From: Balneolaceae bacterium
GTDB lineage: Bacteria; Bacteroidota; Rhodothermia; Balneolales; Balneolaceae
Assembly: GCA_006969905.1 (NCBI GenBank)
Contig: CP030887.1
Location: forward strand, 1,116,001-1,180,000
Reading direction: 5' to 3'
Length of the DNA stretch: 64,000 bases
Each line of letters begins with the position of its first letter. Positions within the stretch are counted from its first letter, which is position 1. Below are positions 1 through 64,000 of the stretch, piece by piece. The position numbers were made by a program, and so were the translations under genes. The notes beneath the pieces were generated by a model. It searched no databases, was not told the origin of the DNA, and worked only from the letters and a program-made list of their open reading frames with translations.

Positions 1-401
1 TGGTGTAGCAGATTACCAATGGTTATCGGTTTATCGAATTCGGGAAATTCGGGAATATAAGTTTGAATGTTATCATCCTCAGAAAGAACACCTTGCTCGG
101 CGAGTAAAGCGATGGAGTACCCGGCAAATTGCTTGGCTAGCGATGCGAGATCAAACAATGTGCTAGGGGTGATTGGAACATCATAATCCAGATTCGCAAG
201 CCCATACCCCTTATTAAGGATAATTTCTTTGTCTTTTACTACAAGTACAGCCGAACCGGGTGTGTTTTCAGATACGTTTTCAAGAAGCAATGAATCTACT
301 TTTTGATGTAGTTCTTTGGGTTGAATCTGAGATACGACTGATGCCGAAAAGACGATTAAAAACAGAAATAATTTGGAGAAAAAGAGGGTTAATTTTTTCA
401 T
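1..401 (-). CDS. serine hydrolase, beta-lactamase family (N-terminal part, runs off the window)
   Basis: This is the first ~133 codons of a secreted serine hydrolase; the 3' part lies outside the window. It starts with ATG at 401 and a hydrophobic signal peptide (MKKLTLFFSKLFLFLIVFS). The body resembles class C beta-lactamase / D-alanyl-D-alanine peptidase-like proteins. It has a GSAVLVVKDKEIILNKGYG strand pair and a catalytic SxxK box (LASLAKQFAG, Ser and Lys of S-L-A-K). The later Tyr and His/Lys motifs would be off the edge. Two full-length relatives lie at 4281-5354 and 6425-7645. Substrate unknown; antibiotic hydrolysis should not be assumed. Confidence 0.8.
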   Translation of the reverse strand, partial: MKKLTLFFSKLFLFLIVFSASVVSQIQPKELHQKVDSLLLENVSENTPGSAVLVVKDKEIILNKGYGLANLDYDVPITPSTLFDLASLAKQFAGYSIALLAEQGVLSEDDNIQTYIPEFPEFDKPITIGNLLH

Positions 402-568
402 ACTCGGATTAAGTTTTTGCTACTCTGACAGTCACTTATCATACATAACAAGGTTACAAATTTTCAATTCTTATTTTTTGAAACTAATCGCAATACTACA
501 AACTGTAGTGTTTGTTTCAAAATTTTAGAATTGGGAGGAGAAAAACTTTTCTCTGTTTATTTTCCGCC

Positions 569-1237
569 ATGGAAAAAACTCAAAAGAAAATCAAAAAGCC
601 CTGGCCTATAAAGGAAGCGATGCAGCAGGTGTATAGTGAGCATCTTTGGGGTGGAGATGAATTTGATTTCTATTCAGGAGAGGGTTCGCATGCGATAGGG
701 CTTATAGAACCGTATGTGGAAGCAGTAGTTTCTTTTTTAACGAACTTTGAAGAACCAATTTCAGTGTGTGATTTAGGGTGTGGTGATTTTAACGTAGGAA
801 TGAAACTTGTTGAATACACACAGAAGTATGTTGCCATAGATATTGTACCCGAATTGGTTGATAGAAATAAAAAACTATTCGAACAGGATAATCTTGAGTT
901 TCGATGCCTGGATATTGCTAAAGATGCGTTGCCTGTAGCTGATTGTGCAATAGTGAAGCAAGTGCTTCAGCATCTGTCAAATAAGGAAGTTCAACAGGTG
1001 GTGGAAAAGTTACAGAACTACAAATATGTACTTCTTACAGAGCATGTGCCAGAAGGAGAATTCGAAGCTAATCTTGATATTATATCCGGGCAGGGCACAC
1101 GGCTTAAGAAGAACAGTGGAATAAACTTGTTGGCCTCACCTTTCAACTTAAAGGTGAAAGAAGAAAGGGAGTTACTTTCAATCAATTTGGAAGAGGGAAA
1201 GGGAGTTATTGAAACGAGGCTCTTCACAATTTTCTAA
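569..1237 (+). CDS. class I SAM-dependent methyltransferase
   Basis: A 222-residue cytosolic protein with a Rossmann-type methyltransferase fold. Motif I is VCDLGCGDFNVG and is followed by an acidic motif II strand (YVAIDIVPELVD). Later strands read FRCLDIAKDALP and CAIVKQVLQHLS, as in small-molecule or protein methyltransferases. I place the start at ATG 569. The frame is open back to a TTG at 512, but the extra 19 residues do not look like part of the fold. A GGAGGAG stretch near 534 is too far upstream to settle the start. Substrate not recognisable. It stands alone, divergent from the serine hydrolase at 401. Confidence 0.75.
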   Translation: MEKTQKKIKKPWPIKEAMQQVYSEHLWGGDEFDFYSGEGSHAIGLIEPYVEAVVSFLTNFEEPISVCDLGCGDFNVGMKLVEYTQKYVAIDIVPELVDRNKKLFEQDNLEFRCLDIAKDALPVADCAIVKQVLQHLSNKEVQQVVEKLQNYKYVLLTEHVPEGEFEANLDIISGQGTRLKKNSGINLLASPFNLKVKEERELLSINLEEGKGVIETRLFTIF

Positions 1238-1335
1238 GAAATCATGTAACTATTTTAAATCCTTTGCGACTTTATTTGTTTCAGGTGTGTCATACCACTG
1301 TTAGCGCGCAAACATGAATTCCAAAAGTATTTCTT

Positions 1336-1968
1336 TTGACGAACTCTGAATTTACTGACTTACTGAAACCGCATTATAACGATGCGGTTAACTACAGCAG
1401 GGCACTTTGCTCCGGTTCTACCAAAGCCGAAGCAGAAGACGTTCTGCAACAAGCCTTATTAAAAGCTTTCGAGAAAATTGATTCGCTTAAAGATGAGACA
1501 AAATTCAGAAGCTGGTTTTTTCAGATTATTACCCGGTGCTTTTATAACGCTGTACGTAAACCATTTTGGAGCAGGTTTGTGTCGCTGAACTCAGATAAGG
1601 GCGAAGCCGCATTCACTATATTTGAGGACGATTTTTTTGAAGAAAACCAAGTATTAATCGGAGCATTGTCTAAGCTCGAAAAGAAAGAACGGGCTGCTTT
1701 ACTTCTGTTCGAAATAGGAGGCTTTTCAATCAAAGAGATCACAGATATGCAAAAAGAGAAAAGCGAATCAGCGGTAAAATCGAGGTTAAGCCGTACAAGA
1801 AAAAAACTTGAAGAATTCATGGTAACGCTTGAGCAGGAGTCAGATTCAACTCTGAAATCGATCAAGCTTAATATCGTACAGAAGCAAAATATTGCATCTC
1901 AACGAACAACTAAAGACCTATACCATGAGACCTCTAACGTTATCAAGGAAATCAAATCCATTGGGTGA
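1336..1968 (+). CDS. ECF-type RNA polymerase sigma factor
   Basis: A 210-residue sigma-70 family protein with only regions 2 and 4. Region 2 is at about 30-75 (AEDVLQQALLKAFEKIDSL then KFRSWFFQIITRCFYN). Region 4 is at about 110-165, with a helix-turn-helix (FSIKEITDMQKEKSESAVKS) typical of ECF factors. The C-terminus extends about 40 residues past region 4. No ATG is available in frame, because a stop lies just upstream, so the start is probably TTG 1336. A short ATG ORF at 1314 overlaps it in another frame. The stop is four bases before the ATG of the membrane protein at 1973, so the two are almost certainly co-transcribed. That partner is the likely regulator of this sigma factor. Confidence 0.85.
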   Translation: MTNSEFTDLLKPHYNDAVNYSRALCSGSTKAEAEDVLQQALLKAFEKIDSLKDETKFRSWFFQIITRCFYNAVRKPFWSRFVSLNSDKGEAAFTIFEDDFFEENQVLIGALSKLEKKERAALLLFEIGGFSIKEITDMQKEKSESAVKSRLSRTRKKLEEFMVTLEQESDSTLKSIKLNIVQKQNIASQRTTKDLYHETSNVIKEIKSIG

Positions 1969-1972
1969 AGTT

Positions 1973-2833
1973 ATGAACCTACAGGACGCATTCGTAAAAC
2001 TTAAGCAAACGAAGCACGATTCTTCTTTCGAAAACCTGGGCGAGTGGTTAAACAATAATTCAAAACCCAGAAAAATGAAATCGATTTATAGAATAGCAGC
2101 CTCTTTTATACTAGCAGGGCTGATCTTTATTGCTTGCTCTATGCCTGTTCAACAGGAAGAAGAAATTGGCTATATGATCAAAGGCCTTGCCTCTGTTGAA
2201 GTAACCAAGCTAAAAACCAACCTTGCCCAAATCCCAAATATTAATCTTTCTGAACTTAGTTTAAGTCAGGTAATATTTGAAGAAGAAGAAAGCGGCGAAG
2301 CCAGCCCATCAAAACTCACAGAAGTTATCATGGTGTTGCCTGAAGCTAATTATGAAGCAGCACTAAACAAGAAGGCAAGTTTAGCTGGCGCTTTCGACTT
2401 TGAGTCTTTAGAAATTTTGCCTATTGAAGAAACCGTTGAGCGACCACTGTATGAAGTGGCATTAAAAACGACATTCGACTTAAAACTAAGAAATGACTTA
2501 CCAGACTCATTGATTGCAAAGAGAATTGATAAGTTTCTCCATGACAATAGTTCAATACAGGGGAACAGCAAAGTACACACGGATGAGAATGGAGTTCGAT
2601 ATGTTGAAATCGTAATTGAAGATGCTCTTGACGGTGCAAAAGAATTAGGCATCAAGTTTAATAGAGATGCTAATGCAAACATTCAGCTTAAGAGAGGAAT
2701 AGAATCGTTACATCAGGACTTATCTCAAAAAAATAATTTCATACTTCTGGATTCATTAGAGATGAATGCTATAAATGAGGAGGAAGCAAAAGAGATCAAG
2801 CTTCATTACGAAGAAAAGAAAAACAATAAATAG
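1973..2833 (+). CDS. membrane-anchored protein co-transcribed with the ECF sigma factor
   Basis: A 286-residue protein not matched to a named family. Residues 1-35 are a short polar cytosolic part. Residues about 40-56 (IYRIAASFILAGLIFIACS) form one hydrophobic segment. The remaining ~225 residues are acidic and should lie outside the membrane. This N-in, single-span layout directly after an ECF sigma gene is what anti-sigma factors or their cofactors look like, but no zinc-binding HxxxCxxC motif is present. The frame opens earlier (1892), but ATG 1973 fits translational coupling to the sigma stop at 1968. A terminator follows at 2864. Role in sigma control is inferred from position only. Confidence 0.6.
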   Translation: MNLQDAFVKLKQTKHDSSFENLGEWLNNNSKPRKMKSIYRIAASFILAGLIFIACSMPVQQEEEIGYMIKGLASVEVTKLKTNLAQIPNINLSELSLSQVIFEEEESGEASPSKLTEVIMVLPEANYEAALNKKASLAGAFDFESLEILPIEETVERPLYEVALKTTFDLKLRNDLPDSLIAKRIDKFLHDNSSIQGNSKVHTDENGVRYVEIVIEDALDGAKELGIKFNRDANANIQLKRGIESLHQDLSQKNNFILLDSLEMNAINEEEAKEIKLHYEEKKNNK

Positions 2834-2863
2834 CACTACAGACTAGGATTGAGTAAAGACAAG

Positions 2864-2896
2864 AGCGAAGGGTTAATTCCTTCGCTTTTCTTTTTT
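2864..2896 (+). terminator. intrinsic terminator after the ECF sigma operon
   Basis: An 8-bp perfect stem (AGCGAAGG at 2864-2871 with CCTTCGCT at 2879-2886) and a 7-base loop are followed by TTTTCTTTTTT. It lies 31 bases after the stop of the membrane protein and reads in its direction. It ends at the stop codon of the convergent gene. Confidence 0.8.
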
Positions 2897-3401
2897 AGCC
2901 GTTATTTTTTTTCTTTAGATACTCAATTAACTTGCCTTTCTTATCAGCTTTGATAAGGCGTTTTATTTCTCTGGATTTTTTTGGAGACCCTGGAAGCTCC
3001 ATAACATTAAGTACAGTACGTATCCCTTCAGCCATACCAGTATATTTTTCTATCTCAAAATCCGAAAGTATGATTGCTCTGGCCCATCCACCCAAAAATG
3101 GAACCATCAGGTTTTTGGTATCAACAGAAATTACTTCGCTGTGATACATAGTATAAGAAATGGAAAGAGTAGGTGTGCCAGTAAGCCACTTAATCAAAAA
3201 AGAATTTACCTGATTTCTTTTTTTTTCTTCTTTATTAATTGGAGTAGATTCCAACCATCCCACACATTCAACGACTAAATCGTGATAGGGAGCATAATCT
3301 TCTTTATCAATGAGTCTGATATTTTCAGGAATAGTGCAGCTTTGAGAATAAACTGATGCCGAGCTCAGAATCAGTAAAATAACCAAGAATATTACCTTCA
3401 T
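2895..3401 (-). CDS. hypothetical exported protein
   Basis: A 168-residue protein with a clear signal peptide (MKVIFLVILLILSSASVYS, cleavage likely before QSC). The mature part is mixed alpha/beta with a basic, lysine-rich C-terminus ending KGKLIEYLKKKNNG. One Cys near the new N-terminus (QSC) and one in VVECVGW could form a disulfide. I do not recognise the family. It stands alone and converges on the ECF sigma operon. Confidence 0.6.
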   Translation of the reverse strand: MKVIFLVILLILSSASVYSQSCTIPENIRLIDKEDYAPYHDLVVECVGWLESTPINKEEKKRNQVNSFLIKWLTGTPTLSISYTMYHSEVISVDTKNLMVPFLGGWARAIILSDFEIEKYTGMAEGIRTVLNVMELPGSPKKSREIKRLIKADKKGKLIEYLKKKNNG

Positions 3402-3429
3402 ATAAAATTAATTATTTAGCTCAATATAT

Positions 3430-4284
3430 TTAACATCTCAAAAGATTACCCAATTCCAGTTCTTTACCAGCAGAACTTCTTAAACCTAATGTAGTGCTTT
3501 CAAAATGCTTCGGAAATCCCGGACTTTTTGAAAGCACTTTTTTTAGGTCTTGTAATGAAAGCTGAGGAGAATAGGTATTTAGGATAAAAAAACGATCCTC
3601 TGAATGAAGAACTTTCATTGCATTTTCTACCAACTCGGGAAGATCCCGATTCAGTTTCCAGTTTTTGCCTTTGGGCCCTAGTCCAAAAATGGGCGGGTCC
3701 ATAATGATACCATGATAAATATCTCCCCTTCGAACCGATTTCTCTACAAATTTACGGGCATCTTCCACAATCCATCTTATGCTGTCAATGCTATTTAGTT
3801 CTGCATTTTCTCTTGCCCAGGTTACTGCGCTTTTAACGGAATCAACATGAGTTACTTCAGCGCCGGAAAGGTTTGCAGCAAGAGAAGCACCTCCGGTATA
3901 AGCAAAAAGGTTAAGTACTTTTGGTTTAATTCCAGACTCTGTCAGAGAAGCACAACGATCAGCAATAAAGTCCCAATTAGCAGCCTGTTCGGGGAAAACC
4001 CCCAGATGTTTGAATGTACCCTGACTTAGTTTGAACCTTATTGAATTTTCCCCAAAAGTATATTCAATAGTGAAATCACCGATTTGTTTATCCCAGTTTC
4101 CCGTTTGGTTTTTTTGTTCTTCAAAAAAAATATCTGCCTTACGCCATTGTTCTTTCGAAAGAGAAGGACTTGATAAGGCAGAAGGTTCTGGCCGATCTGC
4201 TATGAGTTCTCCAAACCGTTCAAGCTTTCGTCCATTCCCAAAATCGATGAGTTCGTAATCAGTCCAGTTTTTGGGATATTTCAT
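3430..4284 (-). CDS. class I SAM-dependent methyltransferase, RlmI/RlmK-like
   Basis: A 284-residue methyltransferase of the group that contains the 23S rRNA cytosine methyltransferases. The SAM motif is VLNLFAYTGGASLAANLSGA (about 122-141), followed by EVTHVDSVKSAVTWARENAE. The catalytic-loop motif is IIMDPPIFGLGPKGKNWKL. The usual N-terminal PUA domain is absent, and the N-terminal ~100 residues instead form a short beta-rich part. RNA is the likely substrate by family, but the exact base is unknown. ATG 4284 overlaps the stop of the upstream serine hydrolase by four bases (ATGA), so the two are translationally coupled. Confidence 0.75.
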   Translation of the reverse strand: MKYPKNWTDYELIDFGNGRKLERFGELIADRPEPSALSSPSLSKEQWRKADIFFEEQKNQTGNWDKQIGDFTIEYTFGENSIRFKLSQGTFKHLGVFPEQAANWDFIADRCASLTESGIKPKVLNLFAYTGGASLAANLSGAEVTHVDSVKSAVTWARENAELNSIDSIRWIVEDARKFVEKSVRRGDIYHGIIMDPPIFGLGPKGKNWKLNRDLPELVENAMKVLHSEDRFFILNTYSPQLSLQDLKKVLSKSPGFPKHFESTTLGLRSSAGKELELGNLLRC

Positions 4285-5354
4285 TTGTCTGTGTTCAGAA
4301 ATACATCAGCAATTTTAAAATGCAAATTATCAAATCCCACTCTCGAACGATTAATTGCATAAGCAATAACCATACGGTGCCGTTTATTGATGAGAAACAT
4401 AGTGCTTCCACCTACCGAGCCTCCTGAATGCCCTACCCAGTGTGTGTTATTATGCTGAAGATAAGACCAGCCCATTCCATAATTGGTCGTTTCACCATTC
4501 GCAGTCTGCTGGGGAAACATAAGTTCTTGTTGGGTTTTCTCATTCAGGTAATTATAGTCTAAGTGGGCTTCCCCAAAAAGGATAAGGTCTTCTGTGGTTC
4601 CAATAAATCCACCTCCGGCCCATTTATAACTGTTATCTACATAGGGGGCTTTCTTGTTGCGACCCCCCGACCATTCATAGAATTTAGTCCGGTTTGGAAT
4701 ATCTTCATCTGCCCAGTCAGCTTCGGTATTATTCATTCCTAAATGATCAAATACGACCGAGTTCATGTAAGGTAAAAAATCGTATCCCGAAGCACCCTCA
4801 ATTACTGCACTGATCAGGTTCCATCCGTAACTGGAGTAGCGGTAACTAGTGCCGGGCTCAAAAAGTAAAGGGTCGTCTTTGAAGATCTCTAAACCCTCAT
4901 TTATGGTTTCATATTTTTTACGACTCATAAACTCACTTCCATGGTAATGTCTTATCCCGGCAGTATGTCCAGCTACCTGGCGAACAGTAATAGGCCAGTT
5001 TTTTACCGGAAAATGGGGAACGTATGTTTGAATGGCCTGGTCGGGGTCAACCTTACCTTCCTGCATCAGCACACCCAGCGCTGATGCAGTTAGTGTTTTA
5101 GAAACACTACCAATACGAAATTTGGTTTTGGACGGATCAACAGGAACCTGGTTTTTAAGGTCAGAGTAACCATATCCCTTTGACCAGATCATTTCATTAC
5201 CCAGATATATAGAGATAGCCATTCCGGGAACAGATTTCTCATTTACAAATGCCTGAACTATGGAATCTGCTTTTTGAATAAAATGGTTTTGAGCCTGAAT
5301 TGAACTTTGCAGAAGTACAATATTAATCAATATAAATAATGCAGTTTTTTTCAT
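4281..5354 (-). CDS. secreted serine hydrolase, beta-lactamase/penicillin-binding-protein family
   Basis: A 357-residue protein of the class C beta-lactamase fold with an N-terminal signal peptide (MKKTALFILINIVLLQSSIQAQ). Motif 1 is FRIGSVSKTLTASALG with the SxxK nucleophile pair. The tyrosine motif lies in YRYSSYGWNLISAVIEG, where the usual YxN reads YSS. The third motif is HSGGSVGGSTMF, the HxG form found in esterases and peptidases of this group. By family it could be a D-amino-acid peptidase, an esterase or a cell-wall hydrolase. It is the first gene of a two-gene unit with the methyltransferase at 3430. Confidence 0.8.
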   Translation of the reverse strand: MKKTALFILINIVLLQSSIQAQNHFIQKADSIVQAFVNEKSVPGMAISIYLGNEMIWSKGYGYSDLKNQVPVDPSKTKFRIGSVSKTLTASALGVLMQEGKVDPDQAIQTYVPHFPVKNWPITVRQVAGHTAGIRHYHGSEFMSRKKYETINEGLEIFKDDPLLFEPGTSYRYSSYGWNLISAVIEGASGYDFLPYMNSVVFDHLGMNNTEADWADEDIPNRTKFYEWSGGRNKKAPYVDNSYKWAGGGFIGTTEDLILFGEAHLDYNYLNEKTQQELMFPQQTANGETTNYGMGWSYLQHNNTHWVGHSGGSVGGSTMFLINKRHRMVIAYAINRSRVGFDNLHFKIADVFLNTDK

Positions 5355-5375
5355 GGCAAGGTGCTTTTAAAGGAT

Positions 5376-6038
5376 TTAGACAAGATCAAAGATTTTATCC
5401 GATTCATAAATATTATTTAAATGTTTTTGATTCCTGTTAAGATGGTTAATCATAGCTTTTGCTACGATTTCAGCATGAATCGGGCGATATTTTCGTATAC
5501 CGGGAACCCATGAGAAGAGCTTAGCGAAAATGATCCCTATTCTTTCTCCAAACCGGGATTCTTTTCTGTCCCCATCTAAAAAAGAAGGTCTGAAAATAGC
5601 CAGAGATTTAAATCCCAGGTTTTGTACAGCTTCGTCCAATTCTCCTTTCATACGCAGGTAGAAATTTTTACTGTTTGACCGGGCACCTACTGATGAAACC
5701 AGTGCGTAACCGGTAACGTTGTTTTGTGCTGCTACCCTCGCCACATTGTATTGGTAAGTATTATCTATTTTGTATTGTTCTTCTTCGCTTCCGGCTTTAG
5801 CAAGGGTTGTACCTAAGGCAGAAAAGAGATGATCTCCCTGTACCAGCTTTGACCATTTTTCCGGCGAATCAAAATCAATAATATGCTCTTCAAGTTTTGG
5901 ATGCTCAGTTCCGGTGCTTCTTCTGTGCAGAACCAATACTTTCGAGTACCGGCTATCACTTAATAACTGCTGAAGAAGATGAGAGCCAACCAACCCGGTT
6001 GCTCCAATTATAATGGCTGTTTTAGTGTGTGTTTTCAT
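5376..6038 (-). CDS. NAD(P)-binding atypical short-chain dehydrogenase (HTATIP2-like)
   Basis: A 220-residue Rossmann protein with a TGxxGxxG dinucleotide site at the N-terminus (AIIIGATGLVGSHLLQQLL). Further family signatures are HLFSALGTT, a conserved VSSVGARSNSKNFYLRMKGELD segment carrying the YxxxK-like Tyr/Lys pair, and FRPSFLDGDR. Together these match NAD(P)H-binding proteins related to HTATIP2 and YbjT. Substrate unknown. It is 21 bases upstream of the serine hydrolase at 5354, so a shared transcript is possible. Confidence 0.75.
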   Translation of the reverse strand: MKTHTKTAIIIGATGLVGSHLLQQLLSDSRYSKVLVLHRRSTGTEHPKLEEHIIDFDSPEKWSKLVQGDHLFSALGTTLAKAGSEEEQYKIDNTYQYNVARVAAQNNVTGYALVSSVGARSNSKNFYLRMKGELDEAVQNLGFKSLAIFRPSFLDGDRKESRFGERIGIIFAKLFSWVPGIRKYRPIHAEIVAKAMINHLNRNQKHLNNIYESDKIFDLV

Positions 6039-6157
6039 GTCGAAGTTTACACAATGAGAAGGTTAATCTAAATCAAAAATCTCAGCATATTCATCGTTCC
6101 TTCACAAAAGGGTTTTAGAATCAATTAGAGAGAAGTAAAATTTAAAAAGGAGGGAGT

Positions 6158-6412
6158 ATGCCTATCACCAGAAAGCATAATCAAAACTTGATTATAGACA
6201 TCATTTCATTTTTGAACCTGGTTCTTTTAATTATTACCGGTTCAGTTATGTACTTTATTTTACCTCATGGAAGCCGCGATAAAGAATGGCTTGGTTTAAC
6301 CCGGCATGAATGGGGCGACATTCATTTCTGGGTTGCTATACTATTTGTAGTAGTTATTGGTGTTCATTTAGTATTACACTGGAAGTGGATTAAGTATTCA
6401 GTGAAACATTAA
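6158..6412 (+). CDS. small two-span membrane protein, DUF4405-like
   Basis: An 84-residue membrane protein with a good Shine-Dalgarno (AAGGAGGGAG) just before ATG 6158. Two transmembrane helices are visible: about 13-33 (IISFLNLVLLIITGSVMYFI) and about 53-73 (IHFWVAILFVVVIGVHLVL). The second is followed by HWKWIKY. The spaced histidines (HEWGDIHFW, GVHLVLHW) are typical of DUF4405 proteins, which resemble cytochrome b561-type haem-binding helices. Haem binding is inferred. It lies alone between two minus-strand genes. Confidence 0.65.
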   Translation: MPITRKHNQNLIIDIISFLNLVLLIITGSVMYFILPHGSRDKEWLGLTRHEWGDIHFWVAILFVVVIGVHLVLHWKWIKYSVKH

Positions 6413-6424
6413 GCTAAATACCAG

Positions 6425-7645
6425 TTATTCTATTGCTTCCAGCACCCGTTTTACAACTCCGTTCATTGCGGAGCTTTTGATCCAGCGTGCAACTATTACG
6501 AGATTATTTTCCTGGTCCACATACACCATATTGGTTCCCGAGCCGAGGTGAAAGAAAGCAGATTCCGGTGCATCGGGGAGCCGTTCTTTATTTGTATTTA
6601 AGAACCAGTTCATAAAGCCATAATCTGTTTTTGCTTTGGTTGGAGTTTGAGCCATTTTATTCCACTCTTCCGAAACTAACCGCTCATTTTTCCACTCGCC
6701 ATTATGAAGGGTCAGCAGCCCGAAGCGTGCCTGATCCCTGGCAGATATAAACATCCCACCTCCCCAGTGGCCGCCTCCGCTTACAACCTGTACCTGTTTC
6801 CCGTCCAGAACAATCCATGAGTTTTCATAACCCTGCCAGCGCCAGGTAGGTGAGGCCCCGATTTTGTCCATGATATGTTCGCGAAGTACTTTTGGCAGAG
6901 GTTCCCTCAGCAGGTTAGTAGCGGCTAAAGCCAAAAGATTTACGCGGACATCATTGTACTCGTACACCGTGCCCGGCTCATGGCGTTCTCTGGTTGTCCA
7001 GGTTGACCGGTCCCTGTCAGGGCGGTCCGCCCAATCCGGTTTTCCCCAAAGTGTTCCTTCCCAGTCACTGGTTTGTCGTAACAAATGATTCCAGGTGATT
7101 TTAGAATTATGCTCTCCTTTAAAAGGCTCCACAACTTTTGAAGAACCATAATGATCGGCTTTATTCCTGTTATCATCCCACTCCATTACTAAAATGGGAG
7201 CCATATAAGCATCTACCTTATCATTAACATCCCGGATCAATCCCTGATCATAAGCAAGGCCAACTGTATAAGTAAGAAAGCTTTTGGAGACGCTATGAGT
7301 CATATCAACCCGGAAGGGCTCTCCCCACTCAGCAATAATGTATCCATCTTTGACAATGATTCCGGTTTGAGAACCACGGTCTTTGAAAGGCCCGATTCCA
7401 TACCCAAAGGGTTCGCGACCAAATGTACCGTAATGGTTTTCTTCCATGCTACGCGGATTTACTGACTCCATCCTTTGAGCATATTGAATGGCAGAATCAA
7501 TTAATGCAGCATTTAATCCTACTTCAGAAGGGTTTTTCTTTTCCCAATCACCCCATTTTCCCGGGAAATAATTTTGTGCATTAACAGAAGGAACTGTAAG
7601 CAACAAACAAAATAGAATGATGAAGATACGCTTTGTTGGAAACAT
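6425..7645 (-). CDS. secreted serine hydrolase, beta-lactamase family
   Basis: A 406-residue exported enzyme with a signal peptide (MFPTKRIFIILFCLLLTVPS). The SxxK nucleophile motif sits in MTHSVSKSFLTYTVGLAYDQ. The tyrosine motif is YEYNDVRVNLLALA, a standard YxN. A glycine-rich GGGHWGGGMFISARDQARFG segment and a C-terminal FHLGSGTNMVYVDQENNLVIV strand complete the active-site wall. This looks like the larger class C-type hydrolase family annotated as 6-aminohexanoate-dimer hydrolase-like or esterase. The actual substrate cannot be read from sequence. Confidence 0.8.
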   Translation of the reverse strand: MFPTKRIFIILFCLLLTVPSVNAQNYFPGKWGDWEKKNPSEVGLNAALIDSAIQYAQRMESVNPRSMEENHYGTFGREPFGYGIGPFKDRGSQTGIIVKDGYIIAEWGEPFRVDMTHSVSKSFLTYTVGLAYDQGLIRDVNDKVDAYMAPILVMEWDDNRNKADHYGSSKVVEPFKGEHNSKITWNHLLRQTSDWEGTLWGKPDWADRPDRDRSTWTTRERHEPGTVYEYNDVRVNLLALAATNLLREPLPKVLREHIMDKIGASPTWRWQGYENSWIVLDGKQVQVVSGGGHWGGGMFISARDQARFGLLTLHNGEWKNERLVSEEWNKMAQTPTKAKTDYGFMNWFLNTNKERLPDAPESAFFHLGSGTNMVYVDQENNLVIVARWIKSSAMNGVVKRVLEAIE

Positions 7646-7765
7646 AGAGTTGAGGGTTAGTATAGATGTGGATAAAACTTTATTAGTTTAGAATTCGATT
7701 AGAAAAATTTAATAATTAATTAAAGTGGACGATAAACACTCAAAAGGAAATTAAAGGCTTTAGGT

Positions 7766-8278
7766 ATGAGTGATTATTCTGACATTATACAAATAATTGG
7801 TGCTATGCTGGTTGTATCGTTACTGGTACAGAATGCAAACAGAGCTAATGTTGCAAATACAAAAATATTAATTGAGAGTGAATATGAAAATCAGGTAGCA
7901 ACAGTTGCTCAAGACATTATGGAAGAATCAAAGGCTCTTCCCTTTGACGAACAAACAGTGACAGGTTTTGTGCCTGTTAATATTCCGAATGACTTCTCAA
8001 CCGTGGGCCTAGACGGAGGAGAATCAAGCGACAGAAGTTCATTTGATGACTTTGACGACTACCATGATTGGGTTGGAAAAGTAGAAACAGACCAGGGAGA
8101 ATTTAATGTGGAGGTGCTGGTAAACTATATAGACAACAGCAGCTATGAAGTAGTAGCCACAAGAACTACGTTAAAGCAAATGACTATAAAGTTATCAAGC
8201 CCTTCCCTTACAGAAAGTGACAACAAGACCCCAAAAGAGTATAGCTTCGACTTTATCAGAAGTTATTACGCAGACTAA
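7766..8278 (+). CDS. pilin-like membrane-anchored protein 1
   Basis: A 170-residue protein starting almost directly with one hydrophobic helix (IIQIIGAMLVVSLLVQ, about 7-22), followed by a long amphipathic stretch with NANRANVANTKILIESEYEN. The globular part is acidic (DGGESSDRSSFDDFDDYHDW). This N-terminal spike plus globular head resembles minor pilins/pseudopilins of the PilV/PilW sort. The canonical prepilin leader (G followed by FTLIE) is missing. It is the first gene of a three-gene set with gaps of 8 and 3 bases. I do not recognise a specific family. Confidence 0.55.
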   Translation: MSDYSDIIQIIGAMLVVSLLVQNANRANVANTKILIESEYENQVATVAQDIMEESKALPFDEQTVTGFVPVNIPNDFSTVGLDGGESSDRSSFDDFDDYHDWVGKVETDQGEFNVEVLVNYIDNSSYEVVATRTTLKQMTIKLSSPSLTESDNKTPKEYSFDFIRSYYAD

Positions 8279-8286
8279 AAGAACAA

Positions 8287-8892
8287 ATGAATATAAACTT
8301 AGTAACATCTTTTATAATTGGAGGCACATTATTATTAATGCTTGCCCGCATGAATATCAGCGTAGGACAAAGTGCTACTGAAGTTGCCATTTCGGGTAAT
8401 AAGCAAATGCTAAAGTCTGATATTCAGGAAGTTGTTTCTTATGATTTCCCGAAAATAGGGTACGATTTCTCCAACAGTATTATCAACCCAATTGTAAGTG
8501 CAGATTCAACATCTATAACTTTCAAAAGTAACCTGGATAACAGCCCTGACTCTACTGTAGAAACCATTGTATGGGAGTTTACATCCAATGAAGTTACTTC
8601 AACACCAAACCCGAATGATTATGTGTTAATCCGTTCTATTGATGGTGTATCTCAAGATATTATTGCAGGAGTAACAAAATTTAAGTTGAACTATTACGAT
8701 GATCTAGGAGATGAAGTACCCTTATCTATTCCTCTGTCAGCGGCAGATATTTCATCCATCCGTCAAATAGAAGTCGTTTTAGAACTGCAAAGTGCAGAGG
8801 CAATATCAACATTTGGTAATGCGGATCAGAATTATATCATAACAATATGGAGTAAGAGGTTTACCCCAAGAAACTTAAGCGCGAATCTATAA
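8287..8892 (+). CDS. pilin-like membrane-anchored protein 2
   Basis: A 201-residue protein with an N-terminal hydrophobic segment (LVTSFIIGGTLLLMLARMNI, about 5-24) and a polar alpha/beta exterior domain. The C-terminal half, with VLIRSIDGVSQDIIAGVTKFKLNYYDDLG then IRQIEVVLELQS, recalls PilW-like minor pilins, where an ordered run of strands follows a phrase such as VTKFKLNYYD. No prepilin peptidase site is visible. ATG 8287 follows the previous stop by 8 bases. The assignment to pilus minor subunits is by architecture only. Confidence 0.5.
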   Translation: MNINLVTSFIIGGTLLLMLARMNISVGQSATEVAISGNKQMLKSDIQEVVSYDFPKIGYDFSNSIINPIVSADSTSITFKSNLDNSPDSTVETIVWEFTSNEVTSTPNPNDYVLIRSIDGVSQDIIAGVTKFKLNYYDDLGDEVPLSIPLSAADISSIRQIEVVLELQSAEAISTFGNADQNYIITIWSKRFTPRNLSANL

Positions 8893-8895
8893 GTT

Positions 8896-9966
8896 ATGGG
8901 CCGATCAGTATTAATACTCGCAATAGGTGCTACGATTATATTAGGAATCGTTCAGTTAGGATTAACCGTTCATAAAGAGACCCTTGTAAACAATGTAGCT
9001 GACTACAGCAGTGACAATCATGCAAAAAATACTGCTTTTACAACCATTCAGTTAGCTATGGAAAAAATCAATCAGGATAATACCTGGCACCCAACAAAAA
9101 GTAGCCCCTGGAATAGTAAAATAGAAGACGCTGATGTATCGCTTTATTATGAAACAATTGGAACCGGGGCAACATCATTAGATGCTGATACCATACGCAT
9201 TTATGCTACTTCCCGATTTCTTGGAGAAGAGGCAACAATCATAAGTACTTTTCAGAAACAACGCTTAGACTTTGTTCCGGAATTTGAAGCGGCCCTTTCC
9301 ATAGCTACAAATAAGTTTAATTTTACTATGAGCGGAAGTGCCGGAATTAATGGCAATGACGCAAGTGGTACTTGTCCGGATAAACCGGGTATTACCGTAC
9401 CTGATTTAATATCTGAATCTAAAGTGATTTCTGGTGCAGGTTCAAAGTTGGGAAGTATTGAGAGTAACGACACACAGGTTTCTGTTGATCCGAATGTTTC
9501 TTATTCCCCCGTAGATGAATTGATAGCCCGCTTAGAAAACCTTCCCGGATCGGTTCAGATTAGTGGAAATTATAAGGGAACGTTAGGAAGCGCAGATAAC
9601 CCGGGTATATTTTTTGTGAATAACTATGCAAAACTTTCAGGAGGAATCCCTGACGGGCACGGAATACTGGTGGTTCGAAGTGGTGGAGAGCTTGAACTGG
9701 AAGGAGCATTAGATTTGGCAGGAAATGTAACCTTTAACGGCCTGGTTATTTTTGAAAACGCTTATGATTTTAACGGAAAAGGAACCCCAACAATAAATGG
9801 CTCTGTATTAGTCGGAAATACCCCGGGCTCCAATGATATAATCGATATTGATATTTCAGGGAACCTCCAGTTGCAATATGATTGCAGCGCCCAGGAATAT
9901 GCTAAAATAGCATCAGCGGAGTTGCTAAAACAAAACCGCTATATAAGACTTAATACCTTTGAATGA
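8896..9966 (+). CDS. pilin-like membrane-anchored protein 3 with beta-helix-like C-terminal domain (PilX-like)
   Basis: A 356-residue protein with an N-terminal hydrophobic helix (SVLILAIGATIILGIVQLGL, about 4-23), then an alpha-helical stalk rich in Asn and Lys. The region from about residue 215 is glycine-rich with short repeated strands (GNYKGTLGSADNPGIFFVNN, HGILVVRSGGELELEGALDL, TFNGLVIFENAYDFNGKG). It resembles the beta-helical C-terminal domain of PilX-like pilus proteins. Two Cys (GTCPDKPG, YDCSAQEY) could pair outside the cell. It is the last gene of the cassette. Confidence 0.55.
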   Translation: MGRSVLILAIGATIILGIVQLGLTVHKETLVNNVADYSSDNHAKNTAFTTIQLAMEKINQDNTWHPTKSSPWNSKIEDADVSLYYETIGTGATSLDADTIRIYATSRFLGEEATIISTFQKQRLDFVPEFEAALSIATNKFNFTMSGSAGINGNDASGTCPDKPGITVPDLISESKVISGAGSKLGSIESNDTQVSVDPNVSYSPVDELIARLENLPGSVQISGNYKGTLGSADNPGIFFVNNYAKLSGGIPDGHGILVVRSGGELELEGALDLAGNVTFNGLVIFENAYDFNGKGTPTINGSVLVGNTPGSNDIIDIDISGNLQLQYDCSAQEYAKIASAELLKQNRYIRLNTFE

Positions 9967-9978
9967 GTAGGAAATTAT

Positions 9979-10350
9979 TCATTCTGTTTCCCGCACAAAA
10001 ATAACGGCATTATGATTAGGGCTATAAAATCCAAACTCATGGGTGCCCCAGGGAGTGTTATTTCTGCGCGTAGTTTGAAAACCACTCTCTTCGAATTCTT
10101 TTTGAAGGATGTCCAAGTTTTCTACCCAAATTTTGATTTGTTGTGCAGCATTTTTGGAAGGCATATCCTCTTCAAACTGGAATTGTATATGAATGAATTG
10201 CCCATCTCTGCTTAATACAGCATAGTCGAGTTTGTCAGAATAATTCAAAGAATCATACACATTAGTAAAGCCCAATTTTTCAAAGAATTCAATTTCACCT
10301 TCTATATCATTTGCTGGAAGAACCGGAGATATGTTTTTGAAATTCTTCAT
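9979..10350 (-). CDS. VOC superfamily (glyoxalase/bleomycin-resistance-like) protein
   Basis: A 123-residue protein with the paired beta-alpha-beta-beta-beta layout of the vicinal oxygen chelate fold. The N-terminal half starts ISPVLPANDIEGEIEFFEKLGF, the usual family opening, and the C-terminal half has WGTHEFGFYSPNHNAVIFVRE. The protein resembles the metal-free bleomycin-binding type rather than glyoxalase I, but the ligand is unknown. ATG 10350 overlaps the stop of the upstream metallo-hydrolase by four bases, suggesting coupling. Confidence 0.75.
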   Translation of the reverse strand: MKNFKNISPVLPANDIEGEIEFFEKLGFTNVYDSLNYSDKLDYAVLSRDGQFIHIQFQFEEDMPSKNAAQQIKIWVENLDILQKEFEESGFQTTRRNNTPWGTHEFGFYSPNHNAVIFVRETE

Positions 10351-11276
10351 AATCTTATTTTCATCCCCTCAAAGGCCACTTTATATCCAAGGGCCGCGAC
10401 TTTTTTTCTTTCAGGTGAGTTCAGAATCAAAGGATTGGTATGATTGAAGTGAATGAAATGAACTTTGGCTTTTTCAGAATCGGGAAGGTCTTTGAATAAG
10501 GCTATACTTTCTTCCACAAAAGGATGGGGAATCTCACTCATATCTCTACCGGGCAATTCATTGGAATCGTAAAAAGTAGCGTCCAGGAAGGCATAATCTA
10601 CTTTAGCAATTTCTTCCACTATACTTCTATTCCAGATATCCCATTTATTGATGTCAGGGATAAACAGCACTTTTTTATTTTTGGATTCAATCCGGTAGCC
10701 GACTGTTTCCGAAAATTCATCACGGTGCGGAACCAGGAAAGGAGTTATGGTAAGGTTTTCAGTAAGTACAATAGCAGAATCAGCCTGGAGCTGCTTTAGC
10801 GCAATGTTTCCATAATCCACAAGCTGGCTCCACGGGCCATTCTGTTCCAGATAGGATTTCATACGCGGCATTACATACACGGGAATATTATTTGCCCCCA
10901 TAACTTCGTGGCCCAAGTGCATTAGTCCGGTGTAGTGACCAATGTGTGCATGAGTTAAAAAGATACCGGAAAGTTTAGTGCCATTAGATTCAGTATTAAG
11001 ATGATGAAGCTGTTCCTTAAAATCGGGAGTGGCTTCAAACATCCAGCTTCTCCCGGTTTCTTTATCAATCAATCCCAGGCTGGTAGCATGTCGCTTTTTC
11101 TCTTTCCCCTCCCAGTACAATTGACAGTTTTGTTTCTCACACCCGGCCTGAGGGAACCCGGCATCCTGTGCAATGCCCAGAACGGTTATGTATTGGCCTG
11201 AAAATTCTTCTGTTTTTTGTTGAGATGAAGAACAACTAAGAAAAAGCCAAAAAAGTAGAGGGAGAACAGCTTTCAT
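10347..11276 (-). CDS. PqqB-like MBL-fold metallohydrolase, predicted lipoprotein
   Basis: About 309 residues with a lipoprotein signal (MKAVLPLLFWLFLSCSSS; lipid Cys 15). It belongs to the metallo-beta-lactamase fold near PqqB: the opening ITVLGIAQDAGFPQAGCEKQ and the THAHIGHYTGLMHLG segment are typical. The metal motif reads H109-A-H111-I-G-H114, so the usual Asp of HxHxDH is Gly. A later His (VPHRDEF), an Asp (LFIPDINKWD) and a His pair (FIHFNHTNP) could complete a site. I start at ATG 11276 rather than the frame opening at 11315, because that gives a lipobox. No pqq genes are nearby, so it is not read as PQQ synthesis. Confidence 0.75.
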   Translation of the reverse strand: MKAVLPLLFWLFLSCSSSQQKTEEFSGQYITVLGIAQDAGFPQAGCEKQNCQLYWEGKEKKRHATSLGLIDKETGRSWMFEATPDFKEQLHHLNTESNGTKLSGIFLTHAHIGHYTGLMHLGHEVMGANNIPVYVMPRMKSYLEQNGPWSQLVDYGNIALKQLQADSAIVLTENLTITPFLVPHRDEFSETVGYRIESKNKKVLFIPDINKWDIWNRSIVEEIAKVDYAFLDATFYDSNELPGRDMSEIPHPFVEESIALFKDLPDSEKAKVHFIHFNHTNPLILNSPERKKVAALGYKVAFEGMKIRL

Positions 11277-11308
11277 CACGAAAGGAATGCAAATCTTTGA
11301 AATAAAAA

Positions 11309-11342
11309 AAGTCACCCTTCACTTTCGCTCAGAATGACTTAA
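11309..11342. repeat. dispersed palindromic repeat, short form
   Basis: The segment runs GTCACCCTTCACTTTCGC then TCAGAATGAC (11311-11338). Read on the minus strand it begins GTCATTCTGAGCG and ends GGGTGAC. Its GTCA/TGAC ends match two other intergenic elements in this window (12952-13022 and 46305-46398). It lies just upstream of the PqqB-like gene, between two minus-strand genes. Confidence 0.65.
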
Positions 11343-11351
11343 GAAATAGAA

Positions 11352-11723
11352 TCATCCACCCATCTTGGCAGAATCGTAATAGAAACGAATATGCGTAATC
11401 AGGCCATCTTTCCAGGTTTGCACTTCCACTTCTTCGATTTTCATTCGGCCCCCGCCCTTAAATGAGGCATCAATCCAGGATTCCATCAATACTTTGCCGT
11501 TGTTAGGGTCTTCGGCTGCTGCGGTGATTCCGGCATCGTGGATTTCCTCAAGGCTTTCCAACCATTGAACCTGGAATTCACGGTTTTGGGCTTTACCCTT
11601 TACCACGTCTCCATTCCCCTCTACTTTTTCAACATCTTCATGATAGTAAGTATCAAAGGCATCAAGGAGTTTACCTTCCCCCATTAATTCATAGATATGA
11701 TATGCTCTTTCTAGGTTTGTCAT
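11352..11723 (-). CDS. NTF2-like / SnoaL-like small protein
   Basis: A 123-residue protein with the SnoaL-like cone fold pattern. It has an N-terminal helix pair (LERAYHIYELMGEGKLLDAFDTYYHEDVEKVE), a central GNGDVVKGKAQNREFQVQWL segment and curved strands ending EEVEVQTWKDGLITHIRFYYDS. Family members bind small ligands or are enzymes of varied function; nothing here fixes the ligand. A stand-alone gene on the minus strand. Confidence 0.7.
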   Translation of the reverse strand: MTNLERAYHIYELMGEGKLLDAFDTYYHEDVEKVEGNGDVVKGKAQNREFQVQWLESLEEIHDAGITAAAEDPNNGKVLMESWIDASFKGGGRMKIEEVEVQTWKDGLITHIRFYYDSAKMGG

Positions 11724-11829
11724 AATAATCCCATTAGTTAATAATTAATTGTTATCAGATATAACTATAACAAGTAAAGAAATAATTAGGGGACAACTAA
11801 ACAAAAACGTGCAAAAGAGATTACGATGT

Positions 11830-12936
11830 TTAACTCCTTTCCAACATCCTCTCTAAAGATAAAACTGCATATTTAGTCACTTCTTCCGGTACGGTAATTT
11901 GGTTAACTACTTCACCGGCTTCTAACTTTTCAAGGCTCCAGAGCAAATGTGGAAGATCAATGCGATTCATGGTTAAACAAGGGCACATAAACGGATTGAG
12001 AGACTCTATTTCTTTATCCGGGTTTTCATCAATAATACGATTTACCAGGTTCATCTCGGTACCTACTGCCCATTTGGTTCCGGGTGCAGCAGCTTCGATC
12101 GTTTTGATAATGAAGTTGGTTGAACCGGAATAATCGGATGCCTGAACTACTTCAAAGGTACATTCCGGGTGGACTATGATGTTGACTTCAGGATTTCGTT
12201 TTCGAAGGTTTTCAATATGTTGAACATTGAATTTCTCGTGAACCGAACAGTGTCCTTTCCAGAGGATCACTTTCACATCTTCAAAATTACCTTCATACTC
12301 AAAGCTGTTGGTAAGGGGAGCGTAAACGGCCATTTGCTCTAATGGAATGCCCATATCAAAAGCAGTATTTCTGCCCAGGTGTTGGTCGGGCAAAAACAAA
12401 AGGCGTTCTTTTTGAGTAAAAGCCCATTCCAGCATTTTTCTGACATTACCTGAAGTAACACATGCTCCACCGTGTTTACCTACAAACCCTTTAATGGCTG
12501 CGGACGAATTCACATAGGTTAAAGGGAGAATGGTATCGCCCCATATTTCCTGCATTTTAATCCAGCCCTTTTCAGTTTGATCAATATCCGCCATATCTGC
12601 CATAGAGCAACCGGCGCGAAGGTCGGGTAAAATTACTTTTTGATCAGGGCCTGTAAGCATGTCTGCGGTTTCAGCCATAAAGTGAACCCCACAAAAAGTA
12701 ATATACTCTGCATCCATCTTGGCACAAATCTGGGCAAGTTGCAAAGAATCGCCACGTGCATCGGCAAACTGGATTACCTCATCTTTTTGATAGTGATGCC
12801 CCGGGATAAAAAGCCTTTTTCCAAACTTTGCTTTTATTTCATGTACACGGGCAATCATTTCCTGCTCAGAAAGCTCGCTGTACCTTTTGGGAAGGGAAAC
12901 TTCTGATTCAATTTCTAAAAGGTCTAATACATCCAT
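11830..12936 (-). CDS. nadA: quinolinate synthase NadA
   Basis: Condenses iminoaspartate with dihydroxyacetone phosphate to quinolinate, the first committed ring-forming step of de novo NAD synthesis. It needs a 4Fe-4S cluster. The protein is 368 residues from ATG 12936. Family signatures are [16 protein letters not shown], the cluster cysteines in [20 protein letters not shown] and [13 protein letters not shown], and [13 protein letters not shown]. The frame opens at 12975, but the first 13 residues ([10 protein letters not shown]...) are translated from a dispersed repeat, so ATG 12936 is preferred. nadC lies upstream on the same strand, 122 bases away across that repeat. Confidence 0.93.
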
Positions 12937-12950
12937 GATATTTGAAAATA

Positions 12951-13022
12951 GGTCATGCTGAACTTGTTTCAGCATCTTGAACTTTATCTCAGTTCAAGAT
13001 TCCGGGTCTAGCCCGGAATGAC
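12951..13022. repeat. dispersed repeat with three successive hairpins
   Basis: The element is bounded by GTCAT (12952-12956) and ATGAC (13018-13022) and holds three head-to-tail hairpins. They are TGCTGAA/TTCAGCA, ATCTTGAACT/AGTTCAAGAT and TTCCGGG/CCCGGAA. It sits in the 122-base gap between nadC and nadA. Elements of this kind, often mistranslated as LKQVQHD, are scattered in many Bacteroidota genomes. It could act as an mRNA-stabilising or attenuating structure between nadC and nadA. Confidence 0.75.
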
Positions 13023-13058
13023 AATTTTAAATTGCGTTCTTGATTTCTATGTAAATAA

Positions 13059-13889
13059 TTAATCCAAATTAAAACTTATATCCAGTGCTTTTACCGAATG
13101 TGTTAGCCAACCCAATGAAATAACATCGGCACCACACCCTTTGTAGCTATTTATGTTTTCAGGAGTAATTCCTCCCGATACTTCTACAACTATTCCATCG
13201 GGGATAATACTAACAAACTCTTTCACTTGCTCAGGCGTGCGATTATCTAGCATGATTACATCCGCTCCAGCACCAATAGCCTCCAACACCTGCTCTTTGT
13301 TCTCGGTTTCTACTTCCACTTTAACCATGTGGCCTATTTCTGCACGTACTTTTTCAACAGCTTTTGTTATGCTTCCTGCAGCCTTAATATGGTTATCCTT
13401 GATCATTACTCCGTCATCCAATCGAAAACGATGATTTTTTCCTCCCCCACAGGTAACGGCATATTTCTGCAGACTCCGTAATCCCGGAAGGGTTTTTCGC
13501 GTATCCACAACCGTGATTGAGTTGTCATCCAATACAGAAACTACCTGGTGCGTAGCTGTGGCGATACCACTTAAATGCTGAACCAGGTTCAGGATGACTC
13601 TTTCTGCAGTAAGCAAAGTTTGTGTGCTTCCCTCCACTTCGGCAATAACCTGTCCTTTTGCCACATGTTCTCCGTCTTGCTTAAAAAGATGAACAGAGGG
13701 CTTTTGCTCAAATAATGAATAGGTTGACCCGATAATATCCAGCCCTGCTAAAACACCATTTGCTTTAGCTATGAAAGTACCTTGAGCAGTATCCCTGGAA
13801 CTGAATATTGCGTTTGTTGTCAAATCCCCCATTCCGATATCTTCTGAAAGGGCACTCTCTAATAGTTCTTTGAGATCAATAGGATTCAT
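13059..13889 (-). CDS. nadC: nicotinate-nucleotide pyrophosphorylase (carboxylating) NadC
   Basis: Converts quinolinate plus PRPP to nicotinate mononucleotide, carbon dioxide and pyrophosphate. The protein has 276 residues from ATG 13889; the frame opens at 13925, but the NadC family starts near DLKELLESALSEDIGMGDLT. Visible motifs are the ERVILNLVQHLSGIAT helix, the substrate-binding VDTRKTLPGLRSLQKYAV segment, GGGKNHRFRLDDGVMIKDNH and the phosphate-binding VSGGITPEN. It is upstream of nadA and divergent from a cysteine desulfurase at 13969, with 79 bases between the two starts. Confidence 0.95.
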   Translation of the reverse strand: MNPIDLKELLESALSEDIGMGDLTTNAIFSSRDTAQGTFIAKANGVLAGLDIIGSTYSLFEQKPSVHLFKQDGEHVAKGQVIAEVEGSTQTLLTAERVILNLVQHLSGIATATHQVVSVLDDNSITVVDTRKTLPGLRSLQKYAVTCGGGKNHRFRLDDGVMIKDNHIKAAGSITKAVEKVRAEIGHMVKVEVETENKEQVLEAIGAGADVIMLDNRTPEQVKEFVSIIPDGIVVEVSGGITPENINSYKGCGADVISLGWLTHSVKALDISFNLD

Positions 13890-13968
13890 AAGTATGAAAG
13901 GCCGTGTTATTTTGGCTATTTTCAAAGATATTAAAGATACAGCATTTCTCTATAAAGAATGATTATTG

Positions 13969-15108
13969 ATGATATACCTTGACTACGCCGCTACTACCCC
14001 GATGAGTGATTCTGCCTTAGAGGTTTACCTTAATGTGGCTAAGAATTACTACGGTAATCCAAGTAGTTTACATGATTCCGGTTCGGATGCTAAGCAAATA
14101 CTTGAGGCCAGCAGAAAAACAGTTGCAAAGATATTACAAGCCCAACCGGAGGAGATCTTTTTCACGGGCAGCGGGTCTGAATCAAACCAGTTGGCAGTAA
14201 AAGCACTGCTTTCTTCTACAGGTAAGAAAATGGGCCATTTGATTACATCCGGGGTTGAGCATTCTTCGATACGTTACTTTTTTGACAAGCTGGAAAAGCA
14301 GGGATTCCGTGTTACCCGTTTGGGTGTATCCGGTGATGGAAGGATTGATATGCAGGAGCTAGCTAAAAGTATCCATGGGGATACTCTACTCGTATCTATA
14401 CAGCATGTTAATTCAGAAACCGGTGTTATCCAGGATGTAGAAGAAATCGGAGAACTACTGAAAGAAAAAGGGGTTTTGTTTCACTCTGATTGTGTACAGA
14501 GCTTCTGTAAAATTGATGTACAAGCTAGTTGGGTTGATGCCCTCTCCATTTCTGCACATAAGATCTACGGACCCAAAGGAATGGGGGCAGCATACATTTC
14601 AAAAAAGGTGGACTGGAAACCGGAAATAGAAGGAACCACCCAGGAAAAGGGATTAAGGGCTGGTACACAGGATACAGCGGGGATTGCAGCATTCGCGGCT
14701 GCCTCCAAACTAGCATACGGTGACCGACTACAGGATTATGTGAAATACGAAAGTATCCAAAAAGAATTATTGGAGGGTATTGCTTCAAGGGGATGGAAAG
14801 TAATTGATGAAGGCAACAAAACACATAAAATTCCCAATATTTTGGGTTTAAGGTTCCCCGGTATTGAAGGCCAGTTTCTGATGCTGGAATGCAGCCAGGC
14901 AGGGTTAGCTATTTCAACAGGAAGTGCCTGCCAGGTAGGCCAGGATCAGCCCAATAAAACCCTGCTTGCAATGGGCAGAACAGATACGGAAGCCAGAGAA
15001 TTTGTTCGGATTTCTTTAGGAAAAGGACTGGATGAGCGGCAAATAGTTCAGATTATTGAAAAAATAGATGCTATTTTACGAAGGCATTTTAGTAAAATTA
15101 AAGCATAA
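13969..15108 (+). CDS. cysteine desulfurase (NifS/IscS family), linked to NAD synthesis
   Basis: A 379-residue PLP enzyme that removes sulfur from cysteine for Fe-S cluster assembly. It opens with the family signature IYLDYAATTPMSDSALE. The PLP lysine is in SISAHKIYGPKGMG and the catalytic cysteine loop is STGSACQVGQDQPNK. Start ATG 13969 is preferred over TTG 13966. It is divergent from nadC-nadA. Because NadA carries an oxygen-labile 4Fe-4S cluster, and Bacillus has a NifS-type desulfurase in its nad locus, a role in maturing NadA is likely but inferred. A DsbA-like lipoprotein follows 17 bases after the stop. Confidence 0.88.
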   Translation: MIYLDYAATTPMSDSALEVYLNVAKNYYGNPSSLHDSGSDAKQILEASRKTVAKILQAQPEEIFFTGSGSESNQLAVKALLSSTGKKMGHLITSGVEHSSIRYFFDKLEKQGFRVTRLGVSGDGRIDMQELAKSIHGDTLLVSIQHVNSETGVIQDVEEIGELLKEKGVLFHSDCVQSFCKIDVQASWVDALSISAHKIYGPKGMGAAYISKKVDWKPEIEGTTQEKGLRAGTQDTAGIAAFAAASKLAYGDRLQDYVKYESIQKELLEGIASRGWKVIDEGNKTHKIPNILGLRFPGIEGQFLMLECSQAGLAISTGSACQVGQDQPNKTLLAMGRTDTEAREFVRISLGKGLDERQIVQIIEKIDAILRRHFSKIKA

Positions 15109-15125
15109 CAAGAAAACCGACATTC

Positions 15126-15764
15126 ATGAAAATCAAGATAGTATTAATATTCACAGCACTTCTGGCTACCACACTGGCATGTGGCAATAAAGAAGAGAGT
15201 AACAAAGAAGTAAAAGCTATACCTGTTACATCGGCCCCACAAACTCCGGTTTCTATAACCCCGCAACCCGAGGATACCGTAGAGGCGGAAGTTATAATTG
15301 TTAAGTATAGTGACTATCAGTGCCCGGCCTGCAAGTATTATTATGAATTTGTACAAAAAGCCAAGCAGGATTTTGGCGGGAAAATCGAAGTGGTGTATAA
15401 GCACTTTCCTCTCAACAGTCACCCTTATGCGGAGATAGCCGCACGATCCGCAGAAGCTGCGAAAAAGCAAGGTAAATTTGCAGAAATGAATGAGCTTATT
15501 TTTGCCGGCCAGGAGCAATGGAGCCGTGGAAATGCTGAGGGCTTTTTCTTAGGATATGCCGAGCATTTAGGATTGAATATGGCTGATTTCAGAAAGGATA
15601 TGAATTCAGCACAAATGCAGCGAATTGTGGTATCTCAAAAACGGGAAGGTTTGGCATTGGGGGTAAATTCAACTCCAACAATGTATATCAACGATATCAA
15701 GGTAGAAAATAACCCAAGATATTACGAGGGTTTTAAAGCGCTGATAGAAGAAGCCCTTAACTAA
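15126..15764 (+). CDS. DsbA-like thioredoxin-fold lipoprotein
   Basis: A 212-residue exported protein with a lipoprotein signal (MKIKIVLIFTALLATTLACG, lipid Cys 19) and a ~40-residue Pro/Glu-rich linker. A thioredoxin fold of the DsbA/Thioredoxin_4 type follows. The redox site is CPAC (YQCPACKYYYEF) and the cis-proline loop is STPTMYIND. An inserted helical domain lies between. By family it oxidises or isomerises disulfides in exported proteins while anchored to a membrane. It follows the cysteine desulfurase by 17 bases and ends before a strong terminator. Confidence 0.85.
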   Translation: MKIKIVLIFTALLATTLACGNKEESNKEVKAIPVTSAPQTPVSITPQPEDTVEAEVIIVKYSDYQCPACKYYYEFVQKAKQDFGGKIEVVYKHFPLNSHPYAEIAARSAEAAKKQGKFAEMNELIFAGQEQWSRGNAEGFFLGYAEHLGLNMADFRKDMNSAQMQRIVVSQKREGLALGVNSTPTMYINDIKVENNPRYYEGFKALIEEALN

Positions 15765-15792
15765 GGGTGTTGTAAATGAATTGCATTTTATC

Positions 15793-15825
15793 AAAGGTTT
15801 CGGTTAACTAATCGGAACCTTTTTT
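15793..15825 (+). terminator. intrinsic terminator abutting the next start codon
   Basis: A 10-bp stem (AAAGGTTTCG at 15793-15802, CGGAACCTTT at 15813-15822, one G-U pair) with a 10-base loop ends in a run of six T. It closes the desulfurase-DsbA transcript. The run ends one base before the ATG of the DUF3667 gene at 15827, so that gene's leader would lie inside the hairpin. Confidence 0.8.
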
Positions 15826-15826
15826 G

Positions 15827-16588
15827 ATGATAGAATCTGGGCAAAACATACCATCCAACGCATGTTTAAATTGCGGAGAAATTGTATCAGGTAAATACTG
15901 TTCAAACTGTGGGCAAAAATTTCAGCCTACCAAACTTCCTCTAAGACTTTACATTGAGGATACAGTTGAAACACTGTTTAATATTGATAACAGAGTTTTC
16001 AAAACACTCAAAGACCTATTTCTAAGACCCGGAAAAATTACTAAGGATTACTTAGCTGGTAAAAGAGCCACTTACTTACCTCCTTTGAGAATATATCTGT
16101 CTATAAGTTTGGTATACTTTTTATTGGTATATCTGACCGATAGTAGAGAAGTATTTTTTGCAAACTTTGGTGATGGAGAATTAACCGAAGGGCTTGGAAA
16201 AGTAATTCAGTACGGACTTTTTGTATTGGTCCCTCTATTTGGTGGAATTATGAAATTGTTCCACAAAAAAAGAGGTGGTTACTACGTTGAATATTTAATT
16301 ACTGCAATACATATACATTCCGTTTGGTTTGTATTGTATAGCATTTCTGCAATCATAACGAAGTCTTATAAATATTTTGAGGTTGTAGAAGGAACAGCTG
16401 GTTATTTTGTATTTCTTAGTCTTGATTTTTTAATCAAGATTTCTGTTTTAGGATACTATATAGTTTACCTTAAAAAGGCATTTGAAGAGAAGTGGTGGAA
16501 GGTTATACTAAAGTCGTTTGGTATTCTTATTGTTTATTTATTTTTCTTTGCATTTCTAATCGTTGGGTATCAACTAATTACTAAATAA
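15827..16588 (+). CDS. DUF3667 family membrane protein with zinc ribbon
   Basis: A 253-residue protein. It starts with a four-cysteine zinc ribbon (ACLNCGEIVSGKYCSNCGQK) followed by the family block LFNIDNRVFKTLKDLFLRPG then ITKDYLAGKRATYLPPLRIY. Several transmembrane helices follow (about 92-104, 125-145, 160-180, 190-215 and 225-250). This is the DUF3667 layout common in Bacteroidota; no function is known. ATG 15827 directly follows a terminator T-run, so its own promoter must lie inside or upstream of the previous gene's end. The gene is more A+T-rich than its neighbours by eye. Confidence 0.8.
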   Translation: MIESGQNIPSNACLNCGEIVSGKYCSNCGQKFQPTKLPLRLYIEDTVETLFNIDNRVFKTLKDLFLRPGKITKDYLAGKRATYLPPLRIYLSISLVYFLLVYLTDSREVFFANFGDGELTEGLGKVIQYGLFVLVPLFGGIMKLFHKKRGGYYVEYLITAIHIHSVWFVLYSISAIITKSYKYFEVVEGTAGYFVFLSLDFLIKISVLGYYIVYLKKAFEEKWWKVILKSFGILIVYLFFFAFLIVGYQLITK

Positions 16589-16589
16589 T

Positions 16590-17132
16590 ATGATTTATGA
16601 ATTTCTTAATCGAACCCCACAATTTGATGAAACGGTTTTTGTAGCCCCAAGCGCGGATATTATCGGGGATGTCAAAATAGGCAAAGAAAGCAGTGTTTGG
16701 TTTAATGTCACCATTCGGGGTGATGTGAATTTTATCCGTATAGGTGAGCGGTCTAATGTGCAGGACAACGTTTGTATCCATGTAATGAACCAAACCGGCC
16801 CCACCATAATAGGTGACGAAGTTACCATCGGGCATGGCGCTGTAGTGCATGGCTGTACTATTGAAGATCGTGTGTTAATTGGGATGAATGCCACTGTTTT
16901 AGATAAAGCAGTGGTGCAGTCGGATGTAATTATTGCAGCAGGAACACTGGTTCCTCCCAACAAAACCCTGGAGAGCGGATATCTGTATATGGGTTCTCCG
17001 GCTAAAGCCATCCGTAAACTATCAGATGAAGAAATACAATCTATCCGACAGTATTCTGCAAATTATGTGAAGTACCTGAGAGCCTATCAGCAAAAAGATA
17101 CTTACGAAGAGAACCCGTTCTACAATAGCTAA
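16590..17132 (+). CDS. gamma-carbonic anhydrase family hexapeptide-repeat protein
   Basis: A 180-residue left-handed beta-helix protein of the YrdA/CaiE/gamma-carbonic anhydrase group. Hexapeptide turns run through VAPSADIIGDVKIGKESSVW, VTIRGDVNFIRIGERSNVQD and VTIGHGAVVHGCTIEDRVLI. Metal ligand candidates are the histidines in NVCIHV and GHGAVVHGC, in the usual family spacing. It may hydrate carbon dioxide or bind metal, but many members are inactive on CO2. It starts one base after the DUF3667 stop and precedes hemW. Confidence 0.85.
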   Translation: MIYEFLNRTPQFDETVFVAPSADIIGDVKIGKESSVWFNVTIRGDVNFIRIGERSNVQDNVCIHVMNQTGPTIIGDEVTIGHGAVVHGCTIEDRVLIGMNATVLDKAVVQSDVIIAAGTLVPPNKTLESGYLYMGSPAKAIRKLSDEEIQSIRQYSANYVKYLRAYQQKDTYEENPFYNS

Positions 17133-17183
17133 TAATCAATATTCAATGAACATTAGCAATTGCGCATTTAATGTTGATCATTG

Positions 17184-18314
17184 ATGAGCGGACTATACCT
17201 TCATATTCCTTTCTGCAAACAGGCATGCTCGTATTGTGATTTCTACTTTGTAACCAGGCAGGATCAAAAAGCTCAGTTTGTTGAAAAGCTTATTAATGAA
17301 ATTCATTCAAAGCAGGATTCTGTCTATTCCCAGGGGATCATTGAAACCATTTATTTTGGAGGAGGCACGCCTTCACTGCTCACTATTAAAGAGCTTTCTT
17401 CTATTCTCGAAGCTATAAAAAGCACATTTCATCTTAAGGCCAAAGAAATAACTATTGAGCTTAACCCAGATGATGTATCGAAAGAATATTTGGATGGGCT
17501 CAAGGGATTGGGCATTAACCGGGTCAGTATGGGTGTTCAGTCTTTTGATGAAGAATTGCTCAAATTCATGCATCGTGCCCATAATGCAAATGAAGCGTTA
17601 CAATGCCTGGAGATTCTATCCTTATCAGCTATAGAGGTATTTACGGCAGATTTGATTTATGGGAATCCCGGCCAAACCTTGCAAATGTTGGAAAAGGACA
17701 TAGATACTTTACTACAGTTCGATCCGCCACATGTTTCAGCGTATTCACTAACTATAGAACCCAGAACCCGGCTTGGGAAACAACTGGAACTGGGAAGATT
17801 GATGGTTCCAGGTGATGAGGTGGTAGAACAGCATGTGGACCTGGTAGAGGAGAAACTAAAGCGGGCGGGGCTATTTCGTTATGAAGTAAGTAATTTTGCC
17901 AAACCGGGACGGGAAGCAGTACACAACACAAACTATTGGGAGCATAAGAATTATTTAGGGCTGGGTCCTGGAGCACATTCCTTTTGGTGGGATGAAAATA
18001 AGCAAGGCGCGACAAGGTGGAGTAATGAAGCAAACCTGAAAAAATACCTGGAGAATAATCATACAAAAGAAATTGAGAAGGTATCTTTAGCAGGACTTGC
18101 AGAAGAGAGAGTAATGCTGGCGTTAAGAACATCCAAAGGATTTTCTTTGTGTGAACTTAAAACAAGATATAATTACGAGCTTTCACCGGGTCAGTTAGCA
18201 TATCTTGAAAGGATGGCATTTGAAAAGAAGCTGGTTATGGAGAAGGATATAAAACTGACTTCAAAAGGATTAAAAATTACCGATGCGATAATACTGGATC
18301 TTTTGACTGCTTAG
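17184..18314 (+). CDS. hemW: HemW-like radical SAM protein
   Basis: A 376-residue radical SAM protein of the oxygen-independent coproporphyrinogen oxidase-like group. The 4Fe-4S motif is CKQACSYC (CxxxCxxC) right after YLHIPF. Later family marks are IYFGGGTPSLL, GVQSFDEELLKFMHRAHNA, DLIYGNPGQTL, YEVSNFAKPGREAVHN and GLGPGAHSFW. The N-terminus lacks the extra residues of HemN, so a haem chaperone role (HemW) fits better than coproporphyrinogen oxidation. Start ATG 17184, after a short A+T-rich intergenic with an imperfect inverted repeat. Confidence 0.88.
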   Translation: MSGLYLHIPFCKQACSYCDFYFVTRQDQKAQFVEKLINEIHSKQDSVYSQGIIETIYFGGGTPSLLTIKELSSILEAIKSTFHLKAKEITIELNPDDVSKEYLDGLKGLGINRVSMGVQSFDEELLKFMHRAHNANEALQCLEILSLSAIEVFTADLIYGNPGQTLQMLEKDIDTLLQFDPPHVSAYSLTIEPRTRLGKQLELGRLMVPGDEVVEQHVDLVEEKLKRAGLFRYEVSNFAKPGREAVHNTNYWEHKNYLGLGPGAHSFWWDENKQGATRWSNEANLKKYLENNHTKEIEKVSLAGLAEERVMLALRTSKGFSLCELKTRYNYELSPGQLAYLERMAFEKKLVMEKDIKLTSKGLKITDAIILDLLTA

Positions 18315-18325
18315 TACAATTCAAT

Positions 18326-20011
18326 CTATTTGATAAGGGACATCGTTTTGTAAAAAGCCCCCTCTTCAGTCTGCAGGCGGTAAAAATAAATACCAGAAGC
18401 AAGGTTGAGGCCATCAAAGGGGAGTTCATATGTTCCGGGATCCAATTCTCCCGAAAAAACCGTCTGAATTTTCCTTCCTAAATAATCATAAACCTCTAAA
18501 GTTACATTTTGCTGTTTAGTAAGATCGAAAGGAAGTATGGTTCTCGAATTAAATGGGTTGGGATAGTTTTGAGCCAGGCGTGCCCTTGCAGGCAAGTCTG
18601 AAGTAATTCTGATTTGATATGATTGGATTGCCGTTTGGTCTGTATTTACAACAACCAAAGCCAGTTTATCAAGGTCATTCCACTCCCAGTTAGTAAGTAT
18701 CCGGGTTTGCCCGGAAGATTGCGCCTCCAGGAATCTTGAATCCGTAGTTCCGTTTTCAAAGTAGGCTAAAAGCCCGAGTTGTATAAAAGGATTACTATAA
18801 GCCAGCTGAATACTTGTAAAACCTGCTCTTGGTTCATCCAGGTCAACTTCTATGAAGTCAGCAGAATACCTGGTTAGATTAAAACTACCGGATAAGGTAT
18901 CTGGTAACGAGGAATAAGTCCGTTCCACAAAAGCTCCTGATACAGGGTATTCTAAACGCTCTTCAAAACCAAAATCTGGTGGACTGTTAATAATTCCGGC
19001 AGCATAATGCCACATATAAGCTTCTGCAATAGCTGCTCCATATGAATCGCCCTGGCGCTCTATTTCATTTCTTACAGCATTAAGGAAAGGAACCGACGGG
19101 TTTTGTTTTATTTCAATCCATACATTCGGCCAAAAATCATTTCCGTACTTCTCAGCAAAGTGCAAAGCAAAAGAAACATCTTCATAAGAGCCCGGGATAA
19201 TTGTAGAGTAAGGCTCTTCAAAAATACTGTCACCGAAACCGGTCAGGTAATTGTAATAATCGTTTACCGGGTCATAAACCAGTTCTTCCATAAGTGTGGC
19301 ATCCATTTCTGCCCAAAAATCACTATCGCCAGAAAAGTTATTGTCAACAAACTGAACTACGTGTTTGAGCTCATGTGCAATAGTAACCCGGACGGCTCCG
19401 AGTACATCTCCATCAGGATCATCATTAGATGGAAACCCGGCAAAATCATTTTCTATACCAATGAAAGGCGCCCCGGGAGGCACGAAACCATAAGCCCCTG
19501 AGTTGTTAGCCACCTCAATAGGAAAAGGCCGGCTTTTCACTGAAAAAATATCACTAAACCCAAGCCGGATATGGTGTCGGTAACTTGAATCCGCTGCCAA
19601 TCCTATTTCTTCTACATAATCGGGGATGCCGTTAGTATTGTTATCTTCGGAAGGTACAGCATCAGTTCCGGTAGTTTCATAACGGATAACAAAATCTCCT
19701 GATGGAGAAAGATACTCCGAAGAAGCTCTTGCTGATGCCGAAGCTACTGGCGACATAAGCATTTGAATTGTTTCCGGCTTCAAAGCTTTCAGGTTCTGAT
19801 GAAGATACATATGAGCAGGAGTAGCACACTTGTGAATCTTTCCATTATTGAAATGCTCAAAGTGAGCAATAGCAGCTTCATCTATAGAAATGGAGCCTTC
19901 TTCAGCAAGTTTACGGATTTCTTGTAGCGACTCATACCTTTGAGCGAAAGCCACAGATGTGCTAAGAATCAAGGTTAACAGAAAAAAATATGTAAAGCGA
20001 TGGGTTGGCAA
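18326..20011 (-). CDS. T9SS-exported HELKH metalloprotease-like protein
   Basis: A 561-residue secreted protein. It has a signal peptide (FTYFFLLTLILSTSVAFAQ), a peptidase-like core with a zinc site TIAHELKHVVQF (HExxH, H213-E214-H217), and a downstream acidic helix DFWAEMDATLMEELVYD that may give a third ligand. The layout is close to the MXAN_6640-type putative metalloproteases, with a conserved NGIPDYVEEI near 128. A middle beta-rich region precedes a type A T9SS sorting domain at about 478-561: NYPNPFNSRTILPF, YDYLGRKIQTV and LASGIYFYRLQ. It would be carried across the outer membrane by the T9SS. Protease activity is predicted, not shown. Confidence 0.8.
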   Translation of the reverse strand: MPTHRFTYFFLLTLILSTSVAFAQRYESLQEIRKLAEEGSISIDEAAIAHFEHFNNGKIHKCATPAHMYLHQNLKALKPETIQMLMSPVASASARASSEYLSPSGDFVIRYETTGTDAVPSEDNNTNGIPDYVEEIGLAADSSYRHHIRLGFSDIFSVKSRPFPIEVANNSGAYGFVPPGAPFIGIENDFAGFPSNDDPDGDVLGAVRVTIAHELKHVVQFVDNNFSGDSDFWAEMDATLMEELVYDPVNDYYNYLTGFGDSIFEEPYSTIIPGSYEDVSFALHFAEKYGNDFWPNVWIEIKQNPSVPFLNAVRNEIERQGDSYGAAIAEAYMWHYAAGIINSPPDFGFEERLEYPVSGAFVERTYSSLPDTLSGSFNLTRYSADFIEVDLDEPRAGFTSIQLAYSNPFIQLGLLAYFENGTTDSRFLEAQSSGQTRILTNWEWNDLDKLALVVVNTDQTAIQSYQIRITSDLPARARLAQNYPNPFNSRTILPFDLTKQQNVTLEVYDYLGRKIQTVFSGELDPGTYELPFDGLNLASGIYFYRLQTEEGAFYKTMSLIK

Positions 20012-20079
20012 ACGTGTAAAGATTTTTTAGATGCAGATTGTTTATTTTTCACCTGTATAAAACATCAGAATTAAGATAT

Positions 20080-20087
20080 TATTTTTG
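20080..20087 (+). promoter_or_regulatory. possible -7 element upstream of trhO
   Basis: TATTTTTG fits the Bacteroidota TAnnTTTG -7 consensus and lies 21 bases before ATG 20109. No good TTG element is seen 21 bases upstream, so this is weaker than the two tRNA promoters. Confidence 0.35.
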
Positions 20088-20108
20088 AAATAAATAGTTA
20101 ACAACAAG

Positions 20109-21071
20109 ATGTACGAAGTAATTCTTTATTACAATTTTAGTGCAATTGAAGAGCCGGAACGTTTTTGTAAAGATCATAAGAAATTTTGCAGGGAGCTGGG
20201 ACTTAAAGGAAGAATTTATATTTCAAGCGAAGGGATTAACGGAACAGCTGCAGGTACTAAAGAGCAAATTAAAGCTTATAAAGATTATGTATGGTCACTT
20301 CCTGGTTTTGAACAAACAGAGTTCAAGACAGATGAAGAAGACTATATCCCTTTTGCCAAACTAATCTGCAAAACAAGAGAAGAAATTGTATCGCTGCACA
20401 TGGATGGTGTTGATCCGAAAAACGGAGGTAATCATCTTTCCCCGGCTGAGTGGAGAAAAGTCATGGAATCAGGAGAAGATTACGTGATGATTGATGTGCG
20501 AAATAATTATGAATCTAAAGTGGGCCACTTCAAAGGAGCACTAACTCCTGATCTGGAAAATTTTTATGATTTCCCCGGATGGCTTGAGGAAGCAAACATT
20601 CCAAAAGACAAAAAAGTACTCATGTACTGCACGGGCGGCATTCGCTGCGAAAAGTTCTCTGTGCTTATGAAAGATCAGGGCTGGGACGATGTAAACCAAT
20701 TGCATGGTGGCATCCTGACCTATGCAAAGGAAGAAGGGGGAAAACATTTTGAAGGTAAATGTTTTGTGTTCGATGACCGGCTTATTGTTCCGGTAGACCC
20801 TTCAAAACTGGAACCTATAGCACATTGTGAAATTACCGGGAAACCTGCAGATACGTATGTGAATTGCGCCAATATGGAGTGCAATAAGCTATTTGTTTGT
20901 TCTGAAGAAGGGGCGCACCTTATGGAAGGCTGTTGCAGCGAAGAGTGTAAACAAAGCGAATATCGCAGGCCTTTTGATCCTGAAAATGCATTCAAACCAT
21001 TTCGGAAATGGTATAACTATTTTGGAGATGATTTCAAACACCGGGACCTTGAGCAATCTGCAAGCGCCTAA
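20109..21071 (+). CDS. trhO: tRNA uridine(34) hydroxylase TrhO, rhodanese family
   Basis: A 320-residue enzyme that hydroxylates uridine 34 of tRNA to ho5U using oxygen. It has an N-terminal acylphosphatase-like part (EVILYYNFSAIEEPERFC...GRIYISSEGINGTAAG). A rhodanese domain at about 120-215 carries the active cysteine in MYCTGGIRCEK. The C-terminal cysteine-rich tail (CANMECNKLFVC, EGCCSEECK) is typical of the longer YceA/TrhO type. The final 44 bases overlap the start of the following pseudouridine synthase. Confidence 0.9.
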   Translation: MYEVILYYNFSAIEEPERFCKDHKKFCRELGLKGRIYISSEGINGTAAGTKEQIKAYKDYVWSLPGFEQTEFKTDEEDYIPFAKLICKTREEIVSLHMDGVDPKNGGNHLSPAEWRKVMESGEDYVMIDVRNNYESKVGHFKGALTPDLENFYDFPGWLEEANIPKDKKVLMYCTGGIRCEKFSVLMKDQGWDDVNQLHGGILTYAKEEGGKHFEGKCFVFDDRLIVPVDPSKLEPIAHCEITGKPADTYVNCANMECNKLFVCSEEGAHLMEGCCSEECKQSEYRRPFDPENAFKPFRKWYNYFGDDFKHRDLEQSASA

Positions 21072-21969
21072 CAGGTGTGTTCGCATAGTTAAACCGTACT
21101 CAATAACATATCGGTTTAGCGTAGCTAAAGAATTTGTGGGGAGCACATTATCAGAAATGATGGCAACCCGTTTTCCATTCAGGGAACAGGCTGATTGGTT
21201 TCTCCGGATCAAAGAAGGCAAAGTAGGGGTTAACGAGCAGCCCTGTGCTCCGGATTATTTGTTGAGGGAAAAGGATGAAGTTTTTCATTACAACCCAGCA
21301 GTAATTGAGCCCTCTGTTCCCGATGAAGTTGAAGTGCTTTACCAAACCAATAATTACCTGGTTGTATTTAAACCGGCACCCATGCCCATGCACCCAGGGG
21401 GGCGGTATAATAAAAACAGCCTTACAGAGATTTTGAAAGAGAAAGGTTTTGAAAATTTGAAAATTGTACATCGGCTGGATGGAGTGACTTCGGGAATAGT
21501 ATTATTTGCAAAGACCAAAGACTTTGCAAAAAAAGCGATGGAATGTTTCAGGGATAGCCGGGTCATAAAAACCTATTACGCTCATGTAGCAGGTGTTCCC
21601 GGAGAAGACGAAAAAACCATCGAGGCAGTGATCCGGCGCAAGAAAGGTTTCGTTTTTGAAAGTGAGGATAAACTTGAAAACGGGAAAAATGCGATTACCC
21701 GGTTTAGTGTGCTGGAAAGGAGAGAAAATTCAGCTATTATAAAATGCGAGCCTATTACCGGGCGAACCCACCAAATTCGCCTGCATCTTGAAAAGTGGGG
21801 ACACCCCATTATTGATGATCCCATTTATGGGCTGGGGGGAGACAAGAGCAGTAAACGAACACAGAATATAGGTATCAGATTGCTGAACGCCGGAATAGTT
21901 TCGAAAGATTTAGGAGTGGACTATAAGTTGGATATTCCTGCCGGTTGGGTGAATAACCCCGTATTCTGA
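21028..21969 (+). CDS. RluA-family pseudouridine synthase
   Basis: A 313-residue RNA pseudouridine synthase. An N-terminal S4-like RNA-binding part (about 35-70, WFLRIKEGKVGVNEQ) is followed by the catalytic domain, with the conserved aspartate in IVHRLDGVTSGIVLFAK (D151) and a later GRTHQIRLHLEKWGHPI block. The frame is open back to 20893, deep inside trhO. ATG 21028, with TTTTGGAG before it, overlaps trhO by 44 bases; a TTG at 21049 is a fallback. The rRNA or tRNA target is unknown. It is translated in another frame from the end of trhO, so coupling is likely. Confidence 0.82.
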   Translation: MISNTGTLSNLQAPNRCVRIVKPYSITYRFSVAKEFVGSTLSEMMATRFPFREQADWFLRIKEGKVGVNEQPCAPDYLLREKDEVFHYNPAVIEPSVPDEVEVLYQTNNYLVVFKPAPMPMHPGGRYNKNSLTEILKEKGFENLKIVHRLDGVTSGIVLFAKTKDFAKKAMECFRDSRVIKTYYAHVAGVPGEDEKTIEAVIRRKKGFVFESEDKLENGKNAITRFSVLERRENSAIIKCEPITGRTHQIRLHLEKWGHPIIDDPIYGLGGDKSSKRTQNIGIRLLNAGIVSKDLGVDYKLDIPAGWVNNPVF

Positions 21970-21977
21970 ACTTTACC

Positions 21978-22769
21978 TCATCCCTTAAAAAAAGCTTCCG
22001 CAATGGCGGCAAACTGTTTAGGTTTATCCAGGAAAGCATAGTGCCCGGCATCTTCAATCACTACCACGGCAGCATTTTTGATCCCTTTTTCCATGCGCTC
22101 TCCCTGGTAAACCGGGGTGGCATCATCATTTGCACCCCAAAGTAAAAGAATCTCATGCGGTATTTGATGAAGGGTATGATCAAAATATTCAGTTACCGAC
22201 TTCACAAAAGTTTCCCGCATCACACCAGAGAGTTTACTGTAATCGCTGGAACCAAGGCTTTTCCAAAGATCGGTGGAGCGCAGCCAGTTCAAAGAAGATT
22301 CCTTCAGCTTTCCCGGCAGGATTACAAAAGGAGCCTTTAGTGTTTTGGCAAAATACTTTTTAGCATAAAATTTAGCTGATCGTTTAGGTTTCATGCCCGC
22401 CCCACCCGTAATCAACACTTTCTGAATATGTTTTTTCCCGAAATCACGGGTACAGAGCTTAAGGGTAATCCGTCCCCCGAAAGAATGAACAAGAAGATCA
22501 ACTGGTTTTGTGAACAGTTCTGAAATAAATGCCTGAACAGCATCTGTGTAATCATCAATACTCCAGCCGGTGGGTGGTTCGGGAGTATCCCCAAAACCAG
22601 GCAAGTCCAGTATATAGCTTTTTCGTAATGTAGCCAGGTTTTTTGCGATGGGTACCATTACACGACGACTGCTACCCCACCCATGCAGGATGATAAGAGG
22701 TTTTCCCTCACCTATGATCTCATAAGCGATGGGTGTTTCTTTATATTGGAAAGTGTTGAATTCTGGCAT
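21978..22769 (-). CDS. alpha/beta-fold hydrolase
   Basis: A 263-residue soluble hydrolase. It begins KPLIILHGWGSSRRVMVPIA, the usual HGxG oxyanion region. The nucleophile elbow is LLVHSFGGRITL (Ser about 96; the G before H-S is V). The acid is probably Asp in LLWGANDDATPV and the base His in EDAGHYAFLDKP. A helical lid lies between about 125 and 185. I start at ATG 22769, since the frame opening at 22790 adds seven residues outside the fold. Substrate unknown. It converges on the RluA gene. Confidence 0.8.
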   Translation of the reverse strand: MPEFNTFQYKETPIAYEIIGEGKPLIILHGWGSSRRVMVPIAKNLATLRKSYILDLPGFGDTPEPPTGWSIDDYTDAVQAFISELFTKPVDLLVHSFGGRITLKLCTRDFGKKHIQKVLITGGAGMKPKRSAKFYAKKYFAKTLKAPFVILPGKLKESSLNWLRSTDLWKSLGSSDYSKLSGVMRETFVKSVTEYFDHTLHQIPHEILLLWGANDDATPVYQGERMEKGIKNAAVVVIEDAGHYAFLDKPKQFAAIAEAFFKG

Positions 22770-22873
22770 AACAAAGGGTTGGCAAAACATCTCACTTCAG
22801 CCAATAGAATACAAGTTGACTTAAAGAAGAATTGTTCCCTAATTAGTACAAATAAAAATAAGGCGTTGTAGTG

Positions 22874-23359
22874 ATGAAAAAGCTAAGGCGAAAATTCTTT
22901 TTTTGGATGGAGCAGTTGCAAATCTCCCGGAAAGAGCGCATTACCATTAGTTCGCTTTTAGTTCTTGTTATAATGATGAGTGCGATAAACTCACTGCTTA
23001 CTCAAAAACTTAACTACCAGCAGGAAGATTATGATTTATTGGTTGCAGAATTTGAAGCCAGAAGTGAAACCATGAAACAGCGCCTTTTAGAAGAAGAAAG
23101 AAAATATACTCCTCTACCAGAATCCACAAAACAAGGAGATACTCTCCTCGTTTCCAGTGAGTCATCCCTGTCAATAAACATCAACACAGCAAATTTAGAA
23201 GAACTGCAAAAGCTGGAAGGAATTGGTAAAACGTATGCTCAAAGAATTATTGACTACCGGATAGAACACGGAAACTTCAATTCGGTTGAAGAATTAATTA
23301 ACGTAAAAGGAATAGGAAAAAAACGACTGGAAAAGATCGCTCCTTTTGTCAAACTTTAG
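22874..23359 (+). CDS. membrane-anchored ComEA-like helix-hairpin-helix protein
   Basis: A 161-residue protein. A basic N-terminus is followed by one hydrophobic helix ([20 protein letters not shown], about 24-43), then a charged linker. A C-terminal pair of helix-hairpin-helix motifs follows at about 100-161 ([20 protein letters not shown], then [20 protein letters not shown] and [12 protein letters not shown]). HhH pairs of this ComEA kind bind double-stranded DNA without sequence preference, and ComEA proteins act in DNA uptake. The same domain, clearly paralogous, ends the PLD-like protein at 52223-54151. It precedes porX by 19 bases. Confidence 0.8.
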
Positions 23360-23378
23360 CCGAAATTAAAACAAGCTT

Positions 23379-24920
23379 ATGCCAAACATACTTTGGGTTG
23401 ACGACCAGATCGATCAGCTTCGTTCACATATTATTTTCCTGGAGAAGAAAGGCTTTGATATCGTTCCGGTTAGCAACGGGGAAGATGCCGTTACGATGAT
23501 TTCGGAACAACCATTTGACATCGTTTTTCTGGATGAACAGATGCCGGGAATGGGAGGAATTGAGACGCTGGAACTCATCAAAAACCTGAACCCTTCGCTT
23601 CCTGTGGTAATGATCACCAAGAGCGAAGAAGAGTCAATAATGGAAGATGCGATTGGCGGGAAGATTTCAGATTACCTGATTAAGCCGGTAAACCCTAACC
23701 AGATTTTATTAACAACCAAGCGGATACTGGAACGATCAAGGCTGCAAAATGAAAAATCTGCACAAACCTATTTGCGCCAGTTCGGGGAATTGTCAGCAAA
23801 AATACATCCGGGCATAAGCTGGAGAGAGTGGATTGAAATTTACAGGGAGTTAACGCGCTGGCAGATTGAATTGGGCTCAGGGGATGAAAACCTGGTACAA
23901 GTGCTGAACGACCAATTCCAGGAAGCGAATAAAGAGTTCGGGAAGTTTATTGAAAATGAATACCGAAGCTGGCTGCAAAATGAAGAAGGCCGTCCGGCTC
24001 TTTCCGCAGATATTTTCGATAAATATGTGAGGCCACATGTGGAAAAGGGCGAGAAAACGATGTTCTTCATTATTGATTGTATGCGGTACGATCAATGGTT
24101 GTCTTTTGAGGCAATACTATCCGGGTTTTATAGTATAGAGACTGATTTTTACTACTCTATTTTGCCAACAGCAACGCCCTATTCAAGGAATGCCATTTTC
24201 GCAGGCTTAAACCCCTTTGATATCGAACGATTGTACCCGGAGTTGTGGCAGCAAGGCCAGGATGAAAAGTCGCTGAATCGAAATGAAGAAGAACTGCTCA
24301 AACGTCAGCTTGATCGTGCAGGGATAGATATCAAATTTAAATACGAAAAAATCCTTACAGCGGAAGAAGGAAAGCGGGTTTCTGATAAAATGCACAGTTT
24401 TGCACAGTCAAGACTGGCAGCATTTGTCTACAATTTTGTGGATACCCTGGTGCATTCCAGGTCCGATTCAGAGGTAATCAAAGAGCTTGCCCCGGATGAA
24501 GCAGCTTTTCGTTCTATAACAGAAGCCTGGTTCCAGCATTCTCACTTACTGCAAATGTTTAAGGAGCTGGCAGAGGAAGATGTGACAGTGGTTATTACGA
24601 CTGACCACGGTTCAGTTCGCTCGCTAAGGGATACCAAAGTTTACGGAGACCGGGATACGGCAACGAATCTTCGTTATAAATATGGCCGCAACCTGAAGGC
24701 AGAAGAAAGAAATGCCGTTTTCTTCATCGATAAACCGGAAGATTACAAGCTCCCGGCCATTTCGGGGGTTAATAATTACATTATTGCCAAAGAAGATTAC
24801 TACTTCATCTATCCTACCAACTATCACAAATTCCAGAACCGTTACCGCGATACGTTTCAACATGGCGGGGCTTCCATGGAAGAGATGATTTTACCTATAG
24901 CAACACTCAGGCCCAAGTAA
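23379..24920 (+). CDS. porX: PorX: response regulator with PglZ/alkaline phosphatase-like domain
   Basis: A 513-residue cytosolic regulator of the type IX secretion system. The receiver domain (1-115) has the phospho-acceptor D52 in [12 protein letters not shown], with T80 and K102 of the usual set. A PglZ-type alkaline phosphatase superfamily domain follows at about 220-513, with metal ligand candidates D233 ([12 protein letters not shown]), D409-H410 (TTDHGS) and H495 (FQHGG). This fusion is the PorX signature. The P. gingivalis protein acts with the kinase PorY and hydrolyses oligonucleotides. It sits between a ComEA-like gene and tsaE, as a functional mix of neighbours. Confidence 0.92.
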
Positions 24921-24922
24921 AA

Positions 24923-25348
24923 GTGATCCGGGAAAGTAATTCGGTAGACGAAACCATTGCTATTGGCAAGCAATTTGCAGAGGAACTGGAACAAGGAGAC
25001 ATTGTGTGCCTGTATGGTGATTTGGGTACCGGGAAAACTCACTTTGTGAAGGGCATAGCATCTTTTTTTAGAGTGAGCGAAGTCGAAGTTAACTCCCCAA
25101 CCTTTACCTTGATTAATGAGTACCCGGGCACAGTGCCTATTTATCATTTTGATTGTTACCGGCTAAAAAATGAACAGGAAGCCCTTGAGATTGGTGCTGA
25201 GGAATATTTATTTGGTGAGGGCGTTTCGCTTATCGAATGGCCGGAGCGCATAAATAGTTTATTACCCAACGATGTAATAAAAGTAGAATTAAATCATGCA
25301 GGCGATTCAAAACGAATCATTCGTATCTTAGAGAGACAGAGCAGTTGA
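24923..25348 (+). CDS. tsaE: tRNA threonylcarbamoyladenosine biosynthesis ATPase TsaE
   Basis: A 141-residue P-loop ATPase of the t6A tRNA-modification machinery, partner of TsaB and TsaD. Walker A is CLYGDLGTGKTHFVKGIA; NSPTFTLINEYPG and HFDCYRLKNEQEALEIG are the standard family blocks, followed by LIEWPERI. It starts with GTG at 24923, two bases after the porX stop, so the two are one transcript. The length is normal for TsaE. Confidence 0.95.
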   Translation: MIRESNSVDETIAIGKQFAEELEQGDIVCLYGDLGTGKTHFVKGIASFFRVSEVEVNSPTFTLINEYPGTVPIYHFDCYRLKNEQEALEIGAEEYLFGEGVSLIEWPERINSLLPNDVIKVELNHAGDSKRIIRILERQSS

Positions 25349-25349
25349 C

Positions 25350-25637
25350 ATGTCGTTCACAAAAAAGCGCAGGCTTTCATATCGATTAGACTTACTTCCG
25401 GTAATACTTCCCTTTCACCGCAGGGCAAAGAATGACCTTAAAGTAGGTGACCTGGTGTATTACGGCCCAAGCCCGGAGTACTATGGCATCGGGGAAGTAG
25501 TTCAGCAGGAAGAAAAAATATGCATGGTTGATTTTCGAGGCACAGGGTTATTAGGTATCCATAAAGACGAATTGCTTGCCTCTTATCTGATTCCTATTCA
25601 TAAATTGAACTTGTCTAGGGTTTTGAAGACGAGATAG
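25350..25637 (+). CDS. small hypothetical protein with an SH3-like barrel
   Basis: A 95-residue protein starting one base after the tsaE stop. The basic N-terminus (MSFTKKRRLSYRLDLL) leads into strand repeats LKVGDLVYYGPSPEYYGIGEV then ICMVDFRGTGLLGIHKDELL. These resemble an SH3-like or KOW-type small barrel as found in nucleic-acid or protein-binding modules. I do not recognise the family. The TAG stop at 25635-25637 overlaps the GTG start of the next gene by one base. Confidence 0.6.
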   Translation: MSFTKKRRLSYRLDLLPVILPFHRRAKNDLKVGDLVYYGPSPEYYGIGEVVQQEEKICMVDFRGTGLLGIHKDELLASYLIPIHKLNLSRVLKTR

Positions 25638-26269
25638 TGCAGACTGCCAAAGAATATATTTCACAGTCTCGAAAAGCTGTTGAGCAGTTAATTGATAGTA
25701 TCAATTACTATGACAAAATATTAAATGAAGGAGTTATTGTATCTCCTTTTTTTGCAGATCATGGGACAGACGAACCATATCTAAACTGGCTATCCGAAAA
25801 CCAAGATTTGATAAACAAAGCTAAAGAGAAGTTAAAGTCTTATGTGGGATCTGATTTTTCAAGGGAGGCTTTATCAGGAGCTTTATTACAGATAGTTTAC
25901 CAAGGTATTAAGCTTTATCAAGAGCCAGTAAAGTCAGAGATAATTCCTAGGGAAATTAAAGAAGGCTTAAATAACAATATCAACGATATCAAGAAATGCT
26001 GGTTTGGTAGAATTGAAACAGATTGGGAGTTTCCAATTGGGGCAATTGTGTATGCTACTAGAAACCAATTCAATCACTTTGAGGAAGCTAAATTGAAGAA
26101 TAAATTCACATCTTTTGTTATTGAAAGAATTTCAAACAAAGACAGTTCTATTAAACATCGGCTTAAAGAGAAAAAACCTGTTGGGTATTATGTAATTCAA
26201 AAGTTAGAGTGGTGTGATATATACCAGTTCGATAAAGATTTTAAAGAATTGTTAGGAGTTACTTCTTAG
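25637..26269 (+). CDS. HEPN-like protein of unknown family
   Basis: A 210-residue, mostly helical protein without signal or membrane segments. Residues 139-150 read YATRNQFNHFEE, an R-N-x3-H motif (R142, H147) of the kind that forms the RNA-cleaving site of HEPN domains (Rx4-6H with a polar residue after Arg). Long helices flank it, as in that fold. The start is GTG 25637, overlapping the upstream stop, and the next gene starts one base after its stop. It looks more A+T-rich than tsaE and the transporter on either side. Annotation as a HEPN nuclease or nucleotide-binding protein is inference; it could also be an inactive relative. Confidence 0.5.
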   Translation: MQTAKEYISQSRKAVEQLIDSINYYDKILNEGVIVSPFFADHGTDEPYLNWLSENQDLINKAKEKLKSYVGSDFSREALSGALLQIVYQGIKLYQEPVKSEIIPREIKEGLNNNINDIKKCWFGRIETDWEFPIGAIVYATRNQFNHFEEAKLKNKFTSFVIERISNKDSSIKHRLKEKKPVGYYVIQKLEWCDIYQFDKDFKELLGVTS

Positions 26270-26270
26270 T

Positions 26271-26879
26271 ATGCAACCCATCATTGAAGGAATTATCCAG
26301 GGAGTAGTTCAAACCAGCACATTAGAGTGGATAGCGGTTATTTGCGGAATTGCCAGCGTGGTCTATTCCATGCGCGAAAATATCCTTGTATACCCAACCG
26401 GGATCATCAGTGTATTGATCTATGTGTACCTTGCTTTTGAGTACAAACTGTATGCAGATATGGGCGTGAATGGATACTACTTCGTGATGAGTGTATATGG
26501 CTGGTACTACTGGACAAATACTGAAGATGATAGGCCGCAGGTTCCTGTGACCAAAAACTCTTCAACAGAACACCTGTATTCATTAGCTATACTTTTTGGG
26601 GGTTTTGGTTTGTTGGTTTTTGTGTTGATGAACTTTACAGACAGCGATGTTCCAATCTGGGATGCAACCACCACAGCCTTTGCTATTCTGGGAATGTGGC
26701 TAATGGCCCGTAAAAAACTGGAAAGCTGGATTGCGTGGATCATCACCGATCTTATTTCCATTCCGCTCTATTTCTACAAAGGATTGGTACTTACCAGTTT
26801 TCAGTTCCTGGTATTTACCGTTCTGGCATTTATGGGTTACCTGGCATGGAAAAAATCTTATCAAAACTCCGGCAGCTAA
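26271..26879 (+). CDS. PnuC-family vitamin transporter (possibly thiamine-type, PnuT)
   Basis: A 202-residue membrane protein with seven or so hydrophobic helices. The family blocks are EWIAVICGIASVVYSMRENI, VYPTGIISVLIYVYLAFEYK, YGWYYWTN and WIAWIITDLISIPLYFYKGL. PnuC proteins facilitate diffusion of nicotinamide riboside, and close relatives carry thiamine or riboflavin. Its convergent neighbour, overlapping the stop by four bases, is thiamine pyrophosphokinase. In Bacteroidota, transporters of this family next to that kinase are usually thiamine carriers (PnuT). No TPP riboswitch was seen upstream, so the substrate stays open. Confidence 0.75.
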   Translation: MQPIIEGIIQGVVQTSTLEWIAVICGIASVVYSMRENILVYPTGIISVLIYVYLAFEYKLYADMGVNGYYFVMSVYGWYYWTNTEDDRPQVPVTKNSSTEHLYSLAILFGGFGLLVFVLMNFTDSDVPIWDATTTAFAILGMWLMARKKLESWIAWIITDLISIPLYFYKGLVLTSFQFLVFTVLAFMGYLAWKKSYQNSGS

Positions 26880-27502
26880 AGCTTTTCGCCGCTGCCGATA
26901 AATACCCCCAATTTTCCCGATGTAAATTCAACATGCACCGTCTTTTCAGTAACCATATTTGAAGTTCCATCCTGAACTCCGGGCTCAAGTATCTTGTCTT
27001 TCAGCGGGTATAAAACTCCCGAAGAAGTAAAACCTTTTACATGTCCCGATAAAGGGAAGAAAGAAATTATAGTGCCGGTTGGCAGCTCAGTCTCATAAGG
27101 GGATTCTACCATAAATGTTTCTCCATAGGTATCCCGGTAAACAAGCCGGTCAAACTGTGGGTGAAACTCAACAAGCGAGGAAAGGTTTTTTTGCTGATGA
27201 TCAATCCTCTTACCAAAAGCACCAAGTACCGAACAGGTTTTTGTCCCTTGTTCTAACGCATACTTCAGAGCTTTATCAAGGTCAGTAGAGTCCTGATCCG
27301 GGTCTTTTAGAACATTGATCCCTTCATGATTGAGATAATGAAAACTGTCCAGGTCGCCGATTACTATATCAGGAGTAAAGCCGTGCCCGATAATAGCATA
27401 TCCTCCGCTGTCAGCGCCAACTACCAGGTCGGCTTTGGAAATCTCTGTTTCCAGAAGTTTTTTAGTAGGGGGAGTCCCCCCGCAAACAATGAGTGCGTGC
27501 AT
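26876..27502 (-). CDS. thiamine diphosphokinase
   Basis: A 208-residue enzyme making thiamine diphosphate from thiamine and ATP. The N-terminal catalytic domain shows LVVGADSGGYAII, DIVIGDLDSFHYL and the acidic DPDQDSTDLDKALKYAL motif that binds ATP and Mg. SVLGAFGKRIDHQQKNLSSL closes it, followed by the C-terminal beta-sandwich that binds thiamine. Size and order match bacterial thiamine pyrophosphokinases. The stop overlaps by four bases that of a PnuC-family transporter on the other strand. Confidence 0.9.
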   Translation of the reverse strand: MHALIVCGGTPPTKKLLETEISKADLVVGADSGGYAIIGHGFTPDIVIGDLDSFHYLNHEGINVLKDPDQDSTDLDKALKYALEQGTKTCSVLGAFGKRIDHQQKNLSSLVEFHPQFDRLVYRDTYGETFMVESPYETELPTGTIISFFPLSGHVKGFTSSGVLYPLKDKILEPGVQDGTSNMVTEKTVHVEFTSGKLGVFIGSGEKL

Positions 27503-27594
27503 AAAAGAATTTTGAAAGAGGATCGAAAAAATTCAACCCAAAAAGAAATGGAAGTATGGGTAAAGAGGGTTATTTTGGTTTTTAAGGAGCAAAA

Positions 27595-28560
27595 ATGTAT
27601 CAACAACTTATTACAAAATTGTTATCACACCAGAACATCGGGGTATTCTCTCATATTCGCCCAGACGGAGATTGCCTGGGTTCCCAAATAGCATTATGCC
27701 AGTGGCTGAAAAAGAATGGTGTTAATGCCCGGGCTTTTAACGAGCACGATGCAACCAGGACACTGCAGTGGCTTACGGATTTTTGTAAACTGGAAAAACC
27801 GATAGGCTTCAATCCAGATGAATTTGATGCCTTTGTTTTTGTAGATGGCAATGCTCTCCATCGCTTTGGCGAAGTGGCTGAACAGCTTGGGGAGAGCGGA
27901 AAGCCGTTGTACATGATTGATCATCACCCTGATCCGGAGCCGGTTTTTGATACCTTTGTTTCGGATACAAATGCTACCTCTACCTGCGAGATGGTTTTTT
28001 TAATGATAGAGGAACATGATGTGAATAAAATTGATGAAGGGATAGCAAAAGCGTTGTATACCGGGATTATGACAGACACGGGTTCTTTTCAGTTTGACAG
28101 TGTGAAGCCGGTAACCTTCCGGGCTGTTTCTGAATTGATTGCGAGAGGAAAATTCACTCCAAATGTGATAGCTGAAGAAATATATTCATCAAAAAAAGCT
28201 GAGCAGCTACAATTAATGAGCATGGCTTTGGGCACTATAGAATTACATGAGAACCAACAAATAGCGACCATGTACGTTACAAAGGCCATGTTTGACGAAA
28301 CAGAAACCACCGGAGAAGACACGGAAGGATTTGTCCAGTATCCTTTGAGTATTGAAGGGATAAAGGCTTGTGTGTTTTTCCGGGAAGAAGCGAAAGATTC
28401 TTTTAAAATAAGCTTGAGGTCGCGCAGTAATATTGATACCAATAAGTGGGCAAGAAAAATGAATGGAGGCGGGCACAGAAAAGCATCCGGCGCCCGTTAT
28501 GAAGGCTCATTACAAGACGCGATTAAAACAGCATTGGCTATTGGAAAAGAACAACTTTGA
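27595..28560 (+). CDS. nrnA: bifunctional oligoribonuclease / PAP phosphatase NrnA, DHH family
   Basis: A 321-residue DHH phosphoesterase that degrades nanoRNAs and/or 3'-phosphoadenosine 5'-phosphate. Motifs in order are SHIRPDGDCLGSQIAL, DAFVFVDGNALHRFG, the DHH box MIDHHPDPEP, GIMTDTGSFQFD, and the C-terminal DHHA1 signature MNGGGHRKASGARYEG. ATG 27595 has a good AAGGAGC upstream. The DegP-like protease gene follows 15 bases after the stop. Confidence 0.9.
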   Translation: MYQQLITKLLSHQNIGVFSHIRPDGDCLGSQIALCQWLKKNGVNARAFNEHDATRTLQWLTDFCKLEKPIGFNPDEFDAFVFVDGNALHRFGEVAEQLGESGKPLYMIDHHPDPEPVFDTFVSDTNATSTCEMVFLMIEEHDVNKIDEGIAKALYTGIMTDTGSFQFDSVKPVTFRAVSELIARGKFTPNVIAEEIYSSKKAEQLQLMSMALGTIELHENQQIATMYVTKAMFDETETTGEDTEGFVQYPLSIEGIKACVFFREEAKDSFKISLRSRSNIDTNKWARKMNGGGHRKASGARYEGSLQDAIKTALAIGKEQL

Positions 28561-28575
28561 ACAAAAAGAAAGAGT

Positions 28576-29754
28576 ATGATTAAAACCGTTACGATTGTTT
28601 TTTTGTGTTTTTTGTGGATTGGATGTTATAAGCCTGAGATTCAACCTATTCCCACATCCATAACAGTTACCGGGCCAAGTGAAGCTACGGAAACTCAATC
28701 TGTACCCGAGGTTTCAAAAACTGAAGCGATTTCAGAAAGCAGAAGGAACGCAATAACTAATGCAGTAGAGAAAGCAAGTCCGGCTATTGTTAGTATTACA
28801 GTAACGGAGGTAGAGACTGGCTACGGACGTGAGTTTGATCCTTTTTTCTTTCGGTTTTTTGCCGTTCCGACCCAAAGGGAAGTAAGAAGTATGGGTTCCG
28901 GTTTTATTATCAGTGAGGACGGTTTAATTGTTACTAACGAACACGTAGCAAGTAAAAGCGCAAAAACCATCGTGGTAACACTCACTGATGGCACAGATTA
29001 TGAAGCAGAGCTACTGGGCTCTGATGAACTGGCAGATTTGGCATTACTCAAAATCAAAAATCCCGATAAGAAGCTCCCGTTTGTAAAATTCAGCGATAGT
29101 GAAAGTGTGATGGTTGGGGAATGGGCCATTGCTATGGGCAATCCATTTGGGTTATTTGCAGATGGCCAGCCGTCAGTAACGGTAGGAGTAGTAAGTGCTA
29201 CCAAAAGAGATTTTCGCCCCGATCCTAATGAGCCTCGTGTTTACATTGATATGATACAAACCGATGCGGCGATTAATCGTGGTAACTCGGGAGGGCCATT
29301 GGTGAATAGTGATGGTGAAGTGATTGGGGTAAACACTTTTATTTTTACAGGGGGTACCAGTAGCGGTTTTGTTGGGTTGGGTTTTGCCATACCCAGCGAA
29401 AGGGTTCAAAAAATTATAAAACAACTGGAAGAATCCGGCAATGTGTCCCTGGATTTTGATCCCGGTATGGAGTTCACTCAAATGACCCGCCAATTGGTGT
29501 ATCAGTATCGCCTTCCGGCCATCCATGGGTTGTTTGTGACCTCAGTAAATAAAAATGGCCCTGCTTACGAATGTGGTATCATGCCGGGAGATATCATCAT
29601 AAGAATAGGGAAAGACAAAGTGGGAAGCGAGATGCATGCCTGGGCGTTAATGCGGGAGTATGAGGAAGGCGAAGAGATGAAAGTGACGCTGGTTCGGGAA
29701 GGCAATCAATACGAGGCTAAAATGACACTTCGTAAAAGCGTGGCCGGGCGATAG
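28576..29754 (+). CDS. DegP/HtrA-type trypsin-like serine protease with PDZ domain
   Basis: A 392-residue envelope protease. The N-terminus looks like a lipoprotein signal (VTIVFLCFLWIGCYKP, lipid Cys 17), which is unusual for soluble DegP. The trypsin-like domain has the triad H123 (VTNEHVASK), D154 (LADLALLKIKN) and S238 (INRGNSGGPLVN). One PDZ domain follows at about 300-385 (GPAYECGIMPGDIIIRIG). By family it removes or refolds misfolded envelope proteins. It follows nrnA and converges on the enoyl-CoA hydratase gene with one base between. Confidence 0.88.
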   Translation: MIKTVTIVFLCFLWIGCYKPEIQPIPTSITVTGPSEATETQSVPEVSKTEAISESRRNAITNAVEKASPAIVSITVTEVETGYGREFDPFFFRFFAVPTQREVRSMGSGFIISEDGLIVTNEHVASKSAKTIVVTLTDGTDYEAELLGSDELADLALLKIKNPDKKLPFVKFSDSESVMVGEWAIAMGNPFGLFADGQPSVTVGVVSATKRDFRPDPNEPRVYIDMIQTDAAINRGNSGGPLVNSDGEVIGVNTFIFTGGTSSGFVGLGFAIPSERVQKIIKQLEESGNVSLDFDPGMEFTQMTRQLVYQYRLPAIHGLFVTSVNKNGPAYECGIMPGDIIIRIGKDKVGSEMHAWALMREYEEGEEMKVTLVREGNQYEAKMTLRKSVAGR

Positions 29755-29755
29755 G

Positions 29756-30511
29756 TTATTTTTGCTTATTCAGGAAATTTTCCACCCGGTTGATATGCTG
29801 TTCATCAACCCAAAGATCAGCAAAAGGATAAGCTTCGGCTGCTAAGGCTTTTAGTCGTTCCTGTGAATATTTTAAAGCACCTTCCTTAAGTGTTTTTATA
29901 TAAGCACGATCATTTTTGGTAAAGGGTTCCACCCAATCTAAAAGCTCATTCTCCAGGTTTTCTCCGGGCAAAATATCTTCAATAAGGCCTTCCCGGAGTG
30001 CGGTTTGGGAATCTATAATAGCGGCTTTTCCCAGCCATTTCAGTGCTTTTGATCGTCCGACTTTTTCAACTAACCTGGTTAAGCCTCCCCATCCGGGAGT
30101 TAGATAGAATCGGCCTTGTGTCATTCCGAATTTCACCCCGGGGACAGCAATTCTGAAATCATGGGCCAGCATCAATTCCACTCCCCCTCCATACGCATTC
30201 CCATTGATGAAGGCCACATTCCAGCAAGGGAGTTCTTCCAGTTCTATAAAAAGATGCTGGATACGCAACGACATATCCAGCGCTTCTTCTTTTGAAGTAA
30301 TTGCGTGAAATTCCCGTAAATCCCCTCCCGCAGCAAACGATTCCTTACCCGAACCTGTAAGAATGAGTACCCGGATTTGTTCTTCTGAGCGCACAGTCGC
30401 AATGAGGGTTTCAAGATCATCAACCGTTTTGAAATTGATAGCATTTAAAGCCTTGGGGCGATCGATGACGGCTTTTAGTACATGTTCAGAAATGCGTTGT
30501 GTGCGGATCAA
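29756..30511 (-). CDS. enoyl-CoA hydratase/isomerase family protein
   Basis: A 251-residue crotonase-fold enzyme. The opening VLKAVIDRPKALNAINF and the two oxyanion-hole regions, AAGGDLREF and FINGNAYGGGVELMLAHDFR, are standard. FGMTQGRFYLTPGWGGLTRL gives the substrate pocket; the second catalytic Glu of true hydratases is replaced here by Gln or Tyr, so the reaction may be isomerase- or decarboxylase-like. It starts with TTG 30511, the only in-frame start near the family N-terminus, and is followed on the same strand by nothing before 29754. Confidence 0.8.
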   Translation of the reverse strand: MIRTQRISEHVLKAVIDRPKALNAINFKTVDDLETLIATVRSEEQIRVLILTGSGKESFAAGGDLREFHAITSKEEALDMSLRIQHLFIELEELPCWNVAFINGNAYGGGVELMLAHDFRIAVPGVKFGMTQGRFYLTPGWGGLTRLVEKVGRSKALKWLGKAAIIDSQTALREGLIEDILPGENLENELLDWVEPFTKNDRAYIKTLKEGALKYSQERLKALAAEAYPFADLWVDEQHINRVENFLNKQK

Positions 30512-30522
30512 GATGATTTTAT

Positions 30523-30852
30523 TTATGCTTTAGACTGCTGTATCAACCAATCAATATAGTCTGGATTTCCTTCTTTGCTGGAAACAGGTAGCGAAATAAT
30601 GCAAGGGCATTCATAACTGTGTAGTTCGCATACCAGCTTGGTAAGCTCATCCATATTGGCCTGTATAGTTTTGGCAACAAGTATTACCTCGTTTGCTTCT
30701 TCAATTTTGCCTTCCCACCGGTAAATGGATTGCATCCCATTAAGGATGTTAATGCAGGCAGCGAGCCTTTGATTAACAAGAGCTTTTCCGATGTTCCGGG
30801 CTTCTTCTTTAGATCCGGTAGTTATATATACAAAGCGAAGACTATTATCCAT
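30523..30852 (-). CDS. cutA: divalent-cation tolerance protein CutA
   Basis: A 109-residue trimeric ferredoxin-like protein. The family signature is almost complete: FVYITTGSKEEARNIGKALV, NQRLAACINILNGMQSIYRW, EGKIEEANEVILVAKT and HSYECPCIISLPV. CutA is linked to copper tolerance in E. coli but its role is not settled. It is upstream of the enoyl-CoA hydratase on the same strand, 11 bases apart. Confidence 0.93.
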   Translation of the reverse strand: MDNSLRFVYITTGSKEEARNIGKALVNQRLAACINILNGMQSIYRWEGKIEEANEVILVAKTIQANMDELTKLVCELHSYECPCIISLPVSSKEGNPDYIDWLIQQSKA

Positions 30853-30928
30853 ACTGTAAGTTGGAAAAAGAGTACTTAAAAGCCAACGGTAAGAAGAAGA
30901 TTTTTCGGGTATAGATAGGTGGTTTTTG

Positions 30929-30960
30929 TTGGATTTTGAAAGTGATACTCCCTATCTTTG
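30929..30960 (+). promoter_or_regulatory. Bacteroidota-type promoter of tRNA-Leu
   Basis: TTG at 30929-30931, a 21-base spacer, then TATCTTTG at 30953-30960, which fits the TAnnTTTG -7 element exactly. It lies 15 bases before the tRNA. The same arrangement with the same spacer precedes tRNA-Lys at 55456. Confidence 0.75.
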
Positions 30961-30975
30961 CAAGCTCTAAATTTT

Positions 30976-31059
30976 GCGAGAGTGGTGGAATTGGTAGACA
31001 CGCTAGATTTAGGATCTAGTGCTTTAACCGGCGTGGGGGTTCGAGTCCCCCCTCTCGTA
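30976..31059 (+). tRNA. tRNA-Leu (anticodon TAG)
   Basis: An 84-base class II tRNA. The acceptor arms are GCGAGAG and CTCTCGT (a G-U at the base pair nearest the ends), with discriminator A. The D arm contains GGAATTGGTAGAC. The anticodon arm is CTAGA-TTTAGGA-TCTAG with anticodon TAG at 31010-31012, then a short variable arm (TGCTTTAACCGGCG) and a T arm GGGGGTTCGAGTCCCCC. No CCA is encoded. The trigger factor gene starts 63 bases downstream and may share its transcript. Confidence 0.95.
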
Positions 31060-31122
31060 CTCCTATCCTAATTAATTTCCTGTTCATTTTATTGAATTGT
31101 ATACCAAAACATTGGAGAAATC

Positions 31123-32412
31123 GTGAATATTTCGGTTAAAGAAGTTACCTCAGTAGACAAAGAACTTACTCTGACAGCACAAAGAGAAGAACTGCAAGAG
31201 TCTTTTGACGAAGCGTACAAAAAGTACAAAGGCCAAATTGCACTACCCGGGTTCAGGCCCGGAAGAGTGCCGTTATCAATGATCAAAAAGAGATTTGGTA
31301 CTGAAATTGAATATGAAGAGATCAATAAATGGGTACAGAAGATTTTTGAGAAAGATGTAGTGCCCGAGTATAACCCGGTGGGCGAAACAGAAATGATCAA
31401 CCTTAAGTGGGAAAACGATGAGCTTGAAGTAATCTTCAAAATAGGTACCAAGCCGGAAGTTAAGCTTAAAGATCTAAGCAAGATAAAAGTGAACAAAATG
31501 GTTCATGATGTTGCTGACGAAGAAGTTCAGGAAGAGATTGACAGATCGCTTGAAAATGAAGGCAACTGGGAAGACGTGGATGAGAAAGTTACCGCTGAAA
31601 ACAAGCTTATTGTAGATGTTGTTTCTTTGGATGAAAACGGAGAAGTAATTGAAGGTCAGGAAGACAAAGATCAGGTGATAGATTTACGGCAGGAAGGAGC
31701 CAAAGACTTTGTAAAGTCACTGAAAGGTAAAAAGCCCGGTGATGTAGTTGATATGGAAATGGGTGAGGGAAAAGAGAAAGACAGGTTCAGGGTAACCATT
31801 AAAAAAGTTCAAAAGCTTCACAAAGCAGAGCTTAACGAAGAGTTCATTTCTAAAAACAGTAACGGAGATGCTAAAACGGAAGATGAGTTCCACAGCTATA
31901 TAAAAAGCCAGATGCAGCAGTACTACGATCAAACTGCGGGCGATTTATTCAAGAATGATGTGGCTGATACCTTAGTTGAGGCACATGAGTTTGAAGTTCC
32001 GGAAGTTTTTGTTGAGCAGGTTCTCAACTCTTATGTAGAGCAGCTAAAGCAGCGGCAAGGTGGTAAATTGCCAGATAATTTCGATGATGTTGTGTATAAA
32101 GAGGAGATGAGAGAGCGGGGAATACGGGAAGCCCGTTGGTATTTTATCAGCCAAAAACTTCAAGAAACATTTGAAGATATCGAAATAAAACCCGAAGATA
32201 TCGACCAGTTCATTGGCATTGAAGCAGCACGTTTTGGAGCTACGGCAGAACAGTTGAAAGGCTACTATGCCCAAAACCCAGGCATGCTGGAACAATTACG
32301 AAGCAGTATCCGGGAAAACAAAGTATTTGAAAAGCTTGAAGAAGAAGTAAAAATTACTGAAGTGGACAAAGACAAATACCGAAAACTGCAAGAGAAGAAA
32401 TCGAAAAAATAA
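31123..32412 (+). CDS. tig: trigger factor
   Basis: A 429-residue ribosome-bound chaperone and prolyl isomerase. The N-terminal ribosome-binding domain has the signature [21 protein letters not shown] at about 35-55. A central FKBP-like domain and a long C-terminal helical domain follow. The FKBP region here (about 150-230) is weakly conserved. It starts with GTG 31123 with TTGGAGAAA upstream. It is the first of tig-clpP-clpX, the common bacterial order. Confidence 0.92.
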
Positions 32413-32429
32413 TATTGAGACGAGTTACT

Positions 32430-33080
32430 ATGATTAAACAACCGATAGCATCACAACCCCTTTTCCAGGTTAACGAACCCATAGAAAGCAACCTGGTTCC
32501 TATGGTAATAGAGACCACCAGCAGAGGTGAAAGAGCCTATGACATTTATTCGCGCCTGCTAAAAGATCGCATCATCATTTTGGGTACGCCTATCAATGAT
32601 GTAGTTGCCAGTAGCATAGTAGCTCAAATGCTGTTTTTAGAATCCGATGATCCTGAAAAAGATATAAACCTGTACATAAATAGTCCCGGTGGAGTAGTTT
32701 CTGCGGGTTTAGCTATTTATGATACTATGCAGCACATAAAATGCGACGTAGCAACCACATGTATGGGTATGGCAGCCAGCATGGGTGCAGTATTGTTAAC
32801 TGCAGGTACTACAGGTAAAAGAAACTGCCTTCCTCACTCAAGAGTTATGATCCACCAGCCATTAGGTGGTGTTCAGGGTCAGGCAAGTGATATAGAAATT
32901 GAGGCGAAAGAAATCCTAAGAGTAAAAAAGGAACTCAGCCAGATTATTGCGGATCACAGTGGCAAATCTCTGGATGATATTTTAAAAGATTCTGACAGGA
33001 ATAACTGGATGTCTGCAGATGAAGCTAAGAAATATGGCTTGGTTGATAATGTAGTCACAAAGCCAAAGTCTGGTAAATAG
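32430..33080 (+). CDS. clpP: ATP-dependent Clp protease proteolytic subunit ClpP
   Basis: A 216-residue serine protease that forms the two-ring chamber fed by ClpX. The nucleophile is S117 ([12 protein letters not shown]) and the base is H142 ([11 protein letters not shown]). At the position of the third residue (49 residues after His, as in E. coli H122 to D171) stands N191 in [13 protein letters not shown], not Asp. Ser-His-Asn is known for Listeria ClpP1. Start ATG 32430 is preferred over TTG 32415. It lies between tig and clpX. Confidence 0.95.
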
Positions 33081-33107
33081 ATTTTTTTTCCTTAGATTTA
33101 TTCTAAT

Positions 33108-34364
33108 ATGAGTGATAAAGAGAAGGATAGCAACGACATAGTGAACTGTTCGTTTTGCGGACGATCCAGTTTGGAAGTAAACAGCATGGTCGCTGGGCCG
33201 GGTGTTTATGTTTGTGATCGTTGCGTTGAAGATGCTTCGAGTATCATTAAAAGTGACCTCGCCTCCTTATCCAGAAGACGGGAACAATCTTTCAAACCGC
33301 TTTTAAAACCGGTTGAAGTAGTAGCAAAGCTTGATGAGTATGTAATAGGCCAGGAAAAAGCCAAAAAGACACTTGCTGTAGCTGTTTATAACCATTATAA
33401 ACGATTACGAAGTGATCACGGCGAGATGGACGACACGCTTATTGAAAAAAGTAATATTATTCTTCTTGGACCCACAGGTAGTGGTAAAACCCTTTTAGCA
33501 CGAACACTGGCCAATATCATCGATGTGCCGTTTACCATTGCTGATGCCACCGTTTTGACAGAAGCCGGTTATGTGGGCGAAGATGTGGAAAGCATTTTAA
33601 GCAACCTGCTACAAGCTGCTGACTATGATGTTGATCGTGCGAAACAAGGGATTGTATACATTGACGAAGTTGATAAAGTAGCCCGCAAGAGTGATAACCC
33701 TTCCATAACAAGGGATGTAAGTGGAGAGGGCGTACAGCAGGCACTGCTTAAAATTTTAGAGGGTACTATTGCCAATATTCCGCCAAAAGGTGGAAGAAAG
33801 CATCCTGAGCAAAGCTTTATCCAGCTTGATACCACCAATATCTTATTTATTTGCGGGGGTGCGTTTTCCGGATTGGAAGAGATTATTGCTCGTAGAAAGT
33901 CAAGTGGCACTATGGGCTTTAACCGCGCAGATGAGGTTAAATTTGATAAGAATAATCCGGAAATATTTACCCATGTTGAACCTGAAGATCTTCAGAAATT
34001 CGGGTTGATTCCTGAATTAATTGGTCGTCTCCCCATGATTTGTGGCTTGCATGAGCTTTCTGATGATGCCATGATGGATATATTGGAAAACCCTAAAAAC
34101 GCTATCACAAAACAGTACAAAAAACTGTTTAAAATGGAAGGGGTAGACCTCAAATTTGAAGACGAGGCACTTAAGTCAATTGTAAAGAGAGCTAAAGAAA
34201 GAAAGACAGGTGCCCGGGGGCTACGCTCTATTATGGAAGACGCAATGCTGGATATAATGTATACACTACCATCTATGAAGGATATCAAAACGTGTGTCAT
34301 TACTAAAGAGACTATAGAAAAGAAAGCTCCTCCCGTTTACGAAAAGCAAAAGGCATCGGCCTAA
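33108..34364 (+). CDS. clpX: ATP-dependent Clp protease ATP-binding subunit ClpX
   Basis: A 418-residue AAA+ unfoldase that recognises, unfolds and passes substrates to ClpP. The N-terminal zinc-binding domain has four Cys ([20 protein letters not shown]). Walker A is [13 protein letters not shown] and Walker [15 protein letters not shown]. The sensor-2 region is [11 protein letters not shown]. The ClpP-docking IGF loop reads MGF ([11 protein letters not shown]). It is 27 bases after clpP, with a weak hairpin and T-run after its stop. Confidence 0.95.
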
Positions 34365-34414
34365 CTACCAGGCTCTGAGAAGGGCTTTTTCATGTAAAAC
34401 ACGTATGTTACAGC

Positions 34415-35743
34415 ATGAAGTTATTTGTTCCTTCCAATAGAATAAAAATCGTACTGGTTCTGCTTCTTATTTTTTTAGGAGCCGGTTCCGTTGTTTATAA
34501 TCAATACCTGGTAAGTAAAATTTTAGAGCAGGAACGTTCAAGTGTTGAGCTACTAGCCAAAGCAATTGAACATACCGTAAATGAGCAATCAGCATCTCAA
34601 CTTCTGGAAGCGGCACGAATTCTTGAGGGGATTCCTTCTGTACCAGATAGTGTAATCAGCTTAATTTACCAGGCTGAATCTACCGGAAGCTCCACAGACT
34701 TCATAAGCAGTGAAATCATACTTATTGATCGGTTTAAAATTCCAGCTATAGTAGTTGATCCTTCTGACATAATTCTGTTCTCAAGGAATATAGATTCCAC
34801 GCGACTTGCAGACCCTCAAAAAAGCCAGCAACTGGTTCGTGAGTACAAAAGCGTTAATGATCCTATTCGTATTGTAATAGGCGATGAAAACAAACAATAT
34901 GAACAGTTTGTTTATTATGGAGAAAGTCCCACTGTTCAATTACTTCGTTACTTTCCATACATCCAGATTCTGCTTTTAGCGATTTTACTGGGTATCGGGT
35001 ACACTACCTATCGAAGTATTACAAGGTCGGAGCAATCGAACCTTTGGGTAGGTATGGCGAAGGAGGCAGCACATCAACTGGGAACACCCATTTCAAGTCT
35101 GTATGGCTGGTTACAGCTTATGAAAGATGAATATCGCTATGATGAAACAGCATCTAACATTACTAATGAAATCGAAAAGGACGTACAGCGGTTAGCAGGT
35201 GTGGCAGAACGTTTCGGTAAAATAGGATCGGAGCCAGAATTAAAATCTGTGGATATTGAACCTATACTGGAGCAGGTTATGGCCTATATGGAGAGAAGAT
35301 TACCTCGTTTAGGGAAAGCAGTACAGGTACGTAGAAACCTGAAGGCAAAAGGAGAAGTGCTGATAAACCCTGAATTGTTTCAATGGGCTATCGAGAATCT
35401 GGTTAAAAATTCGATGGATGCATTACCAAAAGCCCAAAAAGATTCATTCATTTCCATAACCTCAAAAGTAGAGGAAGACTCAGTAGTCATAGATATAGAA
35501 GATTCGGGATCCGGAATAGAACTTAAAAACATTAAAAATGTTTTCAGGCCGGGTTTCAGCACTAAGAAAAGAGGTTGGGGATTAGGTTTAAGCCTTACCA
35601 AGCGTATTATAGAGGATTATCATAAGGGAAGTGTGTATGTACTGAGGTCAGAACTTAACGAAGGTACGATTATGAGAGTTAGTTTAAGAATGAACCGGGT
35701 CGAAGACCAGTTAAGCCCGATGATGGATCAATCGCCTGTGTAG
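34415..35743 (+). CDS. membrane sensor histidine kinase
   Basis: A 442-residue two-span sensor kinase. Transmembrane helices are about 11-28 and 176-196, with a ~145-residue periplasmic loop between them. The phospho-acceptor is H220 in GMAKEAAHQLGTPISSLYGW. The ATP-binding domain has NLVKNSMDALP (N box), DIEDSGSGIE (G1) and GWGLGLSLTKRI (G2). No receiver or regulator gene is adjacent. The H-box wording is common in Bacteroidota kinases; whether it is PorY, the partner of PorX at 23379, is only a guess. Its 3' end overlaps that of the ECF sigma gene on the other strand by 16 bases. Confidence 0.85.
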   Translation: MKLFVPSNRIKIVLVLLLIFLGAGSVVYNQYLVSKILEQERSSVELLAKAIEHTVNEQSASQLLEAARILEGIPSVPDSVISLIYQAESTGSSTDFISSEIILIDRFKIPAIVVDPSDIILFSRNIDSTRLADPQKSQQLVREYKSVNDPIRIVIGDENKQYEQFVYYGESPTVQLLRYFPYIQILLLAILLGIGYTTYRSITRSEQSNLWVGMAKEAAHQLGTPISSLYGWLQLMKDEYRYDETASNITNEIEKDVQRLAGVAERFGKIGSEPELKSVDIEPILEQVMAYMERRLPRLGKAVQVRRNLKAKGEVLINPELFQWAIENLVKNSMDALPKAQKDSFISITSKVEEDSVVIDIEDSGSGIELKNIKNVFRPGFSTKKRGWGLGLSLTKRIIEDYHKGSVYVLRSELNEGTIMRVSLRMNRVEDQLSPMMDQSPV

Positions 35744-36330
35744 CCTCTTTTCCTGGCGTAATCAATAAGCTCAGTTTTCAATAGGTTCCTGCCACGATGC
35801 AATCTTGAGCGAATAGTACCAATTGGCACGTCCAGCATATTGGCTATTTCTTCATAGGTGTAGCCTTCAACATCACAGAGAAGTACAACTGTTCTGAAAT
35901 CTTCCGGCAGCCGGGATAAAGCTTTTGAAAGGTCATCATCCATTAACTCTCGGAACATCAGCCTCTCTAAATCAGAAGTTTCTGTGCGCTCTGCCCGTAC
36001 TGTCTCGTAATAAGATTCTACTTCATCATAATCCACTTCCTGTGGGCGCTTGGAAGTTTTACGGTAATTGTTGATGAAAGAGTTTTTGAGGATTCTGAAA
36101 AGCCAGGCTTTAGCGTTAGTTCCTTTTTCATAACTGCTGAAAAAACGATACGCTTTAACAATGGTATCCTGCACTAAATCTTCAGCATCAATAGGGTCTG
36201 TTGTTAACCGAAGGGCAAAATTATACAGCACATCCATATGAGGGATAATCTCCTCATTAAAGTCCTGCTGCTTTTTTCTTTCATCCTTCACCAATACACC
36301 ACCTGAAAATTGTTCAAAACCAATGTACAT
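35728..36330 (-). CDS. ECF-type RNA polymerase sigma factor
   Basis: A 200-residue sigma factor. Region 2 is at about 28-95 (HMDVLYNFALRLTTDPIDAE, DLVQDTIVKAYRFFSSYEKG, AWLFRILKNSFINNYRK). Region 4 is at about 135-190 (LPEDFRTVVLLCDVEGYTYE, EIANMLDVPIGTIRSRLHRG). This full ECF form resembles SigW/RpoE. No anti-sigma gene is adjacent. Start is ATG 36330; the first ~14 residues are not family-like, so a later start (a GTG before VKDERKK) is possible. It converges on the histidine kinase with overlapping stops. Confidence 0.9.
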   Translation of the reverse strand: MYIGFEQFSGGVLVKDERKKQQDFNEEIIPHMDVLYNFALRLTTDPIDAEDLVQDTIVKAYRFFSSYEKGTNAKAWLFRILKNSFINNYRKTSKRPQEVDYDEVESYYETVRAERTETSDLERLMFRELMDDDLSKALSRLPEDFRTVVLLCDVEGYTYEEIANMLDVPIGTIRSRLHRGRNLLKTELIDYARKRGYTGD

Positions 36331-36456
36331 CGTTAACCTTTTCTACACAAATAAGTTACAGAGGATTTTTTGGTTTAATGCCGAAGGATAATCTAATTAG
36401 TTTTGGAAAATTTCTTGATAGAAAAAAATTATTGAGCTGTTAGATGTTTTCTTATA

Positions 36457-37182
36457 TCAGAGGATCAGCAGTACCCAAACATCATAGAGCGCGTGAGTCC
36501 ACGCAGCTACACCAAACCCTCGCCAAACGTATATTCCGTTCAGGATGAGACCAAAAATAAACCGGAATAAAAATGAGGATAAAGTAAAAGGATCACCCAT
36601 TGAACCAATGTAATGAACGGTACTAAAAAGCAGGGCTGAGAGCGTAACGGCAGCTATGATAGAAGCCCATTTTGCATTGTTAAAAAACCGGTTAAATAGG
36701 AGTATAAGTACTGAGACAAGAATTACCCGGAAAAATAATTCTTCATACAGCCCTGCTCCTAAAGAAAGAGCGAATTTTTGGAGGCCGGTAAGTTCAGCGA
36801 TGCTTTCGGTTGCATCCATGTTTAAAAGGAGAGATACCAGTGTTTGTGAGATAAATGCAACAATAACTGCGTAAATCATCGATTCGGCAATCATTACCGG
36901 AAAGTACTTGAAGCGAAGTTCGCGAAGCTGCTCCCGTTCTTTATAAAGAATAAAAAGGCCAAGCAGGGCAACTACCAAAAGAGAGATAGAAACAGCGTTT
37001 ACACCTAAAGAAGAAAAAATGGATTTGAACCAAACATCAACACTGATCCTGACGATTTGTTCAGCATTCGGCTGAGAGATCAGGATTAGTATTTCATAGG
37101 CTAGAAATAAAGGAAGACTGAATAAAAAACTATAAAGAAGGTTTTTTGAATCGGAAAAATATGTTTTGATCGAGTTTTGCAT
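36457..37182 (-). CDS. CPBP-family intramembrane metalloprotease (CAAX/bacteriocin-processing type)
   Basis: A 241-residue protein with about seven hydrophobic helices. The first motif is LYEELFFRVILVSV, the EExxxR box (E147, E148, R152). The second is the histidine in LLFSTVHYIGSMG and the third WTHALYDVWVLLIL, giving His ligands for the intramembrane metal. Bacterial CPBP proteases have various or unknown substrates. The ATG overlaps by one base the stop of the LysM gene upstream (TAATG), so they are coupled. Confidence 0.88.
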   Translation of the reverse strand: MQNSIKTYFSDSKNLLYSFLFSLPLFLAYEILILISQPNAEQIVRISVDVWFKSIFSSLGVNAVSISLLVVALLGLFILYKEREQLRELRFKYFPVMIAESMIYAVIVAFISQTLVSLLLNMDATESIAELTGLQKFALSLGAGLYEELFFRVILVSVLILLFNRFFNNAKWASIIAAVTLSALLFSTVHYIGSMGDPFTLSSFLFRFIFGLILNGIYVWRGFGVAAWTHALYDVWVLLIL

Positions 37183-38168
37183 TAACTGTCTATATAAATC
37201 AAAGCCGTTGGGTTTTCAGTAGTTGAAAATCGTAATATTCGGAATGCACTTGCGGAAAGTTTCAATTCGGGACCTGTGATCCGGTCATTTATCCGAACGT
37301 ATATTCCCCGGCCGGTAGCAGCATTCTCAACAAAGATTATGGAGCCTAGTGCGATATTTGAGTGGGCGGCAGTTAATTCATTTTCGTCGTATAATTCACC
37401 ATTTGTAGTGGTGATCATTTTTTCACTGGCAGGATACACGGTAACCGAAACGGTTCCCAAATCCTGCAGGCTGGCTTTGCTAAGATATGGATTATCAAAA
37501 GACCTTGATGGGGGCAAAAGTACAGTAACACTTTTTGCAAGCTGGAGGTTATTAAGATCTACATCCGGGTTTAACGCCCTAAGCTCCACTTCAGTCATTT
37601 TGAATCGGCTAAGAACAGAATTCAGGTTGTCAGTCGACGTTAATGTGTAAAGTGCAAAACGACCCTGAGGAGTAGATTCATCGGAAAATTCAGAAACTAC
37701 CGGCGCCTCACTAACTATTGATCGAATAGCAAGACGTTGTCCAACCCGTATATTATCGCTGGTGAGATTGTTAATAGCTTTTAGTTCGGCAACGGTCATG
37801 CCATTATCGCGAGCTATTTTATAAAGGCTGTCTCCGCTTTTTACCAGGTAAAAAGCGTTAGTGGTATTCGGTTGTATTTCAACCAACGAGGTCGTGTCTA
37901 CCGGGACAGGGAGTCCAACAGGTTGATCCTGAATTAAAGAATCAGGTTTTTCAACAAAATATACCAGTTGCTGCCCTACAGAAAGTGCATTTGAAGTAAG
38001 GCCATTCCAGTTTTTTAGTTCGGCAACGGTGACATTTAATTTCCTGGAGATGGAAAAGAATGTATCTCCTGAAACCACCGTATATGTGTTCTGAGTTTGT
38101 GCAAAAGCACTTTCATTTACTAAAGTGATACACAAGAAAAGAAACAAAAATTTTACAATAGCTTTCAT
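37182..38168 (-). CDS. LysM-repeat protein with RlpA-like (DPBB) domain
   Basis: A 328-residue exported protein with a signal peptide (MKAIVKFLFLFLCITLVNESAFA). Three LysM repeats follow: TYTVVSGDTFFSISRKLNVT (about 27), FYLVKSGDSLYKIARDNGMT (about 110) and a weaker LYTLTSTDNLNSVLSRFKMT (about 175). A C-terminal beta-barrel follows from about 240, with SVTVYPASEK, GSIIFVENAATGRGIYVRIN and DRITGPELKLSASAFRIL, as in RlpA-like DPBB domains. It should bind and perhaps cut peptidoglycan. Start ATG 38168 is preferred over 38192. It is coupled to the protease gene downstream. Confidence 0.85.
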   Translation of the reverse strand: MKAIVKFLFLFLCITLVNESAFAQTQNTYTVVSGDTFFSISRKLNVTVAELKNWNGLTSNALSVGQQLVYFVEKPDSLIQDQPVGLPVPVDTTSLVEIQPNTTNAFYLVKSGDSLYKIARDNGMTVAELKAINNLTSDNIRVGQRLAIRSIVSEAPVVSEFSDESTPQGRFALYTLTSTDNLNSVLSRFKMTEVELRALNPDVDLNNLQLAKSVTVLLPPSRSFDNPYLSKASLQDLGTVSVTVYPASEKMITTTNGELYDENELTAAHSNIALGSIIFVENAATGRGIYVRINDRITGPELKLSASAFRILRFSTTENPTALIYIDS

Positions 38169-38169
38169 T

Positions 38170-38496
38170 TTAACTTTCCATTTCAAGCTCAAGGTTTAAT
38201 AGTGCACCTTCCAGCTCCGACTTAGCGTGCAGATGCTTCATTTTTATAGCAACTTCAATTCCCAGGTTATAGGCCTCCAGGGCTTTTTTGTTCTCATTTA
38301 ATTCTTCAAAAAGTTTTGCCAGGTGATAATATACACCAACGTAATCAGGATCGGTTTGTTTGATGTTAAGAAACAAGCTAAGTGCCTTTTCCTTTTGATC
38401 GATTTTAATAAGCTCTAAAGCTAATGCAAATTTGCTGAACGAATCCTTAGGGTCGTTTTTAATACGTGCAGCTAGCTTAGAGATATTGTTGTTCAA
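38170..38496 (-). CDS. small tetratricopeptide-repeat protein
   Basis: A 108-residue protein with three TPR-like helix pairs: about 1-35 (KLAARIKNDPKDSFSKFALA), 36-68 (QKEKALSLFLNIKQTDPDYV) and 70-100 (GVYYHLAKLFEELNENKKAL). No signal or membrane span. It is tightly placed after aroC (one base) and before the LysM gene (one base). Likely a protein-binding scaffold; partner unknown. Confidence 0.75.
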   Translation of the reverse strand: MNNNISKLAARIKNDPKDSFSKFALALELIKIDQKEKALSLFLNIKQTDPDYVGVYYHLAKLFEELNENKKALEAYNLGIEVAIKMKHLHAKSELEGALLNLELEMES

Positions 38497-38497
38497 T

Positions 38498-39676
38498 TTA
38501 TAATTGTTTGAATTTTTCTTCTATTTCAGAAATAGAGTCGCCGCCAAACTTTTCAAGGAACGCATTGGCAAGTACAGGGGCAATTACACTTTCAGCAACC
38601 ACTACGGCACGGGGAAGCGCACAAACATCAGAGCGTTCGTAGCGGGTATTGGTTACTTCCAGAGAATGCATATCTACTGTTTTAAGCGGATTAAGCATGG
38701 TGGGGATAGGCTTCATGGCCCCCCGAATAATAATAGGCATTCCATTGCTCATGCCCCCTTCAATTCCACCTGACCTGTTAGTACTACGCTGAAAGGCCTT
38801 TCCATCATGTGTGATTTCATCATGAACAAGATGTCCCGGATTTCTTGCGGCTTCAAAACCATACCCGATTTCAACACCTTTCATGGCTTGTGTTGCAAGA
38901 ATAGCCTGGGCAATTTTTCCATCCAACTTGTTGTCCCAATGGGTGTAACTCCCCAAACCAACCGGCACACCCGTTACTATAATTTCATAAATACCACCTA
39001 AAGATGAGCCTGCTTTGCGCTGTTTTTTAATTTCATCACGCATTTGAGCAGATAGGGCATCATCTAAACAGCGGACATCAGATTGATCAGCTGCTTTATA
39101 GACTTCTTCAGCCCCCCTTTGCACCAGTGTGTCAGAAACTTTACGAACTTCATCCCAAGATGAATAACCTACCTCTCCAATTTGAATGACATGCCCCCCT
39201 ATCTCAATTCCAAAATGCTTCAGGAATTGACGGGCAATTCCACAACAAGCAACCCGCATGGCTGTTTCCCTGGCACTGGATCGCTCTATCACCGGACGGA
39301 TATCATCAAACCTGTATTTTTGAGCACCCACAAGATCAGCATGCCCCGGGCGGGGTAGTGTAATCTTCTCTATCCCATCTGCTTCAATTTCTTTGTTCAT
39401 TACAACAGGCCATCCCGCATCATCTTTTTGAAACGCCCTGTTGGCCATATACAGGGAAATAGGGCCACCCATTGTTTTTCCAAAACGGACGCCTGAATTA
39501 ATCGTAGCGATGTCTTTCTCAAAAGCCATCCTTCCCCCACGGCCGTATCCTTCTTGTCGGCGTGCTAAATGTTCAGCAAGATGATCTTCTGTTAATGGCA
39601 GCCCTGCGGGAACACCTTCTACTATTCCTGTTAAAGCAGGCCCGTGAGACTCTCCCGCTGTCAAATATCGTATCAT
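38498..39676 (-). CDS. aroC: chorismate synthase
   Basis: A 392-residue FMN-dependent enzyme making chorismate from EPSP, the last step of the shikimate pathway. Signatures are MIRYLTAGESHGPALTGIVEG at the start, RRQEGYGRGGRM, ETAMRVACCGIARQFL and SNRSGGIEGGMSNGMPI with the central Gly-Gly. VDMHSLEVTNTRYERSDVCALPRAVVV closes the C-terminal half. ATG 39676 overlaps the stop of the RCK channel gene by four bases. AroQ, an earlier enzyme of the same pathway, lies at 56486. Confidence 0.96.
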   Translation of the reverse strand: MIRYLTAGESHGPALTGIVEGVPAGLPLTEDHLAEHLARRQEGYGRGGRMAFEKDIATINSGVRFGKTMGGPISLYMANRAFQKDDAGWPVVMNKEIEADGIEKITLPRPGHADLVGAQKYRFDDIRPVIERSSARETAMRVACCGIARQFLKHFGIEIGGHVIQIGEVGYSSWDEVRKVSDTLVQRGAEEVYKAADQSDVRCLDDALSAQMRDEIKKQRKAGSSLGGIYEIIVTGVPVGLGSYTHWDNKLDGKIAQAILATQAMKGVEIGYGFEAARNPGHLVHDEITHDGKAFQRSTNRSGGIEGGMSNGMPIIIRGAMKPIPTMLNPLKTVDMHSLEVTNTRYERSDVCALPRAVVVAESVIAPVLANAFLEKFGGDSISEIEEKFKQL

Positions 39677-40746
39677 CCGTTATTTACCTCATCAAAATGT
39701 TTTGTGCGTTCTGCGAGAGTTCGTTGGTCGTTGCAAACCTCTTCTCTGAATTTTTGAATTTTACCTAAGTCACCCATTAAAATTAAGGAATCTCCCACAT
39801 TAATAATGTCGGAACTGTTAGGATTGAATTTTATCTGTTCTCCATTTGGGATGATTGCAATAATCAGCACTGAAAATCTGTTTCTGACATCAACTTCTGC
39901 CAATGATTTGCCTGCCAGCTCAGAACCTTCCGCAATAAGAACCTCATCAAATGTGTGGTCCTGCATTTTATCGCGGGTCATAGATTGTATAAACTGCTCT
40001 ACATTTGGGCGAAGTATTACATTCGCCATACGGTCTGCTCCTATTTCGTATGGGGAAATAACCTGGTTTGCACCTGCTCTAAGTACCCTGCTTCGGTTTT
40101 TATGTTCATTAGTCCGTACAAGGATAAAAACATCATTATTTAGCTCGCGGGCTAAAAGGGTTGTAAACACATTGTCCTGGTCGCTGGATAATGTGCAGAT
40201 CAGAGCTTTAGCTTTTTTAACCCCGGCTTCTTTGAGTACACGTTCGTCTTCAGCATCTCCTTCAATATAGGTGAAGCCGTCTGCCCGTAACCGTTCGATA
40301 CTTGAAGCCCTGTTTTCAACAATAACGATAGGTAACTCAGCTTCATTTAACACGGTAGCTATTCGATGACCAATTCGACCGTATCCACAGATTATATAAT
40401 GATCTTCCATTTTTTCCAGTCTTTTACGCATTGCTCTTTTTACAAAGAGCTCGCTTTCAAAAAGCAGTTGCGTGGTTTGAGAAGCAATGTACGAAATAAC
40501 GCCGATGCCAAATACAAATATTCCCATTGTAAATATTCGGCCTTCAATAGAAAGGGTTTTGATTTCATTAAACCCAATCGTTGAAATAGTAATAAAAGTC
40601 ATATATAACCCATCGAACCACCGCATACCTTCCAGATAATGATAGCCAATCATACCAATTATGAATATGGTAATCATTACAAAAGTGGCAATAACTATGT
40701 TCTTAATGCCCGGGCTACCTATTGTATTTCGCAGCGCTTTAAGCAT
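39673..40746 (-). CDS. potassium-channel-like protein with RCK/TrkA domain
   Basis: A 357-residue protein. Two transmembrane helices (about 17-35 and 70-92) flank a pore loop with the filter-like FITISTIGFNEI. The filter reads TIGF rather than TVGYG. An RCK N-domain follows (ICGYGRIGHRIATVL, IVIVENRASSIERLRADGFT, IEGDAEDERVLKEAGVKKAK), then an RCK/TrkA-C domain at about 260-335. It probably gates K+ or a related ion by ligand binding. It is translationally coupled to aroC. Confidence 0.82.
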   Translation of the reverse strand: MLKALRNTIGSPGIKNIVIATFVMITIFIIGMIGYHYLEGMRWFDGLYMTFITISTIGFNEIKTLSIEGRIFTMGIFVFGIGVISYIASQTTQLLFESELFVKRAMRKRLEKMEDHYIICGYGRIGHRIATVLNEAELPIVIVENRASSIERLRADGFTYIEGDAEDERVLKEAGVKKAKALICTLSSDQDNVFTTLLARELNNDVFILVRTNEHKNRSRVLRAGANQVISPYEIGADRMANVILRPNVEQFIQSMTRDKMQDHTFDEVLIAEGSELAGKSLAEVDVRNRFSVLIIAIIPNGEQIKFNPNSSDIINVGDSLILMGDLGKIQKFREEVCNDQRTLAERTKHFDEVNNG

Positions 40747-40758
40747 ACTGGGTAAATG

Positions 40759-41760
40759 TTATAATTCTGTTTTGATACTTATTTGTACAATACCACCTGA
40801 TTCGCTGTAAGAGTGTCTGCTTATATCAACAATAAAATCTTTAATAGTGATGCCAACCCCGGCAGCATAACCTGCAAAATCAAAATTCTCATTTACCTTA
40901 TTCAACTCATGAAGGTAGTGGTTGTAACCTATACGAAGCCTGAAGTTGGAACTCATATCAACTTCTCCGCCAATTAGCACATGACGCAAGATATTTTGAA
41001 CAATATCAGGCCTTGAATCTTCACCAACTGAGCGCATGTCCCAATCGTTAAGCCTGCGCAAAGTTACGCTTATTTTAGCAGGAAACCCCTCCGGCTTTTT
41101 AGTAATACCGGCTGAAATATCCAATGGCATAGGCTCTCTTGTATCATCAAATGTTGAAATCTGTGTACCCAGATTCCGGATGGAAATCCCAAAACTAAAA
41201 TCTTCATCACTATTTTTATAGTACAGCCCCCCTGAAACAGCGACAGCATTTGACCGGTATTCCAAATACGAGGAATGGATTAAATCAAATGTAGCACCGG
41301 CATTCCATTTAGGTGCAAAATTGATAGCATACGCCCCTGTAAGAGCCAGGTCAATAGCGTTAAGATCACCCAATTTATTACCGTCTTCATCAAAATGGTC
41401 CAGGTCGCCATAACTTAAAAACCGGATACCTGCTCCAATGCGTTGTTTATTATCCAGTTTCCAGGCAGAGTTTAAAAACCCCATTCTTGCATCTGCCAGG
41501 TAATTCACAAAAGTAGCTGAGACATCGCCTGTTTGTGATCCTCCAAGGTATGCTGGGTTCAAGTGCATGAGGCTGTAATCAGCCGCATAAATTCCCGGGT
41601 GGTTTCCCCCTATTGCTGCAGCCTGCGCTGATGGAGTAACGTCCAGAAACCGGAAAATAGTCGAATTGTTGGATTGACCAAGAACAAACCCTTGCTGGCA
41701 AAAGATTAGGATTAATGATAAAAGTAAAACTCTCAAACTATATGTTTTGTGGATGGACAA
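40759..41760 (-). CDS. porQ: type IX secretion system protein PorQ
   Basis: A 333-residue outer-membrane beta-barrel protein of the PorQ/PorV/FadL-like group. It has a signal peptide (LRVLLLSLILIFCQQGFVLG). The PorQ/PorP-type opening FRFLDVTPSAQAAAIGGNHP and the DYSLMHLNPAYLG segment are typical, with alternating strands through to a C-terminal beta-signal ending VQISIKTEL. PorQ works with PorU/PorV/PorZ in the T9SS attachment complex. Start is TTG 41760; there is no in-frame ATG before the signal peptide. It is divergent from the mla operon. Confidence 0.82.
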   Translation of the reverse strand: MSIHKTYSLRVLLLSLILIFCQQGFVLGQSNNSTIFRFLDVTPSAQAAAIGGNHPGIYAADYSLMHLNPAYLGGSQTGDVSATFVNYLADARMGFLNSAWKLDNKQRIGAGIRFLSYGDLDHFDEDGNKLGDLNAIDLALTGAYAINFAPKWNAGATFDLIHSSYLEYRSNAVAVSGGLYYKNSDEDFSFGISIRNLGTQISTFDDTREPMPLDISAGITKKPEGFPAKISVTLRRLNDWDMRSVGEDSRPDIVQNILRHVLIGGEVDMSSNFRLRIGYNHYLHELNKVNENFDFAGYAAGVGITIKDFIVDISRHSYSESGGIVQISIKTEL

Positions 41761-41843
41761 TTTGCCGAAATGTTTTGTAATATAAATAATTGCTTTTGTA
41801 AAGGCTGTATATGCTTAAAAGAACTTTTGAATAAAATTTTTGA

Positions 41844-42581
41844 ATGGACGCAATTCGTCAATTTGGACAATACGCACTACTGCTTTATCAGGCTATACGG
41901 TCAGTTACCGAGTTTAGTACATATCGTAAAAACCTGTTCCATGAGTTTGTGAAGATAGGGTATGAATCTATACCCATTATTATGTTAACAGGGTCATTTA
42001 CCGGGGCGGTACTCACTTTACAGACTTCTTATCAATTAGAAACAGGCTTCATCCCACGGTACACAATCGGAGCTATTGTATCCCAATCTATGCTGATCGA
42101 GTTGGCAGCGGTAATCGGAGCCCTTGTGCTTGCCGGGAAAGTAGGTGCTCGAATAGCTACCGAGTTAGGGACTATGAGAGTGAGTGAGCAAATTGATGCA
42201 CTGGAATCTATGGGATTTAATTCAGTATCGTTTTTAGTAGTACCCAGGGTTATGGCCGGGCTCCTAATGTTTCCTATACTTTATGTAGTGGCTTCTGTTT
42301 TTGGAGTTTTAGGCGGATTAGCTGCAGGCGAATTAAACGGGGTATTACCAGCTGCTGAGTTTATGCAGGGGGCAAGGCGATATTTCTTTGAATGGGATGT
42401 GTTATTCGGGTTTGTAAAGTCTTTTGTATTTGGTTTTGTAATTACCTCAATAGCATGTTTTAAAGGTTACTATGCAAGTGGTGGCGCAGAGGGTGTGGGT
42501 AAAGCAACTACAAATGCTACCGTACTAAGTTGTATTTATGTGCTTCTTGCAGATTTTATATTGGCAGCAATTCTTCTTTAG
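41844..42581 (+). CDS. mlaE: MlaE-type ABC transporter permease
   Basis: A 245-residue membrane protein of the MlaE/YrbE family with 5-6 helices. The family blocks are IGYESIPIIMLTGSFTGAVL, ELAAVIGALVLAGKVGARIA and ELGTMRVSEQIDALESMGFN. It forms the permease of the MCE phospholipid transport system between inner and outer membranes. First of mlaE-mlaF-mlaD, all with 3-base gaps. Confidence 0.93.
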   Translation: MDAIRQFGQYALLLYQAIRSVTEFSTYRKNLFHEFVKIGYESIPIIMLTGSFTGAVLTLQTSYQLETGFIPRYTIGAIVSQSMLIELAAVIGALVLAGKVGARIATELGTMRVSEQIDALESMGFNSVSFLVVPRVMAGLLMFPILYVVASVFGVLGGLAAGELNGVLPAAEFMQGARRYFFEWDVLFGFVKSFVFGFVITSIACFKGYYASGGAEGVGKATTNATVLSCIYVLLADFILAAILL

Positions 42582-42584
42582 GCT

Positions 42585-43337
42585 ATGATAGAGATCAATA
42601 ATCTTACTAAAAGCTTTGGGAACAACCTCATCTGGGAGGATGTATCATTCAATATCGAAGACGGAGAAACGGTAGCTGTAATTGGGAAATCCGGCTGTGG
42701 AAAGTCTGTATTGTTAAAACATATGAATGCATTGTTATACCCTGATTCAGGGGAAATCATTATTGATGGCCAATGTGTTTTTGATCTTAACTATTCAGAA
42801 CTAAGATTAATGCGTCAACGATTTGGTATTTTGTTTCAGGGTTCAGCTCTTTTTGATTCAATCAGTACTTTTGAGAATGTTGCTTTCCCATTACGCTATT
42901 TTACCAGCCAGACAGAAGAAGAGATCAAACAAAACGTAGAAGAAGCCCTTGAGATGGTAAACCTGGAAGATGCCGGATCGAAAAGAACTTCAGAACTTTC
43001 AGGGGGCATGCGCAAAAGAGTGGGGCTTGCCCGTGCCATTATTTTAAAACCCGATTACCTGCTTTATGACGAACCGACATCGGGCCTGGATCCTAAAACC
43101 TCTGAAGAGATAAATGAGCTTATTGTTTCAATGGCAGATAGTCTTAATATTACTTCTATTGTAATAACTCATGATATGCATAGTGTATTGGAAGTGGCTG
43201 AAAAAGTTGCTTTTTTAGATGATCAGAAACTAAGTTGGTTTGGAACCATAGAAGAAATGCAGGAGAGCGATTATCCTCCGCTTGTAGATTTTATAACAGC
43301 AAGCGAGTATCAAATTAATTCAAAAGATAAAGGCTAG
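42585..43337 (+). CDS. mlaF: MlaF-type ABC transporter ATPase
   Basis: A 250-residue ABC ATPase. Walker A is VAVIGKSGCGKSVLLKHMNA, the Q-loop is GILFQGSALFDS, the signature is ELSGGMRKRVGLARAII, Walker B is LLYDEPTSGLDP and the H-loop VITHDMHSVLEVA. The LFQGSALFDS wording is typical of MlaF. It powers lipid transport with mlaE and mlaD. Confidence 0.93.
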   Translation: MIEINNLTKSFGNNLIWEDVSFNIEDGETVAVIGKSGCGKSVLLKHMNALLYPDSGEIIIDGQCVFDLNYSELRLMRQRFGILFQGSALFDSISTFENVAFPLRYFTSQTEEEIKQNVEEALEMVNLEDAGSKRTSELSGGMRKRVGLARAIILKPDYLLYDEPTSGLDPKTSEEINELIVSMADSLNITSIVITHDMHSVLEVAEKVAFLDDQKLSWFGTIEEMQESDYPPLVDFITASEYQINSKDKG

Positions 43338-43340
43338 TGA

Positions 43341-44267
43341 ATGAAGATTAGTAATGAGCTTAAAATAGGTATAACAGCCTTGGTGGCTATCGTGGTTGCT
43401 TTCATGGGATACCGTGTTATGAAAGACCTGCCCTTTTTTGATAATTCAAACGTGTTTTATACTTCATTTACCGATGCCACAGGGTTAGAGTCAGGCAGTG
43501 TTGTAAGTTATATAGGTGTAAAAGTAGGTACGGTTACTTCCAGGCAGCTATTAGGTGACACCGTCTTAGTATCAATGAATATTGACCGTGGTTTTGAAAT
43601 ACCAAAAGGATCAATTGTATACTTGAGATCACCCGCGGTATTGGGGGCAACTTATGTTGAAGTGATAAAATCTTCGAGCCCGGAACAATTAAAGGCGGGG
43701 GATTTTGTAAAAGGAGTTTATTACAAGGGTTTAATGGATTCTTTTGAAGGTAAAGAAGAAGAAATCTCGGGCCAGGTAACCTCTTCTATCTCTTCCATAG
43801 ACGAGCTATTGAAAAGCCTGAATAAAGCATTGAATGAAGAAGAACTGGGAAAAATCTCTGAAACACTTTCGAACGTCAATACCATGACCGCTGAATTAAA
43901 CAATTTGGTGATTCAAAAAAAGGATGAGTTGGGCGCTACTATTGATGGGGCAAAAAATACAATGTCTAATTTGGACAGCTTAACGACAGAGAATAAAGAA
44001 GAGCTTGCAGGTATAATTAAGAATATGGAATCGGCTTCCCGTAAACTTGATTCCTTAAGTACCGGATTAAATGAAACCACGCTTACGTTAAATGATATTC
44101 TAACCAAGATTAATAATGGGGAGGGTACATTCGGAAAAATGCTGGCAGACTCATCCTTATACAATAATTTGGATAGCTTGTCTTTTAACCTGAATGAGCT
44201 GGTTAAAAACATACAGGAAGACCCTAAAAAATACCTCAAACACATGCGCTTAATTGAGGTCTTTTAA
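43341..44267 (+). CDS. mlaD: MlaD/MCE-family lipid-binding protein
   Basis: A 308-residue inner-membrane protein. One N-terminal helix (ITALVAIVVAFMGYRVMKDL, about 9-28) anchors an MCE domain at about 35-115 (FYTSFTDATGLESGSVVSYI, GVKVGTVTSRQLLGDTVLVS, IPKGSIVYLRSPAVLGATYV). A long coiled-coil tail at about 145-285 with repeated NLDSL/TLNDI-type helices follows. MCE proteins bind phospholipids in the periplasm. The tail is longer than in E. coli MlaD and may reach toward the outer membrane. Last gene of the mla operon. Confidence 0.9.
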   Translation: MKISNELKIGITALVAIVVAFMGYRVMKDLPFFDNSNVFYTSFTDATGLESGSVVSYIGVKVGTVTSRQLLGDTVLVSMNIDRGFEIPKGSIVYLRSPAVLGATYVEVIKSSSPEQLKAGDFVKGVYYKGLMDSFEGKEEEISGQVTSSISSIDELLKSLNKALNEEELGKISETLSNVNTMTAELNNLVIQKKDELGATIDGAKNTMSNLDSLTTENKEELAGIIKNMESASRKLDSLSTGLNETTLTLNDILTKINNGEGTFGKMLADSSLYNNLDSLSFNLNELVKNIQEDPKKYLKHMRLIEVF

Positions 44268-44311
44268 CGAACAAAACCTGCCTAAGACTTTTAATTCCTT
44301 CCTTATTGCTG

Positions 44312-44319
44312 TATATTTG
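44312..44319 (+). promoter_or_regulatory. -7 promoter element before the PpiD-like gene
   Basis: TATATTTG matches the TAnnTTTG -7 element, 78 bases before ATG 44398. A CTTTT tract lies near the expected -33 place but no clear TTG. The 130-base gap after mlaD, with this element, supports a separate promoter. Confidence 0.5.
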
Positions 44320-44397
44320 CAAGCTATTTTAGAGATGCCAAATTCTGGCAAATTCGTGAAAATCAAAATTTAAGTACTGTTGTAGAGGATACCTGTT

Positions 44398-46173
44398 ATG
44401 GGTTTAATGGAAACGTTAAGAAATTCGACCAAATACGTTGTTATAATACTGATTGTAGCGTTTGGTCTTATATGGGTTTTGGCTGATGTGGACTTTTTTG
44501 GAGCGGTAACAGCAGGCCCGAATGCATTGGGTGTGGTAAATGGTGATAAAATTAGTGTTGAGGAATATCAAAACAGGATACAGTACTACACCAATTCGTA
44601 TACCCAGCAAACCGGTAATTCTATGACTCCGGAAGTATCTGCATTCTACGAAAACCAGGTTTGGGAAGAACTCGTAAATCAAAGGTTGATTCAACAGAAG
44701 ATGGATGAGTTAGGGATAACCGTTACTGACAATGAATTGCTGGATATGGTGTATGGTGATAACCCGGATCCTATTATTGTTCAAAACTTCCAGCGACAAG
44801 ACGGAACTATTGACCGCGCTTATATATCCCAGGTTTTAAGTGATGAGAGATTTTCACAGGATGCCATTTTCCTGGATATACAGCTTCGCCAGCAAAGGCG
44901 TCAGCAAAAGCTAACCAACTATCTTACAAGCGGCCTTCAGGTTACACAGAAAGAAGTGCAGGACGAATTCATGAAGCGCAATTCATTTGCAGAAGTGGAT
45001 TTTGTGCGATTTCCCTACAGCGAAATTCCAAATGATGAAATAGAAGTTAGCGATAGCGAGTTAAGAAGCTATTACAATGAAAATAAAGACGATTTTAAAC
45101 AGGAAGAAAGTTACCGTGCTAAATATGTAACATTCAGCAAATTGCCCACAGCCTCGGATTCAGCAGAGATTAAAAAAGAAGTAGAGGCTCTTATGGATGA
45201 TTTTGCCGTGGCCCAGAATGATTCGGTATTCCTGGTTCAGCAGCTATCCGCAACTCCTTACAATAGTGTTTTTGTCAAAAAAGATGAAGTACGTGAAGAT
45301 TACGTTCCGGTTCTGGATGTAAATGTTGGAGAGGTTACAGAACCAATTATTAGTGGTGGCCAGGTAAGTATCATTAAAAAGGTAGATGAGAACCGGACTG
45401 AGGTTAAGTTTGTGGTATTCTCAAGAATTATTGAGGCACTGCCTTCTACCATCAGGGATGCAGATGAAGCAGCACGGGATTTCCAGTTATTTGCAACAGA
45501 GGAAACCGATTTTGAGACTGAGGCTGAACGTGCGGGCCTTCAGATACAGGAAAGCTTTGCAACCAAAGGCAATCCTTTTATTTCAGGTCTGGGTAGCAGC
45601 CAGCAAGTATCTACTTTTTTAGAGTCAGCTAAAGTTGGGGAAGTTTCCGACGTAATTGAGTTAAGCAGCAATTTTGTGGTAGTAAAGCTTGAAACTAAAA
45701 CAGAGGAAGGTTTCCAGTCTCTTGATGAAGTAAGGCCTATTGTTGAAACCCAGGTAAAAATTCAGAAACGAAAAGATGCTACCCTCGAAAAAGTGAATAC
45801 CCTGCTAAGTGGGAACTCCGAACTTGAAGCTCTTGCTGCAGCTGATGGAAAAGAAGTGCAAAATGCAAGCAGTGTTGCAGCAAATGCTACCGTTATTTCA
45901 GGGGGAGGTCGGGCACCCGAAGTGGTAGGGGCAATTTTTGAAATGTCAGAGGGACAAACTTCCAATGCTTTAGCCGGGGCTTCAGCTGTGTATGTGGTTC
46001 GGGTTAACAGTAAACAAATGGCAGATCTTGCAACACTTGATGCCGCTACTGAGAATCAAATCCGCCAGGAATTAGAGCAGCAACTTGCCAACCGGTATAA
46101 CTCTGTATGGCTTGCACAGCTGAAAGAATCAGCAGATATTGAGGACAACAGAGACCGGTTATTGAGCAGATAG
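44398..46173 (+). CDS. membrane-anchored peptidylprolyl isomerase, PpiD/SurA-like
   Basis: A 591-residue periplasmic foldase. An N-terminal membrane anchor (STKYVVIILIVAFGLIWVLA, about 9-28) is followed by a SurA-N-type chaperone domain at about 45-190 (GDKISVEEYQNRIQYYTNSY, VWEELVNQRLIQQKMDELGI). Parvulin-like segments follow, one at about 355-450 (FVVVKLETKTEEGFQSLDEV). The single N-in anchor is the PpiD layout. It helps outer-membrane and exported proteins fold. Own promoter upstream and a strong terminator downstream. Confidence 0.88.
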   Translation: MGLMETLRNSTKYVVIILIVAFGLIWVLADVDFFGAVTAGPNALGVVNGDKISVEEYQNRIQYYTNSYTQQTGNSMTPEVSAFYENQVWEELVNQRLIQQKMDELGITVTDNELLDMVYGDNPDPIIVQNFQRQDGTIDRAYISQVLSDERFSQDAIFLDIQLRQQRRQQKLTNYLTSGLQVTQKEVQDEFMKRNSFAEVDFVRFPYSEIPNDEIEVSDSELRSYYNENKDDFKQEESYRAKYVTFSKLPTASDSAEIKKEVEALMDDFAVAQNDSVFLVQQLSATPYNSVFVKKDEVREDYVPVLDVNVGEVTEPIISGGQVSIIKKVDENRTEVKFVVFSRIIEALPSTIRDADEAARDFQLFATEETDFETEAERAGLQIQESFATKGNPFISGLGSSQQVSTFLESAKVGEVSDVIELSSNFVVVKLETKTEEGFQSLDEVRPIVETQVKIQKRKDATLEKVNTLLSGNSELEALAAADGKEVQNASSVAANATVISGGGRAPEVVGAIFEMSEGQTSNALAGASAVYVVRVNSKQMADLATLDAATENQIRQELEQQLANRYNSVWLAQLKESADIEDNRDRLLSR

Positions 46174-46200
46174 AACCACATTTTTAAAGAATTGATTTAA

Positions 46201-46228
46201 GGGCAGGAAATACTTCTTGCCCTTTTTT
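46201..46228 (+). terminator. intrinsic terminator after the PpiD-like gene
   Basis: A 9-bp stem (GGGCAGGAA at 46201-46209, TTCTTGCCC at 46214-46222, one G-U) with a 4-base loop is followed by six T. It is 27 bases after the stop and reads in its direction. Confidence 0.88.
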
Positions 46229-46252
46229 GTTTGCACAAGTCCTTATCTTAGA

Positions 46253-46440
46253 GCCTGAGCTTGAGACGAGAGTTAGCGAATACAGTTCCCGGGTAAACTT
46301 TCAAGTCATTCCCGTGCAGGCGGGAATCTGGATTTAGCTTTTAGCAAGGACTTTGCCCCTTGTACAATTCTAGATTCCGGCATTCGCTGCGGAATGACCT
46401 TTTTAGGTATATTGAGAATATTCTTATCTCGAACTCAGGC
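46253..46440. repeat. composite palindromic element (about 188 bases) upstream of ribD
   Basis: The outer ends are an imperfect inverted repeat, GCCTGAGCTTGAGA (46253-46266) and TCTCGAACTCAGGC (46427-46440), 12 of 14 matching. Inside, 46305-46398 is a member of the GTCAT...ATGAC repeat family. It holds hairpins ATTCCCG/CGGGAAT (46308-46327), CAAGG/CCTTG, and ATTCCG/CGGAAT (46374-46395). It fills the gap between the PpiD-like terminator and ribD. No coding capacity was seen. The outer repeat could mark a small non-autonomous element. Confidence 0.65.
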
Positions 46441-46454
46441 TTAGACATCACTGT

Positions 46455-47585
46455 ATGGCAAATCAAAACACACATATATTGGACGAAAAATGGATGAAAA
46501 AAGCACTAGAGCTGGCATCCAAAGGGAAAGGCTTGGTTTCCCCCAATCCTTTGGTAGGGTGTGTCATAGTTTCTGCAGATGGCCAGCTTATTGGGGAAGG
46601 GTATCATAAGAGATTCGGAGAAGCACATGCGGAAGTAAACGCAGTAAAAAGCGTAAAAAATAAATCGTCACTAATAAATGCTACAGTCTATGTTACTTTA
46701 GAACCGTGTTCACATTTTGGTAAAACTCCTCCCTGTGCCGATATGCTGGCAAAGCTTCCTGTTTCCCGTGTTGTGGTAGCTATGAAAGACCCAAATCCCA
46801 AAGTAAATGGAATGGGGCTTCTAAAACTTAAGAATGCAGGTATTTCTGTTACAACCGGCATCCTGCAAGCAGAAGCAGAAAAACTGAATGAGTTTTTTAT
46901 TCACACCCAAACGTATGGGCGTCCATTCATAACGCTGAAAATAGCTCAGACAGCAGATGGGTTTATTGCGGCCAGTGATGGAGAATCAAAATGGATCAGC
47001 AGCAAGCAATCCCGGAAACTGGTGCATACCTGGAGAAGTGAATATGATGCTGTTTTAGTTGGTAGAGCCACGGCAATGGCGGATAACCCAAGTTTAACTG
47101 TTCGTCATGTTTCAGGCCGGCAGCCGTTTCGGGTAGTAATTGACGGGCCTTACGAACTTCCAAGAGAGTTAAACCTTTTTTCAGATAAGCATGAAGATAA
47201 AACTATTATACTCACCTGGAATAAAAAAGCGTCTGAAAGTGATGCGGATCCTATGTTAAAAATGATGAAACAAAATTATTTTCGGGGGCAAATCATACAA
47301 ACCTCGAAATTTGAAGGACATGTCAATCTTCGGGAAGCATTCAGGTTGCTGGGTGAAAAAGGGATAAGCTCGGTACTGATAGAAGGAGGACAGCAGCTTT
47401 CCTCAGCCCTGTTGAAAGAGGGGTTGGTTGACAAACTTCAGCTATTTATAGCTCCAAAGCTATTAGGTTCGGGAACCCGCTCTGTTTTAAACCTGGACAT
47501 CAACAGGATGAAAGATATACTCGAACTTAGAGAGGTGTCATGGACACAGGTAGGCGATGATATGCTATTAACCGGATATATTTAA
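46455..47585 (+). CDS. ribD: bifunctional riboflavin biosynthesis deaminase/reductase RibD
   Basis: A 376-residue two-domain enzyme of riboflavin synthesis. The N-terminal deaminase (1-150) has the zinc motifs HAEVNAVKSV and LEPCSHFGKTPPCADML. The C-terminal reductase (150-376) has LKIAQTADGFIAASDGESKW, YDAVLVGRATAMADNPSLTV and VLIEGGQQLSSALL. It follows the composite repeat, with no FMN riboswitch seen in the short leader. RibE follows after 10 bases. Confidence 0.94.
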   Translation: MANQNTHILDEKWMKKALELASKGKGLVSPNPLVGCVIVSADGQLIGEGYHKRFGEAHAEVNAVKSVKNKSSLINATVYVTLEPCSHFGKTPPCADMLAKLPVSRVVVAMKDPNPKVNGMGLLKLKNAGISVTTGILQAEAEKLNEFFIHTQTYGRPFITLKIAQTADGFIAASDGESKWISSKQSRKLVHTWRSEYDAVLVGRATAMADNPSLTVRHVSGRQPFRVVIDGPYELPRELNLFSDKHEDKTIILTWNKKASESDADPMLKMMKQNYFRGQIIQTSKFEGHVNLREAFRLLGEKGISSVLIEGGQQLSSALLKEGLVDKLQLFIAPKLLGSGTRSVLNLDINRMKDILELREVSWTQVGDDMLLTGYI

Positions 47586-47595
47586 AAAGGAAAAT

Positions 47596-48201
47596 ATGTT
47601 TACAGGAATTATTCAGGAAGTGGGAACAGTAAAGAAAGCGGAAAGCCTGAACGAAGGAGGGATGCAATTTGAGGTTGAGTGTTCATTTGCCTCAACATGC
47701 CATTTGGATGAAAGTATTGCCATAAACGGAGCCTGCCACACGGTTACTGCGTTTACAGACAGAACGTTTACGGTTCAGAGTGTAGAAGAAACTCTACGTA
47801 AAACCACGATGGGAGCCCTTAATACCGGTTCAAAAATCAATCTTGAGCGATCTATGACTTTACAATCGGGCATTGAAGGGCATTTGGTACAAGGCCATGT
47901 TGATATTACAGGTACTATTACTTCGATTGAAAAAGAAAAAACAGGCTGGTTAATAGAGGTAGAGTTTCCATCAGAATTTGAAAATATGATTGTAGGGAGG
48001 GGAAGTATTACGATGGAGGGAATAAGCCTTACTATTGCAAGAGAGCATGGTAATAGTTTTGTGGTGGCAATAATCCCTTACACATGGGAGCATACCAACC
48101 TTAAAGAAAAAACCGTTGGCGACCAGGTAAACCTGGAGTTTGATGTAATAGGCAAATATGTAGTGAAATATCTAAGCTCGATTGGCAGGGATTCTCTCTA
48201 A
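47596..48201 (+). CDS. ribE: riboflavin synthase alpha subunit
   Basis: A 201-residue enzyme that dismutates two lumazine molecules into riboflavin. It opens MFTGIIQEVGTV, the family start, and has two lumazine-binding repeats (SIAINGACHTVTAFTDRTFT near 41, and GSITMEGISLTIAREHGNSF near 136). LEGH-type LQSGIEGHLVQGHVD lies between. The stop overlaps lptD's stop on the other strand by four bases. It is the second gene of the ribD-ribE pair. Confidence 0.94.
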   Translation: MFTGIIQEVGTVKKAESLNEGGMQFEVECSFASTCHLDESIAINGACHTVTAFTDRTFTVQSVEETLRKTTMGALNTGSKINLERSMTLQSGIEGHLVQGHVDITGTITSIEKEKTGWLIEVEFPSEFENMIVGRGSITMEGISLTIAREHGNSFVVAIIPYTWEHTNLKEKTVGDQVNLEFDVIGKYVVKYLSSIGRDSL

Positions 48202-50855
48202 AACCTTCTTCCTGTAGGCGAAGAATTTCTTTCCAGGTTTTTAAGAACAGGTAGTTTTTGGAACAAACTTTGAATCTGCGCGCTATTAAGAGTCAGGCTA
48301 AAAAAGTAATACTGGAAGTCGCCGAAAGGACGGATCTGAAAAGATAAGTCCCAACATTCCAAGTTTCGTGTAAGATTAAAGTCAGATGGGGTTATTTCTT
48401 TCTGAATAAAATCATAACCAATCTGGGTACTGAAATTCCATTTAGGAGTAAGCCTGAAAGTTATATTTTGGGCATTAAGAATAGCGTTTTTATTAGGATC
48501 AGCGTTGGGTCTCAGTGTCCAGCTATAACTGAAGTTTAAGGAAAACCTCCAGGGTGAGTCCAGGGGAGGAATGATCTCGTCATTAAAATAAGGGTCAATA
48601 GCCCTGAAAATAGACTGATCAAAAGGGTCATAATCCCTCCTGTAAACAGGAGTGTATACCTGCACACCATTAGAACCGCCTTTGAATGATGTGCTGGCAT
48701 TGGCCGTAAAGCGTTCAAGCCGGAAGGGTTTAAAGCCCTGATCGGATATTAGAAATTGATTTACCCTGATTCCGTTTTCATTCCTTTTATAAAAATCAAA
48801 ATCAGCAGATACCCTGAAATTGAATCCCGGAACAGCATTGGAAGAAAGATTTGTTCTAAGGGTAGCCAGCTTTAAACTATCAGCCGCAAAATTATATGAG
48901 CTGGAAAGATTCAGGTTGTCAATCAGCTTCAGGTTTCTTTCAGTTACTTCTCCCGTTGTATCCCTGGTTACAACCTTCGTTTCAAACTGGTTACCGATAC
49001 GAAATGTTAAAGAGCGGCTTTCTCCGCGTCCTGGCCCGCTAAAAACCTGGTCTTCAAAAATAGAATATACCTGTGTATTTCCATTAGTATCACTTTGAAC
49101 GGTTCGGTAGTATCCAAACTTTGGATCACTGAAATCCGGGCGATAGGAAAAACCGATTACCGGTTGAACGGTATGCCGAAAGCCTTCCATTCGTCCAATT
49201 TTTGCATTGCTAATGCCATAGAAGGTCGTGGACATGTTGAGCCCGGTGCTAAAATCTCTGGCAGCCGTAAACCCAAGTTCTTTGGATGATTCAACCCGGT
49301 TTGAATCCGCATTAAAAGTTCTTCTGGTGGTAGAAGGAAACCAATATTCATTTGCACTAATATTCCCTGAGACATTGATGAATGGAATGGAAAGCAGCTG
49401 GCTTATCTGGATGGCTGCAGTTTGCCGAAAACCATACTGGATATAATCATTATTACCGGTTGCTTCACGGTATTGATCGGGATCAAATAAAGCATCGATA
49501 AACCCGATTTCTGTTGAATCATCATCAATTGGGTTAAAGTCAAAAGATGAATTAAAGTTGTTATTGTATCGAATTGAAATACTCTCATACCATTTAGGTT
49601 TTGAACCCGCACTTGCTTTGAAAGGAGTTAATGCCTTTAAACTAAAAGAGGAGCTGGGGCCACTCAGCGAAGTAGTATTATTTGTGAAGTTTTGAGCGAG
49701 CTGAGAGTTAATGCTAAAGTTGAATAAGTTTTCAGGGTGGCGATATTTATAGGAAAGCTTGGAGTTTGAATTAGTTTGGGCCCGTTCATTTATATCATAA
49801 GAGTTCCGGGTTAAATAATCTGCTGTTCGTAAATTTATATTGGCACTAATGGATGAATAAGGTGAAAACTCCTGGCTGTGATTAAGGCCCAATGAGCGTT
49901 GTACTGTTGTTGTAAATCCGGGATCTGTTTTTTCCAGTCCTCTCTCCCTGGAATATCCGATCTGAACAGAACCGTTAAATAAGCCGGTTTTCCGGTATTG
50001 AATATTTGTCGTGGTAAAGAATGTACCCGATGTAAAAACATCACTGCTAAAAGTTCCGGTTATATAGTCATTGAAATATTGAAACCAACCCAAATTCTGA
50101 AGCCCGATTCCTCTTGTTGATTGTGCCTGGAAAGCATAAGTAGGTGTTAGTAATCCCGATCTGCGTTTCTCGAAATCTGCCGGAACATAACCAAAAGGAA
50201 ATACCAACGGATAAGGAATATCCAATATAAAAAGTCGGGCATTGGTGAAGAAGATTTCCTCCTCGTTAACCACCTTCATTTTTTTTGCCTTTATGTAGTA
50301 GTAAAGGTAATCAGGGGGGCAGGTTGAATAAATTCCGTCTTCAATAAAAACCTCATCCTGGCTTACATTCTTAATTTTTGAACCAATCAGGTATCCATCC
50401 GGTACTTGTATCCGTGCAGTCTCGAACTTTCCCTTTTGTGTAGTATAATTAAAAAGAATGCGGTTACTTCTGATCTCGTCTGATTCACGTTTTAGCACAG
50501 GATATGATAAGGTATCCTCTTCAGAAGCGGCGGTAGCCTCTATAGTTGTTTTAGCAATATCCATTTCAATTTCGCCGGCTGTTAACTCTCCGGCAGAATG
50601 CGAAACTTTAGCAGAGCCATAAAGGAAAGCCTTCCTGCCATTCCGAAAGTCTACAACCAAAGAATCGTTGGATTGAAACTCCACGGCATCTTTCACAGTG
50701 CTTTTTTTTGCCGGAGAAGCGGGAGCGGTTTGAATACCAGGCACGGCTGTAGTGTCTTCTTCCACTAGTTGCCCGGATACTGAAACAGATAAAAGCATAA
50801 ACATGCAAATACAAGTGTAGTATTTACCTATGTATGCAAATCTGCTATAATCCAT
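48198..50855 (-). CDS. lptD: LPS-assembly outer-membrane protein LptD-like
   Basis: An 885-residue outer-membrane protein. The signal peptide is weak (YYTCICMFMLLSVSVSGQ). An OstA/LptA-like jellyroll at about 55-190 (FRNGRKAFLYGSAKVSHSAG, YNYTTQKGKF-type strands, FIEDGIYSTCPPDYLYYYIK) precedes a large beta-barrel with the family phrase IPYPLVFPFGYVPADFEKRR then SGLLTPTYAF. It inserts lipopolysaccharide into the outer leaflet. It ends far from a typical aromatic beta-signal, as in other Bacteroidota LptD. It precedes no close gene downstream; ROK kinase gene lies upstream on the same strand, 10 bases away. Confidence 0.85.
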   Translation of the reverse strand: MDYSRFAYIGKYYTCICMFMLLSVSVSGQLVEEDTTAVPGIQTAPASPAKKSTVKDAVEFQSNDSLVVDFRNGRKAFLYGSAKVSHSAGELTAGEIEMDIAKTTIEATAASEEDTLSYPVLKRESDEIRSNRILFNYTTQKGKFETARIQVPDGYLIGSKIKNVSQDEVFIEDGIYSTCPPDYLYYYIKAKKMKVVNEEEIFFTNARLFILDIPYPLVFPFGYVPADFEKRRSGLLTPTYAFQAQSTRGIGLQNLGWFQYFNDYITGTFSSDVFTSGTFFTTTNIQYRKTGLFNGSVQIGYSRERGLEKTDPGFTTTVQRSLGLNHSQEFSPYSSISANINLRTADYLTRNSYDINERAQTNSNSKLSYKYRHPENLFNFSINSQLAQNFTNNTTSLSGPSSSFSLKALTPFKASAGSKPKWYESISIRYNNNFNSSFDFNPIDDDSTEIGFIDALFDPDQYREATGNNDYIQYGFRQTAAIQISQLLSIPFINVSGNISANEYWFPSTTRRTFNADSNRVESSKELGFTAARDFSTGLNMSTTFYGISNAKIGRMEGFRHTVQPVIGFSYRPDFSDPKFGYYRTVQSDTNGNTQVYSIFEDQVFSGPGRGESRSLTFRIGNQFETKVVTRDTTGEVTERNLKLIDNLNLSSSYNFAADSLKLATLRTNLSSNAVPGFNFRVSADFDFYKRNENGIRVNQFLISDQGFKPFRLERFTANASTSFKGGSNGVQVYTPVYRRDYDPFDQSIFRAIDPYFNDEIIPPLDSPWRFSLNFSYSWTLRPNADPNKNAILNAQNITFRLTPKWNFSTQIGYDFIQKEITPSDFNLTRNLECWDLSFQIRPFGDFQYYFFSLTLNSAQIQSLFQKLPVLKNLERNSSPTGRRF

Positions 50856-50865
50856 AAATTAAGTT

Positions 50866-51810
50866 TTAAGCAAAAGAGTCGAAGGCCAGGCCTGCTGCAC
50901 CTAACAAAGCGCTGTCATTGCCAAGGTCTTCATAAACCAATTCCAGGCCTTCCTGGAACGGAGCCATCATATGCTTCTTAATAATCTGTCGGGCTGGTTC
51001 AAAGAGCCAATCTCCCGCACGAGAAACGCCCCCGCTAAGTACATATTTCCTGATGTCCATCATATGAGTATAGTTAATGATGGCATATCCAAGGCGTTCG
51101 CCACTTTTCCTGAGTATTTCTATGGCAAGCTCATTGCCTTCTTCTGCAGCGTTTGTCAGGTCTATCGGTTCCAGCTTTTCAAAAGACTTTGAAAATTTTT
51201 TATAGAGGGGATTTTCAGGATTTTGCAGAATCATATCAGAAGCGAATCTGCTTAAAAATCGTTGCCCTAAGTATGCCTCAACAGTTCCCCGGGTAACACT
51301 GTTTGAAAGAGGGCCGTGATAGTCAAGAATAACATGCCCTAACTCACCTGCCATGCCTGTGCTACCTTTAAAAATCTGCCTGTTTATAATGATGCCTCCG
51401 CCCACTCCTGTTCCAAGAGCAATCAAAATAAAATCATTGAAATTTCTTCCCACACCAAAATGTAAAGACCCAATGGCGGCTATATTGGCATCATTTTCAA
51501 TCCGGCATTTCAAATTAGTCCGCTTAGTGATTTCTTCGGCAGCATTAACCACCACCCATCCCGGTAAATTAGGGGGGCTTTTTACCGTGGTTTGATCAAG
51601 GCTCACCATTCCGGGCAGCCCCATACCTACACCAATTGTTTCAAAACGCTGGGACAGCGAGTTGATGGTGTTTCCGAGCCTATCCAGTAAATGATCCTTT
51701 CCTAAATCAGCGTGTGTGGGTATTGAAAGCTTCTCAAGTATTCCCTTTTTTTTATCAACGACAGCGGCTTTTATATTGGTGCCACCTAAATCTACAGCAA
51801 TTGCTTTCAT
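50866..51810 (-). CDS. ROK-family sugar kinase, glucokinase-like
   Basis: A 314-residue cytosolic kinase. ATP-site blocks are AIAVDLGGTNIKAAVVDKKK and LIALGTGVGGGIIINRQIFK; the catalytic Asp sits in CRIENDANIAAIGSLHFGVG. The conserved ROK zinc motif (CxCGxxGC) after GHV is absent: the region reads GELGHVILDYHGPLSNSVTR. Phosphorylation of glucose or another hexose is likely by family, but the missing zinc site leaves substrate open. It lies 10 bases upstream of lptD. Confidence 0.8.
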   Translation of the reverse strand: MKAIAVDLGGTNIKAAVVDKKKGILEKLSIPTHADLGKDHLLDRLGNTINSLSQRFETIGVGMGLPGMVSLDQTTVKSPPNLPGWVVVNAAEEITKRTNLKCRIENDANIAAIGSLHFGVGRNFNDFILIALGTGVGGGIIINRQIFKGSTGMAGELGHVILDYHGPLSNSVTRGTVEAYLGQRFLSRFASDMILQNPENPLYKKFSKSFEKLEPIDLTNAAEEGNELAIEILRKSGERLGYAIINYTHMMDIRKYVLSGGVSRAGDWLFEPARQIIKKHMMAPFQEGLELVYEDLGNDSALLGAAGLAFDSFA

Positions 51811-51838
51811 CAGAGCGAATATAAAAATTCAATATTGG

Positions 51839-52144
51839 TTAGTTTTCGCGACGGATTTTATATACCGTTTCTCCCGGTTTTCTCATGCCATACTCTTCCC
51901 GCGCTATTTTTTCTAACAAGGCGGTATCTTCTTTTAAGCTTTCGATCTTTTTGATCAGTTCTTTACTGTCTTTGTTCAGTTGCTCAGTACGGGCTTTAAG
52001 GTCTTCTTTTTTACTGCTTAATTCCCACCTTGTTGTAAGACTATAGCTGTCAACAAAGCTAAACCAAACAATCACAAAGGCAGACAGAAAACCAATCAAA
52101 ACAGATTTTTTCCACCTAATTGGATTCAGGAAATCAAAATTCAT
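51839..52144 (-). CDS. FtsB/DivIC-like septum formation initiator
   Basis: A 101-residue protein with one N-terminal transmembrane helix (SVLIGFLSAFVIVWFSFVDS, about 15-34), then a coiled coil (SSKKEDLKARTEQLNKDSKE). The tail LLEKIAREEYGMRKPGETVY is the family's signature end. FtsB/DivIC proteins join the divisome through FtsL and FtsQ/DivIB. It precedes the ROK kinase by 28 bases on the same strand. Confidence 0.88.
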   Translation of the reverse strand: MNFDFLNPIRWKKSVLIGFLSAFVIVWFSFVDSYSLTTRWELSSKKEDLKARTEQLNKDSKELIKKIESLKEDTALLEKIAREEYGMRKPGETVYKIRREN

Positions 52145-52222
52145 ATTAGCCGTGAGTGTATATTTTTCTTTGTAGTATTTGAAAATACATTAATTTGGGT
52201 ACTAATAACAATCTGAGAGTTA

Positions 52223-54151
52223 ATGAAAACGCTATTTTATTCATTACTGCCACACTTTTTTTTAGCGATATGTTTTAGCAGCACAGGAGAGGCACAGGAT
52301 GCAGAGTGGATCAAAGTTTACTTTAATATGCCTGCGGATACAACCCTGGCATTTCCGGGTAATGTAGCTAATCACAATACAGATTTAATTGGCACATTAG
52401 AAGCATTAATAGATTCAGCTACTACCAGCATTGATTTGAGTATTTATGACCTGGAGCATCCCAGGATAGTACACGCCTTGGTGCGGGCAAAACAGAGGGG
52501 TGTACGGGTGAGATTAGTTACAGATAACTATAACCGAACAGATGGAGGGGAAATAGATAAAGAAGTATGGGCCAGATTACGTGAAGGGGAAATCATTTCT
52601 ATTGACGATGATGGAGATATATACCATACAAATGGTACAATTGAAGATAACAGCCTTATAAATGCCGGAGCAGACATGCATCATAAGTTTGCAGTTATCG
52701 ACTATAAATCCGAAAGCACAGAAGATGACTTTGTTTGGACAGGTTCTACAAACCTTACCTATACCGGGGCTTTTAATACAAATAATGTAATCGTAATAAA
52801 AGATACAGATGTAGCCAGGGTATATACTGCCGAATTTGAGCAAATGTGGGGGAGCCAGGGACCCTTTCCTGATCCTGCAAACTCAAGGTTTCACAAAGAC
52901 AAGCTGAAAATAGAAGATCAGCTTTTTGATGTTGGGGGTACTAAGGTTGAAATTCACTTTGCCCCAATCGACAGGGAAAAGAAGAAGAGGCTTGTTGGGG
53001 ATAGGATCGCTGAGCTTATTCGTACAGAGGTACAAAAGGATGTCCGTTTTCAGGCTTTTTCTATCACTCCGGGAATAGCCATAAGTGAAGCTATATGGGA
53101 TGTCACCGAAAATGAAAACATAGTGCTTGAAGGGGTAATAGATCGAAGCTTTTATTATCGCTACAAAGGAGCAAATCAAATCTGGGGCAGTAACAAAGCC
53201 CAAACCGGAAATCGACTAGTGCTTCCTGCAAATGAAATGAGAAAACTGCACCATAAGATATTATTACTGGATGCTGGTAATGAAGACGAAGGTGATGAGG
53301 GTATTGTAATTGCCGGGTCGTATAATTTTTCAAATAATGCAGATAGAAATAACGATGAAAATTTGTTGATTATTTATTCGGATAGCATCGCAAATCAGTT
53401 CCTACAGGATTTTTCCGGTACACTTAAACGAGCAAAAAGAGAGTCTGATCCACCTTATCCGGTAGTAGATCCCAATATATGGTACAATGTGTATTCTGTA
53501 AGTGATGGAAGCAGGTTTGAAATAGAAGTAGCACCCGGTTTTGGTTTTCCTGTTGGTCTGTTAGGGGTAAACGTTCCGAGAATATTTGCCGGCCCTGACT
53601 CGTCCGAATATTTCTCGGTACCCTCGGCCAGGTATCTCAGAAATCTTATTGAGGGTACTCAAGTTCGTGTTTATGATTTTGACGGAGGCAAGCCATATGG
53701 CAACCGTGGCAGGTTAACAGGTTACGTTGAGTTCAGGACAGATGATGGAATTTGGCCCTTAAACAAAATACTGCTTCAAAAAGGTTATGGGGTATATTCA
53801 TCTGCGCTAATACAGAATGAAGATTCTGTCATAGCCTTCAAAAAGTACCAGAGCGAAGCAAAAGAGAACCGCTTAGGACTTTGGAAGCAGCCTGAAAGGA
53901 TTGGCACTAAAGTGCTGAGAGCAAAAGAAATTGATAGAAATGACGGGCTTGATCTGGTATACCCGATTAATGTTAATACCGCTGACCTGGCAACCCTGCA
54001 ACTGCTCCCCGGGATCGGGGCAACTTACGCTAACCGGATTATTGAATACAGGGAAGAACATGGCGGATTTAACTCTTCAGAAGAGCTGTTGAACATAAAA
54101 GGTATTGGTGAAAAACGGCTGGAAAAAATAAGGCCATTAATCACCTTTTAG
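52223..54151 (+). CDS. exported PLD-like nuclease fused to an SNase-like and a ComEA-like HhH domain
   Basis: A 642-residue secreted protein. The signal peptide is about 1-24. Two phospholipase D halves follow: HKD motifs DMHHKFAVID (H153-K155-D160) with VWTGSTNLTYTG, and LHHKILLLD (H343-K345-D350) with IVIAGSYNFSNN. A staphylococcal-nuclease-like barrel lies at about 425-555 (RLTGYVEFRTDDGIWPLNKI, LLQKGYGVYSSA, AKENRLGLWKQ), but the usual DTPE acidic site reads GVNVPRI. The C-terminal ComEA-type HhH pair is at about 580-642. By family it should cut and hold DNA or phosphodiesters outside the cytoplasm. Its stop overlaps the sigma gene's stop by four bases. Confidence 0.82.
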   Translation: MKTLFYSLLPHFFLAICFSSTGEAQDAEWIKVYFNMPADTTLAFPGNVANHNTDLIGTLEALIDSATTSIDLSIYDLEHPRIVHALVRAKQRGVRVRLVTDNYNRTDGGEIDKEVWARLREGEIISIDDDGDIYHTNGTIEDNSLINAGADMHHKFAVIDYKSESTEDDFVWTGSTNLTYTGAFNTNNVIVIKDTDVARVYTAEFEQMWGSQGPFPDPANSRFHKDKLKIEDQLFDVGGTKVEIHFAPIDREKKKRLVGDRIAELIRTEVQKDVRFQAFSITPGIAISEAIWDVTENENIVLEGVIDRSFYYRYKGANQIWGSNKAQTGNRLVLPANEMRKLHHKILLLDAGNEDEGDEGIVIAGSYNFSNNADRNNDENLLIIYSDSIANQFLQDFSGTLKRAKRESDPPYPVVDPNIWYNVYSVSDGSRFEIEVAPGFGFPVGLLGVNVPRIFAGPDSSEYFSVPSARYLRNLIEGTQVRVYDFDGGKPYGNRGRLTGYVEFRTDDGIWPLNKILLQKGYGVYSSALIQNEDSVIAFKKYQSEAKENRLGLWKQPERIGTKVLRAKEIDRNDGLDLVYPINVNTADLATLQLLPGIGATYANRIIEYREEHGGFNSSEELLNIKGIGEKRLEKIRPLITF

Positions 54152-54897
54152 GCAACAGCATAGCTGTGAAGAGAAGTTTTAAGGTTCATTAAAATCTTCC
54201 CGATTATTTGGGATATACGTGCTTCAGAAAGTTCTACAACAGAGGCAATTTCTTTTAAGGTATATTCTTCATAATAGTAAAGTCCAAGAATGACTTGCTC
54301 GCGCTCAGGCAATTTCTTTACAGCACGTGCCAGCGCATTTTTCATTTCAGTATTCATTAAATCTGCATCAGGGGACTGGAAGGTTTGATCTTCGATCATA
54401 CTTGCCACACTAGAAGAATCCGAGTCATCAATTGTAGTCTCCAAAGACAAGGCAGAACGCTGCTGTACTACACTTAAAAGGTCTTCATAATCAGATAAAG
54501 AAATACCCATTTTATCAGAAATCTCAGCATTGGTAGGGGTTCTTCCAAGTTCCTGCTGCAGTCCCTGAATTGCTTCCATTGATGTCCCATAAAGTTTACG
54601 CTTTGTGCGTGGTAACTCATCAATGCTTCTTAAATAGTCAATGATGTTGCCCCTGATTCTGTAATAGGCAAACGTATTGAATTGCACATCTTTAGAAGGG
54701 TTGTAAGATTCGAGTGCTTCCAGCAATCCTTCAACACCTATGCTTTCAAGGTCTTCATAGTTTGTCAAAGAATTGGATGGTAAGTTAATCTTGCCAACAA
54801 TACTCTTAACCAGTGGAATCATGTCTTTAACGATAAGACTTTTGGAGTGCTGATCACCTAGAGCTTTGTAATCCGAAATTAATTTTTGCGTATTCAT
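54148..54897 (-). CDS. FliA/WhiG-type (sigma-28-like) RNA polymerase sigma factor
   Basis: A 249-residue group 3 sigma factor with regions 2, 3 and 4. Region 2 is at about 35-105 (YEDLESIGVEGLLEALESYN, FNTFAYYRIRGNIIDYLRSI), region 3 at about 105-165 (LQQELGRTPTNAEISDKMGI) and region 4 at about 185-245 (LPEREQVILGLYYYEEYTLK, EIASVVELSEARISQIIGK). No flagellar genes are in the window. Two small ORFs lie divergently at 54989 and 55147. The anti-sigma control usual for this group is not otherwise visible. Its stop overlaps the PLD fusion gene by four bases. Confidence 0.88.
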   Translation of the reverse strand: MNTQKLISDYKALGDQHSKSLIVKDMIPLVKSIVGKINLPSNSLTNYEDLESIGVEGLLEALESYNPSKDVQFNTFAYYRIRGNIIDYLRSIDELPRTKRKLYGTSMEAIQGLQQELGRTPTNAEISDKMGISLSDYEDLLSVVQQRSALSLETTIDDSDSSSVASMIEDQTFQSPDADLMNTEMKNALARAVKKLPEREQVILGLYYYEEYTLKEIASVVELSEARISQIIGKILMNLKTSLHSYAVA

Positions 54898-54988
54898 ATT
54901 GTACCAAACGTATTATTAAAATTTTCTAACACAATTATATTAAAAAATCTTAATAATTAAAAATTTCTAATAAATAAATTCTTCTCCT

Positions 54989-55126
54989 ATGAAATCAACC
55001 TTTATGGTTCCAAAAAGGAAGATTTTTCATGAACATGATTCTATACAGGTAAAAAGAATTGAACAGTGGGTTAAGAATTCTGAGAGTAAGACGATAAGCA
55101 TGGTAGAAGTTAATGCTAACACGTAA
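54989..55126 (+). CDS. possible small ORF divergent from the sigma factor gene
   Basis: A 45-codon ORF (ATG 54989 to TAA 55126), basic and then acidic, with one amphipathic helix (DSIQVKRIEQWVKNSESKT). No family is recognised. It lies 91 bases from the start of the FliA-type sigma gene in an otherwise non-coding stretch. A CTTCTCCT tract precedes it but no clear Shine-Dalgarno. Could be chance. Confidence 0.3.
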   Translation: MKSTFMVPKRKIFHEHDSIQVKRIEQWVKNSESKTISMVEVNANT

Positions 55127-55146
55127 CCCAGCTGGGAATCAAAAAG

Positions 55147-55299
55147 ATGAAAAGCGACAAGAAAAAAAGTCTAAAGAATCAACCTAAAGAGAGCGCGAAA
55201 ATGATGAGTGATGATAAATTAAACTTTTATTTAACTGACAAAAGAGTACTAAATAAAGTTGTGGAAGGATTAATAGCTGATTTGGAAATGCTCAAGTAA
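55147..55299 (+). CDS. possible small basic ORF next to the sigma factor gene
   Basis: A 50-codon ORF (ATG 55147 to TAA 55299). The N-terminal half is lysine-rich (KSDKKKSLKNQPKESAK) and the C-terminal half predicts as one helix ending VLNKVVEGLIADLEMLK. It starts 20 bases after the previous small ORF. An anti-sigma role like FlgM is imaginable from place and size, but no FlgM residues are matched. Could be chance. Confidence 0.35.
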   Translation: MKSDKKKSLKNQPKESAKMMSDDKLNFYLTDKRVLNKVVEGLIADLEMLK

Positions 55300-55300
55300 A

Positions 55301-55339
55301 AGAAAAGAAAAAACCCCTTCCGAGGTCAATCGTAAGGGG
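55301..55339 (-). terminator. intrinsic terminator of tRNA-Lys
   Basis: On the minus strand a stem CCCCTTACG (55339-55331) pairs with CGGAAGGGG (55322-55314), one mismatch, and is followed by a T-rich run (TTTTTTTCTTTTCT). It is 45 bases after the 3' end of tRNA-Lys. Confidence 0.75.
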
Positions 55340-55383
55340 CTGGTCAAGAGAGAGTCAATATGAACTCTTAGGGGATATTTTTG

Positions 55384-55456
55384 TGATCCGGGTGGGACTC
55401 GAACCCACGACCCACGGCTTAAAAGGCAGTTGCTCTACCAACTGAGCTACCGGATC
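55384..55456 (-). tRNA. tRNA-Lys (anticodon TTT)
   Basis: A 73-base tRNA on the minus strand. The acceptor arms are GATCCGG and CCGGATC with discriminator A. The D arm reads GCTCAGTTGGTAGAGC. The anticodon loop is CTTTTAA with anticodon TTT at 55423-55421. The T arm is GTGGGTTCGAGTCCCAC. One mismatch sits in the anticodon stem (ACTGC with GCCGT). No CCA is encoded. Confidence 0.95.
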
Positions 55457-55480
55457 TCCAATCGCTATTGCGAAAGACTT

Positions 55481-55512
55481 CAAAGATAAGGCTTTTACGT
55501 AAAAGAGTACAA
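55481..55512 (-). promoter_or_regulatory. Bacteroidota-type promoter of tRNA-Lys
   Basis: On the minus strand, TTG (55512-55510), 21 bases, then TATCTTTG (55488-55481). This has the same elements and the same spacer as the tRNA-Leu promoter. It lies 24 bases before the tRNA 5' end. Confidence 0.75.
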
Positions 55513-55532
55513 GCCGGATTAGCCAAGAAAAA

Positions 55533-56036
55533 TTAATTTTTCTTATGATTTGATGGAAGTGTTTGTTTTAGAATTAAAACTAAATCCTGTTCAATCGACA
55601 ATTTTGGTTCTTCCTCAATTCTTCCTATTTCCATACCATTTCGAAAAACAAGAAATGTTGGATTAACACGGATAGCATATTTCCCGGAAGTGCTATCTGT
55701 TTCGTGTGTGTTATAATCGATTCCTATATATGTAGTGGTGATCAGTTTATTATGGGATTGCTCTAAAATTTTAAAAAAAGAAGGGACATGTTTTTTACTG
55801 TCCTTACACCAGGTACCTAGTACAGTTACAATATGAATTGAGTCCTCAAGTTGGCTAAGGTAATCAATGGCTACTGAATCGGGTTGGTATCGCTTTGCAT
55901 AAAGATCAAAAACAGGATGCTGATTACGGATTTGTTGCTCTGTTATGATACCTGCAATATGAGCATTTTGTGCTATGGAGGAGTTAATGCAAAAAATAAA
56001 AGAGTAAAAAAAAACTGTAGTTGAGAACTTATACAT
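55533..56036 (-). CDS. exported thioredoxin-like protein
   Basis: A 167-residue protein with a signal peptide (TTVFFYSFIFCINSSIAQ). A thioredoxin fold follows: LGTWCKDSKKHVPSFFKILE carries one active-site Cys (WCKDS, second Cys replaced by Ser), and VNPTFLVFRNGMEIGRIEE holds the cis-proline and last strand. With one Cys it cannot make the usual dithiol; a role in thiol reduction or binding by mixed disulfide is inferred. It is a single gene facing the HIT gene divergently. Confidence 0.75.
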   Translation of the reverse strand: MYKFSTTVFFYSFIFCINSSIAQNAHIAGIITEQQIRNQHPVFDLYAKRYQPDSVAIDYLSQLEDSIHIVTVLGTWCKDSKKHVPSFFKILEQSHNKLITTTYIGIDYNTHETDSTSGKYAIRVNPTFLVFRNGMEIGRIEEEPKLSIEQDLVLILKQTLPSNHKKN

Positions 56037-56090
56037 AGATAAGGAATTCTGTTTTGGAGCGCTTATCTTCTTGAAAACCTGATTCAGACT

Positions 56091-56489
56091 ATGGCTTCAA
56101 TATTTACTAAAATAGTGAAAGGTGAAATTCCTTCATATAAAATTGCAGAAGACAATAACTATTTTGCATTCCTGGATATAAACCCGATAGCTGAAGGACA
56201 TACGTTGGTTATTCCCAAAAAAGAAGTGGATTATATTTTTGACCTGAATGATGAAACACTGTCCGGTTTAATCCAATTCTCAAAGAAAATAGCTAAAGGT
56301 ATAGATCAGGCATTGGGAACCATCCGAACAGGTATTATTGTGGAGGGTTTAGAAGTTCCTCATGCACATGTCCATCTGATCCCAATTTACTATGATGGCC
56401 AACCTGTGAGCCTGGGCAAAAAAATTAATGTGCCCGAGGAAAGAATGAAAGAAGTAGCAACACTCATTTCTAATTCGGTTGAAGTATGA
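56091..56489 (+). CDS. HIT-family (histidine triad) nucleotide hydrolase
   Basis: A 132-residue protein of the Hint group. It opens FTKIVKGEIPSYKIAEDNNY and the triad is VPHAHVHLIPIY (H-A-H-V-H). ILDINPIAEGHTLVIPKKE is the standard strand. Hint proteins cleave AMP-linked phosphoramidates. The last four bases overlap the aroQ start (ATGA). Confidence 0.92.
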   Translation: MASIFTKIVKGEIPSYKIAEDNNYFAFLDINPIAEGHTLVIPKKEVDYIFDLNDETLSGLIQFSKKIAKGIDQALGTIRTGIIVEGLEVPHAHVHLIPIYYDGQPVSLGKKINVPEERMKEVATLISNSVEV

Positions 56490-56917
56490 AAATATTGGTT
56501 GTACATGGCCCAAATCTCAATCTTTTAGGAAAAAGAGATACACAGGTGTATGGTTCGATTACATTGGAAGAACTGAATGAGTTTATTCAAAAAGAAAACC
56601 CCGGTCATGATTTCACGTTTTTTCAAAGTAACGTTGAAGGTGAGATAATAGATAGGTTGCATCAGGCACTAAAGGACGGAACCGGAGGAATTATAACCAA
56701 TTTGGGAGGATATACTCATACTTCTGTGGCCTTAAGAGATGCACTTGAGCCAATATCCATTCCCAAAGTTGAAGTGCATTTATCCAATATTCATGCACGG
56801 GAGGTATTTCGGGAGCAAAGCCTGACCGGTAAAGTGATGGACGGTATTATAACCGGGTTTGGGAAACACAGTTACCTGCTTGGTGTACAAGCGCTAGAAC
56901 ATCTATCGAAATCATAG
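56486..56917 (+). CDS. aroQ: type II 3-dehydroquinate dehydratase
   Basis: A 143-residue dodecameric enzyme of the shikimate pathway, dehydrating 3-dehydroquinate. Signatures are VVHGPNLNLLGKRDTQVYG (with the catalytic loop Arg and Tyr), FFQSNVEGEIIDRLHQAL, IITNLGGYTHTSVALRDAL and VEVHLSNIHAREVFRE with catalytic His. It is translationally coupled to the HIT gene. AroC of the same pathway is at 38498. Confidence 0.95.
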   Translation: MKILVVHGPNLNLLGKRDTQVYGSITLEELNEFIQKENPGHDFTFFQSNVEGEIIDRLHQALKDGTGGIITNLGGYTHTSVALRDALEPISIPKVEVHLSNIHAREVFREQSLTGKVMDGIITGFGKHSYLLGVQALEHLSKS

Positions 56918-56920
56918 CTA

Positions 56921-58393
56921 TTGAAGCAATTAAAAGAACTTTTTTCTGATACACTTGTTTATGGCATAAGCAGTGTTTTTGCCCGCTTTTTGGGTTACCT
57001 GTTAGTTCCGCTTTATACAAATATCTTTGCTCCGGGCGAATATGGTATCGTTGGTTTGGTTTTTGTGGCAATAGCCTTATTCAATGTTCTTTTCACAATG
57101 GGTATGGAGTCTGCCTATATCCGTTATGCAAAAAACAGAGACCGGGCAAAAGATATTTTTAAAACCCTTCAGCTATTTTTGATTGGGACTTCTTTGCTGT
57201 TGGGGGGCTTGGTTTGGTTATTACAACCCATTATAGCACCCCAGATTGGGTTGAACCCAGGCAGCTCTATCTATTTAATGATGATAGGTATCCTTGTTTT
57301 TGATACGCTGGCAATTATACCTTTTGCAGAACTGCGCCTCGTTAGAAAGTCAATAGTCTTTGCCGTTCTACGCACCGCAAACATTGCCCTAAACCTTGGA
57401 ATAAATTTTTACCTGATACTAATCAAAGGTTTTGGGATCGAAGCAGTATTTATTTCTTATTTCGTAGCGTCCTTTGTAACAGCATTTGTAATATGGATTA
57501 TCACTCTGCCTTTATGGAAAGGCAGTTGGGATAGAGAGATGCTTGAAAAAAGTATCAGGTTTGGACTTCCTTTTATCCCGGCAGGCATTGGGTATGTTAT
57601 AAACGAAATGTTAGATCGCTTTTTTTTAAAGGAAATGTCGACAGACTCCATAATCGGGATTTATGGTACTTCTTATTCTGCGGAAGATATTGTGGGTATT
57701 TACAACGCGTGTTACAAGCTGGCGGTATTTATGCTGTTGATCGTACAAATGTATCGGATGGCATGGCAGCCCTTTTTTATGAGGAAGTCGGAGGATGAGG
57801 ATGCTCCAAAATTATTTGCTCAAAGCTTTAACTATTTCAACCTGGCTGCAGCTGTTGTTTTTCTTGTCGTATCTTTGTTTGTAAATGAAATCGTGGCTAT
57901 TAAAATCCCATTTACAGAAGCTACTTTAATTGGGGATAGTTATTGGCTTGGGTTGAGTATAGTACCTGTGCTACTTATGGCCTATTGGTTTCAGGGATGG
58001 TATGTTAATTTTTCTGCCGGTATTTTTATCAGCGAGAAAACAAAAGAGCTGGCAAAAATTACTTTAATTGGCGGGGTTATTACCATTGCTCTTAATCTTT
58101 TGCTCATTCCCCATTTTGGAATGATGGGTTCGGCATGGGCAACTTTTTTCAGTTACGCCAGCATGGCAATGTTGATTTATCGCTACTCCGTAAAGTCATT
58201 CAAAGTACCCTATCAATTGGTTAAAAATGCAGGAGTACTATTTATTTGTGGTGCAGCTGTATGGATTAAACCTTTTTTAACTGATCTGAATTTTTCTGAA
58301 CTTACAGCATCATTTACATTATTTATTACAGCACTTATTTTGGTTGGACTGGTACATATTGGCACTTTCTCAATATCAAAAAGCAAGGGATAA
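56921..58393 (+). CDS. MOP-superfamily polysaccharide flippase
   Basis: A 490-residue membrane protein with about 12-14 helices, of the Wzx/oligosaccharide flippase type. It opens LFSDTLVYGISSVFARFLGY then LLVPLYTNIFAPGEYGIVGL, the family N-terminus. IRFGLPFIPAGIGYVINEML and DRFFLKEMSTDSIIGIYGTS lie mid-protein. It should flip a lipid-linked sugar across the inner membrane. Start is TTG 56921, three bases after aroQ, so the HIT-aroQ-flippase run is one transcript. No glycosyltransferases are beside it. Confidence 0.88.
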   Translation: MKQLKELFSDTLVYGISSVFARFLGYLLVPLYTNIFAPGEYGIVGLVFVAIALFNVLFTMGMESAYIRYAKNRDRAKDIFKTLQLFLIGTSLLLGGLVWLLQPIIAPQIGLNPGSSIYLMMIGILVFDTLAIIPFAELRLVRKSIVFAVLRTANIALNLGINFYLILIKGFGIEAVFISYFVASFVTAFVIWIITLPLWKGSWDREMLEKSIRFGLPFIPAGIGYVINEMLDRFFLKEMSTDSIIGIYGTSYSAEDIVGIYNACYKLAVFMLLIVQMYRMAWQPFFMRKSEDEDAPKLFAQSFNYFNLAAAVVFLVVSLFVNEIVAIKIPFTEATLIGDSYWLGLSIVPVLLMAYWFQGWYVNFSAGIFISEKTKELAKITLIGGVITIALNLLLIPHFGMMGSAWATFFSYASMAMLIYRYSVKSFKVPYQLVKNAGVLFICGAAVWIKPFLTDLNFSELTASFTLFITALILVGLVHIGTFSISKSKG

Positions 58394-58438
58394 TCAGCTA
58401 AGTAACGCTGCAATAGTATTATTCAAAAAGAAGAAGAT

Positions 58439-59254
58439 ATGAGATCAAGGCAACGTATAGGTATTTATGTAGATGCAGTAAATGTCACGATGAATGGTGG
58501 CTTTGGCCTTCGGTATGATATTCTAAGAAAATTTGCATGCAGGGGTGGTGGTATAGCTTCAAGGTTGAACGTTTATCTTTCGTATGATGAAGAACGCCTG
58601 AAAACAGATGCCGACTATCGAAAAAAAACTATGCGTTTTTGTGAGGTATTGAGGGATTTTGAATACAAAGTCACAGAAAAACCAGTTCAAACCTATACTA
58701 ATCACGAAACAGGAGAAAAAATATCCAAGTCTACCATTGATATGGATATGGCGGTTGATATGCTTACCCAGTCAGATCACCTTGATAAGATAGTTTTGCT
58801 AACCAGCAATGGCAGCTACTGCAGTGTGGTTAATGCTATACAGGATAAAGGCTGCCGCGTGGAGTTGTTAGGCTTTGACAATATATCGGGTGTATTGAAA
58901 AAAGCGGTAGACTCTTTTGTATCCGGTTATGTAGTTCCGGGAATATTACCTGTAGAGTCTCCGTATGCCTGGGGAGAAGTGGGATCCAGGGTTCGTGGTG
59001 TCTGCTATGATTTTTCCCAAAGCGACGGGTATGGCTTTCTACGTTTTCTCACAAAAATGAATGATAATCTCTGGATCACTGATTCAAGAGATGAGGAATC
59101 TCCTTATAAAACCATATTTGCACATATTTCCCAGTTTGAAGAAAACCTAGATACCAGTTACCTGCCCAGCCGGGAGCTCATCTTTGAATTCGACCTGGTA
59201 GAAAACGACAAGGGCTTGATTGGTGAGAATATTGTATTGATTTCTGCTCCATAA
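58439..59254 (+). CDS. NYN-domain protein fused to a cold-shock-like domain
   Basis: A 271-residue cytosolic protein. Residues 5-165 form a NYN (PIN-like) ribonuclease domain of the LabA/DUF88 group: RIGIYVDAVNVTMNGGFGLR with D12 and N15, SKSTIDMDMAVDML with D101-D107. The third acidic motif, usually SGDSDF, reads TSNGSY. Residues about 185-268 resemble a cold-shock RNA-binding domain (SQSDGYGFLRF, FAHISQFEENLD, FEFDLVENDKGLIGENIVLI). The fusion suggests an RNA-cutting or RNA-binding protein. It follows the flippase by 45 bases and stands before a minus-strand terminator. Confidence 0.75.
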   Translation: MRSRQRIGIYVDAVNVTMNGGFGLRYDILRKFACRGGGIASRLNVYLSYDEERLKTDADYRKKTMRFCEVLRDFEYKVTEKPVQTYTNHETGEKISKSTIDMDMAVDMLTQSDHLDKIVLLTSNGSYCSVVNAIQDKGCRVELLGFDNISGVLKKAVDSFVSGYVVPGILPVESPYAWGEVGSRVRGVCYDFSQSDGYGFLRFLTKMNDNLWITDSRDEESPYKTIFAHISQFEENLDTSYLPSRELIFEFDLVENDKGLIGENIVLISAP

Positions 59255-59285
59255 AAAATCCCTCACACGAAATTCATGTGAGGGA
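59253..59285 (-). terminator. intrinsic terminator of mdh
   Basis: Stem TCCCTCACA (59285-59277 on the minus strand) pairs with TGTGAGGGA (59267-59259), 9 bp, followed by six T on the minus strand. It lies 39 bases after the mdh stop. On the plus strand the stem is not followed by a T-run, so it mainly serves mdh. Confidence 0.8.
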
Positions 59286-59323
59286 CTATATGCAAGTAGT
59301 GAAGACCTTAGTCCTCGTTTGGT

Positions 59324-60280
59324 TTACTTGTTCATTAGTTTTTTAAAGTCATCAAGCGTACCGCGTACGGCAGCTGCTGACTGATGAAGAAGTTCCTTTT
59401 CTTCAGGGGTTAAATCAACCTCAATTACTTCTTTAATTCCACCTTTTCCTAGTTTTACAGGAACGCCAATGTACAGGTCATCAACACCATACTGTCCGTC
59501 AATGTGTGCACATACCGGGAAGATACGGTTTTGATCTAATAGGATAGCCTCCACCATTTGCGCAGACGCAGAACCCGGTGCATACCATGCAGAGGTTCCC
59601 ATCAGTCCAACCAGTTCACCGCCACCTTTTTTGGCACGATCAACGATTTCATTCAATCGCTCTTCCTTAATGAAATGGGTTATAGGCATACCGGAAAGTG
59701 TGGTGAATCTTGGAAGCGGAACCATAGTATCGCCATGTCCGCCCATCAGTAGTGCCTGGATATCTTTGGGAGATACATCAAGTTCTTCTGCGATAAAGGC
59801 GCGGAAGCGGGCTGTATCGAGGATACCGGCCATCCCCATCACTTTTTCATAGGGCAGCCCGGAAGCATCTTTTGCAACCTGAACCATTACATCTAAAGGA
59901 TTAGAAACTACAATAAGAATGGTATCAGGAGAATACTTTACCAATTGTTTGGTAACACTTTCTACGATGTTTGCATTGATTGAAAGTAAATCATCTCTGC
60001 TCATTCCCGGGCGGCGGGGAACACCTGCAGTAATCACACACACATCTGAGTTAGCGGTATCAGCGTAATCGGTAGTTCCTTTTACTCTTGTATCAAACAA
60101 AGAGATAGGAGAAACCTGCCATTGATCGAGTGCCCGGCCTTTGGATGGATAAAATGTTTTGTCGCCATCTTTACGCTCAAGGTCCACGGCTATTACTTCT
60201 TTAGCAAAGTCGCGTTCTGCTATACTTAATGCTACGGTTGAACCTACGTTACCTCCGGCTCCTACAACTGTTACTTTCAT
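59324..60280 (-). CDS. mdh: malate dehydrogenase
   Basis: A 318-residue NAD-dependent enzyme of the TCA cycle. The NAD site is KVTVVGAGGNVGSTVALSIA. Substrate and catalytic residues are in TAGVPRRPGMSRDDLLSINA (two Arg), IVVSNPLDVMV, and LLMGGHGDTMVPLPR with the catalytic His. Length is right for the lactate/malate dehydrogenase group, of the MDH3-like bacterial form. The leader holds a hairpin at 60309-60327. A terminator follows the stop. Confidence 0.93.
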   Translation of the reverse strand: MKVTVVGAGGNVGSTVALSIAERDFAKEVIAVDLERKDGDKTFYPSKGRALDQWQVSPISLFDTRVKGTTDYADTANSDVCVITAGVPRRPGMSRDDLLSINANIVESVTKQLVKYSPDTILIVVSNPLDVMVQVAKDASGLPYEKVMGMAGILDTARFRAFIAEELDVSPKDIQALLMGGHGDTMVPLPRFTTLSGMPITHFIKEERLNEIVDRAKKGGGELVGLMGTSAWYAPGSASAQMVEAILLDQNRIFPVCAHIDGQYGVDDLYIGVPVKLGKGGIKEVIEVDLTPEEKELLHQSAAAVRGTLDDFKKLMNK

Positions 60281-60415
60281 GGGTTTGTTGATTTTTAAAG
60301 TTTTGAATAGCCACTATAAAAGTGGCTTTTTGTTGTCTTTATAGTCTAAATTTAAAGTTAAGTAATAAGAATGTAGAATTCATGAAGACGGTTTTACTAT
60401 TCTTAAATTTTATGA

Positions 60416-61291
60416 TCAGTTCTTTGTTCTTCTGGAATCCTGACCCCACATCAGCTTTTTGCGCAGCGTTTCAAAATAATCCTGGCCGGGCAACTGGATC
60501 AAATTAAACGCAAGGTCAGACTTCGTGATTTCTACCTCAAAAGGAAGTTGTTCAATTTCACAAACCACCCCATCATAGGAAAAGAATATCTCCGATTCCT
60601 GCTGCTCAACTTTTATAGTAAGTGGTGCATCCGCTTTTAGCACTAAAGGACGGGTAGTGAGTGTATGAGGGTTAATCGGGGTGACAAGAAGTACCCCCGT
60701 TCCGGGAACAACAATAGGCCCACCGGAAGATAAATTATAAGCAGTAGAACCTGTTGAAGAAGATACAATCAATCCATCAGCCCAATAAGTATTGATCAGG
60801 CTTTCTCCATACAAAGCACTGATGTTTACCATAGAAGTAGAATCTTTTCGGGTGAAAAGGAACTCATTAAGGGCGTAAAAAATGCGCCCGTCCTGGAGCT
60901 TAGCTTTCAGAAAATGGCGTTCATCTAAAGTGTAATCTTTTTTCAGGAGGTGGTCTAAAGCGATTTCAAGATCATCAGCTTGTGTATTGGTCATAAACCC
61001 CAATCGGCCGCTATTTATCCCAAGTATCGGTTTCTGCATATTGGTAGAGATGCGCGCAGTATATAGAATGGTTCCGTCTCCCCCAATTACGATTACATAA
61101 TCCGATTCCCGGATAGCTTCTTCATCCGATGCAGTAAAGCTAATACATGATGCAGCTTCAATTTGAATTTCCGAAAACAGATTTTTTGAAATAAGTAACT
61201 CTACATGGTTCTGTTCAGCCCAGGATATAGTTTTCCTGAGAACCTCCTTTACCTCGAATTTTGCGGGATTTGCGATGATGGAAAACTTCAT
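60416..61291 (-). CDS. nadK: NAD kinase
   Basis: A 291-residue enzyme phosphorylating NAD to NADP. Signatures are VIVIGGDGTILYTAR (the GGDGT site), ILGINSGRLGFMTNTQADD, VSSSTGSTAYNLSSGGPIVV (NE/D-type substrate loop) and LVTPINPHTLTTRPLVL. The stop of the upstream binding lipoprotein overlaps the ATG by one base. It closes the NAD story with nadA and nadC at 11.8-13.9 kb, on the other side of the window. Confidence 0.95.
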   Translation of the reverse strand: MKFSIIANPAKFEVKEVLRKTISWAEQNHVELLISKNLFSEIQIEAASCISFTASDEEAIRESDYVIVIGGDGTILYTARISTNMQKPILGINSGRLGFMTNTQADDLEIALDHLLKKDYTLDERHFLKAKLQDGRIFYALNEFLFTRKDSTSMVNISALYGESLINTYWADGLIVSSSTGSTAYNLSSGGPIVVPGTGVLLVTPINPHTLTTRPLVLKADAPLTIKVEQQESEIFFSYDGVVCEIEQLPFEVEITKSDLAFNLIQLPGQDYFETLRKKLMWGQDSRRTKN

Positions 61292-62724
61292 TAATTATCA
61301 CCATTATTTTGCAGGGAGGATGTGATAGAAATATTCCAGGGATATTTAGTAACAGAAATGCCTGAGAAATTTTGATCCGATAAAATATAGAACGGCGCAT
61401 TCCATTCCAGCAACAATTCAGCACCTTCAAAAGATGATGTTGCCAGCGCTATTTCCTGAGTAATGGCATAAGAGCTATTCAGGATAAGTTCTGAGTTATT
61501 CGCACTAATCTTTTTTGCCATTTGGTCGAGTAAGAAAAGCTCAAAGGGATTTTTGGTATGTGCTGCCTGAAATGAAGAAACGGCCAGGCTGTCAATCGAG
61601 GAACTATTAGCTGTAATATGAATATTTCCAAATCTTGCATCAGGAAGAATATCCGATTCCGTTAAACCCAGGATATAGTTTTTAACCTGGGATTGTTTCG
61701 AACCATTATTAAAGTATAACTGAAAGGTATTTTTAACATCAGGTTTCGAAAGCTTAAAACTGCTTATGTAAGACAGGCTCAATTCCCCATTTTCATCAAC
61801 ACTGGTTTCAATGGTTTTAGGGCTGATTTCAATCAAAGCCTGGATTTCGTCTCTTGCAAAGCGTTGGAATAACTCCGATTCTGATACCCCGGAAACGATG
61901 TCAACCCGGTCAGGGATCACAATTTTCCGGTAATAGTCATTATTGGAGGCTAATATTAAGGCGTTATCCTGTTGCCTTACATAGTAAAAAGGTCCGGTAC
62001 CAACTGGCCTGCTTAAAGGGCCGGGAGAGCGGGAAAAAGATTCATTTGGATAGATGGAGGCACGGGGATGTGCAAGTTTTGCCAAAAATCCCGGGTCTTT
62101 TTTTATGAGGTTAAATACAATGGTTGAGTCGTTTGGGGTTTCCAGTCCCTCAATACTTTTCAAGACCCTCTTTGCTGGATCTTTAACAAAGGTTTGTTCT
62201 GAATGGAATGCTTCAAAACCTTTAATCATCGAAAACATATCAGCAGCATAGTCAGGCACTAAAACAGAACCCATTCTTAAAAAGCACTGCTCAATATCGG
62301 CTGCTCTTACTTTTCTTCCTAAACCACTTGTAAACACGGTTGAGTTATGATAAAAAATATCATTACGAAGCCGGATAGTATACCGCAGGGAATCTCTTGA
62401 AACCGACCAGCTTGTTGCGAGTGCAGGGATCACATAGCCATTTTCATCCAACCCAATTAACCCGTCATAAACCAGGTTTACAGCTCGTAACTCGCTATTG
62501 GATTGTGCAAAAAGCGGATCTAAGGAGGTAATGGCTTCTACTTCACCAAGAGTAATTTGCTGAAAATCATCAACCGGTTCAGAATCCCTGATTTCAAATG
62601 CTTCTTGTTTACTTCCTGTGCCGGGAAGCAGGCCACTATCATCCACAACTATGGTTTCGGTACTTTTACCACAGCCGGCAAGTACAGCAGCTAAACAGAG
62701 ACCTGTCAGGTAAATATTTTTCAT
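61291..62724 (-). CDS. ABC transporter substrate-binding lipoprotein (SBP family 5, peptide/nickel type)
   Basis: A 477-residue lipoprotein. The signal is MKNIYLTGLCLAAVLAGCGKS (lipid Cys 18). The family 5 binding-protein body starts ITSLDPLFAQSNSELRAVNL, then VYDGLIGLDENGYVIPALAT and SWSVSRDSLRYTIRLRNDIF, with IVFNLIKKDPGFLAKLAHPR in the second lobe. It should bind oligopeptides or a similar ligand for an ABC importer, but no permease or ATPase genes are adjacent. Between nadK (1-base overlap) and ddl (4 bases). Confidence 0.85.
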   Translation of the reverse strand: MKNIYLTGLCLAAVLAGCGKSTETIVVDDSGLLPGTGSKQEAFEIRDSEPVDDFQQITLGEVEAITSLDPLFAQSNSELRAVNLVYDGLIGLDENGYVIPALATSWSVSRDSLRYTIRLRNDIFYHNSTVFTSGLGRKVRAADIEQCFLRMGSVLVPDYAADMFSMIKGFEAFHSEQTFVKDPAKRVLKSIEGLETPNDSTIVFNLIKKDPGFLAKLAHPRASIYPNESFSRSPGPLSRPVGTGPFYYVRQQDNALILASNNDYYRKIVIPDRVDIVSGVSESELFQRFARDEIQALIEISPKTIETSVDENGELSLSYISSFKLSKPDVKNTFQLYFNNGSKQSQVKNYILGLTESDILPDARFGNIHITANSSSIDSLAVSSFQAAHTKNPFELFLLDQMAKKISANNSELILNSSYAITQEIALATSSFEGAELLLEWNAPFYILSDQNFSGISVTKYPWNISITSSLQNNGDN

Positions 62725-62728
62725 CAGG

Positions 62729-63922
62729 TTATTTTTTTATTCCTTTTAAGCCTTTAATACCTTTTGCAGCCTTTTCATTCAATAGGTTGGTATCATAAGT
62801 ACGGACTCTTCCGTTTTTAGCCTGGTGCTTTTTAAGTGCAATAGCAATCAGTTTTTCCACAAGCTGAGTGAAATTAACATCCGACTTATCCCATAAATAA
62901 AAAGAAAAAGAACCCGGGATGGTATTGATCTCGTTAAAGTAAACTTTTTCTGTTTTTGAATTCACTAAAAAGTCGAGGCGGGCCACCCCGGAAGCATCAA
63001 AAGCTTTAAAAGTTTGGACGGCCAGTTCTTGGATTTCGGAAGTGAGCTCCGAAGAAATATCAGCAGGAATAATACGATCAGCGGATGCCATTCCTTTTTC
63101 AGCAGAACCCCCGCTTTGGTACTTATCTTCAAAAGAAAGTGTATCAGTAGTTCCCAGAGGCTTTTCACATACACTGGCTATACAATCTTCAGCCGTACCC
63201 ATTACTGAACAATTAATCTCCATAAGAGGTTGGATGGCTTCTTCTACTAAAAGATGAGCATCGTACCGAAAAGCAGTTTCTACAGCATCAATAAGTTCAT
63301 CTCGGTTTCCGGCACGTTTTACACCAATGCTACTACCTAAATTTACGGGTTTAACAATGAGCGGGTAACCCAGCATTTCAGATTCTTTTAAGATGGTATC
63401 CTGATCATTTTCCCAGTTTGCTTCAAAAAAGTCCAGGCTGTCGGTAACAGGGATATTATTTGCCACACACAGTTGTTTCGCTTTTGCTTTGTCCATTCCA
63501 ACTGAAGAAGCGAGAACACCACTTCCTGTATAAGGAACATTATATGTTTCGCAAATACCCTGAAAGGAGCCATTTTCACCATCGCTGCCATGGAAAGCAC
63601 AAACAACAGCGTATACCGGATGAGATGCTGGTTTAGCAAAGAAGTGTGATTTGACTTGTTCTGTAAGGTGGGTTTGGCCGATTTCATTTTTTGTAAAAGA
63701 GCAAGGAGCAGCAGCTTTTTCAAGCTGCTTAAGGTCTTTGTAGTTCTTCAAATCAAGTAACAAATCGCCGGTAAACCAACGCCCGGATTTTGAAATATAA
63801 AGTGGTAAAATGGAATAGGATGAATCCTCCAAAGCAGCCATTGCCTGCATAGCCGTTAGTACAGAAACTTCATGCTCAGGGGATACTCCTCCAAAAGCTA
63901 CAATCAGGTTTTTTTGGGTCAT
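62729..63922 (-). CDS. ddl: D-alanine--D-alanine ligase
   Basis: A 397-residue ATP-grasp enzyme making the D-Ala-D-Ala dipeptide of peptidoglycan. It opens NLIVAFGGVSPEHEVSVLTA. Catalytic motifs include HGSDGENGSFQGICE, GSGVLASSVGMDKAKAKQL, YPLIVKPVNLGSSIGVKRA and VYFNEINTIPGSFSFYLW. Start ATG 63922 is preferred over 63940, since the first six residues are not family-like. It is longer than E. coli DdlB because of an inserted middle segment. Downstream genes are close (4 bases). Confidence 0.94.
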   Translation of the reverse strand: MTQKNLIVAFGGVSPEHEVSVLTAMQAMAALEDSSYSILPLYISKSGRWFTGDLLLDLKNYKDLKQLEKAAAPCSFTKNEIGQTHLTEQVKSHFFAKPASHPVYAVVCAFHGSDGENGSFQGICETYNVPYTGSGVLASSVGMDKAKAKQLCVANNIPVTDSLDFFEANWENDQDTILKESEMLGYPLIVKPVNLGSSIGVKRAGNRDELIDAVETAFRYDAHLLVEEAIQPLMEINCSVMGTAEDCIASVCEKPLGTTDTLSFEDKYQSGGSAEKGMASADRIIPADISSELTSEIQELAVQTFKAFDASGVARLDFLVNSKTEKVYFNEINTIPGSFSFYLWDKSDVNFTQLVEKLIAIALKKHQAKNGRVRTYDTNLLNEKAAKGIKGLKGIKK

Positions 63923-64000
63923 ATAGCAAAAGATTCTCAAGGAATTTTTAATTGAAGTAAAGATATATAAATTCTTGATGAATGGTTTCTTATAGATTTA

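Follow-up and report, generated by a model that had tools for sequence, protein, structure and literature searches.

What is a single polypeptide doing when it carries a PLD core, a staphylococcal-nuclease-like (SNase-like) barrel and a ComEA-type helix-hairpin-helix end, (HhH)2? This question is raised by the gene at 52223-54151 of the window, meaning the whole stretch of 64,000 nucleotides from a Balneolaceae genome that was analysed. The initial annotation had described the gene product as a secreted PLD nuclease with two HKD halves, an SNase barrel and ComEA-type HhH motifs, and had suggested a DNA-handling role, such as the use of environmental DNA, that is shared with a small membrane protein encoded elsewhere in the window. 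The open reading frame (ORF) was found to be correct in strand and length, running on the plus strand from the ATG at 52223 to a stop ending at 54151 and encoding 642 aa, and the composition was borne out by Pfam as well as by the motifs. The observation is, thus, confirmed and extended; its interpretation is partly supported and turned out to be half right. The features to which the text refers are the following.

52223-54151, plus strand: whole gene of the PLD - SNase-like - (HhH)2 fusion, an ORF of 642 aa
52223-52294, plus strand: signal-peptide-like N-terminus with a hydrophobic stretch and a probable cleavage point GEA/Q25 (assigned by eye; Q25 invariant)
52403-52849, plus strand: first PLD half (residues 61-209), from PLDc_2
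52679-52702, plus strand: HKD1, H153-x-K155-(x4)-D160, invariant in 47/47 sequences
53033-53416, plus strand: second PLD half (residues 271-398; genome positions 1169033-1169416), from PLDc_2
53249-53272, plus strand: HKD2, H343-x-K345-(x4)-D350, invariant in 47/47 sequences
53468-53890, plus strand: SNase-like barrel without catalytic residues (residues 416-556), from Pfam SNase (444-556) and a structure match
53564-53581, plus strand: GVNVPR (residues 448-453), at which D40/E43 have been lost, from the alignment to staphylococcal nuclease and the family counts
53966-54145, plus strand: ComEA-type (HhH)2 domain (residues 582-641), from HHH_3 (E 2e-21) and TIGR00426
51839-52144, minus strand: divergent DivIC/FtsB-like neighbour (Pfam DivIC, E 1.1e-15), which marks the conserved locus
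22871-23359, plus strand: small membrane protein of the same HhH family, adjoining PorX; a related domain, with a functional partnership unsupported

Three Pfam families were recognised in the fusion protein, well beyond chance and above the curated cut-offs: PLDc_2, which occupies two stretches (E 1e-34), SNase, which spans residues 444-556 (E 7.2e-9; 36.5 bits, the cut-off being 21), and HHH_3, which covers residues 582-641. An AlphaFold2 model based on 13 aligned sequences had a mean pLDDT of 82.5 and a pTM of 0.74. In its own 3.49-Mb genome, the fusion was the sole full-length match, two other matches being confined to the HhH domain. Conservation was read from an alignment of 47 sequences: four came from other families of the order, and 43 were full-length proteins of the family, among them that of the window. 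The 44th full-length family protein, from genome G044, was omitted because of an internal TAG.

Both HKD halves of the initial annotation proved to be intact. HKD1 (H153-K155-D160) is accompanied by GS-x-N177 and HKD2 (H343-K345-D350) by GS-x-N368, and H153, K155, D160, S175, N177, H343, K345, D350, S366, N368 and E379 were invariant in 47/47 sequences. With two HxK(x4)D motifs, each with a downstream GSxN, and both halves above the curated cut-off, the protein belongs to PLDc_2 of the PLD superfamily. A PLD-core profile built from 12 sequences and run against PDB sequences yielded eight distinct chains at E ≤ 1e-3, namely Nuc (2.9e-19), Zucchini/MitoPLD (six chains) and NucT (9.6e-12), with the bacterial lipid PLD 7e0m at an E value of 0.04; PLD3 and PLD4 were absent among the 18 PDB-sequence matches of this profile at E ≤ 1. 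Although their deposited name is mitochondrial cardiolipin hydrolase, the Zucchini/MitoPLD chains are described as nucleases (PMC8004604). Among the NCBIfam matches of the fusion were NucT, DrmC and DpdK, none of which reached its cut-off, and up to E 1 no cardiolipin synthase model of NCBIfam matched. An affinity of the PLD core to nucleases rather than to lipid enzymes is supported by these sequence comparisons.

The structure prediction suggested in the initial annotation as a check of the middle part was carried out on the C-terminal 238 residues in isolation (pLDDT 83.2, pTM 0.66). Residues 12-151 of this C-terminal model, corresponding to 416-555 of the protein, matched staphylococcal nuclease with a Z of 15.3 over 132 residues at 2.8 Å, and SND1 was also among the Foldseek matches. 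This supported the SNase fold of the 425-555 region, and that the region does not adopt an SNase fold is excluded, as far as prediction can do so. The Pfam SNase barrel PF00565 was found in 13/13 homologues scanned, and of the 92 genomes of the family, 45 had SNase matches; these matches lay at 46 places in total, 44 of which were within the fusion.

Active thermonucleases rely on the residue set D21, D40, E43, R35 and R87. In the alignment, N450-V451-P452-R453 of the fusion occupies the D-T-P-E position of staphylococcal nuclease, the acidic residues of which we take to be D40 and E43, and S430 is presumably at the D21 position, as placed from the D-G-D-T motif. The D40, E43 and R87 equivalents were placed by alignment to staphylococcal nuclease, and that of R35, by assumption, by motif spacing. 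Among the 47 sequences, the equivalents of D21 and E43 were kept in none, that of D40 in 22, that of R35 in 32 and that of R87 in 11, so that the fusion barrel lacks the residue set of an active thermonuclease. The proposed absence of the DTPE-type acidic residues, with GVNVP in their stead, hence holds true; because D21 and E43 are lost in 47/47 sequences, the barrel looks catalytically dead throughout the lineage, judging from the alignment, and GVNVP would be one version of an old loss. The fold is shared with S. aureus nuclease and with SND1 (Tudor-SN), a larger multi-SNase protein; unlike the fusion barrel without its D21 and E43 equivalents, S. aureus nuclease is catalytic. The lineage would be an example from nature of an SNase fold that was kept after a lineage-wide loss of the catalytic residues.

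The assignment of the C-terminal end as ComEA-type agreed with HHH_3, with TIGR00426 (60 bits, cut-off 53.1) and with ComE operon protein 1 as the best PDB sequence. The ComEA competence protein model TIGR01259 scored 63.3 bits against 152.35, with the HhH region alone matching. The HhH end was present in 47/47 full-length sequences, and of the hairpin glycines, G599, G627 and G629 were found in 47/47 and G597 in 44/47.

A related domain is encoded at 22871-23359 (GTG start at 22871, ATG start at 22874), and both HhH strings quoted in the initial annotation occur in the ORFs. The paralogy claimed there stood insofar as the two domains are of the same family, with 67% identity over 61 residues (65% over 63 columns). 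A special closeness was not seen: in 17 pairs of fusion and small protein from the same genome, the own partner was the best match in a single pair, as a tie, and the fusion of the window was closer to the small protein of one other genome (68%) than to its own. The pair of genome G074 was excluded from this comparison, as its small protein carries two HhH units. A gene-specific partnership of the two HhH domains, or a gene conversion linking them, was rejected on this count. Nor was a special tie to the small membrane protein supported; the gene of the latter adjoins PorX in 21/21 loci (the neighbour in the window matching T9SS_RR_PorX with 742.5 bits) and is ~29 kb away from the fusion gene here, and a small HhH reading frame was present in 27 of 28 good-quality genomes (at least 90% complete, at most 5% contaminated) without the fusion. 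In a tree of HhH domains (72 rows, 63 columns), the fusion and small-protein domains came together against three outside rows (98/90), and the 22 small-protein rows formed one clade nested among the fusion rows. Due to the few columns and only three outside rows, with one very long branch among them, no direction of HhH capture was drawn.

Regarding the cellular location, the N-terminus is signal-like by eye, and Q25, directly following the likely cleavage point, was invariant in 13/13 homologues. A relaxed lipobox pattern was fitted by 7 of the 47 N-termini, five of which were convincing by eye (L069, L070, L074, L076 and L090). The T9SS sorting domain (Por_Secre_tail) was not found in the 13 homologues scanned. 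From its N-terminal sequence, the protein is probably exported, which retains the signal-like part of the 'secreted' claim; given that those 13 homologues are devoid of a T9SS sorting domain, a periplasmic or cell-surface location is equally possible as secretion.

Of the 92 genomes of the family, 44, the source genome of the window among them, encode a full-length homologue; apart from the own protein, the identity is 47-61%. When only good-quality genomes were considered, the homologue was present in 38/66 and missing in 28/66, implying that the gene is dispensable. In a 394-genome sample of the phylum, searched with a query that ended before the HhH end, 32 matches spanned the PLD and SNase parts, all of them in the own order (28 in the family, 4 in other families), and the four homologues from other families also carry the HhH end. 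Balneola, Gracilimonas and Fodinibius halophilus are named relatives with matches; since these genera gave the nearest named matches, the genome probably belongs to Balneola or stands close to it, and halophilic members of the family of these relatives are described in abstracts.

The locus is conserved, with DivIC adjoining the gene or its remnant and LptD lying beyond it in 36/36 loci from 34 genomes (G343 and G074 counted twice and one locus being the remnant of G019; the search covered relatives of chosen window genes only). HIT was found in 22 of these loci, some of the stretches being short. According to Pfam, the window neighbours between 47596 and 59254 are riboflavin synthase-like, LptD, ROK, DivIC, sigma factor, thioredoxin-like, HIT, dehydroquinase, polysaccharide flippase-like and NYN genes; no phospholipid enzyme was found among them. 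The initial annotation had named homologues without the HhH end and with lipid enzymes as neighbours as evidence that would speak against it; the HhH end was present throughout the 47 full-length sequences, and the window neighbours just listed are not lipid enzymes, whereas the more distant PLD-core relatives that were scanned do lack the HhH end. Thirteen genomes were selected because they have no full-length match; upon inspection of their DivIC sites, 12 had no PLD match within ~1.5 kb on each side; in five of these 12, HIT and aroQ were close to DivIC. A collapsed remnant with the middle of the protein gone is located at DivIC in G019. The simplest account of this pattern would be a fusion gene that is old in the order, vertically inherited and repeatedly lost. 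Plasmid spread was considered and rejected, since none of the 26 matching plasmid records covered more than 80% of the query; the best cover was 57% (PLD part), and the others matched the HhH only.

In our opinion, the protein is fairly probably an exported, salt-tolerant PLD nuclease that breaks down environmental or periplasmic DNA and uses (HhH)2 as a DNA grip. The two HKD halves would fold together to form one metal-independent PLD-superfamily active site, in which one HKD histidine would attack the phosphodiester and the other would act as acid/base. The SNase barrel, its own chemistry lost, may serve as a spacer or as an extra nucleic-acid-binding surface (clamp), and the C-terminal ComEA-type (HhH)2 would grip DNA non-specifically, so that the enzyme could stay on its substrate where high salt weakens binding. 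The purpose would be to obtain nucleotides or phosphate from environmental or periplasmic DNA in marine and saline habitats. We infer export, nuclease activity, DNA binding, salt tolerance and a nutritional role, with the use of environmental DNA, as proposed initially, being the likeliest role. Arguments against this reading are the fold tie with lipid PLD detailed below, the two HKDs per chain, the non-basic composition, the dispensable gene and the weaker effect of one ComEA tail in the precedent described next. Concerning composition, the PLD halves are acidic, with net charges of -16 and -5 (median of the 47 sequences, -19 and -5), and that of the HhH end is -1 (median +1); a strongly basic DNA-binding surface would not be evident from these values.

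The pairing of a nuclease with a ComEA-type (HhH)2 is known. DNaseTA of Thioalkalivibrio sp. K90mix is active up to 4 M NaCl, which is owed to its C-terminal ComEA-derived (HhH)2, and the salt tolerance of bovine DNaseI was increased upon addition of ComEA-derived (HhH)2 tails, the B. subtilis ComEA tail conferring a much lower tolerance (to ~1.6 M) than the tail of the halotolerant host (PMC4777378). In the legend to Fig. 2 of that paper, PLDc_SF is listed among the architectures with this HhH domain (PMC4777378), and so the PLD-HhH pairing has been seen in print; for the three-part order of PLD, dead SNase and (HhH)2, no recognisable description was found in the open-licence literature searched. 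DNaseTA, whose host is halotolerant, resembles the fusion in carrying a C-terminal ComEA-type (HhH)2 on a bacterial nuclease-type domain, the fusion being a nuclease by the PLD-core profile only. In contrast to the fusion, a two-HKD PLD protein known from its sequence, DNaseTA has a DNaseI-like (EEP) catalytic part and is without an SNase barrel. The design is alike, but because the catalytic family is PLDc_2 instead of EEP, the fusion was not filed as a DNaseTA member. EEPD1 (PDB 9yi2) also shows matches of the same HhH family on a nuclease-family protein (E 1.4e-13); unlike the fusion, it has two HhH stretches (61-116 and 154-214), belongs to the EEP family by name, and no SNase was seen in it.

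H. pylori NucT and the endonuclease Nuc (PDB 6ehi and 1byr) have the HKD chemistry of the PLD superfamily in common with the fusion and are among the best profile matches, but contain one HKD per chain and neither SNase nor HhH. The one-HKD homodimer that characterises the Nuc/Zucchini/NucT branch is not what was found in the fusion, with its two HKDs in one chain, and for this reason the fusion was likened to Nuc and NucT in its presumed mode of action rather than filed as a member. NucT is periplasmic or membrane-associated and implicated in purine salvage (PMC5714352), and the role of the fusion protein may, by analogy, be comparable. If the environmental-DNA nuclease reading is true, two or more unrelated nuclease families of salt-exposed bacteria, a DNaseI-like one in Thioalkalivibrio and a PLD-type one here, would have been equipped with the same ComEA-type DNA grip, the tail would be a transferable unit that lets nucleases operate in salt, and the protein would be a metal-independent, salt-tolerant DNase of laboratory use.

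The same anatomy would suit a nuclease with a different task on extracellular DNA, i.e., the loosening of biofilm, the clearing of DNA from lysis or the destruction of phage or plasmid DNA at the surface, a task which we consider rather unlikely. The lipoprotein-like N-termini of at least 5/47 homologues would hold the protein at the cell surface, and the defence library PADLOC, run on the fusion protein only, gave weak matches to DrmC-like PLD proteins (E 5e-9). The matches from PHROGs and PADLOC to the fusion protein were generic. A defence role, however, is disfavoured by the DrmC match covering one PLD half, at 39.3 bits against an NCBIfam cut-off of 133, and no defence gene was recognisable by Pfam among the window neighbours between 47596 and 59254.

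It is unlikely that the protein is the periplasmic nuclease of an uptake machinery, in which the ComEA-type end would take the incoming DNA and the PLD part would trim or degrade one strand ahead of ComEC. Such an assignment is compatible with the ComEC, DprA and three T2SSE-family ATPases (pilus/secretion type) of the own genome and with the 13 homologues devoid of a T9SS sorting domain, so that the protein may stay periplasmic. The PLD nuclease NucT of H. pylori is implicated in natural transformation in addition to purine salvage (PMC5714352). Yet, ComEC was detected in 64/66 good-quality genomes, comprising 38/38 with and 26/28 without the fusion, which makes it too universal; no uptake gene was seen by Pfam among the neighbours between 47596 and 59254; and the small HhH reading frame persists in the fusion-free genomes, as given above. 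The proposed search for the domain order together with DNA-uptake genes was, therefore, uninformative rather than positive, since with a near-universal ComEC no association with uptake is demonstrable, and a specific tie of the fusion to DNA uptake is not supported.

Improbable, too, is a lipid or other phosphodiester enzyme (phospholipase- or cardiolipin hydrolase-like) in which the HhH and SNase parts would have a ligand different from DNA. Fold comparison with VIA-align, taking the PLD core as ~25-410, revealed the lysosomal 5′ exonuclease PLD3 as the top fold (Z 31.5, 312 residues, 2.8 Å, 15% identity), with lipid PLD 7e0m (30.8) and vaccinia F13 (30.5) within Z 1 of it, and Foldseek ranked 7e0m first, ahead of PLD3. 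PLD3, 7e0m and F13 being tied, the fold alone names no substrate. A lipid enzyme would also be in line with the envelope gene LptD nearby and with the two HKD motifs per chain, but the PLD-core profile matched Nuc, Zucchini/MitoPLD and NucT at E ≤ 1e-3, and both ComEA-type HhH and SNase belong to families of nucleic-acid domains. Moreover, further two-half PLD proteins are encoded in this genome; a two-HKD one matched the cardiolipin synthase model TIGR04265 (E 1.8e-79, 267.9 bits with a cut-off of 290), and a third protein adjoins a CDP-alcohol phosphatidyltransferase. Two HKD motifs per chain are typical of lipid enzymes and PLD nucleases are usually one-motif dimers, with PLD3 and PLD4 as exceptions (PMC10783504). 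These lumenal 5′ exonucleases are like the fusion in having two HKD-type motifs per chain, with PLD3 as the top VIA-align fold, and break down nucleic acids outside the cytosol, as proposed for the fusion; unlike in the fusion, the second motif of PLD3 is HKE (PMC10783504), the identity is 15%, and PLD3 was missed by the sequence profile. That a periplasmic, PLD3-like nuclease, held by the ComEA-type domain and the dead SNase clamp, processes incoming DNA and replaces the strand-degrading uptake nuclease in this lineage seems very unlikely.

The T9SS-exported PLD proteins of the wider phylum (e.g., L093, L096 and L101) have a related two-half PLD core with ~31-41% identity over the matched part, combining PLDc_2 with Por_Secre_tail and often with DUF5689 or fn3. 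Scanning of 16 distant PLD-core relatives revealed a T9SS sorting tail in 8/16 and SNase or HhH in 0/16. In L016-L018 from other bacteria, the PLD core was found to be paired with a lamin-tail domain.

The small ComEA-like membrane protein, whose helix-hairpin-helix (HhH) domain belongs to the same family as the C-terminal end of the PLD–SNase-like–(HhH)2 fusion protein, is a protein of predicted DNA-binding type that is tied to the locus of PorX, the T9SS response regulator.

Window positions 22871-24920: small ComEA-like membrane protein and PorX

The gene for PorX was found to adjoin that of the small protein in all 21 of the 21 Balneolaceae loci examined. A tandem form of the small protein, with two (HhH)2 units in a single frame of 280 aa, was present in one genome (G074, contig C224, locus L125).

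Another HhH domain was located in the genome under study itself (L003, G000:C1:273331-273516, minus strand), near the beginning of an open frame of 694 aa, whose product, judged by eye, resembles a barrel protein of the outer membrane. At least 14 other genomes of the family likewise have frames, 684-733 aa long, that contain an HhH match of this kind.

In another genome (G019), the fusion gene persists at its usual position only as a remnant (L082:5130-5631), which keeps the HhH end and the part where the first PLD half begins but has lost the middle and has a broken reading frame. In the window, the intact fusion gene converges at its 3' end with a sigma factor gene, with a four-base overlap of the two genes at the stop codons (window positions 54148-54151).

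Lamin-tail domains are recurrent partners of exported nucleases. Pfam analysis revealed such a domain, above the cut-off, in three relatives of the PLD core from other bacteria (L016, L017 and L018).
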